In this document: positions 1 to 31,434 of the stretch, piece by piece
Layout: each line of letters begins with the position of its first letter
Numbering within the stretch: position 1 is the stretch's first letter
Virus record (IMG/VR): IMGVR_UViG_3300028133_000021
Span: 1 to 31,434 of that record
DNA length: 31,434 nt
Source of the DNA: a virus
Strand: one strand, 5' to 3'
Translations under genes and position numbers: made by a program
Notes under the pieces: generated by a model
What the model was told of the DNA's origin: nothing
Seen by the model: the letters and a program-made list of their open reading frames with translations, nothing else
Databases searched by the model: none

Positions 1-16
1 TATTGGACTTTAAAGG

Positions 17-45
17 TTGACACATAGGGTAATAATTGTTACTAT
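17..45 (+). promoter_or_regulatory. sigma70-like promoter, leaderless
   Basis: The -35 is TTGACA (17-22), the spacer is 17 nt and the -10 is TACTAT (40-45). The ATG at 52 begins 6 nt after the -10, so transcription should start on the start codon itself. It drives the operon running to about 4737. Confidence 0.8.
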
Positions 46-51
46 CATCTC

Positions 52-300
52 ATGATGAACAAAAACGAACTGCGTCCTTGTGATGCTCCAGATTATAACG
101 AACTTAATTCACAACTAAATCCTGAAGTAGATTGCGATTCTTTTGTAGTTTCCTTCACCGAGGGTAACTTTCAATACCTTTATTCAGAACTCAAGGAGAC
201 TATTGAGATTTACAATAAAAACTTTGATGAATTGAACTCAAAAGTTGAAGAATTAAGAGTTTCTATACTTGATATTTTTAACGCTTTAAACGATCTGTAA
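52..300 (+). CDS. hypothetical small acidic protein, coiled-coil C-terminus
   Basis: An 82-residue acidic protein that I do not recognise. Residues about 45-80 form a charged heptad-like helix (ELKETIEIYNKNFDELNSKV), which suggests a coiled coil. There is no signal peptide or membrane segment. Two consecutive ATG codons (52 and 55) are possible starts; the first sits exactly 6 nt after a -10 box, so the mRNA is probably leaderless. It is first in a plus-strand operon. The next product has a similar acidic helical layout (FTEGNFQYLYSEL here, LTEENFWTLIDDY there), so the two may be distant paralogs. Confidence 0.75.
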   Translation: MMNKNELRPCDAPDYNELNSQLNPEVDCDSFVVSFTEGNFQYLYSELKETIEIYNKNFDELNSKVEELRVSILDIFNALNDL

Positions 301-303
301 CAA

Positions 304-510
304 ATGAATATAAAAACCAAGAAAAATCTCAATCTTTGGGATTTCCCTAACGTTCATGAGGTTGAAATTAATGATGCCTCTAGGGATATTCCAGAATTAA
401 CTGAGGAAAACTTCTGGACTCTTATTGATGATTATAATAAGCTTATTAAGTCTTTTAATGACGCAGTCGAAATCTTAAATAAAGAAATAAAAGATCTTAA
501 GTCTCGTTGA
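304..510 (+). CDS. hypothetical small acidic helical protein
   Basis: A 68-residue protein of unknown function, 3 nt downstream of the first gene. It has a short divergent N-terminus and then a helix around residues 30-66 (TEENFWTLIDDYNKLIKSF) with alternating hydrophobic and charged residues, as in a small oligomerising protein. It resembles the C-terminal half of the preceding product. The stop TGA overlaps the TTG start proposed for the next gene, which suggests translational coupling. Confidence 0.7.
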   Translation: MNIKTKKNLNLWDFPNVHEVEINDASRDIPELTEENFWTLIDDYNKLIKSFNDAVEILNKEIKDLKSR

Positions 511-761
511 AATTTATAAGATTACATAAGTTACCTGTAGATCATGTCCTGCGTAACACTCCTGTAGCTGGTTTCGCTTCTAGAACTTATGAATATCACG
601 GCAAAGGTATTTCTGATTGGAGCGGCTGGAAGAGGGTTGGTGATAACTGGCCTATAGCATCAAAAACATACAACCAATTAGGGGATGTTTGGATAAGTAA
701 ACCAATCTCAGAATGGAGACCAACTAAAGAATTAGAAAAAGAATATAATGAAAAACTATAG
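507..761 (+). CDS. hypothetical protein, TTG start
   Basis: An 84-residue basic, tryptophan-rich protein (DWSGWKRVGDNW) of unknown function. I chose the TTG at 507 because it overlaps the previous TGA (TTGA), which fits coupling, and because no in-frame ATG lies near the start of the frame. The 3' end overlaps the next gene by 14 nt. No family is recognised; the Trp/Gly-rich stretch could be a small beta fold. Confidence 0.65.
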   Translation: MKFIRLHKLPVDHVLRNTPVAGFASRTYEYHGKGISDWSGWKRVGDNWPIASKTYNQLGDVWISKPISEWRPTKELEKEYNEKL

Positions 762-978
762 ACCAATAGGCTACGGAGAAGGAGATTTTGACGCTTGGTT
801 AGAAGACAAGCCAAAAAGCTGGGTATATGCCAATGATAATGGCTGGGTAGATCTTGAATCAACCAGGTTTATAAACATAAACGAAGATATTTATGGAAGA
901 GATAAGGTTTATTTCGAATTTGATGGACAAGAATACGAATCTATGGTAATATCCAGTTATATAAGACCAGGAAAATGA
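748..978 (+). CDS. hypothetical acidic protein
   Basis: A 76-residue acidic protein of unknown function, with aromatic residues and the stretch DAWLEDKPKSWVYANDNGW. It starts inside the preceding gene and its stop overlaps the next start (ATGA). The tight packing supports it being a real gene. No motif is recognised. Confidence 0.65.
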   Translation: MKNYRPIGYGEGDFDAWLEDKPKSWVYANDNGWVDLESTRFININEDIYGRDKVYFEFDGQEYESMVISSYIRPGK

Positions 979-1541
979 AAAACATACTAGCAAAAACAAA
1001 AACATATTTAATAGGCCCCATGCAGTATGCCGAGGGAAGAACATGGCGCGAAGATATCTCTGAGTTCCTTAAAAGTATTGATGTGACAATTTTCGACCCA
1101 TATAAAAAACCATTTATTAATGCTCCAGACGAGACAGAATCCACTCACAATGAGCTTTGTCATTTAATGGAGGCTGGGAAGATAAAAGCGGAATTGGATT
1201 TCAGCGGTTTTGATATGGTGGCGGACCACATGAAGAAAGTTCGTTCGTTTGATTTGTCTATGGTTGATAGAGCAGACTTTATTATTTGTTATCTTGATCC
1301 AGATGTTCCTACGTTTGGTACGATGGAAGAGTTGAGTTGGGCGTGTAGGTGTAAAAAGCCCACCTTTGTTGTCATTGAGGGAGGAAAGAAGAAAACTCCA
1401 TTTTGGGTGATGGGAATGTTTCCCCATAAATACATCTATAACTCATTCGAAGAGGTTGAAAAAGTCATATCAGAAATAGACAGCGGTGACGAGAAAATAA
1501 GCAGTGATCGCTGGAGATTGTTTGAGCCTCATTTGAGATAA
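975..1541 (+). CDS. nucleoside 2-deoxyribosyltransferase-like protein
   Basis: A 188-residue protein that looks like the nucleoside 2-deoxyribosyltransferase superfamily, which includes base-exchange enzymes, DNPH1-like nucleotide hydrolases and related phage proteins. Visible signs are an N-terminal strand YLIGPM (11-16), an aspartate-rich core (DRADFIICYLDPDVP, 99-113) and FGTMEELSWA (114-123). In this last motif the Glu at about 118 lies where the family's catalytic Glu lies. The family cleaves or swaps the N-glycosidic bond of (deoxy)nucleosides, so a role in nucleotide salvage or degradation of host nucleotides during infection is an inference. It starts in an ATGA overlap. The exact substrate cannot be read from the sequence. 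Confidence 0.75.
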   Translation: MKNILAKTKTYLIGPMQYAEGRTWREDISEFLKSIDVTIFDPYKKPFINAPDETESTHNELCHLMEAGKIKAELDFSGFDMVADHMKKVRSFDLSMVDRADFIICYLDPDVPTFGTMEELSWACRCKKPTFVVIEGGKKKTPFWVMGMFPHKYIYNSFEEVEKVISEIDSGDEKISSDRWRLFEPHLR

Positions 1542-1545
1542 ATAT

Positions 1546-1695
1546 ATGAAATTAATATTAATAATAAACCTATTCTTTTTGCTTGCTGGTTGTAAATCGG
1601 CTCATTTAGTTAGCGAATGCGGTAATCGTGGTTGCGGAGATGTCATTCCTCCTGCCCCAGAAATAAAAATACCTATTTCGATTAGCTCAGAATAA
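1546..1695 (+). CDS. small lipoprotein
   Basis: A 49-residue protein with a classic lipoprotein signal: Met-Lys, a hydrophobic run (LILIINLFFLLAG) and a lipobox LAGC ending at Cys16. The mature part is about 34 residues, with two more cysteines and a proline-rich segment (IPPAPEIKIP). A very short, Pro-containing lipoprotein in a phage recalls outer-membrane spanins (Rz1-like), but no inner-membrane partner is adjacent and the endolysin is 16 kb away, so that role is only a possibility. It could instead be a superinfection-exclusion lipoprotein. Confidence 0.7.
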   Translation: MKLILIINLFFLLAGCKSAHLVSECGNRGCGDVIPPAPEIKIPISISSE

Positions 1696-1696
1696 T

Positions 1697-1873
1697 ATGA
1701 AAATAGAACATGTTGTAATAGGAGATTGCAAGAGTTTTAAATTAGCTATGGGTAAATACGCTTTTCTTTCTTGTGACTATATACCCAAGGAATATCTAAA
1801 ACGCTTATTGGAATCCCAAATTTCAGATAAAGACAGAGAAATTATATCAGAATACATTAAAAATCAACTTTAA
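1697..1873 (+). CDS. hypothetical protein, 58 aa
   Basis: A short frame (MKIEHVVIGDCKSFKLAMGK...) 1 nt after the lipoprotein stop. Its TAA overlaps the next ATG (TAATG), which supports it being a real operon member. It has mixed charge, a helix-rich C-terminal half (KEYLKRLLESQISDKDREI) and no recognised family. Confidence 0.6.
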   Translation: MKIEHVVIGDCKSFKLAMGKYAFLSCDYIPKEYLKRLLESQISDKDREIISEYIKNQL

Positions 1874-2253
1874 TGGGTAAAAAGAAGCCAGATATGGTTG
1901 TTGATCAACCTCAAATAATGGAATACCCCACAAATGTTGGTGCGCCAGCTTTTTTTGCTCCAGACGTATTAAAACATAAAAATGAAAAAGGGGTAAATGC
2001 TGTAAATTATTTTGATACAAAATTTAATGAGATTAAAAAACAATACGAGGAACTAATAGAACTTGCAATAGACACAGAAACGGTTTATAATTCAAAATAC
2101 AACTTTGTACCTGCTGTAGGTAAGACTTATCATTTATACAAAAATGTTGCAAATGACTTATTTTTAAGTATAATAGAACCTAACGAATGGGGTATGGATC
2201 ACAAGGGTTCGTTTAAATTCACATCAGACAATACATGGGAAAGGCAAAAATAA
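1873..2253 (+). CDS. hypothetical protein (DUF2452-like appearance)
   Basis: A 126-residue soluble protein. The text VDQPQIMEYPTNVGAPAFFAPDV followed by a helical segment (YFDTKFNEIKKQYEELIEL) and an aromatic C-terminal half (YHLYKNVANDLFLSIIEPNEW) resembles small conserved phage and bacterial proteins of the DUF2452 type. That assignment is from memory of the pattern and is weak. Start and stop overlap or abut both neighbours. Confidence 0.65.
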   Translation: MGKKKPDMVVDQPQIMEYPTNVGAPAFFAPDVLKHKNEKGVNAVNYFDTKFNEIKKQYEELIELAIDTETVYNSKYNFVPAVGKTYHLYKNVANDLFLSIIEPNEWGMDHKGSFKFTSDNTWERQK

Positions 2254-2254
2254 A

Positions 2255-2620
2255 ATGAACGATAAAGAAATAATACAATATTACGAAATCCAAGAGGAGC
2301 GCATGGCTAAGGAAATCCAAAGGTTAAATGCTACAATTACTCAAAAAAATGAGTACATAAAAGGTTTGGAAAAAGCTGAAAATATTAAAAAATTGAAAAT
2401 GGATGGCTTCAATGATTGCATTGAGGGTATTGTGGAAAGGTTTGGACAAAATGATATTGTTTGTTATAATAAAGAGAAGGTTATTGAAAAATTGATGTCA
2501 GACGGAGAATCTTCTTACGAAGAGGCTATGGAATATTACGAATTTAATCAATTGGGAGCTTGGGTTGGTGATGGAACTCCTTGTTTCTTAGATAAAAACA
2601 TAGATTTAAAGGAATTTTAA
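2255..2620 (+). CDS. hypothetical coiled-coil protein
   Basis: A 121-residue acidic protein. Residues 1-50 form a strongly predicted coiled coil (QEERMAKEIQRLNATITQK). The C-terminal part is a compact domain with EEAMEYYEFNQLGAWVGDGTP, a stretch that resembles other uncharacterised small phage proteins. It sits 1 nt after the preceding stop and 2 nt before the nuclease-like gene. The function is unknown. Confidence 0.65.
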   Translation: MNDKEIIQYYEIQEERMAKEIQRLNATITQKNEYIKGLEKAENIKKLKMDGFNDCIEGIVERFGQNDIVCYNKEKVIEKLMSDGESSYEEAMEYYEFNQLGAWVGDGTPCFLDKNIDLKEF

Positions 2621-2622
2621 TT

Positions 2623-3108
2623 ATGAGCAAGTGGAAAAACACAGAAAGCTGGAATCGTGGGCAGGTTGTGGAAGTTGACTTTTCTAAATTACTAGATAAA
2701 CGCAACATTTCATGGAAAAAAGCAACCAGACAGCAGCAATTTAACCATATTGACTATACAACAAGTATAGGAAGTATAGATGTTAAAGCTAAAAAAAGAA
2801 TAAGCAGGTCGGATTCTGATTCCCAATCAGATTTTGTTTGGTTGGAGTTTAAAAACGTGCAAGGTAAGAAGGGTTGGATGTGCTGTAGCACTGATATTAT
2901 AGCATTTGAAAGAGAGAAAGATTTTGTTTTATTCAGAAGAGGTCAATTATTGGAATGGGCTATGAATAAATGCGACATAGATCAATTAGTATCCAACAGT
3001 AAAGATGCTTTATACAAAGGTTATACCCGTAGAGGAAGAAATGATTTAATTTCAATAGTTAAAATGAAAGATATGATGGAAATACACCATAGAATTTGGC
3101 AAAAATGA
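2623..3108 (+). CDS. PD-(D/E)XK nuclease-like protein
   Basis: A 161-residue basic protein. A core reading as beta strand, acidic residue, then D-x-K is visible: HIDYTTSIGSIDVKAKK (about 42-58), followed by FVWLEFKNVQGKKGWM (about 70-85) with an E-x-K. This is the layout of the PD-(D/E)XK restriction-like nuclease fold. The C-terminal half has helices rich in Arg and Lys (YTRRGRNDLI). A DNA-processing role such as resolution, repair or host DNA degradation is inferred. The fold call rests on the motif only, so confidence is moderate. Confidence 0.55.
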   Translation: MSKWKNTESWNRGQVVEVDFSKLLDKRNISWKKATRQQQFNHIDYTTSIGSIDVKAKKRISRSDSDSQSDFVWLEFKNVQGKKGWMCCSTDIIAFEREKDFVLFRRGQLLEWAMNKCDIDQLVSNSKDALYKGYTRRGRNDLISIVKMKDMMEIHHRIWQK

Positions 3109-3410
3109 ATATAGAAATAAGAGAAAATACAGAAGAATTTTATAGATTATACTTTTCCCAGATAGAATTTGGCGAGAGTTTTGAATTATGTGTGAAATAT
3201 AAAGGTAATTCTAATGAAATCAAATACCAAGACGAAGATGAATCATGGTCAGAATCCGCAACCAAAAAGATTTTGAAATGTTTATTTTTAAGTCAACAAG
3301 AACTTGATCAAATGCTTAAAGATCTAATTGACAATGGTATTTTAGGAGGGCCTGTAGACGAATTCCAGTATAAACAATACGACAATGAAGGAGGGGAAGA
3401 GGATGATTGA
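3105..3410 (+). CDS. hypothetical acidic protein
   Basis: A 101-residue acidic protein starting at the ATG in an ATGA overlap with the nuclease-like gene. An upstream TTG at 3096 is in frame but less likely. The C-terminus is very acidic (DNEGGEEDD). It has alternating polar and hydrophobic residues and no recognised domain. Confidence 0.65.
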   Translation: MNIEIRENTEEFYRLYFSQIEFGESFELCVKYKGNSNEIKYQDEDESWSESATKKILKCLFLSQQELDQMLKDLIDNGILGGPVDEFQYKQYDNEGGEEDD

Positions 3411-4056
3411 TTTTGTTGATCTAAACATAGATTATCAAGATGTTCTCGATAAAGTTTTGTCTCATGAGGAATACTGGACAAATAGAGAAAATACTATAAA
3501 TACATTTGGGGCAGCAGCATATATGGATGACAAGATGAAATACTTCATCATGAAAGAAAAAACAAATCCATTACTAAAAAGTTTGTTTTCAGACCTTTAT
3601 GAAAAAATAGGTGATTATTTTGGTGCTGAATTAAATCCAGATATTGCTTATCCTGGCTTCCACATATTCGATTATAGCAGCAGAAATAACCAAGCTAGCG
3701 TTCACATAGATGACCAGTATCAAAACCTACCCATTGATAGCGATAAATTATCCAATCCACAAAGCTTTACTATAGCTATAGAAAAACCATCTGCTGGAGC
3801 AGGTTTAAATGTTTGGCCTGAAGTTAATTTAACTGGAAGCGTGGCAGAAAACAGGCTTATAGAAAGAAGTTTTAGCAATGACCCTGAAAATCACGAAAAA
3901 CCAGAGTACATAGAGTATGAATTAGGCATAATGTATATCCATAATGATCATATACTTCACCAGATAGCTAAAACAGAAATACAAGAAAACGAGAGAAGGG
4001 TAACTATGCAAGGGCATGTAATTCAAGAAGGCGACAAAAAATATATGTATTTCTAA
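3403..4056 (+). CDS. 2OG-Fe(II) oxygenase-like protein
   Basis: A 217-residue protein with the signature of 2-oxoglutarate/Fe(II) dioxygenases: an HxD iron motif (H101-I-D103), a distal histidine near 186 in ILHQIA, and an arginine near 199 in RRVTMQGH that would hold 2-oxoglutarate. The ATG at 3403 is preferred over 3385 because a strong purine-rich Shine-Dalgarno (GGAGGGG) lies just before it, one of the few clear ones in the window. Phage members of this superfamily are thought to hydroxylate proteins or modify bases; the substrate is not evident. A second, unrelated-looking oxygenase follows at 4114. Confidence 0.75.
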   Translation: MIDFVDLNIDYQDVLDKVLSHEEYWTNRENTINTFGAAAYMDDKMKYFIMKEKTNPLLKSLFSDLYEKIGDYFGAELNPDIAYPGFHIFDYSSRNNQASVHIDDQYQNLPIDSDKLSNPQSFTIAIEKPSAGAGLNVWPEVNLTGSVAENRLIERSFSNDPENHEKPEYIEYELGIMYIHNDHILHQIAKTEIQENERRVTMQGHVIQEGDKKYMYF

Positions 4057-4113
4057 GTTTTAAGAAAAATACAGAATCAAAACAGAAAACAAAAAGTCAG
4101 AAAATCTAAAAAA

Positions 4114-4737
4114 ATGAAAATTTTTCCAGAAATAATAAATGAGGAGCCGTTAATAGTTGTTTTTAATAACGTTTTTACTAAAAGCGAGTGTGATTACATA
4201 CTAAAAGACTTAAGTGACGATCAGTATGAAAAATGCAAAGCTTTCGATATAGATACTGGCGAAGAAGAAGAGGTTAACTATAGGACTAGTAGTGAGTTTG
4301 ATGACAAAGATTTTAAATACGACTTTATAACAGAGAATATAGGCAAAATACTATCATTAGATCTCAATAGGTTTGAAAAACTACAAATAATAAAGTATAA
4401 ATCGGGGGAAGAGTATCAACCACACCACGACTTCTTTAACCATCCAGGCAATTCAGAAACTTTCGATAACGATAGAGACTCAACAGCTATAACATACCTC
4501 AATGACAACTACGAAGAAGGTGAAACACATTTTCCAGAATTAGACATTAAAATAAAACCAAAGAAAGGTTCCGTTCTTTACTTTGAGTATGGATATGATT
4601 ACGAAACAAACTTAAAGACATTACATGCAGGTCTACCAGTCAGTTCAGGCACGAAATACATATCAAGCTCCTTCATAAGAAGTCAACAGTGGGATGTAAG
4701 AGAACATCCAGACCACCCTGTAAATAAGAATACATAA
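4114..4737 (+). CDS. prolyl 4-hydroxylase-type 2OG-Fe(II) oxygenase
   Basis: A 207-residue protein matching the catalytic domain of prolyl 4-hydroxylases. The iron ligands are H104-H-D106 (YQPHHDFF) and H171 (TLHAGLPV). The 2OG-binding Lys is K181 (SSGTKYISSSFIR). Between them is the usual EGETHFPEL strand with GSVLYF before the second His. Such enzymes are frequent in marine T4-like phages and hydroxylate peptidyl proline or similar residues. It is last in the first operon, separated from the other oxygenase by 57 A-rich nt. Confidence 0.85.
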   Translation: MKIFPEIINEEPLIVVFNNVFTKSECDYILKDLSDDQYEKCKAFDIDTGEEEEVNYRTSSEFDDKDFKYDFITENIGKILSLDLNRFEKLQIIKYKSGEEYQPHHDFFNHPGNSETFDNDRDSTAITYLNDNYEEGETHFPELDIKIKPKKGSVLYFEYGYDYETNLKTLHAGLPVSSGTKYISSSFIRSQQWDVREHPDHPVNKNT

Positions 4738-5065
4738 CTATAATTTAAAACAAAAAAACTTTTAGTCGTTTATATATTTTAATATATATTAATGCTTCAT
4801 TTTAATACATTCTAGTACACCCTCATACACTACCCGTTTAAAGGCATTAAAACACCCCTCATATCCACCCAAATTACACATAGTTATACGTACCTAATAA
4901 ACAACACAAAAACCCCCATAACCCCCATAAACAAACAAAACTATACATAGACATACATATAGATATAACACAATAATATAATGATTAAAATAACCCTTAA
5001 AAAGACAGTAAATAATAGTGAGTACTCCTACTGCGCCCTAATTAAATAAAATAAAAACTTTTATT
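4738..5065 (+). other. 328-nt intergenic region, plus strand nearly free of G
   Basis: No convincing gene is seen. The plus strand is A/C/T-rich with many C runs (repeated AACCCCCATA around 4913-4935), so the minus strand carries clustered G tracts. A 22-codon frame (4981-5049) has no ribosome site and is not called. The region separates the first operon from small membrane-protein genes and could be a replication or control region; nothing proves it. Confidence 0.6.
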
Positions 5066-5299
5066 ATGAGTAGATTATTTAGAGAAGATGGCGTAAAGCC
5101 TTTATTTAAAGGGATTGTTGGAGAGATTGTTTCTGCATTTATTTTTATTGTTTTTTATACGCTGTGTTATAGTGCTGGGTATTTGTTTGGGCTGTTGGTT
5201 GTGTTCTTTGGTATTGAGGATGAGGTTTCTGCATCTGTTATTGATGTTGAAGAGGATGAAATGATTAAAACAATGAATGAACAGGGGCCAAATAACTAA
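5066..5299 (+). CDS. small membrane protein
   Basis: A 77-residue protein with a long hydrophobic segment at about 21-50 (IVSAFIFIVFYTLCYSAGYL), enough for one long or two short membrane spans. A basic N-terminus (SRLFREDGVKPLFK) and an acidic tail imply the N-terminus faces the cytoplasm. It could be a holin-like or exclusion protein, but size and topology alone do not decide. It stands apart from its neighbours in a gene-poor stretch. Confidence 0.55.
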   Translation: MSRLFREDGVKPLFKGIVGEIVSAFIFIVFYTLCYSAGYLFGLLVVFFGIEDEVSASVIDVEEDEMIKTMNEQGPNN

Positions 5300-5518
5300 A
5301 TTGTGAATGGTTTTGTTGCAAATAATATATAATAATTTAAAAAAACTGCTAGATCTAACGAAAAGTTTTTAAATAAGTATTTTCAGCATAGGGGTAAATA
5401 TAAAATAGTTTTAAAAAAAACGCAGGTCGGGAGATTTTGCCTAAATAAACGCTAGACCGAATGATAAAATGCCAAATAAATGCTTGCGCGAGAATCAATC
5501 CGTGGTAATATAAATCAT

Positions 5519-5737
5519 ATGAGCAAGACTACAGCAACGGCAGAAAAAATTGGTGCGGTATTAGGGACTATATGTTATTGGTTTATTTTATTCTCTTTAG
5601 CTTCTTTTATTTTTATGTGCGCCTGGAACCAAGTGGTGTCTGCCGTGTTCCTAATTAAGGAAATCAATTGGTTTGATTCTATGCTGTTTATGTTTGGCGT
5701 TCGCTCTATGAGTTTCTGTTTTTGTCATACCAAATAA
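5519..5737 (+). CDS. small membrane protein
   Basis: A 72-residue protein with hydrophobic segments near residues 12-32 (VLGTICYWFILFSLASFIFM) and 48-62. The ATG at 5519 is preferred over 5480: a weak promoter (TTGCGC 5484-5489, TAATAT 5506-5511) lies 7 nt upstream, and the 13 extra codons from 5480 would overlap it. A terminator follows at 5759. The function is unknown. Confidence 0.5.
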   Translation: MSKTTATAEKIGAVLGTICYWFILFSLASFIFMCAWNQVVSAVFLIKEINWFDSMLFMFGVRSMSFCFCHTK

Positions 5738-5758
5738 AACAAATTGTTTGTTGTTTTT

Positions 5759-5800
5759 CGAGACCTTTCGGATATTTTCGTTAGGTCTCGTTTTGTTTCG
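5759..5800 (+). terminator. rho-independent terminator
   Basis: A perfect 8-bp stem, CGAGACCT (5759-5766) with AGGTCTCG (5783-5790), has a 16-nt loop and is followed by a T-rich tail (TTTTGTTTCG). It lies after the small membrane protein gene and before the promoter at 5857. Confidence 0.7.
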
Positions 5801-5856
5801 TAGTCGTTCGTTTCTTTTTGTTCTTTTATTTTCTTGTAATTTTTATTAATTTAATG

Positions 5857-5884
5857 TTGACGACGTTGGCTGGTGTGATAGAAT
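5857..5884 (+). promoter_or_regulatory. sigma70-like promoter, leaderless
   Basis: TTGACG (5857-5862), a 16-nt spacer and TAGAAT (5879-5884). The ATG at 5891 is exactly 6 nt after the -10. Confidence 0.7.
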
Positions 5885-5890
5885 TCCGCC

Positions 5891-6106
5891 ATGACAAACA
5901 AACCAACAAGAGGTCGGCCTAAGGGTGCGACTAGTTTTACTAGAGTGCGCTTAAGTGATTTGATGAATCACCTAGGGAAAGAAGCTCCTATAGTAGTAAG
6001 TAAGAAGTGGCTCGAACAGATAGGATTTGCTGTTGAAAAAACACCAATAGAAATCTTGACACCTGTGAGCGATGAACCTACAATTCAGTTCAACGTAACA
6101 CACTAA
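5891..6106 (+). CDS. hypothetical small basic protein with AT-hook-like N-terminus
   Basis: A 71-residue protein beginning with PTRGRPKGATSFTRV. The RGRPKG core is that of an AT-hook, which binds the minor groove of AT-rich DNA. The rest (about 20-50) looks like a small helical segment (VRLSDLMNHLGKEAPIVVSKKWLEQIGF). It is leaderless from its own promoter and 1 nt upstream of the RuvB-like ATPase, so it may be a DNA-binding partner of that enzyme. The AT-hook call rests on a single short motif. Confidence 0.6.
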   Translation: MTNKPTRGRPKGATSFTRVRLSDLMNHLGKEAPIVVSKKWLEQIGFAVEKTPIEILTPVSDEPTIQFNVTH

Positions 6107-6107
6107 T

Positions 6108-7019
6108 ATGTTTAACACACTAATAGGACAAAAAGAAGTTAAGTCTCAGCTAGGGTTTTATGCCGATCTATTCAATAAAGGATTTGTCGTGCCACCCATC
6201 ATGTTGAACGCAGCGAAAGGACTGGGCAAGACAGCGTTTGCCACCGCGTTTCATAAAGAAACTAAAAACACAAGCAGAAAGTTCATAGAAATTAACTGCG
6301 GCACAATTAGAAATGCTGAGCAATTCTTCGATCAGTTCTTCGTGCCTCAAGTTATGGGTCAGGAGGTTACTGTATTGTTTGATGAGTGCCACGCGTTGCC
6401 AAAAGATCTTACTAATATATTCTTGACAGCATTTAATGTCGAAGGAGCTAAGAAGAAGATGGTGACTGTAGCCGAGGGAGTGATGGAGTTCAACTTTGAA
6501 AAGCAGATTTATTTGTTTGCGACTACAGAGTTACACAAATTGTTTGATCCTTTAAAAGATCGCCTGACTATCATTGACTTTAAGCAGTATGATGAAAAAG
6601 AGTTAGGTGCTATCATGCAGAATAAGGTTGATTGGATTGATTATGAGGGTGATGTAATAAACTCTATTGTTTCTTGCGTTAAAGGTAATGCTCGTAGCGC
6701 AATCAAACTTGCTCTCAAGATACAGGATTGGTGCAATAAGAATAGCATCAGCCGTATTTCTCATGCCGAGTGGTCTAAGATGAAGGCGCACTTTAATATC
6801 TTGCCTTTTGGCTTGACAAACATCGAGGTGCAGATACTTCGTGCATTGCATAAGCGAGGTGCGTGTTCATTACAGATGCTGTCAGCTATTACTGGTATGT
6901 CAAGACAGGCTATTCAACAAGAAGCAGAAAACAATTTATTGCGTAAGGGGTTTATGGATATAGACGGCAAGCGCAAGATCACCAACAAAGGAACAAAAAT
7001 ACTAGAACAAATCAAATGA
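6108..7019 (+). CDS. RuvB-like AAA+ ATPase
   Basis: A 303-residue AAA+ protein laid out like the Holliday-junction branch-migration motor RuvB. Walker A is around 35-43 (AAKGLGKTAF), Walker B is VLFDECHALP (about 89-98), sensor I is ATTE (138-141) and the arginine finger is at about R152 (DPLKDRL). The C-terminal winged-helix domain (about 235-300) includes SAITGMSRQAIQQEAENNLL. At about 300 residues it is slightly shorter than bacterial RuvB. It probably acts on branched DNA during phage recombination and replication. No RuvA or RuvC homologue is visible nearby. The 3' end overlaps the next gene by an ATGA. Confidence 0.8.
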   Translation: MFNTLIGQKEVKSQLGFYADLFNKGFVVPPIMLNAAKGLGKTAFATAFHKETKNTSRKFIEINCGTIRNAEQFFDQFFVPQVMGQEVTVLFDECHALPKDLTNIFLTAFNVEGAKKKMVTVAEGVMEFNFEKQIYLFATTELHKLFDPLKDRLTIIDFKQYDEKELGAIMQNKVDWIDYEGDVINSIVSCVKGNARSAIKLALKIQDWCNKNSISRISHAEWSKMKAHFNILPFGLTNIEVQILRALHKRGACSLQMLSAITGMSRQAIQQEAENNLLRKGFMDIDGKRKITNKGTKILEQIK

Positions 7020-7366
7020 AATATATCATATCATCATACGTCGCAAACATAGCTGTAGGTCTAATGGACGAAGAGACAGCCGAGCAAGATATTAATCTCG
7101 CACACAACCTATTCAATACAAATGTTAACAATAATTATTTTAATGGCATACTTAGTTTTAATACAATCAAAAAATTCTATAGATTCTTAATACACAAAAA
7201 CCTTTTTGCAGATTGGGCTCCAGGAGTTAAATATAGTCTGCAACTTAAAAACGCATCAAATAAGGCTAGGGAAACATTAAATAAAGAAGTAAGCTATAAT
7301 GAATTCATGACGCAAATATACAAGCATGAAATAAACAGACCTTTATACGGAGTCGTAGATCAATAG
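7016..7366 (+). CDS. hypothetical protein
   Basis: A 116-residue protein of unknown function starting in an ATGA overlap with the RuvB-like gene. It is basic in the middle (IKKFYRFLIHKNLFADW), with Asn-rich stretches. Its position suggests co-translation with the ATPase. Confidence 0.6.
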   Translation: MKYIISSYVANIAVGLMDEETAEQDINLAHNLFNTNVNNNYFNGILSFNTIKKFYRFLIHKNLFADWAPGVKYSLQLKNASNKARETLNKEVSYNEFMTQIYKHEINRPLYGVVDQ

Positions 7367-7393
7367 AAAGAAGTGTAAATAACAAATAAGAAT

Positions 7394-7597
7394 ATGAATT
7401 TAAGTCAAGAACAAAAAGATTACCTGCTAAAGGTAGAGTCCGAAATAAACAAAATGTTTTATGAGATTCAGGATCTATTATCAGATGAGACAAGTTACCT
7501 TATGGCCGACGGCCTCGATGCATTGTCCGCCGAGGTGATGCCCTTATGGGAAGAGAAGATCAGGAATGATAAACAAACAGAATTAGACCTAGAATAA
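7394..7597 (+). CDS. hypothetical small acidic protein
   Basis: A 67-residue acidic, helical protein of unknown function (DYLLKVESEINKMFYEIQDL). It is last in its unit; an A-rich stretch and the rIIA promoter follow. Confidence 0.6.
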   Translation: MNLSQEQKDYLLKVESEINKMFYEIQDLLSDETSYLMADGLDALSAEVMPLWEEKIRNDKQTELDLE

Positions 7598-7626
7598 AAA
7601 AGATTAAAAAAAAACAAAAAAAGGGG

Positions 7627-7656
7627 TTGACTCATACCCGCTTTCTATTATACAAT
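7627..7656 (+). promoter_or_regulatory. sigma70-like promoter of rIIA
   Basis: TTGACT (7627-7632) with TACAAT (7651-7656, spacer 18) or the overlapping TATACA (7649-7654, spacer 16). The ATG at 7666 is 9-11 nt after the -10, leaving a leader of only a few nt. The promoter lies inside an apparent N-terminal extension of the frame, which rules out the longer start. Confidence 0.65.
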
Positions 7657-7665
7657 CCTCTCATC

Positions 7666-9705
7666 ATGAAAACAGCAGTTAAAACAACAAACATTATCGC
7701 ATCCGACAACCTCGAAAGCTCAGTCATGGGCATGGATGCTCAGGGAATGGACATGGCAACATTCTTTTTCCGTGATAAGATATACAATAACAAAATCGAG
7801 GCAGTCGTGCGAGAGTATGTGTGCAATGCAATAGACGAACATAAAAAGTTTGGTATTGATAAGCCTGTTGATTACACCCTGACAGAAGATAATACTTTTA
7901 AGGTGCGTGATTATGCTGGTGGTCTATCAGAGGATGGTGTGCGTAAAATCTTTGGCATGTATTTCAGGTCAACCAAGTCAGGATCAAACGAATCAATCGG
8001 TGGTTTTGGAGTTGGCTCGAAAGCAGGTCACGCATATACTGATTCTTTTAATATCCTATCGCATCACGATGGTCAGGCTACTACTTACGTGTGTGCGTTG
8101 GGTGGTGGTGACAATGGTGTGCCAGTAGGTCATATCTATAAGATGGGTTCTGTTCCAACTAACGAGACTGGAGTAGAGATCAGCCTGACAGTTAAAGATG
8201 ATGATTGCAAGGAGTTCGGTCATGAAATGAAAATGTTTCACATGAAGTCACATGGCAATATCAGGCTATCCATTGGCAATAACGTATTCGAAAGAAACGA
8301 AATCGTTTGTCAGGTGGAGAAGGATGGTTTAATCATTCGGGTATGTGAGTCAATGGATCTAGAAGAGAACTTTCCTAATTTTGGTCGTGGGTTTAATAGG
8401 AACCATGCAGCAAGGACAAAGGTGATTCAACCTATCCACATCAAAATGGGTGACGTATCTTATGGTGATTTAAAAGATAAGACTGATAGTCTTAGTGATT
8501 TTATGGTCGCAGAGGGATACGTTGCGTCAATCGAATGTCCAATCGGATCTCTTAATATTCCTGTAAGCAGAGAGTCAATCAGTGATACCAAGCCTAACCA
8601 AAAGTATTTAGCTAAAGTGAGCGATGTCTTTCATGCTTTCCTGAAAGAGCAATTCAAAGATTACACCGAGATTTCCACGCCTGAATTACTTGCCAAGGTA
8701 TGTGATGGTGAGAAAGCCCAGAATGTGCGTAGTGTCTTAAAAACAAAGTTCTTTACTTGTGGTTGGAAAGATTTGCTTGGTGATAACTTAGGAGGCTTTG
8801 CACAGAATGTTTCTGTCCACTCACATCAGGAAGTCAAGAAGCTAAGTGAAGTAGAGCATCAGGATGGCAAACCTATCCTTGTAGAGACTGTCAATCAGAA
8901 GTCTGCTGACTATTGGATTGATAAGGTAAATAACTTCGCAGAAGCAAGTAAAAAGAAATACTTTGTTTTCAAGATTCCTAAGTGGCGTAAAAGTTTCTTT
9001 GAAGATGCTGCTTTCCGTGCCGAGATTGAGAAAGACTTTACTGTCATCGAAGCTAAGAAGCTACCATATCCAAAGAGTAAGTCTACTTCTAAGAAGTCAG
9101 ATAGTGCAAACGTGGTATGGAGTAGAGGATCTAATATCGGATTATTCGATGCACTCACCCTGCATAACAGGATAATGAAAGAGAATGACCACAAAGTGGT
9201 AGCAAGTATCAAGGATGCTCAAAAACAAATTAAAGCATTTAGAAAGGATCTTAGTTGCGTCAAGGTTCTAGGTATGATTACTATTGCAGCCAAGAAATCA
9301 GTTTATAGCACTTATAATAATTGTGTTTCTAGTTACTTCATCAATGCCAAGGCACTCAAAGAAGGAATGAAAGAATTAGGTTATTACTTTGAGGATGATC
9401 ATGATTGGGTGATGTTGTCTCAGAAGCTTCGTGCTACTGTTCAAGCTAAACATGACAATGATAGAATTTGCAAATGTATGGCTCATGATAATTCTGAATG
9501 CCTGAGTGATAAAACAAAGGATTTAATCATGCTTTCAGAGAGAAATAAAACTCGCTGGACTAAAGCAGTAGAGCAAGCTAAAAAGAGAAATACATTAAGC
9601 AAACTAATATTAGAGCAACTCAGTTCTAGTTGGTATTCACAATTTAAATATATGACCCGCAAAGAACTTCGCTATATCCTTACATCTCCAATCGAAACTA
9701 AGTAG
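7666..9705 (+). CDS. rIIA: RIIA-like GHKL ATPase
   Basis: A 679-residue protein with an N-terminal GHKL (Hsp90/MutL-type) ATPase domain and followed directly by an rIIB homologue, as in T4. The N box has Glu50, Asn54 and Asp57 (VVREYVCNAIDEH). The Mg/ATP motif is VRDYAGGLS (80-88). The glycine lid is IGGFGVGSKAGHAYTDSF (111-128). A transducer-like segment follows, then a basic C-terminal region. T4 rIIA is a membrane-associated protein linked to lysis inhibition and to exclusion by prophage-encoded Rex; its biochemical role is not settled. I moved the start from 7627 to 7666 because the promoter occupies the extension. Confidence 0.85.
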   Translation: MKTAVKTTNIIASDNLESSVMGMDAQGMDMATFFFRDKIYNNKIEAVVREYVCNAIDEHKKFGIDKPVDYTLTEDNTFKVRDYAGGLSEDGVRKIFGMYFRSTKSGSNESIGGFGVGSKAGHAYTDSFNILSHHDGQATTYVCALGGGDNGVPVGHIYKMGSVPTNETGVEISLTVKDDDCKEFGHEMKMFHMKSHGNIRLSIGNNVFERNEIVCQVEKDGLIIRVCESMDLEENFPNFGRGFNRNHAARTKVIQPIHIKMGDVSYGDLKDKTDSLSDFMVAEGYVASIECPIGSLNIPVSRESISDTKPNQKYLAKVSDVFHAFLKEQFKDYTEISTPELLAKVCDGEKAQNVRSVLKTKFFTCGWKDLLGDNLGGFAQNVSVHSHQEVKKLSEVEHQDGKPILVETVNQKSADYWIDKVNNFAEASKKKYFVFKIPKWRKSFFEDAAFRAEIEKDFTVIEAKKLPYPKSKSTSKKSDSANVVWSRGSNIGLFDALTLHNRIMKENDHKVVASIKDAQKQIKAFRKDLSCVKVLGMITIAAKKSVYSTYNNCVSSYFINAKALKEGMKELGYYFEDDHDWVMLSQKLRATVQAKHDNDRICKCMAHDNSECLSDKTKDLIMLSERNKTRWTKAVEQAKKRNTLSKLILEQLSSSWYSQFKYMTRKELRYILTSPIETK

Positions 9706-9734
9706 TTGACAAACCAACCTGAAAACAGTAAAAT
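9706..9734 (+). promoter_or_regulatory. sigma70-like promoter of rIIB
   Basis: Consensus TTGACA (9706-9711), a 17-nt spacer and TAAAAT (9729-9734), starting right after the rIIA stop. The ATG at 9744 is 9 nt after the -10, so the leader would be about 3 nt. Confidence 0.75.
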
Positions 9735-9743
9735 ACACGTATC

Positions 9744-10739
9744 ATGAATTACATCATAAACAGCACCGCAATCGTTTTCTTCTTTGACAATAAGCCTGTC
9801 AAGGTAGAGAAGACCGCACCAGAATACACACGCATCCTCGCAGCATTTGATTTGCCGTCAGGAGAACAGGAGGAGGTAATTAACGCTATCCTCAACGAGA
9901 AAACAGGAGAATATGAGAAGGATGGATTTACCATCTCGCCTGAGTCAGTATCTTACGATGGGGAAACCTTACCTGATGTCCTTGCTAATAAAGTCAGGAG
10001 CATCGCATCGGAGGGATTACCTGTCAAGCTATTCGCTAACTTTTGGGAGAACCTAAACAATAACCCTTCTGCCAGTTCAGTCAGGGAGCTATATGACTTC
10101 CTTGCATACAAAGAACTACCTATCACAGAAGATGGATTCTTTATTGCTTATAAGGGAGTAGCATCCGATGGTCTATCAGTCCACGGCAATACTAAAACTA
10201 AGGTATTGCAGGGCATTGTAGATGGCAATGGTAAAATCCAAAACAATGTTGGTGATACTATTGAAGTCAAGCGTTGGGATGTCGATGATAACCGAGACAA
10301 CGGATGCAGCTTTGGCTTGCACGTAGGCTCAATGAACTACGCCACCACATGGGGGCAGAAAACCTTAGTGGTCAAAATCAATCCAGCCGATGTCGTTAGT
10401 GTCCCAACTGATTGCGGATGCCAGAAATGCCGAGTATCTAAGTATGAGATCATTGACGCATACGAGAATGAGATTAAGAACGCCATTACAGATTCAGAGG
10501 GTAACCCAATGGAGTCAGTAGAGGCAGCCGAGTATGAGGATTTCCTACGTAGCATTGATCAGTTCTGTATTGAGAAAATGGATGAAGGTCTGCGCTACCT
10601 TAGAGTAAGGGCTATTCAGGAGATGGGAGACTTTGAAGAAAGACCTAGCCGAGTCAGGGTTCTAGATGGTCTAAGTGAGCTTGGATACTATTGGGATAAG
10701 GATTCTGATGGTGAGTTTGTAGTTGACCTGAACGACTAA
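9744..10739 (+). CDS. rIIB: RIIB-like protein
   Basis: A 331-residue protein matching RIIB-family proteins. The typical middle segment is present: FWENLNNNPSASSVRELYDF, then PITEDGFFIAYKGV, a GDTIEVKRWDVDDN-like strand, GSMNYATTW, and VVKINPADVVSVPTDCGCQKCRV near 215-238. It lies immediately after rIIA but has its own promoter and near-leaderless start. RIIB acts with RIIA in T4 lysis control and exclusion; the biochemical function is unknown. The CGCQKC cysteines could bind a metal. Confidence 0.85.
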   Translation: MNYIINSTAIVFFFDNKPVKVEKTAPEYTRILAAFDLPSGEQEEVINAILNEKTGEYEKDGFTISPESVSYDGETLPDVLANKVRSIASEGLPVKLFANFWENLNNNPSASSVRELYDFLAYKELPITEDGFFIAYKGVASDGLSVHGNTKTKVLQGIVDGNGKIQNNVGDTIEVKRWDVDDNRDNGCSFGLHVGSMNYATTWGQKTLVVKINPADVVSVPTDCGCQKCRVSKYEIIDAYENEIKNAITDSEGNPMESVEAAEYEDFLRSIDQFCIEKMDEGLRYLRVRAIQEMGDFEERPSRVRVLDGLSELGYYWDKDSDGEFVVDLND

Positions 10740-10772
10740 ATTTCGCACACTGTTTGTGCATCATGTGACATT

Positions 10773-10804
10773 CCCTGTTCGTCCTGTAGTGTGGACGAGC
10801 AGGG
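10773..10804 (+). promoter_or_regulatory. 12-bp intergenic hairpin after rIIB
   Basis: CCCTGTTCGTCC (10773-10784) pairs with GGACGAGCAGGG (10793-10804) over 12 bp with one G-T pair and an 8-nt loop. There is no T run, so it is not a standard terminator. It could be a protein-binding site, a processing site or a terminator of another type. A smaller hairpin (GCACA/TGTGC) precedes it near 10744-10758. Confidence 0.6.
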
Positions 10805-10829
10805 GATAACACAAACCAAACTAAATACA

Positions 10830-11048
10830 ATGGAAGAAACATACATAGTAGCATGGACAGTTCGACCTCATCGACTTAAAAGCGGTCACCAATCCAGTTT
10901 CCACCAAGATTATTGGGAGCGTTGCGAGACGTTAGAAGAAGCTCAAGAGTTATACAATAAAGTAATGGAAGAACTCGACCCGCTCAAGGAAGACCAAAAA
11001 ATATACACAGCATCAATAGCAAAAGAAATTCAATCAACAGAATCATGA
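10830..11048 (+). CDS. hypothetical small protein
   Basis: A 72-residue protein (MEETYIVAWTVRPHRLKSGHQ...) of unknown function. I chose the ATG at 10830 because the upstream GTG at 10791 lies inside a strong hairpin. It has a beta-strand-like N-terminus and a helical C-terminal half (TLEEAQELYNKVMEEL). It overlaps the next short gene in an ATGA. Confidence 0.65.
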   Translation: MEETYIVAWTVRPHRLKSGHQSSFHQDYWERCETLEEAQELYNKVMEELDPLKEDQKIYTASIAKEIQSTES

Positions 11049-11206
11049 TAGCGACAATTACAATAGACGCAAATAGCGAATCAGAACTAATCGAACGCCT
11101 CGATCAAATACGAAATGCAGTAAAGACAAATAGCATCGAGGACAATCAACTAATGGATGGTAGCTATCAGGTCGATACCGCAAATATAGAACTAGAACTG
11201 GTATAG
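11045..11206 (+). CDS. hypothetical small protein, 53 aa
   Basis: A short frame (MIATITIDANSESELIERLDQ...) with an ATGA overlap to the previous gene, ending 30 nt before a terminator. The beta-alpha start (ATITIDANSESELIERLDQI) looks like a genuine small fold. The function is unknown. Confidence 0.6.
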   Translation: MIATITIDANSESELIERLDQIRNAVKTNSIEDNQLMDGSYQVDTANIELELV

Positions 11207-11235
11207 CTGCAAATAGCAAATAGACAAATAGACAA

Positions 11236-11262
11236 ACTCAGGCTAATCACCTGGGTTTTTTT
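11236..11262 (+). terminator. rho-independent terminator
   Basis: ACTCAGG (11236-11242) pairs with CCTGGGT (11250-11256), 7 bp with one G-T, followed by a T run. It closes the plus-strand block; the minus-strand block converges on it. Just upstream are three to four tandem CAAATAG units (about 11209-11235). Confidence 0.75.
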
Positions 11263-11278
11263 GTTTTATTAAACAATC

Positions 11279-11355
11279 ATAAGTCACTTAGTATCAACGA
11301 GTTAGGAGCGAGCGGGGGGTACTCCGCCGTAAGTCGTTGAGTATCAATGAGTTAT
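11279..11355. repeat. 77-bp composite palindromic repeat, copy R1
   Basis: Two 27-nt imperfect palindromes (11279-11305 and 11329-11355) separated by a 23-nt GC-rich spacer. The left arm is GTAA(C/G)TCGTT(G/C)A, the centre is GTA, and the right arm is its near-complement ending GAGTTAC or GACTTAC. This copy lies between the plus-strand terminator and the tRNA. Confidence 0.85.
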
Positions 11356-11371
11356 GGCATGTTAGAGAAGG

Positions 11372-11444
11372 TAGGGGCGGAGGGACTTGAACCCTCGACC
11401 TGCCGATTATGAGTCGGATGCTCTAACCACTGAGCTACACCCCC
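11372..11444 (-). tRNA. tRNA with CAT anticodon (Met or Ile2)
   Basis: A 73-nt cloverleaf. The acceptor GGGGGTG pairs with CGCCCCT with two G-T pairs, the D arm is GCTC/GAGC, the anticodon loop is CTCATAA, the T arm is GAGGG TTCAAGT CCCTC, and the discriminator is A. CCA is not encoded (CCT follows). The first anticodon-stem pair is a T-C mismatch. The CAT anticodon means elongator Met, or Ile if C34 is converted to lysidine; it lacks the three G-C pairs of initiator tRNA. Confidence 0.9.
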
Positions 11445-11456
11445 TTCTGTTAGATG

Positions 11457-11666
11457 TTAGTAATCCTCTTCTTCTAAACGATCATCCTCACAGCACTCAC
11501 ATAAAAAACTGTTTTGATTTATTAGATCTTGGGTAGTGCCACTCATGAAGCGGACAATGTCGCCGTTGGGTGTGAAGTATCTTACCTTGTCGCTGTTAAC
11601 GTCTTCAACCGATGCCTTGTCATAGCACTCGCTGCATTTTACGTGCATTCCTATTACTTTAGTCAT
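11457..11666 (-). CDS. small zinc-binding-type protein
   Basis: A 69-residue protein with two cysteine pairs, CSEC (11-14) and CECC (56-59), enough for one zinc site. Between them is a beta-rich stretch (VRYFTPNGDIVRFMSG). The tail is acidic. The start is preceded by an A-rich leader (AACAAAATAAAACAAATG) shared almost exactly with the next gene upstream. The stop lies in a TAACATCTAACAG stretch. The function is unknown. Confidence 0.65.
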   Translation of the reverse strand: MTKVIGMHVKCSECYDKASVEDVNSDKVRYFTPNGDIVRFMSGTTQDLINQNSFLCECCEDDRLEEEDY

Positions 11667-11671
11667 TTGTT

Positions 11672-11875
11672 TTATTTTGTTATCTTCATCATATCAAGTG
11701 CCAGATTATCAATGTGCTGATACAACTCGTCACCATCACAGGACGAGAATGGTTCCCATGCGTTATCCTCTAAAAAAAGATTTTGTTTATTGTGATCCCA
11801 ATCAAAGAATTCCTCTGGTATTGGATCACATAGATAATGAGCAGATGATCTTATTATTGCTTGTTCTTTTGTCAT
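11672..11875 (-). CDS. hypothetical small acidic protein
   Basis: A 67-residue acidic protein (EEFFDWDHNKQNLFLEDNAWE) of unknown function in a run of small minus-strand genes. Its leader has the same AACAAAATAAAACAAATG sequence as the gene downstream, in place of a Shine-Dalgarno site. Confidence 0.6.
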   Translation of the reverse strand: MTKEQAIIRSSAHYLCDPIPEEFFDWDHNKQNLFLEDNAWEPFSSCDGDELYQHIDNLALDMMKITK

Positions 11876-11880
11876 TTGTT

Positions 11881-11982
11881 TTATTTTGTTAGGTTAGAAC
11901 ATTCTGGACATACGCCATCCTCGGATGCTCCGCAATTTTCAAAGCTGTCTCCCATATCGTAGTTACAATTTTCGCAATTCAT
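11881..11982 (-). CDS. 33-residue zinc-ribbon-like peptide
   Basis: The frame encodes 33 residues beginning MNCENCNYDMGDSFENCGAS, with C3/C6 and CPEC near 25-28. The two CxxC pairs make a minimal zinc knuckle. It fills the gap between two called genes, starts after CTAACAAAAC and ends in CTAACAAAATAA. It is short, so the call rests on the cysteine pattern and the tight packing. Confidence 0.55.
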   Translation of the reverse strand: MNCENCNYDMGDSFENCGASEDGVCPECSNLTK

Positions 11983-11993
11983 GTTTTGTTAGA

Positions 11994-12338
11994 TTAGAAC
12001 CATGCGGAGTAGTAAACCTTCTCACCCTTACTTAAGAGTTTACCAGCTTCTTTTATGAAGTCAAGTGTTTCTTGCTTTCTGTGTGGACATTTCCTTGAAT
12101 CGCCACCATAGAAGAAGCCGTGAGTCTCTGGTAGTTCGTCATTGGCAACAGCAGCCTCTAGCTGTTCGATGTCATGAGCGTTAAGCTCAAGCTCTGAACA
12201 GTTCCATTCTCCTGCGCCTCCTTTGTCTACCCATAGGTTCTGCATCCATCCATCAAGCGCATTGTGTTTGCGCCAGTCTTGAATCGTGTTGCATTCTCCG
12301 TCCTTATCTTTAGTGTATGCTTGCTGGTCTAATCCCAT
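11994..12338 (-). CDS. conserved phage protein of the MGLDQ type
   Basis: A 114-residue protein beginning MGLDQQAYTKDKDG, with WRKHNALDGWMQNLW at about 22-36 and GFFYGGDS near 74-81. This layout matches a small family of uncharacterised proteins common in marine and other phages. Its role is unknown. Confidence 0.65.
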   Translation of the reverse strand: MGLDQQAYTKDKDGECNTIQDWRKHNALDGWMQNLWVDKGGAGEWNCSELELNAHDIEQLEAAVANDELPETHGFFYGGDSRKCPHRKQETLDFIKEAGKLLSKGEKVYYSAWF

Positions 12339-12351
12339 TTTTTATTTTGTT

Positions 12352-12414
12352 CTATTTGTTTGTGTTTATTATTACTATCGCTAAGAAGATCATCAAAGCT
12401 ATTGATTCGATCAT
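12352..12414 (-). CDS. possible 20-residue membrane peptide
   Basis: The frame encodes MIESIALMIFLAIVIINTNK: nearly all hydrophobic, with an acidic start and a polar end, as in tiny single-span membrane peptides. It lies between the GP88-like gene and the MGLDQ gene. There is no ribosome site to support it, so it is tentative. Confidence 0.3.
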   Translation of the reverse strand: MIESIALMIFLAIVIINTNK

Positions 12415-12423
12415 GGCGGTATT

Positions 12424-13137
12424 TTAGCAGGAAACTGGCTCGATGACAAACCCCGATTTATCTTTTTTCGCAAGCCCCTTTTCAATGAGACCAACGACAA
12501 CGCCTTTCTTGTCCAGGAAACGCAAGTCACTCTCGTCTCCGTCTATTACTTCGTAGCCGTTCCATGTAGTAGGTAAGGAACCACGGAAAACGATTGCGAC
12601 GTTTCCACCTTGTGCTAGTATCATTGCAAGCTCAAGGTCTGAGCTTTCTTCACTGCGTGAAAGCGTTAGAGAATAGTTTTCTGGTAACTCACCCGCAAGG
12701 AACTGTTCCATGCGTTTTCTGCTCTTGGTATAGTCGTAAAAGATTTGATCTTTAAACCGATCAAAGACATTCAAGCCTCCAAAGTGTTTCATGTTTTCCC
12801 ACGGCAAGTCACTCGTTAGATTGAGACGGAAGCAAGATTGCATTTCCTTACGTGCGGCAGACTTAACAGCTTTTGTTATCTCGTCAGCAAGTTGAGTCAT
12901 GAAGTTTTCACGATCCTTAAAGATACGAATTGTTTTCTTTATTCTCGCGTCTTGAACATTCTTCATTGCTCCGCGTCCTGCAGTATTCAAACAAGCCATT
13001 GCACAGCCCTTGCTTGCCCACCTGCATACGTTGTAGCCGCTTACTTTACTTGGCGCAAGGTGAATGCCGAATGTTTTCCATCCTTTCTTTTCTCCCTTGG
13101 CAGTCTTACTATTTCCAGTGTTGAGTATCTTTTGCAT
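12424..13137 (-). CDS. GP88-like phage protein
   Basis: A 237-residue protein resembling the phage 'gene product 88' family known from mycobacteriophages. The opening runs through GIHLAPSKVSGYNVCRWASK and ends with GCAMACLNTAGRG. The conserved cysteines C38, C45 and C49 could hold a metal or Fe-S cluster. The middle carries RLNLTSDLPWEN and FYDYTKSRKR, also typical. The molecular function of the family is not known. It is transcribed from its own promoter with the ATG exactly 6 nt after the -10. Confidence 0.75.
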   Translation of the reverse strand: MQKILNTGNSKTAKGEKKGWKTFGIHLAPSKVSGYNVCRWASKGCAMACLNTAGRGAMKNVQDARIKKTIRIFKDRENFMTQLADEITKAVKSAARKEMQSCFRLNLTSDLPWENMKHFGGLNVFDRFKDQIFYDYTKSRKRMEQFLAGELPENYSLTLSRSEESSDLELAMILAQGGNVAIVFRGSLPTTWNGYEVIDGDESDLRFLDKKGVVVGLIEKGLAKKDKSGFVIEPVSC

Positions 13138-13143
13138 ATCAGT

Positions 13144-13172
13144 ATTTTATCAGTTTGGGTTAATTAAGTCAA
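13144..13172 (-). promoter_or_regulatory. sigma70-like promoter, leaderless
   Basis: Reading the minus strand: TTGACT (13172-13167), a 17-nt spacer, TAAAAT (13149-13144), then 6 nt to the ATG at 13137. Confidence 0.75.
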
Positions 13173-13181
13173 TGGTTATTT

Positions 13182-13496
13182 TTAGAGGTTAAAGCCTAGT
13201 GTGTCAAGAGCTGCGCTATGAGATACTTTGCCCTTACTTGAACCATCCAACTCTTGCCAGTTCTGAATCTTACCCTTAGCATCAGCAGGGAAAATGAATG
13301 TCTCAGAGCCTCCGTGGTCAAGTGCTAGATCAATAGAAGACACAACAACAAATTTTGTTTGGCGTTTTCTTTTAGTCTCTCCGCTTGTATCTATAAATCT
13401 AACGGGTGAAGATAGCTTGTAGAGTTTGGCATCCCCTCTGAAGTCTTCAGATACGTCTTTGATTAGCTCGGCAGTGTTTGGCTTTGTCCTTGTCAT
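13182..13496 (-). CDS. hypothetical conserved phage protein
   Basis: A 104-residue protein with a beta-rich middle (FVVVSSIDLALDHGGSETFIF) and a helical C-terminal end (SHSAALDTLGF). The pattern recalls small proteins found in many cyanophages and pelagic phages, without known function. It starts 6 nt after a TATAAT box. Confidence 0.6.
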   Translation of the reverse strand: MTRTKPNTAELIKDVSEDFRGDAKLYKLSSPVRFIDTSGETKRKRQTKFVVVSSIDLALDHGGSETFIFPADAKGKIQNWQELDGSSKGKVSHSAALDTLGFNL

Positions 13497-13502
13497 GGCT
13501 GC

Positions 13503-13530
13503 ATTATAGCAGAATGGCGAACCGTAGCAA
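13503..13530 (-). promoter_or_regulatory. sigma70-like promoter, leaderless
   Basis: TTGCTA (13530-13525), a 16-nt spacer, TATAAT (13508-13503), then 6 nt to the ATG at 13496. Confidence 0.8.
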
Positions 13531-13580
13531 GTGTTTTTTAATCTTTTTTAATTCTTTTTCTAACAACGTTTTTATCATGC

Positions 13581-13657
13581 GTAACTCGTTCATTATCAAT
13601 GACTTACGAGCGGGTGCCTCCCGCCGCGCCGTAACTCGTTGAGTATCAACGACTTAT
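13581..13657. repeat. 77-bp composite palindromic repeat, copy R2
   Basis: 27-nt palindromes at 13581-13607 and 13631-13657 with a 23-nt GC-rich spacer. It lies between the terminator at 13678 and the promoter at 13503. Confidence 0.85.
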
Positions 13658-13677
13658 GACTGTTAGATGCTGTTAGT

Positions 13678-13707
13678 AAAAAACCCCCGCCCTGTTAGGG
13701 GCGAGGG
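13678..13707 (-). terminator. rho-independent terminator with CTAACA loop
   Basis: On the minus strand, CCCTCGCCC and GGGCGGGGG form a 9-bp stem with one G-T pair, a loop of CTAACA and six T. It ends the DUF932 transcript. The loop is the same hexamer that is over-represented through this block. Confidence 0.85.
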
Positions 13708-13726
13708 CTGCGCTTCGCTGGAGTTG

Positions 13727-14494
13727 TTAGGCTGGCAGCACCAGACCAGTCTCGTTGTCGACTGTTAGGTTTGGCGAGTGACCTGCGACGCGGTCAAACA
13801 CGCTCTGCATATTCATAGTTCTGCTAGGCAACTTGGACATGTCGCTGCCCTTGAGGTGCTCAGTGCAAGCGTTGTAGAGGTTCCACAAGTGGTTGCCCTT
13901 GAACTCCGCGTGGCGAGGTGCTTCGAATTCTTTCGCGGTCTTGTAAACGTCACGGGCAGAGAATGCCTTAGCGTCTACAAGATCAATTAGGAGATCCGAT
14001 GCTTGCTCACGGTTGATCTCGGTCCGCTGGTAAGCGCCGATGCGTTCAGCCATGTCAGTCCAGTGAGACGTAACGCGAGACATGGCGGTAGACAGAACAC
14101 GCGGCAGATCTGTTAGAATGCGCGAGGTGTGACGACGGGCAAGCTTCACATCAGAAGAGAAGCAAAGATTATCACAGACAAGCATCTGGTTACCGATACA
14201 GATAGCAGAGGCAAATGCCTTGTCATGACTGTTACGGAGACCAAGGACAAGATTTCGATCATCGCCCTCGATGCCCTTACCAGTGATAGCAAAGCCGCCG
14301 AAGTAACGAAGGTCACCGCGTGACAAACCATGCTCTTCTTCAGTGATAGAAAAACCAGCACGGTCAAGAGCTTTGCGGGTATAGTCTACCAGCGTCGCGT
14401 GTGGGATTGGAGTGTGGGTATCAGTTCCTGCTGGCGTGTGGAGCTTAGCAAGATCAGTGGCTTCGATTGGGCTTTTGGACATTATTAGTGACAT
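13727..14494 (-). CDS. DUF932 family phage/plasmid protein
   Basis: A 255-residue protein matching the DUF932 family of phage, plasmid and mobile-element proteins. The hallmark is LVLGLRNSHDKAFASAICIG followed by MLVCDNLCF at about 106-113. Helical segments follow (RVLSTAMSRVTSHWTDMAER). The molecular function is unknown. Unlike its neighbours, it has a 47-nt leader behind a TATAAT promoter. An in-frame ATG four codons downstream (MSKSP) is an alternative start. It looks markedly more GC-rich than the plus-strand genes. Confidence 0.8.
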   Translation of the reverse strand: MSLIMSKSPIEATDLAKLHTPAGTDTHTPIPHATLVDYTRKALDRAGFSITEEEHGLSRGDLRYFGGFAITGKGIEGDDRNLVLGLRNSHDKAFASAICIGNQMLVCDNLCFSSDVKLARRHTSRILTDLPRVLSTAMSRVTSHWTDMAERIGAYQRTEINREQASDLLIDLVDAKAFSARDVYKTAKEFEAPRHAEFKGNHLWNLYNACTEHLKGSDMSKLPSRTMNMQSVFDRVAGHSPNLTVDNETGLVLPA

Positions 14495-14547
14495 AGTATT
14501 ATTTTTTTCTAGTTTGGATTAAGTGCGCCTTTCGTGACTGCAAAGAC

Positions 14548-14576
14548 ATTATAGCCTAAAAGTTTCTATTGGACAA
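14548..14576 (-). promoter_or_regulatory. sigma70-like promoter of the DUF932 gene
   Basis: TTGTCC (14576-14571), a 17-nt spacer and TATAAT (14553-14548). The expected start near 14541 gives a leader of about 47 nt, an exception to the leaderless pattern here. Confidence 0.7.
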
Positions 14577-14610
14577 GCACTTTCGTCATAAAAAACGATT
14601 TATTTTCACA

Positions 14611-14630
14611 TGTTCCACGGAATGTTCCAC
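14611..14630. repeat. paired TGTTCCAC repeat, copy I1
   Basis: TGTTCCAC at 14611-14618 and 14623-14630 (12-bp period), upstream of the DUF932 promoter. Each octamer equals a half-site of the bacterial parS sequence, but here the two are in direct orientation. Confidence 0.8.
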
Positions 14631-14662
14631 GCAGCTGGGATTTAGAAAACGCCAAATAGACT
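14623..14662. repeat. 40-bp intergenic direct repeat, copy A
   Basis: About 40 bp from the second TGTTCCAC through CAGCTGGGATTTAGAAAACG to CCAAATAGACT. It recurs at 16183-16222 with one difference. Both copies lie between a TGTTCCAC pair and a palindromic repeat, so a whole intergenic unit was duplicated. Confidence 0.85.
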
Positions 14663-14687
14663 GTTAGACGTTTCTGTTATTACAAGC

Positions 14688-14801
14688 CATTAAGTGTCAA
14701 TGAGTTACGTTTCTGTTAGGGTACGTAAGTCACTCAGTATCAACGACTTACGGCGGGGCGGGGGGCCACAGCTCCTAACTCGTTCAGTATCAATGAGTTA
14801 T
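14688..14801. repeat. palindromic repeat cluster, copy R3
   Basis: A partial unit (14688-14708) is followed by the 77-bp composite 14725-14801 (palindromes 14725-14751 and 14775-14801, spacer 23 nt). The last palindrome contains the stop codon of the 53-residue gene on the minus strand. Confidence 0.8.
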
Positions 14802-14959
14802 GTAGTGGTTGAGCGATCATCTATACGATCCTGTCGACCTTGAGAAAACCAAGCGTCCCATTGAACCTTCTGCTCTTCTGTTAGAACACAAAGACAAGGC
14901 ACGGTGATTCCATGCCAACCGCAATCATAAGATATATCTATAACTTCGTCGTCACTCAT
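14798..14959 (-). CDS. hypothetical protein, paralog of the gene at 16332
   Basis: A 53-residue protein (MSDDEVIDISYDCGWHGITV...). The core YDCGWHG-x-T-x-PCL-x-x-LTEEQK-x-x-WD-x-WF aligns with YDCGFYR-x-T-x-PCL-x-x-LTDDQK-x-x-WD-x-WF of the gene at 16332. The conservation of two Cys and three Trp or aromatic positions shows both are real. The function is unknown. The stop codon TAA is provided by a palindromic repeat. Confidence 0.65.
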   Translation of the reverse strand: MSDDEVIDISYDCGWHGITVPCLCVLTEEQKVQWDAWFSQGRQDRIDDRSTTT

Positions 14960-14964
14960 AATTG

Positions 14965-15087
14965 TTAATCGTATTTATTATCTTCACAGATAGCCTTAGC
15001 CATTGCCAGGAAAGACATTACCACTAAAGTTGTTAGAGTGGTGAATAATGTTAGAAAAGCCAACGCGTGAATTATTGTATGAATCAT
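14965..15087 (-). CDS. small membrane protein, 40 aa
   Basis: The frame MIHTIIHALAFLTLFTTLTT continues LVVMSFLAMAK, one strongly hydrophobic span of about 28 residues, then a charged tail (EDNKYD). It starts 1 nt after the stop of the next upstream gene, within CTAACATG. The tight stop-start packing supports it. A holin-like role is possible but unproven. Confidence 0.5.
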   Translation of the reverse strand: MIHTIIHALAFLTLFTTLTTLVVMSFLAMAKAICEDNKYD

Positions 15088-15088
15088 G

Positions 15089-15214
15089 TTAGTAGTATTT
15101 ATCTTCTTTCATTTCTTCCAGTAAGTCTTTGATTAAACAAAGCACAAACATAACTACGCTAACCACCCAAAAACAAATGAGTGTTATGCCTCCGATTATT
15201 AGTATTTCTTTCAT
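15089..15214 (-). CDS. small membrane protein, 41 aa
   Basis: A hydrophobic span (ILIIGGITLICFWVVSVVMF) is followed by a charged amphipathic tail (KDLLEEMKEDKYY). It overlaps the upstream gene by an ATGA and is followed after 1 nt by another 40-residue membrane protein, so the two may act as a pair. The function is unknown. Confidence 0.5.
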   Translation of the reverse strand: MKEILIIGGITLICFWVVSVVMFVLCLIKDLLEEMKEDKYY

Positions 15215-15369
15215 GATGGTGATAGTATTTCTAATTCTGGTTCGTTGTCAAAGATATCAACGAGAAAGGGGAATGGTAAGTCTTCTAAACTAAACATTAT
15301 TTCTTGTTGTCTATCAAAGAGCTTGTCCCTGTCTTCTTCTATTATTGTTATTTGTATTCTGGTTTGCAT
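15211..15369 (-). CDS. hypothetical small acidic protein, 52 aa
   Basis: The frame MQTRIQITIIEEDRDKLFDR... starts 4 nt after the stop of the 94-residue gene, with a GGAGAA Shine-Dalgarno upstream, and ends in an ATGA overlap with the membrane-protein gene. It is acidic with a beta-strand start. The function is unknown. Confidence 0.6.
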   Translation of the reverse strand: MQTRIQITIIEEDRDKLFDRQQEIMFSLEDLPFPFLVDIFDNEPELEILSPS

Positions 15370-15373
15370 ATTA

Positions 15374-15658
15374 TTATTCTCCTATAAACATTCCTCCGCC
15401 GAAAAAGCCTTCGTGGCTTACCTCTCTCGCCTTAGCCTTGATATTCTTAGCTGTGCCTCTGACAAGTGAGTCGTGGTGATTGATGTATGGTTCTGTTAGT
15501 GTTACCACCTTTCCGTATTCCTCTAGAGATGTAGTGATGAACATACCTAGCTTGATCTCCTTGCCATTGGTTATTTCAGCGGCTTTGAGTAGATCATTGT
15601 ATTCGTCTTCTGTTAGCACGTTTTTTACATGCATTCTTTGGCTTTGTGCTTTTGTCAT
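15374..15658 (-). CDS. hypothetical protein, 94 aa
   Basis: A basic N-terminal helix (MTKAQSQRMHVKNVLTEDEY) is followed by a beta-rich middle (IKLGMFITTSLEEYGKVVTL) and a glycine-rich end (GFFGGGMFIGE). I prefer the ATG at 15658 to 15703 because GGGAGAAAAG lies just before it. The function is unknown; it heads a four- to five-gene minus-strand run. Confidence 0.6.
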   Translation of the reverse strand: MTKAQSQRMHVKNVLTEDEYNDLLKAAEITNGKEIKLGMFITTSLEEYGKVVTLTEPYINHHDSLVRGTAKNIKAKAREVSHEGFFGGGMFIGE

Positions 15659-15704
15659 ATCTTTTCTCCCTGCGTTGTTTAAGCTGTTTGGATTACAATT
15701 CATA

Positions 15705-15884
15705 TTATGGGCAGATGGCTGTTACTTGTTCTGTTGAAAAACCTACTTCCTCACCATCCTCGGTAGTTCCCCAGAATGGGCGATGTGGGTTGTTAGGATA
15801 TACTTCATCGACTATCACGGGTTGACCGCAAACGATAACCATAGTCCCAACCTTAATGGAGTTAGTGAGTTCTGTGTCTTTCAT
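15705..15884 (-). CDS. small beta-rich protein, paralog of the gene at 15937
   Basis: A 59-residue protein (MKDTELTNSIKVGTMVIVCG...). The stretch IKVGTMVIV aligns with IEVGSMVIV in the next gene upstream, as do VDEVYP / VEEVWY and the acidic GTTEDGEEV / GIDQDGHEEE. Small SH3-like barrels have this look (V-x-G-x-x-V-x-V). The longer frame to 15956 is rejected because it covers the promoter; the ATG at 15884 is 6 nt after TATAAT. Confidence 0.65.
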   Translation of the reverse strand: MKDTELTNSIKVGTMVIVCGQPVIVDEVYPNNPHRPFWGTTEDGEEVGFSTEQVTAICP

Positions 15885-15890
15885 GGTTAC

Positions 15891-15918
15891 ATTATAGCAT
15901 AATGAACTAGCGAAGCAA
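15891..15918 (-). promoter_or_regulatory. sigma70-like promoter, leaderless
   Basis: TTGCTT (15918-15913), a 16-nt spacer, TATAAT (15896-15891), then 6 nt to the ATG at 15884. Confidence 0.8.
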
Positions 15919-15936
15919 TACCTTTTTAATCTTTTT

Positions 15937-16113
15937 TTAGTTGCTGATTGCGTCAATGCGGCTCATGTGGATTTCTTCTTCGTGTCCGTCTTGGTCAATC
16001 CCGATGATGGTATTTTCTGAATACCAGACTTCTTCGACGTAGTAAGAAGTCAATCCGACGATCACCATCGAGCCGACTTCTATCTTTTGTTGTGGTAGTG
16101 TTTCCGTTTTCAT
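15937..16113 (-). CDS. small beta-rich protein, paralog of the gene at 15705
   Basis: A 58-residue protein (MKTETLPQQKIEVGSMVIVG...). It is a tandem paralog of the 59-residue product downstream, and its promoter is also similar, sharing AAAAAGGTATTGC at the -35 end. The start at 16113 is set by the promoter 6 nt upstream; the longer frame to 16245 runs through promoter and repeats. The function is unknown. Confidence 0.65.
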   Translation of the reverse strand: MKTETLPQQKIEVGSMVIVGLTSYYVEEVWYSENTIIGIDQDGHEEEIHMSRIDAISN

Positions 16114-16119
16114 GGCTGC

Positions 16120-16147
16120 ATTATACCAAATTGGAGCAAATAGGCAA
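16120..16147 (-). promoter_or_regulatory. sigma70-like promoter, leaderless
   Basis: TTGCCT (16147-16142), a 16-nt spacer, TATAAT (16125-16120), then 6 nt to the ATG at 16113. Confidence 0.8.
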
Positions 16148-16169
16148 TACCTTTTTAATCTTTTTTTAA

Positions 16170-16190
16170 TGTTCCACAGAAATGTTCCAC
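16170..16190. repeat. paired TGTTCCAC repeat, copy I2
   Basis: TGTTCCAC at 16170-16177 and 16183-16190 (13-bp period), about 23 bp upstream of the -35 of the 58-residue gene. Confidence 0.85.
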
Positions 16191-16222
16191 ACAGCTGGGA
16201 TTTAGAAAACGCCAAATAGACT
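16183..16222. repeat. 40-bp intergenic direct repeat, copy B
   Basis: The second copy of the element at 14623-14662, nearly identical, again placed between a TGTTCCAC pair and a composite palindrome. Confidence 0.85.
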
Positions 16223-16236
16223 ATACTGTTAGATGT

Positions 16237-16313
16237 ATAAGTCATTGAGTATCAACGAGTTACGAGCTGGCTGGAGGTGCCCCGCCGTAAGTCGTTCAAT
16301 ATCAACGAGTTAC
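16237..16313. repeat. 77-bp composite palindromic repeat, copy R4
   Basis: Palindromes 16237-16263 and 16287-16313 with a 23-nt GC-rich spacer. It lies between the stop of the 66-residue gene and the next promoter. Confidence 0.85.
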
Positions 16314-16331
16314 GTAGGGTGTTAGAAGCTG

Positions 16332-16532
16332 TTAGTCGTAGCCGTAGATAGACCCCATAACATGGTAGTCGGCAATCGCGGAGGCGGCTTCGTCACGCTC
16401 GTCAGTCTGACCCTCGGCAAACCAGCGATCCCAGATCTCCTTCTGGTCATCTGTTAGGTGAGCGAGGCAGGGCGGTGTCGTGCGATAGAAACCGCAGTCA
16501 TAGGCATGGTCTTGAATCTCTTGATCAGTCAT
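16332..16532 (-). CDS. hypothetical protein, paralog of the gene at 14798
   Basis: A 66-residue acidic protein. Residues 11-42 (YDCGFYRTTPPC then LTDDQKEIWDRWFAEG) match the 53-residue product at 14798. The C-terminal extension (ASAIADYHVMGSIYGYD) is absent from that paralog. It has no promoter of its own: it follows the 51-residue gene across two hairpins and is preceded by CTAACACT-ATG. The function is unknown. Confidence 0.65.
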   Translation of the reverse strand: MTDQEIQDHAYDCGFYRTTPPCLAHLTDDQKEIWDRWFAEGQTDERDEAASAIADYHVMGSIYGYD

Positions 16533-16556
16533 AGTGTTAGGTAGTGGTTAGAGGTT

Positions 16557-16575
16557 GCTCCCCCCGTGGGGGAGC
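16557..16575. promoter_or_regulatory. GC-rich intergenic hairpin
   Basis: GCTCCCCC (16557-16564) and GGGGGAGC (16568-16575) make an 8-bp stem with a 3-nt loop. A second hairpin (GGGTGC/GCACCC) lies at about 16580-16610. There is no T run on either strand. A similar GTTGCTCCC...GGGAGC hairpin occurs at 17943-17959. These may stabilise or process the transcript between two cotranscribed genes. Confidence 0.55.
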
Positions 16576-16618
16576 GGTTAGGGTGCTAGTAGGCGGGTTG
16601 AGCCGCACCCTGCGGAAA

Positions 16619-16774
16619 TTAGTGAGCGTCATCGAGGAACGGCTCGGAGGTGTCAGCCTCGTTACAAGCTGCGATCCAATCCTGGTAATCCTGAACATCG
16701 AAGTCAGAGGGGAACTGAGCATCGAAGTTGGCTTGATCGGCAGCGGTAGCGGTGGTAGTGTTGTTCGTTTCCAT
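16619..16774 (-). CDS. hypothetical small acidic protein, 51 aa
   Basis: An acidic protein (METNNTTTATAADQANFDAQ...) with a Thr/Ala-rich N-terminus and DVQDYQDWIAACNEAD at about 27-42. The start at 16774 is 6 nt after TATAAT; the longer frame to 16861 covers the promoter. The function is unknown. Confidence 0.6.
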   Translation of the reverse strand: METNNTTTATAADQANFDAQFPSDFDVQDYQDWIAACNEADTSEPFLDDAH

Positions 16775-16780
16775 GACAGA

Positions 16781-16808
16781 ATTATACCAGAATCTCGCTA
16801 ATAGGCAA
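16781..16808 (-). promoter_or_regulatory. sigma70-like promoter, leaderless
   Basis: TTGCCT (16808-16803), a 16-nt spacer, TATAAT (16786-16781), then 6 nt to the ATG at 16774. Confidence 0.8.
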
Positions 16809-16840
16809 CATCTTTTTGCATCTTTATGCACTTTTTTTTG

Positions 16841-16861
16841 TGTTCCACGGAAATGTTCCAC
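16841..16861. repeat. paired TGTTCCAC repeat, copy I3
   Basis: TGTTCCAC at 16841-16848 and 16854-16861 (13-bp period), about 32 bp upstream of the -35 at 16808. Confidence 0.85.
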
Positions 16862-16887
16862 ACGCGCCTGTTAGATTTATTGCTTAC

Positions 16888-16964
16888 ATAACTCGTTCAG
16901 TATCAACGACTTACGGCGCGGCTGGGGGTGGGGGCTCGTAACTCGTTGAGTATCAATGACTTAC
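16888..16964. repeat. 77-bp composite palindromic repeat, copy R5
   Basis: Palindromes 16888-16914 and 16938-16964 with a 23-nt GC-rich spacer. It lies just downstream (minus-strand sense) of the tmRNA-like RNA. Confidence 0.85.
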
Positions 16965-16984
16965 AGAGCTTTTTTCTGTTAGAG

Positions 16985-17054
16985 TGGTGGAGCGTAGGGG
17001 ATTTGAACCCCTGTCTCTAACAGCAAACTGTTAGATCGAATACCAGTTCGCCCC
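16985..17054 (-). ncRNA. tmRNA-like RNA lacking a tag reading frame
   Basis: A 70-nt RNA on the minus strand. The 5' part GGGGCGAACTGGTATTCGAT matches the start of bacterial tmRNA (GGGG...CTGG-TTCGA), including the stemless D-arm analogue. The 3' part has a T arm (AGGGG TTCAAAT CCCCT), the acceptor strand ACGCTCC, discriminator A and an encoded CCA. The acceptor pairs G1-C72, G2-C71, G3-U70, G4-C69, C5-G68, G6-C67; G3-U70 with A73 is the alanine identity signal shared by tmRNA and tRNA-Ala. Where tmRNA has P2, the tag frame and pseudoknots, this RNA has only CTAACAG-TTTG-CTGTTAG, a 7-bp hairpin. It cannot encode a tag. A normal tRNA is unlikely, since there is no D stem and no 7-nt anticodon loop. 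Confidence 0.7.
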
Positions 17055-17069
17055 TGTTAGATGTTAGGT

Positions 17070-17108
17070 AGCTCACCCCACGATGCCTAGGAGATCGTGA
17101 GGCAAGCT
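17070..17108 (-). other. 15-bp hairpin upstream of the tmRNA-like RNA
   Basis: On the minus strand AGCTTGCCTCACGAT pairs with ATCGTGGGGTGAGCT over 15 continuous pairs (three G-T) around a 9-nt loop. It lies between the stop at 17134 and the 5' end of the RNA at 17054. It could be an RNase processing signal that frees the RNA, or part of a larger structured RNA. Confidence 0.75.
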
Positions 17109-17133
17109 ATTCCCAACACTACTTAGAAAACTG

Positions 17134-17406
17134 TTAGGCGACTACCTCAATTCCTGCTAGATGAAGTGTGCGATACTTCTCAAAGCCGTGATCGTCAATG
17201 TCGGTGGCTAAGACCTTGAGGCAGCGTTTACCATTCTTCTTAGCGTTCCAAACATCCTCGACAGCGTGGATTTTAAAGGTGCGCTCCTTGTCTCTGCGAA
17301 CGCTAGACTTCCCTTGGTTGATATATCGAACAGTTCGATCCTTGAGAAGGTTTGCGATTTCGAGGACGGAGGCGGTTGTGCTTGTGTTGGTATTTGCGAT
17401 TTGCAT
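17134..17406 (-). CDS. hypothetical basic protein, 90 aa
   Basis: A basic protein with a Ser/Thr-rich N-terminus and then a likely small beta barrel: TVRYINQGKSSVRRDKERTF, then DVWNAKKNGKRCLKVLATDIDDHGFEKYRTLHLAGI split across about 40-88. The start at 17406 is fixed by a TATAAT 6 nt upstream; the longer frame to 17490 runs through the promoter. Its transcript probably continues into the hairpin and tmRNA-like RNA. The function is unknown. Confidence 0.65.
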   Translation of the reverse strand: MQIANTNTSTTASVLEIANLLKDRTVRYINQGKSSVRRDKERTFKIHAVEDVWNAKKNGKRCLKVLATDIDDHGFEKYRTLHLAGIEVVA

Positions 17407-17412
17407 AGTTAT

Positions 17413-17441
17413 ATTATAGTTGGTTTTTGCGGTTGAGTCAA
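17413..17441 (-). promoter_or_regulatory. sigma70-like promoter, leaderless
   Basis: TTGACT (17441-17436), a 17-nt spacer, TATAAT (17418-17413), then 6 nt to the ATG at 17406. It may also transcribe the tmRNA-like RNA. Confidence 0.8.
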
Positions 17442-17503
17442 TCCCCTTTTTGAGGATTGTGAGATTGTTTAGTGCTTTTAAAAAGTCCATTTGTTTTTAG
17501 TGG

Positions 17504-17764
17504 TTAAGACAAGCCTAGAGCATTGCCGTATTTGTCGAAGGTATTGCGGACAACCTTAGTTATTCCAGCAGAACCCCAGCGCATATTGGAGCGGAACTCT
17601 TTGACAGTTTCGCCATCAGAGTTTTTCACAAGGATTCTCCAAGTGCCAGTTGAGTTTCCTTCATCCCAAGTGAAACCTCGCTTTGCTTCAAAAGCGTTTA
17701 GGGTATCAAGATCAACGTGAAGGGTTTCGAACCAAGGAGTTTTTTTTGTTTTAGTATTGTTCAT
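17504..17764 (-). CDS. hypothetical protein, 86 aa
   Basis: A soluble protein (MNNTKTKKTPWFETLHVDLD...) with a Trp/Gly-rich beta region (GFTWDEGNSTGTWRILVKN) and a helical C-terminus. Unlike most neighbours it has a long leader, about 240 nt from the promoter at 18010. The function is unknown. Confidence 0.6.
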   Translation of the reverse strand: MNNTKTKKTPWFETLHVDLDTLNAFEAKRGFTWDEGNSTGTWRILVKNSDGETVKEFRSNMRWGSAGITKVVRNTFDKYGNALGLS

Positions 17765-18003
17765 AGTAGTGTTTTCTATTTGTTAATGGTTTAAGTTTTG
17801 GAAAGCTGATTGCTCATAAAGGAGTTGCACCTTCGTCTTCCTCTCCTACCGCTTGTGCCGTAGTATCCTCGGATTTCTCGGAGTATGTGAGAGGCTATCT
17901 TACTTGCTAGAAGAATGAGCCGTTTGTAGTGTTTTGATTGTTGCTCCCCCTTAGGGAGCTTTTGGGAAGTCTTAAGTTGGTTGAACCCTTCCCTCTCTTG
18001 CTT
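17765..18003 (-). promoter_or_regulatory. long structured 5' leader of the 86-residue gene
   Basis: About 239 nt between the predicted start near 18003 and the ATG at 17764. In order it has GGGAAG/CTTCCC, a GCTCCC/GGGAGC hairpin (17959-17943), a long-range CCTCTC/GAGAGG pairing enclosing CTAC/GTAG, and an 8-codon frame (MSNQLSKT) shortly before the gene. It could be a regulatory leader or a separate small RNA. It matches no riboswitch class that I recognise. Confidence 0.4.
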
Positions 18004-18009
18004 GACTAT

Positions 18010-18037
18010 ATTATAGCAGAAAACTCGATTTTTACAA
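18010..18037 (-). promoter_or_regulatory. sigma70-like promoter with long leader
   Basis: TTGTAA (18037-18032), a 16-nt spacer and TATAAT (18015-18010). No start codon lies within 6-9 nt, unlike the leaderless set. Confidence 0.7.
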
Positions 18038-18073
18038 GCATATTCGACCTAAAAAAACGTTTTTTTTCGCTTT

Positions 18074-18100
18074 TTAACTCATTGGTTATCAACTAGTTAA
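18074..18100. repeat. single degenerate 27-nt palindrome, copy R6
   Basis: TTAACTCATTGG and its partner CTAGTTAA flank a TTATCAA centre. It is diverged from the family consensus and includes the stop codon of the endolysin gene. Confidence 0.65.
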
Positions 18101-18662
18101 AATGTTCCACAGAATTGTTCCACAGAGCTAGTTCGAATTTCCTTCGCCTTTCTAAACCTTTTCGCACTTTGCCGCCAGCCATGCGGTACATTGGCAGCAC
18201 CTCAGAAACGCTCTGATAATTTCCATCGTTTAAACGCCCCTCCTGTGAGACAAGCTGATATAGTGCGCCCCTTCCGCAGTTGTATGTGAAACTTGTTAGA
18301 GCAGCAAGTTGATTATCTGTTAGAGGGACTTTGACTATAGAGAGAACCACATCTTTGTATTCGTGCAATTCCTTTTCTAACAAGTCGCTTGCTTCCCTCT
18401 CGGAGATTACGCCCTTAGATACTGCAATGCCTGTGTGACCATAGCCAATAGTTCGCTTGCCACCGCAACACGTATACGCCTCTGCGCGATAGCTCTCGAA
18501 ATGTTTTACGCCTTTTAGCATATCATACCAAGCCTTGTTTATGTTAGGCGCAAGCACCGCGCTGTTAGGTTTTACCAGTACAGGTCTGTTAGGCTTCACC
18601 AGCACAGGTGTGTTAGATAGGGCTGATGTAGTAAGGGCGATTAGAAGTAGTAGCGTTTTCAT
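18093..18662 (-). CDS. secreted endolysin, GH24 lysozyme type
   Basis: A 189-residue muramidase of the T4/P22 lysozyme type, which cleaves the glycan strands of peptidoglycan. It carries the triad spacing E-x8-C-x5-T: E56, C65 (in place of Asp, as in some phage lysozymes) and T71, within HFESYRAEAYTCC then GKRTIGYGHTG. The later motif LTDNQLAALTSFTYNCGRGA is typical. The N-terminus is a signal peptide (KTLLLLIALTTSALS), implying Sec export or a signal-anchor form, followed by PVLVKPN direct repeats. The start is 6 nt after TATAAT. Unusually, the last dozen or so codons are made of the TGTTCCAC pair and a palindrome. Confidence 0.9.
   Translation of the reverse strand: MKTLLLLIALTTSALSNTPVLVKPNRPVLVKPNSAVLAPNINKAWYDMLKGVKHFESYRAEAYTCCGGKRTIGYGHTGIAVSKGVISEREASDLLEKELHEYKDVVLSIVKVPLTDNQLAALTSFTYNCGRGALYQLVSQEGRLNDGNYQSVSEVLPMYRMAGGKVRKGLERRRKFELALWNNSVEHFN
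18103..18123. repeat. paired TGTTCCAC repeat, copy I4, inside the endolysin gene
   Basis: TGTTCCAC at 18103-18110 and 18116-18123 (13-bp period). On the minus strand it encodes the endolysin tail WNNSVEH. It also lies 66 bp upstream of the -35 at 18037. Confidence 0.85.
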
Positions 18663-18668
18663 GCCCTA

Positions 18669-18697
18669 ATTATACTCTAACAGTTCAGGTTTGTGAA
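18669..18697 (-). promoter_or_regulatory. sigma70-like promoter of the endolysin gene, leaderless
   Basis: TTCACA (18697-18692), a 17-nt spacer, TATAAT (18674-18669), then 6 nt to the ATG at 18662. Confidence 0.75.
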
Positions 18698-18724
18698 GCT
18701 TTTTCTTTGCTTATTTTACCCCAT

Positions 18725-18844
18725 GTAAGTCCTTCAGTATCAACGAGTTACGATCTTTCTAACAGTCATAAGTCACTCATTATCAACGAGTTACGGCCCC
18801 TCGGGGGGTGAGGCGCCCTAAGTCGTTGAGTATCAATGGGTTAC
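18725..18844. repeat. palindromic repeat cluster, copy R7 (three units)
   Basis: Units at 18725-18751, 18768-18794 and 18818-18844. The last two form the standard 77-bp composite (spacer 23 nt); the first spacer is 16 nt and contains CTAACAG. It lies between the methyltransferase terminator and the endolysin promoter. Confidence 0.85.
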
Positions 18845-18866
18845 AGAGGTTTTTCTGTTAGATGGC

Positions 18867-18900
18867 AAAACCCCGCCCCCCACACTACTAGGGGACGAGG
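18867..18900 (-). terminator. rho-independent terminator
   Basis: On the minus strand CCTCGTCCCC pairs with GGGGCGGGG(GG) over 10 bp with two G-T pairs and a loop near TAGTAGTGT, followed by TTTT. It ends the unit that includes the methyltransferase. Confidence 0.75.
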
Positions 18901-18932
18901 CACAATTACCACTATGAAAAAGCTGTTAGATG

Positions 18933-19457
18933 TTAGATGAGCGTGGTGACGTATAGACCTTGATGCTCACCCTTGAGGTTGTCTGTTAGAGTGGCATAGC
19001 CATTGTCGTCTGCTGCTGCTCTAACGTATTCATGCAGTGCGTCTATGTCGAGGCTCATCTTCCTTGGTTGGCTTGGGTAGTTCCACACTATACGTGTGCC
19101 TGACTGAGCAAAGCGCATGATGCTGGCTAGTGTATCCTCTAACTGATCGCCTGTCTCTTGGACGTTCAACACGTTAGACACAAGGATCACTGAGTATGTA
19201 TCATTAGAGGTAGCATTAGGCACGGATAGATCATAGCCATCAATGCTATACTCTTGTGCGCTTAATCTGTTAGACCAGTAGTTATCCTTACCACATCCGA
19301 AGTCTAACACATCATCCTCATGCTTAGTGATAACGTGATCTAGTGCATAGTGATATACTCTAGCCTTAGGCGTGAAGTTCTTACGGTATGTCTTGGTGCG
19401 TGAATCATTGTGTGCTTGCCACATAGCACCGCCCCAGCTTTTAGGTTCTTCTGTCAT
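18933..19457 (-). CDS. class I SAM-dependent methyltransferase
   Basis: A 174-residue protein with the Rossmann methyltransferase motifs: motif I VLDFGCGKDNYW (about 50-61), an acidic residue after strand 2 (IDGYDLS, 72-78), and a motif IV region YSVILVSNVLNVQ (about 88-100). The N-terminal stretch W-x-H-N-x-S-R-T-K-T-Y is typical of small phage methyltransferases of this type. The substrate (DNA, RNA, protein or small molecule) is not evident; it lacks an N6-adenine DPPY motif. It is preceded by CTAACAGC-ATG and is third or fourth in its unit. Confidence 0.8.
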   Translation of the reverse strand: MTEEPKSWGGAMWQAHNDSRTKTYRKNFTPKARVYHYALDHVITKHEDDVLDFGCGKDNYWSNRLSAQEYSIDGYDLSVPNATSNDTYSVILVSNVLNVQETGDQLEDTLASIMRFAQSGTRIVWNYPSQPRKMSLDIDALHEYVRAAADDNGYATLTDNLKGEHQGLYVTTLI

Positions 19458-19468
19458 GCTGTTAGGTG

Positions 19469-19693
19469 TTAGTAGTTGACGTATTCCATGACTGTATCAT
19501 AACGGAACTGACCATCGTCATTCATTTGGTCTAGCTCTTCATCGGTAGCCATGCGACCTTCGACCTTGGCTGTCATGATGTAAGCATCGCAGTAGTCGGG
19601 GTAGTCGCGATGGTCTACGCCGTCAATTTGGATGTCTTCGATTGGGGCGGTATATGCTCCTCTGTCGGAGTGATTGAATGTGAATTGATTCAT
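19469..19693 (-). CDS. hypothetical small acidic protein
   Basis: A 74-residue acidic, Tyr/Asp-rich protein (DGVDHRDYPDYCDAYIMTAK) of unknown function, 11 nt upstream of the methyltransferase gene. A TATAAT lies 4 nt before its ATG, but with no good -35. It may be an internal promoter or chance. Confidence 0.65.
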   Translation of the reverse strand: MNQFTFNHSDRGAYTAPIEDIQIDGVDHRDYPDYCDAYIMTAKVEGRMATDEELDQMNDDGQFRYDTVMEYVNY

Positions 19694-19715
19694 AGTAATT
19701 ATATTCTGTTAGTGG

Positions 19716-20000
19716 TTAGTAGTGATTAGTGCGGGTTGGCTCGTTAGCGAGTAGGATACAAGCCTTATTGATGTCCCCATGTGTGAAGCGTTCTCCGTTT
19801 ATGGTTATGTAGTATCCACGGCATGAGACGGCAGAGAAGTTGCCAGATTTAAAGTAGACAGTGGCAGACCATCCAGCCTTATCATCATGGATAGATCTCT
19901 CAACGTGTGAGAAGGTAGGATACCTGCGGAAGTCAAATGCTGTCATGCTATTGTATGCGAGGTGGAAGGCGTTGAGCGGTGGTGTAGTGTATGCTTTCAT
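19716..20000 (-). CDS. hypothetical protein
   Basis: A 94-residue protein with a beta-rich middle (WSATVYFKSGNFSAVSCRGYY then ITINGERFTHGDIN) and a hydrophobic-helical end (ACILLANEP). The function is unknown. It lies 35 nt after the 69-residue gene and is likely cotranscribed. Confidence 0.65.
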   Translation of the reverse strand: MKAYTTPPLNAFHLAYNSMTAFDFRRYPTFSHVERSIHDDKAGWSATVYFKSGNFSAVSCRGYYITINGERFTHGDINKACILLANEPTRTNHY

Positions 20001-20035
20001 AGTGATTTTCTTTCTGGTTATATTTTACAGTAATT

Positions 20036-20245
20036 CTAGTTGCCTTGCAAGATGTTTCGACACTTATTTTCAGCATCTCTTTTAGCCTTCATGACCATCT
20101 CACGCTCACGCTTGATCTGGAACTGACGCTCACGCTCACGCTGACGCTCAAGATTCTTGTTAGCGTTGGCGACCATCTCAGTGAGGATGTGCTGAACGTT
20201 AGGATTAGGAACTGGTGAAAGTGATGTAGTGTTTCTCTCTTGCAT
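20036..20245 (-). CDS. hypothetical protein with long charged helix
   Basis: A 69-residue protein whose C-terminal 45 residues form a highly charged single helix (NLERQRERERQFQIKRERE), built from near-tandem (R/K)ERE repeats. The start at 20245 is 6 nt after TATAAT; the longer frame to 20302 covers the promoter. It probably oligomerises or binds nucleic acid; the function is unknown. Confidence 0.65.
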   Translation of the reverse strand: MQERNTTSLSPVPNPNVQHILTEMVANANKNLERQRERERQFQIKREREMVMKAKRDAENKCRNILQGN

Positions 20246-20251
20246 GGTTGT

Positions 20252-20279
20252 ATTATACCACCAGAGCCGAAAAATGGAA
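20252..20279 (-). promoter_or_regulatory. promoter with consensus -10, weak -35, leaderless
   Basis: TATAAT (20257-20252) lies 6 nt before the ATG at 20245. The -35 (TTCCAT, 20279-20274) is poor, so an activator or extended contact may be needed. The TGTTCCAC pair and a palindrome lie just upstream. Confidence 0.65.
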
Positions 20280-20309
20280 GCAGAAACTTCATATATTATC
20301 ATCTTTTTT

Positions 20310-20332
20310 CTCGTTCAGTATCAACGACTTAC
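20310..20332. repeat. partial 27-nt palindrome, copy R8
   Basis: It has CTCGTTCA, the GTA centre and TCAACGACTTAC but lacks the first four nt of the left arm. It is a single copy at the start of the minus block. Confidence 0.75.
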
Positions 20333-20334
20333 AA

Positions 20335-20355
20335 TGTTCCACAGGAATGTTCCAC
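20335..20355. repeat. paired TGTTCCAC repeat, copy I5
   Basis: TGTTCCAC at 20335-20342 and 20348-20355 (13-bp period). It lies immediately beside palindrome R8. Confidence 0.85.
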
Positions 20356-20688
20356 GGGGAGGGGGGTTATTCTAGGCTTGCTGGAGAAAAAAAATCAAAG
20401 CTCGGGCATAGAAAATTGCTAATAGCATCTAACAGATGACCCTACCCCATTAAGTGAAAAAAAGTGTTAGATAACTGTTAGAATTCGCGGGGGGGAGGAT
20501 TTCCTCAGTTTATAAATGGTTATAGGATGTAGGTGTTTGCGGGGCTAGCGCCCCCACCCCCAATTAGTAGAATGGAGCATTAAAAAAAACCCATAGTATT
20601 TGTTAAGTGAAAAAAAAACGCGGGTAATTTTGTGTTAGGGGTAAATTGTGTTGTTGATAAAAAAAGAATATAATATATAATAATATAT

Positions 20689-21435
20689 ATGCCGCGATTA
20701 CTTTCAACACAGCTGACACTATTCGATAGTGTGGAAGACACATGGAGAAATAAATATTGCCCATGTTGTAGGGAAACTAGGAACATTGGCTCATTTTACA
20801 AAAACAAAATAAATAAAGACGGACACGATGCTTATTGTGAAGACTGTAGACGAGGTTTTTTAGCAAAAAAAAGAAAAGAAGAGAAAATTAAATACAAAAA
20901 AATAAAAAGGACCTTAAAGCGTGGAGATATTTCTCCAGAAGGTTTGATATTTTGGGGTTATGATTTACTGGCTAAGAATTTTGAACATTGGGTGGATAAA
21001 GATCGCTTTGAAGAAAAAAGAAATACAGTCAATAAAAGGCGCAACACTCGTTATCACGAAGACCAACTATATAGATTCAGAAAGACCTTAAGTAGAAGTA
21101 TTAATAAATCCCTAAGCAAATTGAATGGCTCTAAAAACGGCCAATCAAAATGTGATATAATAGGACTCAGCATCGTGGACTTTCAAAAATATTTGAGCGA
21201 TAGTTTTTCAGAAGGGATGTCATGGGAAAACAGAAGCGAATGGCACATTGACCACATCCTACCTCTTTCGGCGGCGAAAACACAAGAAGAAATCAAAATG
21301 TTATGGCATTACACTAATATGCGGCCAATGTGGGCTATTGACAACTTGGTAAAAGGAGGCAAATACTGCCCATTCGAGCTAGAAGAATTTTTCAAACGCA
21401 GAAAGCTTGAAATGGAACAATCTGATAAAAAATAG
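20689..21435 (+). CDS. HNH endonuclease with N-terminal zinc ribbon
   Basis: A 248-residue basic protein. Residues 24-53 hold two cysteine pairs (CPCC and CEDC), a zinc ribbon. A long basic linker follows. The C-terminal HNH domain contains EWHIDHILPLSAAKT (about 184-198; H186, D188, H189), WHYTNMRPMWAIDNL with Asn210 and Asn219, and KGGKYCP. This layout is common in free-standing phage HNH endonucleases, often homing enzymes that spread by cutting alleles lacking them. It sits at the junction between the minus block and the structural genes, as expected for an inserted gene. It could instead be a packaging-associated HNH nuclease, but it is not next to the terminase. Confidence 0.8.
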   Translation: MPRLLSTQLTLFDSVEDTWRNKYCPCCRETRNIGSFYKNKINKDGHDAYCEDCRRGFLAKKRKEEKIKYKKIKRTLKRGDISPEGLIFWGYDLLAKNFEHWVDKDRFEEKRNTVNKRRNTRYHEDQLYRFRKTLSRSINKSLSKLNGSKNGQSKCDIIGLSIVDFQKYLSDSFSEGMSWENRSEWHIDHILPLSAAKTQEEIKMLWHYTNMRPMWAIDNLVKGGKYCPFELEEFFKRRKLEMEQSDKK

Positions 21436-21444
21436 TGTATAGAT
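21434..21444 (+). promoter_or_regulatory. candidate late promoter, AGTGTATAGAT
   Basis: AGTGTATAGAT lies 4 nt before the ATG at 21449, with no -35-like element. It shares AGTGTATA with sites at 22446 and 27481. Confidence 0.4.
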
Positions 21445-21448
21445 TATT

Positions 21449-22435
21449 ATGACGGATGAAAGGATGGCCATAACAATAGGTAGGGCTAACATAGAACTTG
21501 AAAAGTTTAGATTGGACAAAAGGTTTGAGCCTTATGGTCTTTATGAGTTGGGTCTTTCTAGTTTGGGTGAGAGATATACATTTGGTCAAAGAATGTTTTA
21601 CGCTAATAACGTAAATGTTAATTTTGATATGCAGGGGGAAGTTAACAGGAAAGCTGGTTCTGTCGATAGGGATTTAATGTATAAGCAAAAGAATCAAATG
21701 TCTTGTATTATAGATGTTGATTTTTTATTATCTAATGATATCAATTCTGGTTATGGAGATCCTTATTTGTTTATGCGCGATGACATTCCAGGCGGGAATG
21801 CTACTGGTAAATCATTCTACGCTATAACTATTGGTGAGAATATTTATAATAAATGTTACCTTAACAGCATAAATGTTGAAGTTGCTCCTTTCAAACCTGT
21901 AGCATGTAGAGCTTCTTTCAAATGTGTGGCTCCAGCTAGCGGAGAGCCAATTAAGGGCTTATATGTAGCTCAAAATTGGACTGGTTCGCATAACCAGTTA
22001 ATGGATACAGATGGTTTTGTTTTAGGACATACTTGCGAGCTCAGTGGTTGGATTGAAAACATAACTACATTGGATGCAATATCTCAAATTTCGTTTACAA
22101 GGACTTACGGAAGGAAGGACATCTATTGTATAGGTGAAAGCTTGCCTAGGGAGTCATTGGTTAAAAATGTAGAGAATACAATGGTCATCAGGTCTTCTGG
22201 ATTTGAAAACATGTTACCTGCGGAGGGTATCAGAATATCTGGTGATATAGGTGTTATATTTAAAGATTCAAAAGGAGATAGAGTTAAAACACAACCTCTT
22301 GTAAGTGGAACTTATCACAATTTAGATCCATCTATACACATTAAAAGTGGTGCTTACGTTATTGCGGAGGGTTACTCTATAGCAGAGAAGGGTTCCGTAG
22401 AATCTGTGATAACAATAGGAGAAGCTATACAATAA
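21449..22435 (+). CDS. probable virion structural protein
   Basis: A 328-residue beta-rich acidic protein with no enzyme motif. It has Gly/Asn-rich strands, FYANNVNVNFDMQGEVNRKA at about 50-69, and a repeated domain-like pattern (SINVEVAPFKPVACRASFKC). It is in the late, structural orientation upstream of packaging genes. A tail tube or related tail or head-completion role is possible but unproven. An in-frame ATG at 21464 (MAITIGRANIEL) is an alternative start. The promoter-like AGTGTATA motif is just upstream. Confidence 0.5.
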   Translation: MTDERMAITIGRANIELEKFRLDKRFEPYGLYELGLSSLGERYTFGQRMFYANNVNVNFDMQGEVNRKAGSVDRDLMYKQKNQMSCIIDVDFLLSNDINSGYGDPYLFMRDDIPGGNATGKSFYAITIGENIYNKCYLNSINVEVAPFKPVACRASFKCVAPASGEPIKGLYVAQNWTGSHNQLMDTDGFVLGHTCELSGWIENITTLDAISQISFTRTYGRKDIYCIGESLPRESLVKNVENTMVIRSSGFENMLPAEGIRISGDIGVIFKDSKGDRVKTQPLVSGTYHNLDPSIHIKSGAYVIAEGYSIAEKGSVESVITIGEAIQ

Positions 22436-22445
22436 TATTAAATTC

Positions 22446-22456
22446 AGTGTATATAT
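22446..22456 (+). promoter_or_regulatory. candidate late promoter, AGTGTATATAT
   Basis: AGTGTATATAT is in the gap between the structural gene and the zinc-ribbon/sigma operon. It would give a leader of about 110 nt. A T4-late-like TATAAATAA also occurs near 22507, and a related TATATAAGTGTAT abuts the ATG at 22575. Confidence 0.4.
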
Positions 22457-22574
22457 ATTAAATCGGTTTCGGAATGAAATACGCCAAAACTGCGAAAAGT
22501 AAAAATTATAAATAATTTCGCCCTGTCACTGGTTTTTTTTAGAAAAAGTTTGGTTTTGTTGTATATATAAGTGT

Positions 22575-22907
22575 ATGAATCATATTTACTGCACAGAATG
22601 TGGGGCTAAAGTGGAATACGCTTACTCTAAACCTAAATTTTGTTCAGGTTGTGGCGAAAAGTTTGGCGGATTGCATAAAAGCATCAAAAAAACCGAAAAA
22701 ACCGTTAAAAACACCTCTCTTGCAGAGGATGAGACTGAAATTGACGAAGTCCCGACTCTACGGGGAGGTCTAAATGTAGACATTGAGTCTGATGGTAACC
22801 ATGTTTTTGAGTTAAACTCTCTAGTTGGAGAAGAAAGCGACAAAAAAGAGGTCAGAGAGAAGAGATCTAGAAGTATAGACGACTTTATTGATGACCGAAG
22901 AGGGTAA
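22575..22907 (+). CDS. zinc-ribbon protein
   Basis: A 110-residue protein with an N-terminal zinc ribbon: C6-x2-C9 and C23-x2-C26 (IYCTECGAKVEYAYSKPKF and CSGCGEKF). A lysine-rich linker and an acidic, probably disordered C-terminus follow. It overlaps the sigma-factor gene by 17 nt. By context it could be a transcription co-factor for that sigma (compare the T4 gp33/gp55 pair), which is inference only. Confidence 0.65.
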   Translation: MNHIYCTECGAKVEYAYSKPKFCSGCGEKFGGLHKSIKKTEKTVKNTSLAEDETEIDEVPTLRGGLNVDIESDGNHVFELNSLVGEESDKKEVREKRSRSIDDFIDDRRG

Positions 22908-23592
22908 AAAGCGGTTCGAGGACCACATAGACATAATAGAGACCGCTATTCGTAAACAAAGGAGTAGGTGGCGTCTAGATTGTATTTCTTGGTTTGATTT
23001 TGAGGATGTGGAGCAAGTAATTAAGCTCCATATTTATAAAAAGTGGGATATGTGGGACCAAAAAAGGCCTTTGGAGCCTTGGATAAACATAATTGTTACT
23101 AATCAGATAAGAAATTTGGTTAGGAATCATTATGGTAACTATATGAGGCCCTGCACTACCTGTGAGTTTAATATGGGTGATGATGCTTGCTCGTATACAT
23201 TTAGTAAAGTACAAGATCGTAGTTGTGATAAGTTTAAAAACTGGGAGAAGACAAAAAAAGTAGCTTTTGATTTGAAAGTGGCCGTATCTGCTGAAGATCA
23301 TACATATGAAATGGGTAAAAGTGCCGATAGTGATGTTTGTTTTGATTCGTGTATCTTGAAGCTTAATGATTACATGAAAAAAGACTTAACGGAGACTCAT
23401 TACATAGCTTATCACATGTTATTCTTTCAAAAGTCATCAGAAGAAGACGTTGCTGAGTTCATGGGTTATAAGACTAACGAGAAAAAACGTAAGGCTGGCT
23501 ATAGGCAGGTTAAAAACCTAAAAAAGATGTTCATGAGAAAGGCGGCTGAGATAATTAAAGATTACGACATCATAATTAACAAAACAGATTAA
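22891..23592 (+). CDS. phage RNA polymerase sigma factor (gp55-like) with Cys insertion
   Basis: A 233-residue protein with sigma70-family architecture. Region 2 (about 30-81) reads WFDFEDVEQVIKLHIYKKW ... RPLEPWINIIVTNQIRNLVRNHYG, the usual core-binding and -10-binding helices. Region 4-like helix-turn-helix: about 182-213 (SEEDVAEFMGYKTNEKKRKA). Between them is an insertion with C88, C91, C100 and C112 that could bind zinc. It is predicted to redirect host RNA polymerase to phage late promoters, as T4 gp55 does. The start is ATG 22891; an in-frame TTG one codon earlier is less likely. Confidence 0.75.
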   Translation: MTEEGKKRFEDHIDIIETAIRKQRSRWRLDCISWFDFEDVEQVIKLHIYKKWDMWDQKRPLEPWINIIVTNQIRNLVRNHYGNYMRPCTTCEFNMGDDACSYTFSKVQDRSCDKFKNWEKTKKVAFDLKVAVSAEDHTYEMGKSADSDVCFDSCILKLNDYMKKDLTETHYIAYHMLFFQKSSEEDVAEFMGYKTNEKKRKAGYRQVKNLKKMFMRKAAEIIKDYDIIINKTD

Positions 23593-23595
23593 AAA

Positions 23596-24645
23596 ATGGA
23601 GTTAAATAAAGAACAGGAGGATTTCTTAAAGGAGAACGCCAAAAAAATGCAAGATTTAAATCTACTTACTAAGGAGTGCTTTAAAGACGACAGTTTAGAC
23701 GGAAGAAGTAAACAGGGTAGGCTTGTACGTAAATTTTTGATTGAAAACGAGATAGAGTTCAAGACATCATTTAAGCCTAAGCAGGAAAAGATCAAGTTTA
23801 CAAAAGAGCAGAAAGAATTTATAATAAATCAGGCAAAAGATAGTCTATCTTCACTGGCTATAGCTAAGTTGTTGTTTCCAGATAAGCGTGTTAACCCATT
23901 AAGCTTAGAGCAGAGAGCTGTATTAGACCATATTAAAAAAGTAAACCCAGACTTCTTGCCTTCACAAGATAGTGGGGCTTTGGATTCTTACGTTGCGCCG
24001 AAAGCTGCTAGTAGAATTCTTAAAAAGATAAACGATGCTGTAGGTTTAAACCTTGAAGAGTCAAAAATCAATAGGCAATATCAAATATGTGTCGATAAGC
24101 TTGGTATTCATCTTAATAATTCTCGTTTTTTGAAGATAATGAATAATTATTTAGACACAAGTGACAGGACTTTGTTTGAACAAGAGTTTGTTCGTTTAAT
24201 ATGGGACAAGCCCGATTTAACCGCTGATGAAATTAACCTTTACCTCAATGTTTGTAAAGAGATAATTAATTTGGAGGTTGTAAGCAAACACCTAAATAAG
24301 CTTAATGATATGTTCGACGTCGCAGACGACCAAACAGAGATGTCAGTGCGACTTGCGGAAATCATTAAAGCTAAAAGTTCAGAGTATCACCAGTGTGAGA
24401 ACAGAATAGAAAGCTTAACCAAAAAGTTACAAGGTGACAGGTATGAAAGAATGAAAAACAAGACCAAGGATAATGCTTCTATTTTATCAATAGTTCAATT
24501 ATTTCAAGAGAAAGAAGAAAGAGACAACATGGTGAGGATTGCTGAAATGCAAAAACAAACAGTCAAAAAAGAAGCTGAGAGGATTGAGGGCATGACTGAG
24601 TGGAAAGCTAGAATTCTAGGTATAAGCCAGGACGATGTTATTTAA
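23596..24645 (+). CDS. hypothetical protein, possible small terminase
   Basis: A 349-residue, helical, charged protein. The N-terminal third looks like repeated helix-turn-helix units (FTKEQKEFIINQAKDSLSSL, AIAKLLFPDKRVN). The C-terminal third is a long coiled coil (SEYHQCENRIESLTKKLQGD, KEERDNMVRIAEMQKQ). DNA-binding N-terminus plus oligomerising coiled coil, lying upstream of the large terminase, fits a small terminase subunit, but no family is recognised. Confidence 0.5.
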   Translation: MELNKEQEDFLKENAKKMQDLNLLTKECFKDDSLDGRSKQGRLVRKFLIENEIEFKTSFKPKQEKIKFTKEQKEFIINQAKDSLSSLAIAKLLFPDKRVNPLSLEQRAVLDHIKKVNPDFLPSQDSGALDSYVAPKAASRILKKINDAVGLNLEESKINRQYQICVDKLGIHLNNSRFLKIMNNYLDTSDRTLFEQEFVRLIWDKPDLTADEINLYLNVCKEIINLEVVSKHLNKLNDMFDVADDQTEMSVRLAEIIKAKSSEYHQCENRIESLTKKLQGDRYERMKNKTKDNASILSIVQLFQEKEERDNMVRIAEMQKQTVKKEAERIEGMTEWKARILGISQDDVI

Positions 24646-25561
24646 GTGTCAGGAGTGCCAGAAAGAGTTTGAGAGCCTTAGGGGGCTCCATACTCACGTT
24701 AAGAAGCATGGTGTGATGCTTGGTGATTACTATGTGCGCAATTATCGCAGAAAAAACAAACTAACTGGTGATTTATTGCCTTTTAAGAATTACGACGATT
24801 ACTTCTTTAAGGATTTTTCACAACCGCAACAACTAATGGAGTGGATAAACAAATCTCCAGATGAAGAAGTTAAAGAATATATTGCTAAACTCCTTGTTCA
24901 TAGGGTGCAAGAAAAAGGTTTGGATTATGGCCCAACGCAGTTGGAGCTAATCACATCTGGATTGCCGCCAATTGATATTTATAAAAAACATTTTGGCAGC
25001 TACACAGAGGCATGCAAACAATGTGGGATAGAACCCTTGTTTAATAAAAATTTGCCAAAAGAATTTAACAATGATTACTCTAAAGTAAAAATACTGATAG
25101 ACACTAGAGAGCAAAAACCTTTGAGCTTCAAAAACAGTGAAAAATATAAATTAGACGTCGGTGATTATTCTGTAGAGGCTAGTAATTATGATTATACAAC
25201 AGTAGACAGGAAATCCTTTGGAGATTTCTGCGGAACTATAACAACTGGTTATGCTAGGTTCTGTAAGGAGCTTGATAGATGCAGAAGTTTAGGCTCTTAC
25301 ATGTTTGTTGTTGTGGAGAACGGCTTTGATGAGATGGAGGACATCAATAAGAAGAGCTATAAGAAATTCAAACTCAGCTATGTTTATCATAATATGAGAG
25401 AAATACAAAAACAGTATAAGGATTGCTGTCAATTTGTTTTTTCTGGCTCTAGAACTAACAGTATAGAGTTAATTCCTAAAATACTAATGCTAGGGAAAAA
25501 ACTTTGGAATACCGACGTAGAATATTTCTGGTCTAAGCGTATATCTAATAAAAATAAATAA
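24635..25561 (+). CDS. C2H2 zinc finger fused to ERCC4-type nuclease
   Basis: A 308-residue protein. A C2H2 finger lies at 5-25 (C5, C8, H21, H25; CQECQKEFESLRGLHTHVKKH is broken by spacing C-x2-C-x12-H-x3-H). The middle part resembles a homing-type DNA-recognition segment (PPIDIYKKHFGSYTEACKQC). The C-terminal ERCC4/XPF-type nuclease has ILIDTREQKPLSF (153-165), LDVGDYSVE (173-181) and the metal motif TTVDRKSFGDF (188-198; D191, K193, D197). It overlaps the preceding gene and ends 8 nt before the large terminase. A role in DNA branch trimming before packaging is inferred. Confidence 0.8.
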   Translation: MLFKCQECQKEFESLRGLHTHVKKHGVMLGDYYVRNYRRKNKLTGDLLPFKNYDDYFFKDFSQPQQLMEWINKSPDEEVKEYIAKLLVHRVQEKGLDYGPTQLELITSGLPPIDIYKKHFGSYTEACKQCGIEPLFNKNLPKEFNNDYSKVKILIDTREQKPLSFKNSEKYKLDVGDYSVEASNYDYTTVDRKSFGDFCGTITTGYARFCKELDRCRSLGSYMFVVVENGFDEMEDINKKSYKKFKLSYVYHNMREIQKQYKDCCQFVFSGSRTNSIELIPKILMLGKKLWNTDVEYFWSKRISNKNK

Positions 25562-25569
25562 AAATAAAT

Positions 25570-27429
25570 ATGAGCTGGACAACAGGTATTCAAGAATCAA
25601 GAAATAGGTTTCCTGACATTAATAAGGAGATTTTAGAGATAGAGGGTTATCTAGAGGAAGATGAAGCAAAATTATTGTTTTATAAATTCCTTAGACAAAA
25701 TCCATCTTTCGCTGCAGAGTTTATAACAGGGGTGAGATTGTTCCCCTTCCAGCACATGGCTATTAAGGGCATGATGGAGACCGATTACTTTTTAGGCATA
25801 TGGAGTCGTGGAATGTCTAAAAGCTTCTCTACGGCCGTTTTTGCGCTATTAGACGCTATAATGAACCAAGGTGTTCACATTGGAATTATATCTAAGTCTT
25901 TTCGACAGTCAAAAATGATATTTACTAAGATGGAAGAGATAGCCGCGAGTCCAAAAGCCGAGTTCCTTTCTCAATGCATTACCAGAGTATCCAAAGCTAA
26001 CGACCAATGGGTTATGGAACTTGGATCTAGTAAGATAACAGCTCTACCATTAGGTGATGGAGAAAAGCTCCGTGGTTTCCGTTTTGAGAGGATGATTATT
26101 GATGAGCTTCTTCTTATGCCTGAAAAGGTATTGAATGAGGTTATTATGCCGTTCCTTTCTGTTATTAAAAACCCTACTGAAAGACAAGAGACATATGATC
26201 TCGAGACAACAATGATAGAGCAGGGTAAAATGAAAGAAGAGGACAGGACTAAATGGCCCAACAACAAAATTATTGGTTTATCTTCTGCCTCTTATAGATT
26301 CGAACATTTATATAAGATGTATTGTCAATATGAGTCATTGATTCTTAATGAAAACGAGCAAGATAAGGCTCATAGAACCATAATGCACTTTAGTTATGAC
26401 TGTGCTCCACAACAACTTTATGATCAAAACCTTATTGATCAAGCAAAAGCGACAATGAGCCAATCTCAATTTGACCGAGAGTTTATGGCTGTATTTACAG
26501 ATGATAGCTCTGGTTACTTCAAGGTGAGTAAGATGAAGGAGTGTACCATAGAAGATGGAGAAGGGCAATCGGTAGAGGTTGTTGGTGTACCACAGGATGA
26601 ATATATATTATCCTTTGACCCATCTTGGTCTGAAAGTGACGGCTCTGACGATTTCGCTATTTTACTGATTAAATTAAACAGGGATACTAAAAAAGGCACT
26701 ATAGTGCATAGTTACGCTTTGCCTGGAGCAAATCTTAAAACGCATATAACTTATATGGCGTATTTAATCAAGAACTTTAATATTGTTTTCATAGTTGGTG
26801 ACTATAACGGTGGAGTTCAGTTTTTAAACTCATGCAACGAGAGTACAATCTTTAAAAAGAATAATTTAAAATTGAATTTAGTAGATTCCGACTTGGATGA
26901 CCACCAAGAATACGAAAAGGGCTTAAGAGGTTTAAAAAGACAATATAACAAAGAAACAAATACTTATGTATTCCTTAGGAAGCCAACATCTAAATGGATA
27001 AGGTATGCAAACGAGTTATTGCAAGCAGCATTCGATCACAAGAGAATTTACTTTGCTGGAATGGCAATGAATGATGATTACAATAGACAAAGAAAGGCAA
27101 AGATACCAATCAAGGATTTAACATTCTTAAGAAATTACGAAAACAAGTCTGAACCTTCTAAAATGATTGATTTTGTGGAACACCAAAAAGATATGATGGA
27201 TTTGATTAAAGTAGAGTGCGCTTTAGTACAAGTTTCAACCTCAACACAAGGAACCCAAAGCTTTGACTTACCATTAAACTTAAGAAAACAAAGTGGGGCA
27301 GATAAGGCAAGGAAAGACTCCTATTCCGCATTAATACTTGGCAATTGGATGATGCATGTATTCTATGATATGATGGATGATAATATCGCCACTAACCAAG
27401 AGACATTCACTCCTATGTTTTTAGATTAA
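25570..27429 (+). CDS. terminase large subunit
   Basis: A 619-residue packaging motor with ATPase and nuclease domains. The ATPase domain has a variant Walker A SRGMSKS (79-85, in FLGIWSRGMSKSFSTAV), Walker B RMIIDELLLM (174-183) with Glu179, and a motif III-like IIGLSSASYRF (about 234-244). The RNase H-like nuclease domain has Asp350 (YILSFDPSWSESDGSDDFAI) and Asp411 (FIVGDYNGG). It cuts concatemers and drives DNA into the prohead through the portal encoded next. The length is normal for the family. It starts after A-rich DNA without a clear Shine-Dalgarno. Confidence 0.92.
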   Translation: MSWTTGIQESRNRFPDINKEILEIEGYLEEDEAKLLFYKFLRQNPSFAAEFITGVRLFPFQHMAIKGMMETDYFLGIWSRGMSKSFSTAVFALLDAIMNQGVHIGIISKSFRQSKMIFTKMEEIAASPKAEFLSQCITRVSKANDQWVMELGSSKITALPLGDGEKLRGFRFERMIIDELLLMPEKVLNEVIMPFLSVIKNPTERQETYDLETTMIEQGKMKEEDRTKWPNNKIIGLSSASYRFEHLYKMYCQYESLILNENEQDKAHRTIMHFSYDCAPQQLYDQNLIDQAKATMSQSQFDREFMAVFTDDSSGYFKVSKMKECTIEDGEGQSVEVVGVPQDEYILSFDPSWSESDGSDDFAILLIKLNRDTKKGTIVHSYALPGANLKTHITYMAYLIKNFNIVFIVGDYNGGVQFLNSCNESTIFKKNNLKLNLVDSDLDDHQEYEKGLRGLKRQYNKETNTYVFLRKPTSKWIRYANELLQAAFDHKRIYFAGMAMNDDYNRQRKAKIPIKDLTFLRNYENKSEPSKMIDFVEHQKDMMDLIKVECALVQVSTSTQGTQSFDLPLNLRKQSGADKARKDSYSALILGNWMMHVFYDMMDDNIATNQETFTPMFLD

Positions 27430-27480
27430 ATTGTACAAAGTTAAACTTTTAAAAGTTATAACTTTAACTTTATACTTTTG

Positions 27481-27490
27481 AGTGTATAAT
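27481..27490 (+). promoter_or_regulatory. candidate late promoter, AGTGTATAAT
   Basis: AGTGTATAAT lies 5 nt before the portal ATG at 27496, with no TTGACA-type -35. It is preceded by a palindrome AACTTTTAAAAGTT and AACTTTA repeats (about 27440-27480). Confidence 0.5.
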
Positions 27491-27495
27491 CTTTT

Positions 27496-29490
27496 ATGGC
27501 AAAGAGGAAATATACAAAAAAATCAGACTACTGGGGTAAATTTAATAACAAAGAAGAATTGAAACCCAGCCAACCGCAAGAAGGCTTTTCTCCAGACATG
27601 ATGGGAGATCCTTTTTATACTTCTGACGCGTCTTACAATTCTAGTTCTAACGCAGCCTGTTCAAGGGTTACTTCTTCTGGTAAAGGAGCTACTAGGTTTA
27701 ACAGGGCTGCATACAATGTTAAGCCAGACAGATTCTCAAGCATAAGAGGAGGTCTTCTGCCATATGACTACGCTTCAGATGGGGTTAACGTAAGGGACGC
27801 TATAGAACTTTGCCAGAAAGCATACGCGAATGTTTCAGTATTCAGAAATGCTGTAGACATTATGTCGGAGTTTGCTAATACCGACTTATTCCTAGAGGGC
27901 GGAACAAAAAAAAGCAGGGACTTCTTTGCGGAGTGGTTTAAAAAAATTAACCTGAGCAACCTTAAAGATCAATACTTCAGAGAATATTATAGAAGTGGAA
28001 ATATATTTTTGTATAGGCTGGATGGCAAGTTTAAGGCTGACGACTTTGCGGAACTGATTAAATCAATTGCCCCAACTAACGGAGCAAAAAACAAAGTACC
28101 TATACGTTACATATTGATGAATCCTTATGATATTGTAGCTACTAGAGCTTCAGCTTTCAATGACGGAGCTTATGAAAAAATACTCTCTGAGTATGAAATG
28201 TCAAGACTTCAGAACCCATCAACAGAGGAAGATAAGGAAATATTCGATTCTCTTCCTGAAGATGTAAAAGAAAGTGTTAAAAAGGGAAATTATAATACCG
28301 ATGGTTTAAAAATCAAACTAGACCCCATGAAGGTGTCTCATTCTTTTTATAAAAAACAAGATTACGAGCCTTTCGCCATACCTTTCGGTTATCCAGTACT
28401 TGAAGATATCAATGCTAAGATGGAACTCAAGAAAATGGATCAAGCTATTACAAGAACAATAGAAAATGTAATATTGCTTATAACCATGGGGGCAGAGCCA
28501 GACAAGGGAGGAATTAACGCCCAAAATCTAAACGCAATGCAGAGTTTATTTAAAAACGAGAGTGTGGGAAGGGTATTAGTTTCAGATTATACAACAAAAG
28601 CAGAGTTCATTATTCCAGATTTAAATAAAGTACTAGGTTCTGAAAAATACAAAGTTTTAAACGAGGATATCAAACAAGGGCTTCAAAATGTTATTGTTGG
28701 TGAAGAGAAATATGGAGCTACCCAAGTAAAGGCTCAAATATTTATCGATAGACTTAAGGAAGCGAGAAATGCTTTTCTTGCAGACTTCTTGCAAAAAGAA
28801 ATGAAGAGAGTTTCAAAAGAGTTGGGATTCAGGTCTTATCCGACAGCTGTTTTTAAAGATATCGATATGAGAGACGAGACTCAATTGATGAGGGTATCTA
28901 CAAGACTAATGGAGCTTGGAGTTATTACGCCTCAACAGGGCATGGAGATGTTTAACACAGGAAAGTTCCCGCAGCCTGAAGATCTCTCTCCAGCTCAAAA
29001 GAAGTTTATTGAGGAAAGAGAAGAAGGTTTTTACAACCCTATTGTTGGGGGAGTCCCGATGATTGAGTCTCCAGAGTCTGAAGTTAATCAAGGTCCCAGT
29101 GGACAAGCTGGCAGACCAGAGGGGACGTCTGGAATACCACAAGAAAATTCTCAAGCACAATATTCAAGGAAAAACATTCAATCAACAATAGAGGAACTCG
29201 AAACCGCTAGAGCAAAGATTAAAAAAGTTATGAGGAAGGAATTAAAAATAAAAAGATTCACAAAAAATAACGAAAATATGCTTGATAGCCTATGCGAGGC
29301 AGTAGTTTGTTCCACAAACATTGAAAATTGGACACAAACCGCTCTTTCTTGTGTATCTAACCTGGAAGAGATTCAAAAACTTAATGTCTTGCCTGAAATT
29401 TTAGAGATATCAGCTAAGCACGAACTAGATAATTACTCAGCAGCAATTTTATATCATAGTAATGAAAAGAAAGAAGAAGAGCGAGCCTAA
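27496..29490 (+). CDS. portal protein
   Basis: A 664-residue protein with the portal look and position, between terminase and prohead protease. Recognisable stretches are VFRNAVDIMSEFANTDLFLEG near 114-134, YYRSGNIFLYRLDGKF near 166-181, the IPFGYPVLEDINAKMELKKM segment before the long channel helix, and TQLMRVSTRLMELGVITPQQ in the C-terminal third. Portal dodecamers form the DNA entry channel at one head vertex. The C-terminal tail is disordered and helical (GPSGQAGRPEGTSGIPQ). It overlaps the protease gene by 29 nt. Confidence 0.85.
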   Translation: MAKRKYTKKSDYWGKFNNKEELKPSQPQEGFSPDMMGDPFYTSDASYNSSSNAACSRVTSSGKGATRFNRAAYNVKPDRFSSIRGGLLPYDYASDGVNVRDAIELCQKAYANVSVFRNAVDIMSEFANTDLFLEGGTKKSRDFFAEWFKKINLSNLKDQYFREYYRSGNIFLYRLDGKFKADDFAELIKSIAPTNGAKNKVPIRYILMNPYDIVATRASAFNDGAYEKILSEYEMSRLQNPSTEEDKEIFDSLPEDVKESVKKGNYNTDGLKIKLDPMKVSHSFYKKQDYEPFAIPFGYPVLEDINAKMELKKMDQAITRTIENVILLITMGAEPDKGGINAQNLNAMQSLFKNESVGRVLVSDYTTKAEFIIPDLNKVLGSEKYKVLNEDIKQGLQNVIVGEEKYGATQVKAQIFIDRLKEARNAFLADFLQKEMKRVSKELGFRSYPTAVFKDIDMRDETQLMRVSTRLMELGVITPQQGMEMFNTGKFPQPEDLSPAQKKFIEEREEGFYNPIVGGVPMIESPESEVNQGPSGQAGRPEGTSGIPQENSQAQYSRKNIQSTIEELETARAKIKKVMRKELKIKRFTKNNENMLDSLCEAVVCSTNIENWTQTALSCVSNLEEIQKLNVLPEILEISAKHELDNYSAAILYHSNEKKEEERA

Positions 29491-31000
29491 ATATAAATAT
29501 ACAGCTACATTTGAAGCGGAAGTCTTCTCTTGTGATATCGGTGGAGGGTCCTTTATATCTAAGGCTTCTTTAGACAATTTAGAGTCTCTTATTCCTAGCG
29601 GCGTAAACTTCGAAGATAATATTGATCTTCTTGGAGTAGCCTTTAATGCTGCAGTCGTTAATAAATTCAATAAAAATGGTGATGGAATAGATTCTAAAAC
29701 AGCTATTGAATATACAAAAAACTTTGTACATAAGCCTACAAACATAGAGCACGATAAAGATAAAATCGTAGGCCATATTGCTAGCGCAGGTTGGAGCGAA
29801 TACGGAACAAGTAGAATCATGGAAGCTGAAGAGCTTGAAGGTTATACAAAACCATTTAATATTGCTCTTGGTGCTTTGGTTTATAAATCAGCTAATTCAA
29901 CATTTGCAGAAGCTATAGAAAAATCAGTTGATCCTAGGGAAGGTATGTATCACAGCATATCGACAAGTTGGGAGGTTGGTTTCTCTGATTTCGTGCTGGC
30001 AGTTGGCAGTGAATATGTCGAAGAAGCAAGAATAATCTCTGATCCTGAAGAGATGGAAGAAATGGTCGGATGCCTTCGTTCCTTTGGTGGAAGCGGCAAA
30101 ACAGACAAGGGTGAGACTGTAAACAGGCTCATCACAGGAAAGATTTATCCATTGGGGATTGGCTATACAACCAATCCAGCGGCAGACGTTAAAGGTATTT
30201 ACATGAAGCCAGACAACGAAAACCCTATTGTAATAAAAGACAAAAGAGATAAAAATATTTCACAAAGTGAAAAAACTAATGTAAACCTTAAAAAGAATAA
30301 TTCTATGGAAACCGAAAAAGTTATCGACGAACTGAAGGATCTTCTGGCCGACAAGAAGTTCTCACAGGAAGCAATCGCCTCCATGACTAGCACCTTTGCT
30401 GATGCTATCAAGGAAAAAGACGAGGAATTCCGTGCAGAACTTACCAAAGCACAAGAAGAAAAAGAGGCTGTAGCCACCGAACATGCGGAACTTAAATCTT
30501 CAGTCGAAGAATTAAAGTCTAAATTCGATGAGGCACAGACAAAAATTGCCGAATTTGAATCAGCTCAAAAAGCTGAACAGGCAGTTGCTCGTTTCAACGA
30601 GAGAATGGACGTTCTGGATCAAAAATTTGATCTTGAAGACGAAGACAAGGAGTTTCTTGCTAAAGAACTTAAAGATATCGACGCAGCAGAAGAGGCTTTC
30701 GCTTCATTCGAAGAAAAGCTCGTTGTACTCTGGAAGCACAAGAGCAAGGAAGCCAAAGCTGAATTTGAAAAGCAAGTAGAGGCTCGCATTCAAGAAGAGG
30801 TAGAGAAGAGAATTTCTCAACCAACTTCTGAGCCAACAGAAGAGGCTATCGCAAGCAAAACCGAGGAGGAAATCCTTGACGGCGCAGAGACAACCGAAGC
30901 TGCAATTGCAAACTCAAACGAAGGCTCTTCACGCGCCGAACAAACAATCAAAGAAAAGTTTTCTGCAGCTTTTGATCGCAGTAATATCGAAATTTCTTAA
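29462..31000 (+). CDS. prohead protease fused to scaffold
   Basis: A 512-residue protein in two parts. Residues 1-240 are a prohead-protease domain with a likely catalytic His97 (NIEHDKDKIVGHI) and a Ser in YHSISTSWEV (about 163-172). Residues about 282-512 are a long, acidic, Ala/Glu-rich coiled coil (EEKEAVATEHAELKSSVEEL), as in scaffolding proteins that shape the head and are then cleaved. An ATG at 30305 (METEKVIDELKDLL) starts the scaffold exactly and is a likely second, internal start. Codon use becomes more GC-rich after it, as for a highly expressed product. The start overlaps the portal gene by 29 nt. Confidence 0.8.
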   Translation: MKRKKKSEPKYKYTATFEAEVFSCDIGGGSFISKASLDNLESLIPSGVNFEDNIDLLGVAFNAAVVNKFNKNGDGIDSKTAIEYTKNFVHKPTNIEHDKDKIVGHIASAGWSEYGTSRIMEAEELEGYTKPFNIALGALVYKSANSTFAEAIEKSVDPREGMYHSISTSWEVGFSDFVLAVGSEYVEEARIISDPEEMEEMVGCLRSFGGSGKTDKGETVNRLITGKIYPLGIGYTTNPAADVKGIYMKPDNENPIVIKDKRDKNISQSEKTNVNLKKNNSMETEKVIDELKDLLADKKFSQEAIASMTSTFADAIKEKDEEFRAELTKAQEEKEAVATEHAELKSSVEELKSKFDEAQTKIAEFESAQKAEQAVARFNERMDVLDQKFDLEDEDKEFLAKELKDIDAAEEAFASFEEKLVVLWKHKSKEAKAEFEKQVEARIQEEVEKRISQPTSEPTEEAIASKTEEEILDGAETTEAAIANSNEGSSRAEQTIKEKFSAAFDRSNIEIS

Positions 31001-31025
31001 TAATTTAACAAAAAAATAAAATAAT

Positions 31026-31434
31026 ATGTCACTTAGAATTCTACCATTTAGACAATACGACGAGAATGATGTAATCAATCTCTTCGCCCTTGAAGGTGCT
31101 AGCGTCAATGCGTCCACTACGGACACAGGTGCTGGTGATGCTGGTGTATTTGTTAAGGTCTCCGCAGGAGACTTCGACAAGGACCCAGTTGGTTACTCAG
31201 ACAATTCTTACCTCGGTAAGACTGATTATCCGTTCATTAAAGCTCAATACCCAAGTGTAAACCTTGAGTGTGCTCCTGCTGCTAGCGGTGAGTAACTTCT
31301 TGGAATCACTCTACGTCAAACTGCAAAGGCTGACGAGAACGGCGAGAAGCTTCTTTACAACCCAGTGAAAGCTGAAGAGCTCGGCTCAGTACTTCCAGGA
31401 CAAGCTGTTCATGTTGCTACTCGCGGAGTCTTTA
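31026..31434 (+). pseudogene. head/decoration-type protein with in-frame TAA, truncated by the window
   Basis: The frame starts MSLRILPFRQYDENDVINLF, runs 89 codons to a TAA at 31293-31295, and continues open for 46 more codons in the same frame (LLGITLRQTAKADENGEKLL...GVF) to the window end. The two parts read as one protein, and codon use stays as GC-rich as in the scaffold. By position it is a head protein, with decoration-type more likely than major capsid; this is inference. Explanations are a sequencing error, a real nonsense mutation, or readthrough (context TAA-C). Confidence 0.65.

Follow-up and report, generated by a model that had tools for sequence, protein, structure and literature searches.

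The 77-bp composite repeat dispersed in the window (the whole analysed stretch of 31,434 nucleotides) can be read, with about even confidence and from sequence comparison, as a pair of bend sites for a host IHF/HU protein that border early transcription units, in the manner of the RIB/BIME-1 repeats of Escherichia coli. Each element would comprise two near-palindromic putative sites for a host protein of the DNABII (IHF/HU) family with a GC-rich hairpin segment between them, and would mark a border, lying beyond the upstream gene (in many cases also beyond the terminator of that gene) and ahead of the sigma70 promoter of the downstream gene. Two sharp bends, a genome-specific distance apart, may fold the border DNA, and such a fold might shield adjacent units from supercoiling and read-through and present the following early promoter in a constant geometry. 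A vague repeat is thereby turned into a testable claim, namely that a virus separates its early units by a host nucleoid protein at paired bend sites, and an uncultivated phage lineage gains a shared, recognisable signature in its regulatory DNA.

Anatomy and distribution of the element

Six copies of the element, to which no strand is assigned, are present in the window, at 11279-11355, 13581-13657, 14725-14801, 16237-16313, 16888-16964 and 18768-18844. Each is composed of exactly 27 + 23 + 27 = 77 bp, as the initial annotation had described, and the extra units reported there are real (14683-14707, which is degenerate, 18075-18099, 18726-18750 and 20307-20331, the last being degenerate at its 5′ side). 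The 23-bp spacers also have the described composition, with 78-87% GC against 39% for the record, beginning with GAGC or GGC and ending with GCC or GCTC. In the first element, for example, units 11280-11304 and 11330-11354 enclose the GC-rich spacer 11306-11328. The unit itself is 25 bp long (TAASTCGTTGA-nnn-TCAACGASTTA), with one flanking base per side, and is an imperfect palindrome with frequent mismatches at positions 4/22, 7/19 and 8/18. Chance is excluded by a shuffled-sequence control, which yielded one match with at most five mismatches in 157 kb; the reversed pattern had zero matches in 13 positive records.

Further copies in relatives, the search for which had been proposed with the initial annotation, are numerous: the same doublet occurs in at least 176 viral loci with at least 702 doublets. 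The carriers are a poorly known, marine lineage of tailed phages, in which the doublets lie in the early region, and the elements are concentrated in one region per record. This early region consists of many small units, whose gene order is shuffled between the window and two other loci (L059 and L258). No cultured relative of the lineage was found, and a search of cultured phages and plasmids gave weak single-unit matches only and no doublet. A related palindrome forms a 104-copy repeat in one Microscillaceae metagenome-assembled genome (MAG).

Resemblance of the units to IHF sites

The IHF consensus WATCARNNNNTTR is matched perfectly in 66% of 407 units and its core, CARNNNNTTR, in 99%. Among 20,000 permuted consensi, none performed as well as WATCARNNNNTTR and four performed as well as CARNNNNTTR, the kinship of the units being ignored. 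In the window, 18 matches to WATCARNNNNTTR were found against 0.87 expected, and 15 of them, between 11292 and 20331, are inside units. These lie on the + strand at 11292, 11342, 13594, 13644, 14738, 14788, 16250, 16300, 16901, 16951, 18087, 18738, 18781, 18831 and 20319, one in each unit except that at 14683 (15/16 units). T9 and A17 are invariant (in units that were selected on the outer half), position 8 is only C or T and position 18 only A or G, a pattern that corresponds to the CAR/YTG of IHF. The AR/YT steps of the palindrome are 9 bp apart, and 9 bp is the distance between the kinks in structures of IHF and HU bound to DNA.

As in canonical IHF sites, such as those of the lambda att site and the Mu early promoter, WATCARNNNNTTR is present in most units; in contrast to them, the CAR-N4-TTR core occurs here in both halves, so that the site becomes a palindrome, and there are many paired copies. 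IHF sites upstream of phage early promoters are known. The palindromic form of the consensus, including that of the Microscillaceae repeat, would provide a lead on the site preference of symmetric IHF/HU proteins. With regard to the source of the protein, a phage-encoded IHF/HU was considered as the binder and rejected, since PF00216 (IHF/HU) had no match over the cut-off in 14 element-bearing records, and the binder would thus have to be a host protein. The consensi of Fis, Lrp, CRP, LexA, DnaA, ArgR, FNR, NtrC and MarA had no match on the units.

The variable palindrome positions 4-22, 7-19 and 8-18 pair no more often than by chance, and this lack of covariation suggests that the palindromes serve as protein sites in double-stranded DNA and not as stems. 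The GC-rich spacer covaries as a small hairpin, and pairing between the two palindromes (P1:P2) is avoided (z -3 to -4). Single RNAs can be folded as a long foldback. An RNA stem or long foldback as the functional form was rejected on the absent stem covariation together with the avoided P1:P2 pairing. The initial annotation had proposed that a protein dimer or tetramer binds both palindromes on one face of the DNA; the absent covariation and the match to a bending-protein consensus favour a protein-bound double-stranded element, while the one-face part of the proposal fails on the spacings given below.

Placement among genes and rival explanations

All copies are intergenic, as had been noted. 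The further statement that they usually stand just before a transcription unit is only partly right: five copies lie between same-strand genes, and the one at 11279-11355 lies between the end and terminator (11234-11258) of a + strand gene and the 3′ end of a tRNA-Met gene on the - strand (11370-11444). Read on the - strand, the element at 13581-13657 comes after gene 13727-14494 and its terminator (13709-13682), and a promoter lies beyond it at 13530-13503. Promoters on the same strand are also located downstream of the elements at 16237-16313 (16147-16120), 16888-16964 (16808-16781) and 18768-18844 (18697-18669); a tmRNA-like stretch (about 16985-17062, - strand) has the second of these elements immediately on its 3′ side. 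Two elements are accompanied by an extra unit 43 bp off, the degenerate 14683-14707 beside 14725-14801 and the single 18726-18750 beside 18768-18844. The other two single units each adjoin TGTTCCAC direct repeats, 18075-18099 with repeats at 18103 and 18116 and a promoter downstream at 18037-18010 (-), and 20307-20331 with repeats at 20335 and 20348 and the promoter of gene 20036-20245 (-) downstream.

Among the loci analysed, an element is found in 158/213 same-strand gaps longer than 120 bp and in 1/188 gaps of 60 bp or less; convergent placements, with no promoter following, make up 16/185 of the validated ones. The flanks downstream of the elements are A/T rich and carry sense promoters (seven downstream and none upstream by a strict rule). 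The elements lie a median of 83 nt after the stop codon, and the TAA of P1 is itself the stop codon ten times.

This proximity to gene ends, together with the hairpin of the spacer, could point to bidirectional terminators or stabilisers of RNA 3′ ends acting through RNA hairpins. Such a role is nevertheless improbable: a T-run in terminator register follows only 15/169 elements, so that only about 9% look like the simple intrinsic terminators that the initial annotation had named as a possible refutation; a separate terminator lies upstream of 70/169; the terminators found by a scan of the window are outside the elements; no Rfam family matches the element at the six loci searched; and the palindrome stems show neither the covariation nor the P1:P2 pairing of RNA hairpins. 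A slightly smaller chance is given to REP/BIME or REPIN-like mobile repeats settled in the intergenic regions of the phage. REP dimers are likewise intergenic palindrome doublets with a structured spacer (PMC3733652), spacer similarity is higher within L059 (0.70) than when its elements are compared with their orthologues in the window (0.62), and the Microscillaceae palindrome has reached 104 copies. However, the mobility that had been envisaged is not seen, and element positions are stable between relatives, with the doublet kept at 1211 orthologous positions, reduced to one detectable unit at 21 and absent at 1. In addition, the Y1 transposase (PF01797, RAYT) is absent from the 14 records and was found in 5/14 control genomes, and the complementary changes that REPs keep in their stems are missing. 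The GTAG- and CGTC-tagged REP dimers and REPINs resemble the phage doublets in having two intergenic palindromes and a spacer of 20-100 bp that can sometimes fold; they differ in that the phage elements have no RAYT, no GTAG tag and no stem covariation, are positionally stable, and mostly have both units in the same IHF-site direction. An integron attC array was also rejected, the tyrosine integrase (PF00589) being absent from the 14 records and present in 14/14 controls; the TGTTAG/CTAACA words, considered as integron core sites, are not paired around elements and occur inside genes as well.

Least probable are recombination borders, in which sequence shared between units promotes the shuffling of modules. 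PeSLs, intergenic motifs in the early region of T4-type phages, have been linked to such shuffling (PMC4503421), and both they and the phage elements are intergenic repeats near sigma70-type early promoters, in an early region of tailed phages where gene order is shuffled. In the phage elements, by contrast, the promoter is outside and downstream, the palindromes behave as double-stranded protein sites with a near-dyad signature, the spacing is fixed and genome-specific, and the sequences are short and diverged. A more serious, though still doubtful, possibility is that the palindromes are operators at which some other DNA-binding protein, encoded by the phage or the host, acts to control or insulate the early units, with a convergent likeness to IHF sites. 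Conservation extends over both halves, S4/S22 and GA at 20-21, beyond the one-sided IHF consensus, so that the actual binder could be a different protein; the conserved symmetric sequence of 25-31 bp exceeds what IHF needs, single units occur near promoters, and spacing changes in concert between near relatives, as expected with a fast-evolving phage reader. On the other hand, so exact a match to the IHF consensus, its degenerate R positions included, is unlikely by chance, and the proteins conserved in the element region, most commonly GP88, DUF932 and small unknowns, include no DNA-binding candidate. No binder emerged from a comparison of element-bearing with element-free GP88 contigs, the latter being another lineage with hardly any other gene in common.

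The reading as paired IHF/HU sites finds its nearest precedent in the RIBs of E. coli, described as repeats that bind IHF and lie at transcription-unit 3′ ends (Boccard and Prentki 1993, as cited in PMC2817692). RIB/BIME-1 and the phage elements are both dispersed intergenic composite repeats with IHF-type sites and inverted repeats, and in the phages the IHF-type sites do lie in repeats at transcription-unit ends, convergent gaps included. BIME-1 has one IHF site between two REP palindromes, whereas the phage element has an IHF-type sequence inside each of two palindromes and a GC hairpin between them; it is also phage-carried, with no REP (PU) sequence seen and no RAYT. The early view that the element is like BIME/REP in layout and not in sequence was sound.

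Spacing between the palindromes

The fixed 50-bp period had been taken as a helical-face rule. Relatives use 41, 42, 46, 49-53 or 58 bp, the spacings met overall (34, 41-43, 46-47, 49-53 and 58-60 bp) are not whole turns, and one orthologous set shifts from 50 to 41 bp; because of this variation, the helical-face argument is unsupported. The expected conservation of the spacing applies within genomes but not between them: 91% of the doublets listed share the spacing of their own locus. Neither the GC hairpin nor the single genome-wide spacing is explained by IHF binding alone. One tentative proposal, about as doubtful as the operator reading, is that palindromic DNABII sites, paired across a GC hairpin, form a border code for the early genes; the bend distance in this code would be set genome-wide and changed simultaneously in every copy, perhaps to mark self-identity or to suit the bending protein of the host. 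Even in near-identical phages, the spacing may differ at every orthologous copy, and it is unusual in evolution for the copies within one genome all to change in concert.

Anatomy, gene setting and spacing of the element

The IMG/VR virus record that forms the window has 31,434 bases (39% GC); it carries a tRNA-Met, an endolysin, rIIA and rIIB, and a large terminase related to those of T4-type phages. The six 77-bp copies described in the initial annotation (11279-11355, 13581-13657, 14725-14801, 16237-16313, 16888-16964 and 18768-18844) are all present, each comprising two 27-bp near-palindromes (units) around a 23-bp spacer of 78-87% GC; additional units were confirmed at 14683, 18075, 18726 and 20307. 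By chance, one match with at most five mismatches is found in 157 kb of shuffled sequence.

When genes validated by homologs are considered, 164 of 185 elements lie between same-strand genes, 16 between convergent and 5 between divergent ones. Same-strand gaps longer than 120 bp contain an element in 158 of 213 cases, compared with 1 of 188 gaps no longer than 60 bp. Read in the direction of the genes, the upstream gene, often with its terminator, is followed by the element, an A/T-rich stretch, a sigma70-type promoter and the next gene; in ten cases the TAA of the element itself is the stop codon. Variation in copy position between relatives, which had been raised as a sign of mobility, was not borne out: at orthologous positions the doublet is kept 1211 times, reduced to one detectable unit 21 times and absent once, and thus the copies do not hop on the time scale of the relatives compared.

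The period of the paired palindromes is 50 bp in most genomes and 41, 42, 46, 49-53 or 58 bp elsewhere. Because these spacings do not follow helical turns, the earlier argument that a fixed 50-bp period of about five turns would place a protein dimer or tetramer on one DNA face has been removed. Among 436 doublets from 75 non-redundant loci, 91% have the modal spacing of their own locus, versus 60% after shuffling between loci. Two loci close to the window by gene content (lysozyme 91%), L059 (50 bp) and L258 (41 bp), share gene order and have near-identical aligned promoter flanks, yet at all five orthologous doublets aligned, the spacing in L258 is 41 bp and the spacer is not the same. Spacer likeness is 0.70 within L059 and 0.62 when L059 elements are compared with their orthologs in the window. 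Spacing is therefore characteristic of each genome, and the copies change it together.

Candidate binding protein and known repeat systems

In a covariation set of 166 deduplicated 50-bp doublets, the variable palindrome positions 4/22, 7/19 and 8/18 pair no more than expected. At five positions the two palindromes of a doublet are less complementary to each other than in column shuffles (z -2.6 to -4), a pattern suggestive of avoided long foldback pairing. Paired changes do occur in the GC spacer, at several positions (z 3-5.7); in doublets of the 42-bp class, the pairs 31-37 and 32-36 are complementary in 94-100%. On this evidence, the palindrome looks like a double-stranded protein site; a small hairpin or palindrome in the spacer is moderately supported, since energy folding favors spacers of the 50-bp class over shuffles only slightly.

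For comparison with integration host factor (IHF), 407 deduplicated paired units, from loci picked independently of the repeat, were selected by the outer TAASTC/GASTTA alone, and the inner 13 bases were then examined. T9 and A17 never vary; position 8 is limited to C or T and position 18 to A or G, a pattern that in both halves reads as the core of the consensus sequence WATCARNNNNTTR of IHF. The two AR/YT steps of a unit are 9 bp apart, a separation equal to that of the kinks in IHF/HU-DNA structures. The full consensus, a string that occurs in PMC10201428, is met in 66% of the 407 units and its core CARNNNNTTR in 99%; random permutations of the consensus letters did as well in 0 of 20,000 (full) and 4 of 20,000 (core) cases. 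NTA or TAN is favored in the central triplet, and as a result WATCAR is completed on one strand more frequently than in column shuffles (63% versus 50%, z 8.5); common descent of the copies may account for part of this excess. The window region holds 18 perfect consensus matches against 0.87 expected, 15 of them inside units and all on the plus strand. In oriented doublets with a clear direction in both units, the IHF-type sites point the same way in 56 and oppositely in 15.

No phage-encoded IHF/HU protein over the cut-off (PF00216) was found in 14 element-bearing records, which implies the host's IHF/HU as the putative binder. We give an even chance to the reading that the elements are paired host-IHF/HU bend sites forming the borders of early transcription units; the main rival is that some other protein binds them in a comparable border role. 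In how it would work, the element appears closest to the E. coli RIB/BIME-1 elements, repeats that bind IHF and lie at the 3′ ends of transcription units according to the passage of PMC2817692 citing Boccard and Prentki (1993). However, it is not a member, because it lacks REP palindromes and has two copies of the IHF-type sequence, one within each palindrome, flanking a GC core. The other known classes each fail at least one tested feature: REPINs and integrons, as neither a REP-associated Y1 transposase (RAYT) nor a tyrosine recombinase was found in the 14 element-bearing records; terminators, as only 15 of 169 elements look like intrinsic terminators; and PeSL, as the promoter is downstream of the element. 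At six loci, the element had no Rfam match.

Distribution of the element

A pattern scan of viral contigs matched at least 119 stretches. When the neighboring GP88 gene (window 12424-13137) served as bait, with the repeat not used in selection, at least two units were present in 66 of 80 loci, compared with only 11 of 80 when the bait was the terminase gene, situated among structural genes. The whole collection comprises 176 loci with 702 doublets. Where the record is large (85-170 kb), they lie in one stretch of about 2-13 kb, and all eight large element-bearing records have a common core gene set, in which PhoH, clamp loader, DNA polymerase, DnaB and UvsX are recognizable by PHROGs. Three core proteins tested, the terminase among them, had no PHROG match, and the single one of these searched against cultured phages had none there; the element-bearing phages thus constitute a lineage with no cultured members or hardly any. 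Searches of cultured phages and plasmids yielded weak single-unit matches only.

A single-unit relative, TAACTCATTGATTATCAATGAGTTA, which is a palindrome carrying the IHF consensus on each strand, occurs in about 104 dispersed copies in G025, the Microscillaceae MAG containing locus L137. In two Akkermansia-type MAG contigs (L166 and L178), a perfect single unit directly adjoins TGTTCCACATGGAACA-type palindromes, and the same two motifs are neighbors in the phage window.

Other features of the window and further loci

A tmRNA-like gene that retains little beyond the tRNA-like domain is located on the minus strand at window 16985-17062 (Rfam tmRNA 23 bits, E 1e-7, below gathering; match extending to 17150) and, in another locus, at L079:5423-5486 on the minus strand (59 bits over 64 nt). 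It consists of a 5′ GGGGCGAACTGGTATTCGAT, the hairpin CTAACAG-TTTG-CTGTTAG and then GACAGGGGTTCAAATCCCCTACGCTCCACC, and is directly followed by a phage element. An element-bearing phage contig also contains a manA riboswitch-like RNA (L254:3456-3665; RF01745, 81 bits).

The hexamer TGTTAG occurs 48 times on the plus and 7 times on the minus strand within window 11270-20500, with almost none in the rest of the window; 15 copies are inside genes. It is also enriched in the relatives L059, L258, L304, L055 and L064, and in gene-sense RNA it appears as CUAACA and frequently overlaps the stop codon. Direct-repeat pairs of TGTTCCAC, with copies 12 or 13 bp apart and on one strand only, lie upstream of early promoters at 14611-14630, 16170-16190, 16841-16861, 18103-18123 and 20335-20355. 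They are specific to close relatives of the window, and the pair resembles an operator that would be one half of a parS-like TGTTCCACGTGGAACA.

Follow-up and report, generated by a model that had tools for sequence, protein, structure and literature searches.

The window analyzed here, the whole 31,434-nt stretch of the viral record IMGVR_UViG_3300028133_000021 (IMG/VR), carries on its minus strand a 70-nt gene for a shortened form of tmRNA, the bacterial RNA that rescues stuck ribosomes (Table 1). The gene is intergenic, with no overlapping ORF of 60 aa or more, and from 17054 to 16985 it reads GGGGCGA-ACTGGTATTCGA-TCTAACAG-TTTG-CTGTTAGA-GAC-AGGGGTTCAAATCCCCT-ACGCTCC-A-CCA. A first-pass annotation of this DNA had described a tmRNA 5' end, a T arm, G3-U70, A73 and an encoded CCA, all of which are present, and a 7-bp hairpin with a TTTG loop in place of the ~300-nt region that would hold P2, the tag frame and the pseudoknots; this hairpin is confirmed and gains a closing U-A pair, giving 8 bp around the UUUG loop. 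Resume codon, tag frame and pseudoknots are all missing, and just 20 nt of hairpin lie between the D-loop and the GAC linker. The RNA has the parts of a tRNA-like domain (TLD), namely an acceptor with G3-U70, A73 and CCA, a T arm and a stemless D-loop. Its acceptor forms the pairs G1-C72, G2-C71, G3-U70, G4-C69, C5-G68 and G6-C67, and position 7 is an A.A mismatch, so the stem has six pairs. The predicted fold is a three-way structure of acceptor stem, single central hairpin and T arm, with a folding energy of -25.5 kcal/mol (z = -2.84) that is matched by 1 of 200 shuffles.

Table 1. Coordinates of the RNA gene, its parts and neighboring features in the window
Feature	Position	Strand	Basis
Tag-less (TLD-only) tmRNA gene, 70 nt, encoded CCA	16985..17054	minus	Sequence; Rfam tmRNA end-to-end match; held-out model R3
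Acceptor stem 5' strand GGGGCGA, with G3 of G3-U70	17048..17054	minus	Sequence, fold
D-loop region ACTGGTATTCGA, tmRNA type (no D stem, TTCGA motif)	17036..17047	minus	Sequence
Closed P2-like hairpin TCTAACAG-TTTG-CTGTTAGA	17016..17035	minus	Fold; P2 covariation in 96 related RNAs
GAC linker 5' of T arm, tmRNA-like	17013..17015	minus	Sequence
T arm AGGGG-TTCAAAT-CCCCT	16996..17012	minus	Sequence, fold; T stem covaries across class
Acceptor 3' strand ACGCTCC (U70), A73, encoded CCA	16985..16995	minus	Sequence; G3-C70 and A3-U70 control scans
Small upstream gene, ATG at 17406 (longest ORF to 17490)	17134..17406	minus	ORF; synteny kept in two relatives
Predicted sigma70-type promoter TTGACT-17-TATAAT, upstream of neighboring gene	17413..17441	minus	11/12 consensus match

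Neighborhood and close relatives

The same RNA adjoins the same small gene in two IMG/VR contigs (L001 and L003), and alignment of the three shows identical stems between strongly different intergenic flanks, with differences within the RNA confined to the hairpin loop (TTTG to GAGG), an indel in the D-loop and a single base of the T loop. In these two related phages, the window RNA stands out as a conserved island. The small upstream gene, which is 88-89% identical in L175 and L176, has no PHROG match. The predicted TTGACT-17-TATAAT promoter is conserved in L001 and L003 and is likely to transcribe the 70-nt RNA too, which would probably be made behind the small gene and trimmed in the manner of a tRNA. 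The RNA is missing from all 49 other records whose terminases are 75-100% identical to that of the window (many of these records being fragments), which makes it an accessory, dispensable gene in this phage family.

The minus-coded block at 11300-20700 holds 29 minus-strand and 4 plus-strand copies of the heptamer CTAACAG, with a Markov expectation of ~0.9. These sites lie within and between genes, at stop codons and directly 5' of the tRNA-Met gene, flank the tmRNA-like gene on both sides and form one strand of its P2 hairpin. Partly palindromic TAACTCGTTNAGTATCAANGACTTAC repeats are found between genes at 16889-16969 of the window and elsewhere in the block, and L001 and L003 have them close to the RNA as well.

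Identity of the RNA

The sole ARAGORN call in the window is a tRNA-Met, the 70-nt RNA not being called, and in an Rfam scan at gathering scores no family, tRNA included, is reached at 16985-17054. At a relaxed threshold, the best family for the window RNA is tmRNA (RF00023), ahead of tRNA, which settles in favor of tmRNA the covariance comparison suggested in the first-pass annotation. On the whole record, RF00023 aligns end to end (model positions 1-374) at 39 bits (E 4.8e-16), with the entire mRNA-like domain deleted. The window RNA falls below the 47-bit gathering cut-off because the model expects the domain that is absent here; L001 (43.4 bits) also misses the cut-off, L003 (47.5 bits) passes, and so do 40/41 and 24/26 carrier records in two sets. 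A covariance model (R3), built from 82 other viral RNAs with the window RNA and its two near relatives left out, finds the window RNA at 59.8 bits (E 1.7e-10), with the tRNA-Met (24.8 bits) as its next-best match inside the window. R3 recovers the RNAs of the window, L001, L003 and the cultured phage Jojan60 at 59.8-66 bits, and scores tRNAs, permuted tmRNAs and tmRNA 3' ends at 48 bits or less. With the RF00023 and R3 matches, the tmRNA-like RNA proposed at this locus is borne out on the minus strand; it is a tmRNA cut down to its tRNA-like domain, and no chance resemblance.

An ordinary tRNA was rejected on structure, with no D stem and a hairpin of 8 bp and a 4-nt loop instead of a 5-bp/7-nt anticodon arm, as well as on the negative ARAGORN result, the lack of a tRNA match at gathering score and the Rfam preference for tmRNA. 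As a permuted two-piece tmRNA (RF04321), the RNA scores only 10.9 bits, and its 5' and 3' halves stand in standard order, 35 nt apart; it is of the standard-order type without coding sequence seen in phage DS6A. A permuted tmRNA has its two pieces joined by base pairing in P2 and in the acceptor. That the window RNA is one half of a split tmRNA, with its tag-coding piece elsewhere in the phage, is hardly credible: two-piece tmRNAs exist in phages (PMC9004378) and permuted forms were also found in this analysis, but P2 and the acceptor both close inside the 70-nt RNA, and a further tmRNA locus above the Rfam cut-off is found in almost none of the carriers.

Distribution and conservation

A strict, structure-neutral search pattern (tmRNA 5' end, TCGA, T loop, CTCCACCA and short spacing, with G3-U70 required) matched 69 stretches in IMG/VR, a lower bound for the window design since the pattern demands G7-A8 and leaves the window's own RNA unmatched. 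In most of the 69, acceptor positions 5-7 are fully complementary and a stem opens directly behind TCGA and closes directly ahead of GAC, features that the pattern leaves free. A broader IMG/VR scan, filtered for 6/7 acceptor pairs plus P2, gave at least 142 loci and at least 103 distinct RNAs of the tag-less design; among the matches listed, lengths are 62-88 nt and 105 sequences form roughly 20 clusters at 75% identity. A GGAC or AGAC linker, which the pattern did not demand, is present in 78 of the 105 related RNAs listed, and the TCGA (required by the pattern) and GG of the window D-loop are common to related RNAs. Nearly all members of the class are missed by ARAGORN.

In a 96-sequence alignment fitted to the structure, 94.0% of paired cells are formed versus 68.1% in shuffles, and the covariation score is 0.632 versus 0.146, falling to 0.11-0.14 when partners are slid by one base; all three stems (acceptor, P2-like and T) covary. 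Counting at fixed positions gives the same picture, with P2 pairs 1-4 formed in 51-52 of 52 sequences versus 23-39 in shuffles. The homologues thus answer the first-pass annotation's call for a comparison of related phages, with many compensatory changes in the hairpin and with G3-U70, the T arm and CCA all kept. Compensatory changes across three stems, and stems held constant in the window, L001 and L003 while the flanks diverge, argue against a functionless remnant, whether a tmRNA gene captured from a host or phage and now decaying, or a scrap left when a prophage integrated at ssrA. Integration at ssrA is known in phages, which can bear pieces of it (PMC9004378), and the gene is patchy within the window phage's family, but an integrase is found in just 2 of 41 carrier records and not in the window, and an att site would not supply both the 5' and 3' halves that are present here, so that we hold a remnant to be very improbable.

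Since the search pattern had required G3-U70, control scans of IMG/VR were run that altered just pair 3-70, and these returned 0 stretches for G3-C70 and 1 for A3-U70, versus 69 for G3-U70. The lone A3-U70 stretch is spurious, consisting of two adjacent unrelated tRNA-like pieces with an unpaired acceptor. The G3-U70 pair, which directs alanylation by alanyl-tRNA synthetase (AlaRS), appears to be kept by selection, and its strict conservation argues that charging matters, which simple titration of SmpB would not predict.

Applied to 257 Gb of cellular genomes, the same pattern gave 8 stretches, none convincing: their class-model scores are at most 45.5 bits versus at least 61 for genuine cases, several read as 3' ends of full-length tmRNAs, and only L170 has a full acceptor stem. 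An SmpB gene was found in 0 of 64 carrier records, which are metagenomic and often incomplete (10/10 bacterial controls were positive), so the RNA must rely on host SmpB, if on any. Two related large phage records (G005 and G034; L177 and L178) have a full-length tmRNA alongside the short form, and none of the other carriers tested has one above the Rfam cut-off. The full-length tmRNA in L177 and L178 is 376 nt long (tag ANNIVRFEDFTACGEELALAA) and the tag-less one 73 nt. Among the matches listed, a tRNA gene lies within 1 kb at 25 loci and is on the same strand in 25/25, and in L300 and L325 the tag-less RNA is within arrays of 26-28 tRNAs. When the window RNA and 49 related RNAs were compared by blastn against a phage collection, the only genuine match was in the cultured Stenotrophomonas virus Jojan60 (ON045087.1, 37722-37804; L179 663-745), where an unannotated 83-nt tag-less tmRNA sits in a cluster of tRNA genes located upstream of the DNA primase gene.

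Proposed function

Building on the observed identity, structure and conservation of the RNA and on its conserved alanine identity pair, we consider it moderately probable that the window RNA becomes charged and, bound to SmpB and EF-Tu of the host, acts as a competitor of the host's own tmRNA. Host AlaRS would charge it with alanine via G3-U70, host SmpB would bind its tmRNA-type D-loop and elbow, EF-Tu would bind the acceptor and T arm, and the charged RNA would compete with host tmRNA for SmpB and stalled ribosomes. Lacking both resume codon and tag frame, it has no means of adding a degradation tag, and the likely outcome would be suppressed host trans-translation during infection, with phage nascent chains and nonstop mRNAs spared tagging and decay. 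What is kept serves charging, EF-Tu and SmpB, and what is lost serves tagging, which makes a charged competitor the most economical reading. Mycobacteriophage DS6A has a TLD-only tmRNA that, according to two papers referring to Mao et al. 2009 (PMC4131195, PMC11915505), reportedly inhibits the endogenous tmRNA of E. coli, with which a charged competitor agrees (PMC11915505). The first-pass annotation had put forward an alanine-charged RNA that would enter stalled ribosomes without a frame to offer and so inhibit or modify host trans-translation; the DS6A RNA is a direct precedent for this idea. A similar molecule is reported to inhibit whether or not it can be charged, perhaps via SmpB titration (PMC4131195, PMC11915505); pure titration fits poorly here, as it is reported to be independent of charging and would not need a strict G3-U70 (PMC4131195). 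Counting against a charged competitor are the mismatch at acceptor position 7 in the window RNA, the dispensability of the gene within the window phage's family, the metagenomic and often incomplete nature of the records and, for a simple inhibitor, the odd presence of a full-length tmRNA with the short form in G005 and G034.

The main rival to a charged competitor is rescue without tagging, in which the alanylated RNA and SmpB would enter the stalled ribosome, take over the nascent chain (plus one alanine) and free the ribosome untagged, so that ribosomes are recycled and unfinished phage proteins protected; we give this a minor but real chance. G3-U70 and the encoded CCA suit such a charging-dependent role, and the tight same-strand linkage to phage tRNA genes among the matches listed suits a positive role in translation, but with neither a resume frame nor a stop codon, no route of peptide release is known. 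In mitochondria, tag-less tmRNA occurs together with an SmpB targeted to the organelle and is thought to be still helpful on incomplete mRNAs (PMC11915505), whereas the only reported test of the tag-less form gave inhibition (PMC11915505). A modified tRNA or alanine donor that acts away from stalled ribosomes and independently of SmpB, for example by sequestering EF-Tu or AlaRS, seems improbable: the acceptor, T arm and identity pair are as in tRNA-Ala and many copies lie inside tRNA arrays, but a tmRNA-type D-loop and a GAC linker (the latter not required by the pattern) are kept though a tRNA needs neither, and Rfam ranks tmRNA above tRNA. For the class as a whole, we lean slightly toward the view that phages commonly use tag-less, alanine-chargeable tmRNAs, under selection, to attack (or stand in for) host trans-translation; such RNAs would be present in many unrelated phages, overlooked by annotation, and would work at the ribosome in charged form instead of passively soaking up SmpB.

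Relation to known systems

Tag-less tmRNA is already known as a kind, from jakobid and oomycete mitochondria, two plastids and phage DS6A (PMC11915505), and by its anatomy the window RNA is a member. The jakobid and oomycete mitochondrial tmRNA (RF02544) and the ~65-bp Mallomonadaceae plastid tmRNA (PMC11915505) have likewise lost the mRNA-like region, but they are organellar and their SmpB comes from the nucleus. The DS6A form, which is in the tmRNA Website, is a single phage case, likened to the window RNA by description rather than by sequence alignment, and the window's phage is unrelated and probably marine. Bacterial one-piece tmRNA (RF00023) shares the acceptor with G3-U70, A73 and CCA, the D-loop and the T arm with the window RNA, which in contrast lacks the tag frame and pseudoknots and has P2 closed as a short hairpin. 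Full-length or permuted tmRNAs of phages (Bxz1 group, Melnitz; L088, L098 and L177) are phage-carried and often near tRNA genes like the tag-less form, but keep the tag frame (e.g. ANNIVRFEDFTACGEELALAA in L177).

What is new is the breadth, from one phage to more than 100 distinct viral sequences, together with the covariation and the evidence for selected alanylation; no published description of such breadth was found in a search that reached few subscription journals. A 2025 tmRNA database has 9 standard-order tag-less forms among 97,179 sequences and 79 phage tmRNAs in all, and its 'no CDS' entries comprise 72 permuted and 9 standard forms (PMC11915505). The tag-less form in phages, which previously rested on one mycobacteriophage, would rank among the common shapes of phage tmRNA, and its breadth suggests frequent phage tampering with host ribosome rescue. 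Since a covariance model can locate the gene and Jojan60 is a carrier in culture, phage manipulation of trans-translation becomes directly testable.

Additional observations

Members of 76-84 nt (e.g. L064, L046 and L019) have an internal loop and second helix within the P2 hairpin, AAAGCC...GGNA-like and kept across divergent sequences, which is a possible protein or ribosome contact. ARAGORN reports long tmRNAs in L009 (2976-3318) and L309 (5905-6228) that have implausible tags and end at a short tag-less tmRNA, and are likely false joins. The other blastn matches in the phage collection were mostly T arms of ordinary tRNAs or permuted two-piece tmRNAs. Permuted two-piece tmRNAs without tmRNA annotation are present in L181, L182, L183, L188, L189 and L191, which are phages of Xanthomonas, Alcaligenes, Stenotrophomonas and Pseudomonas.
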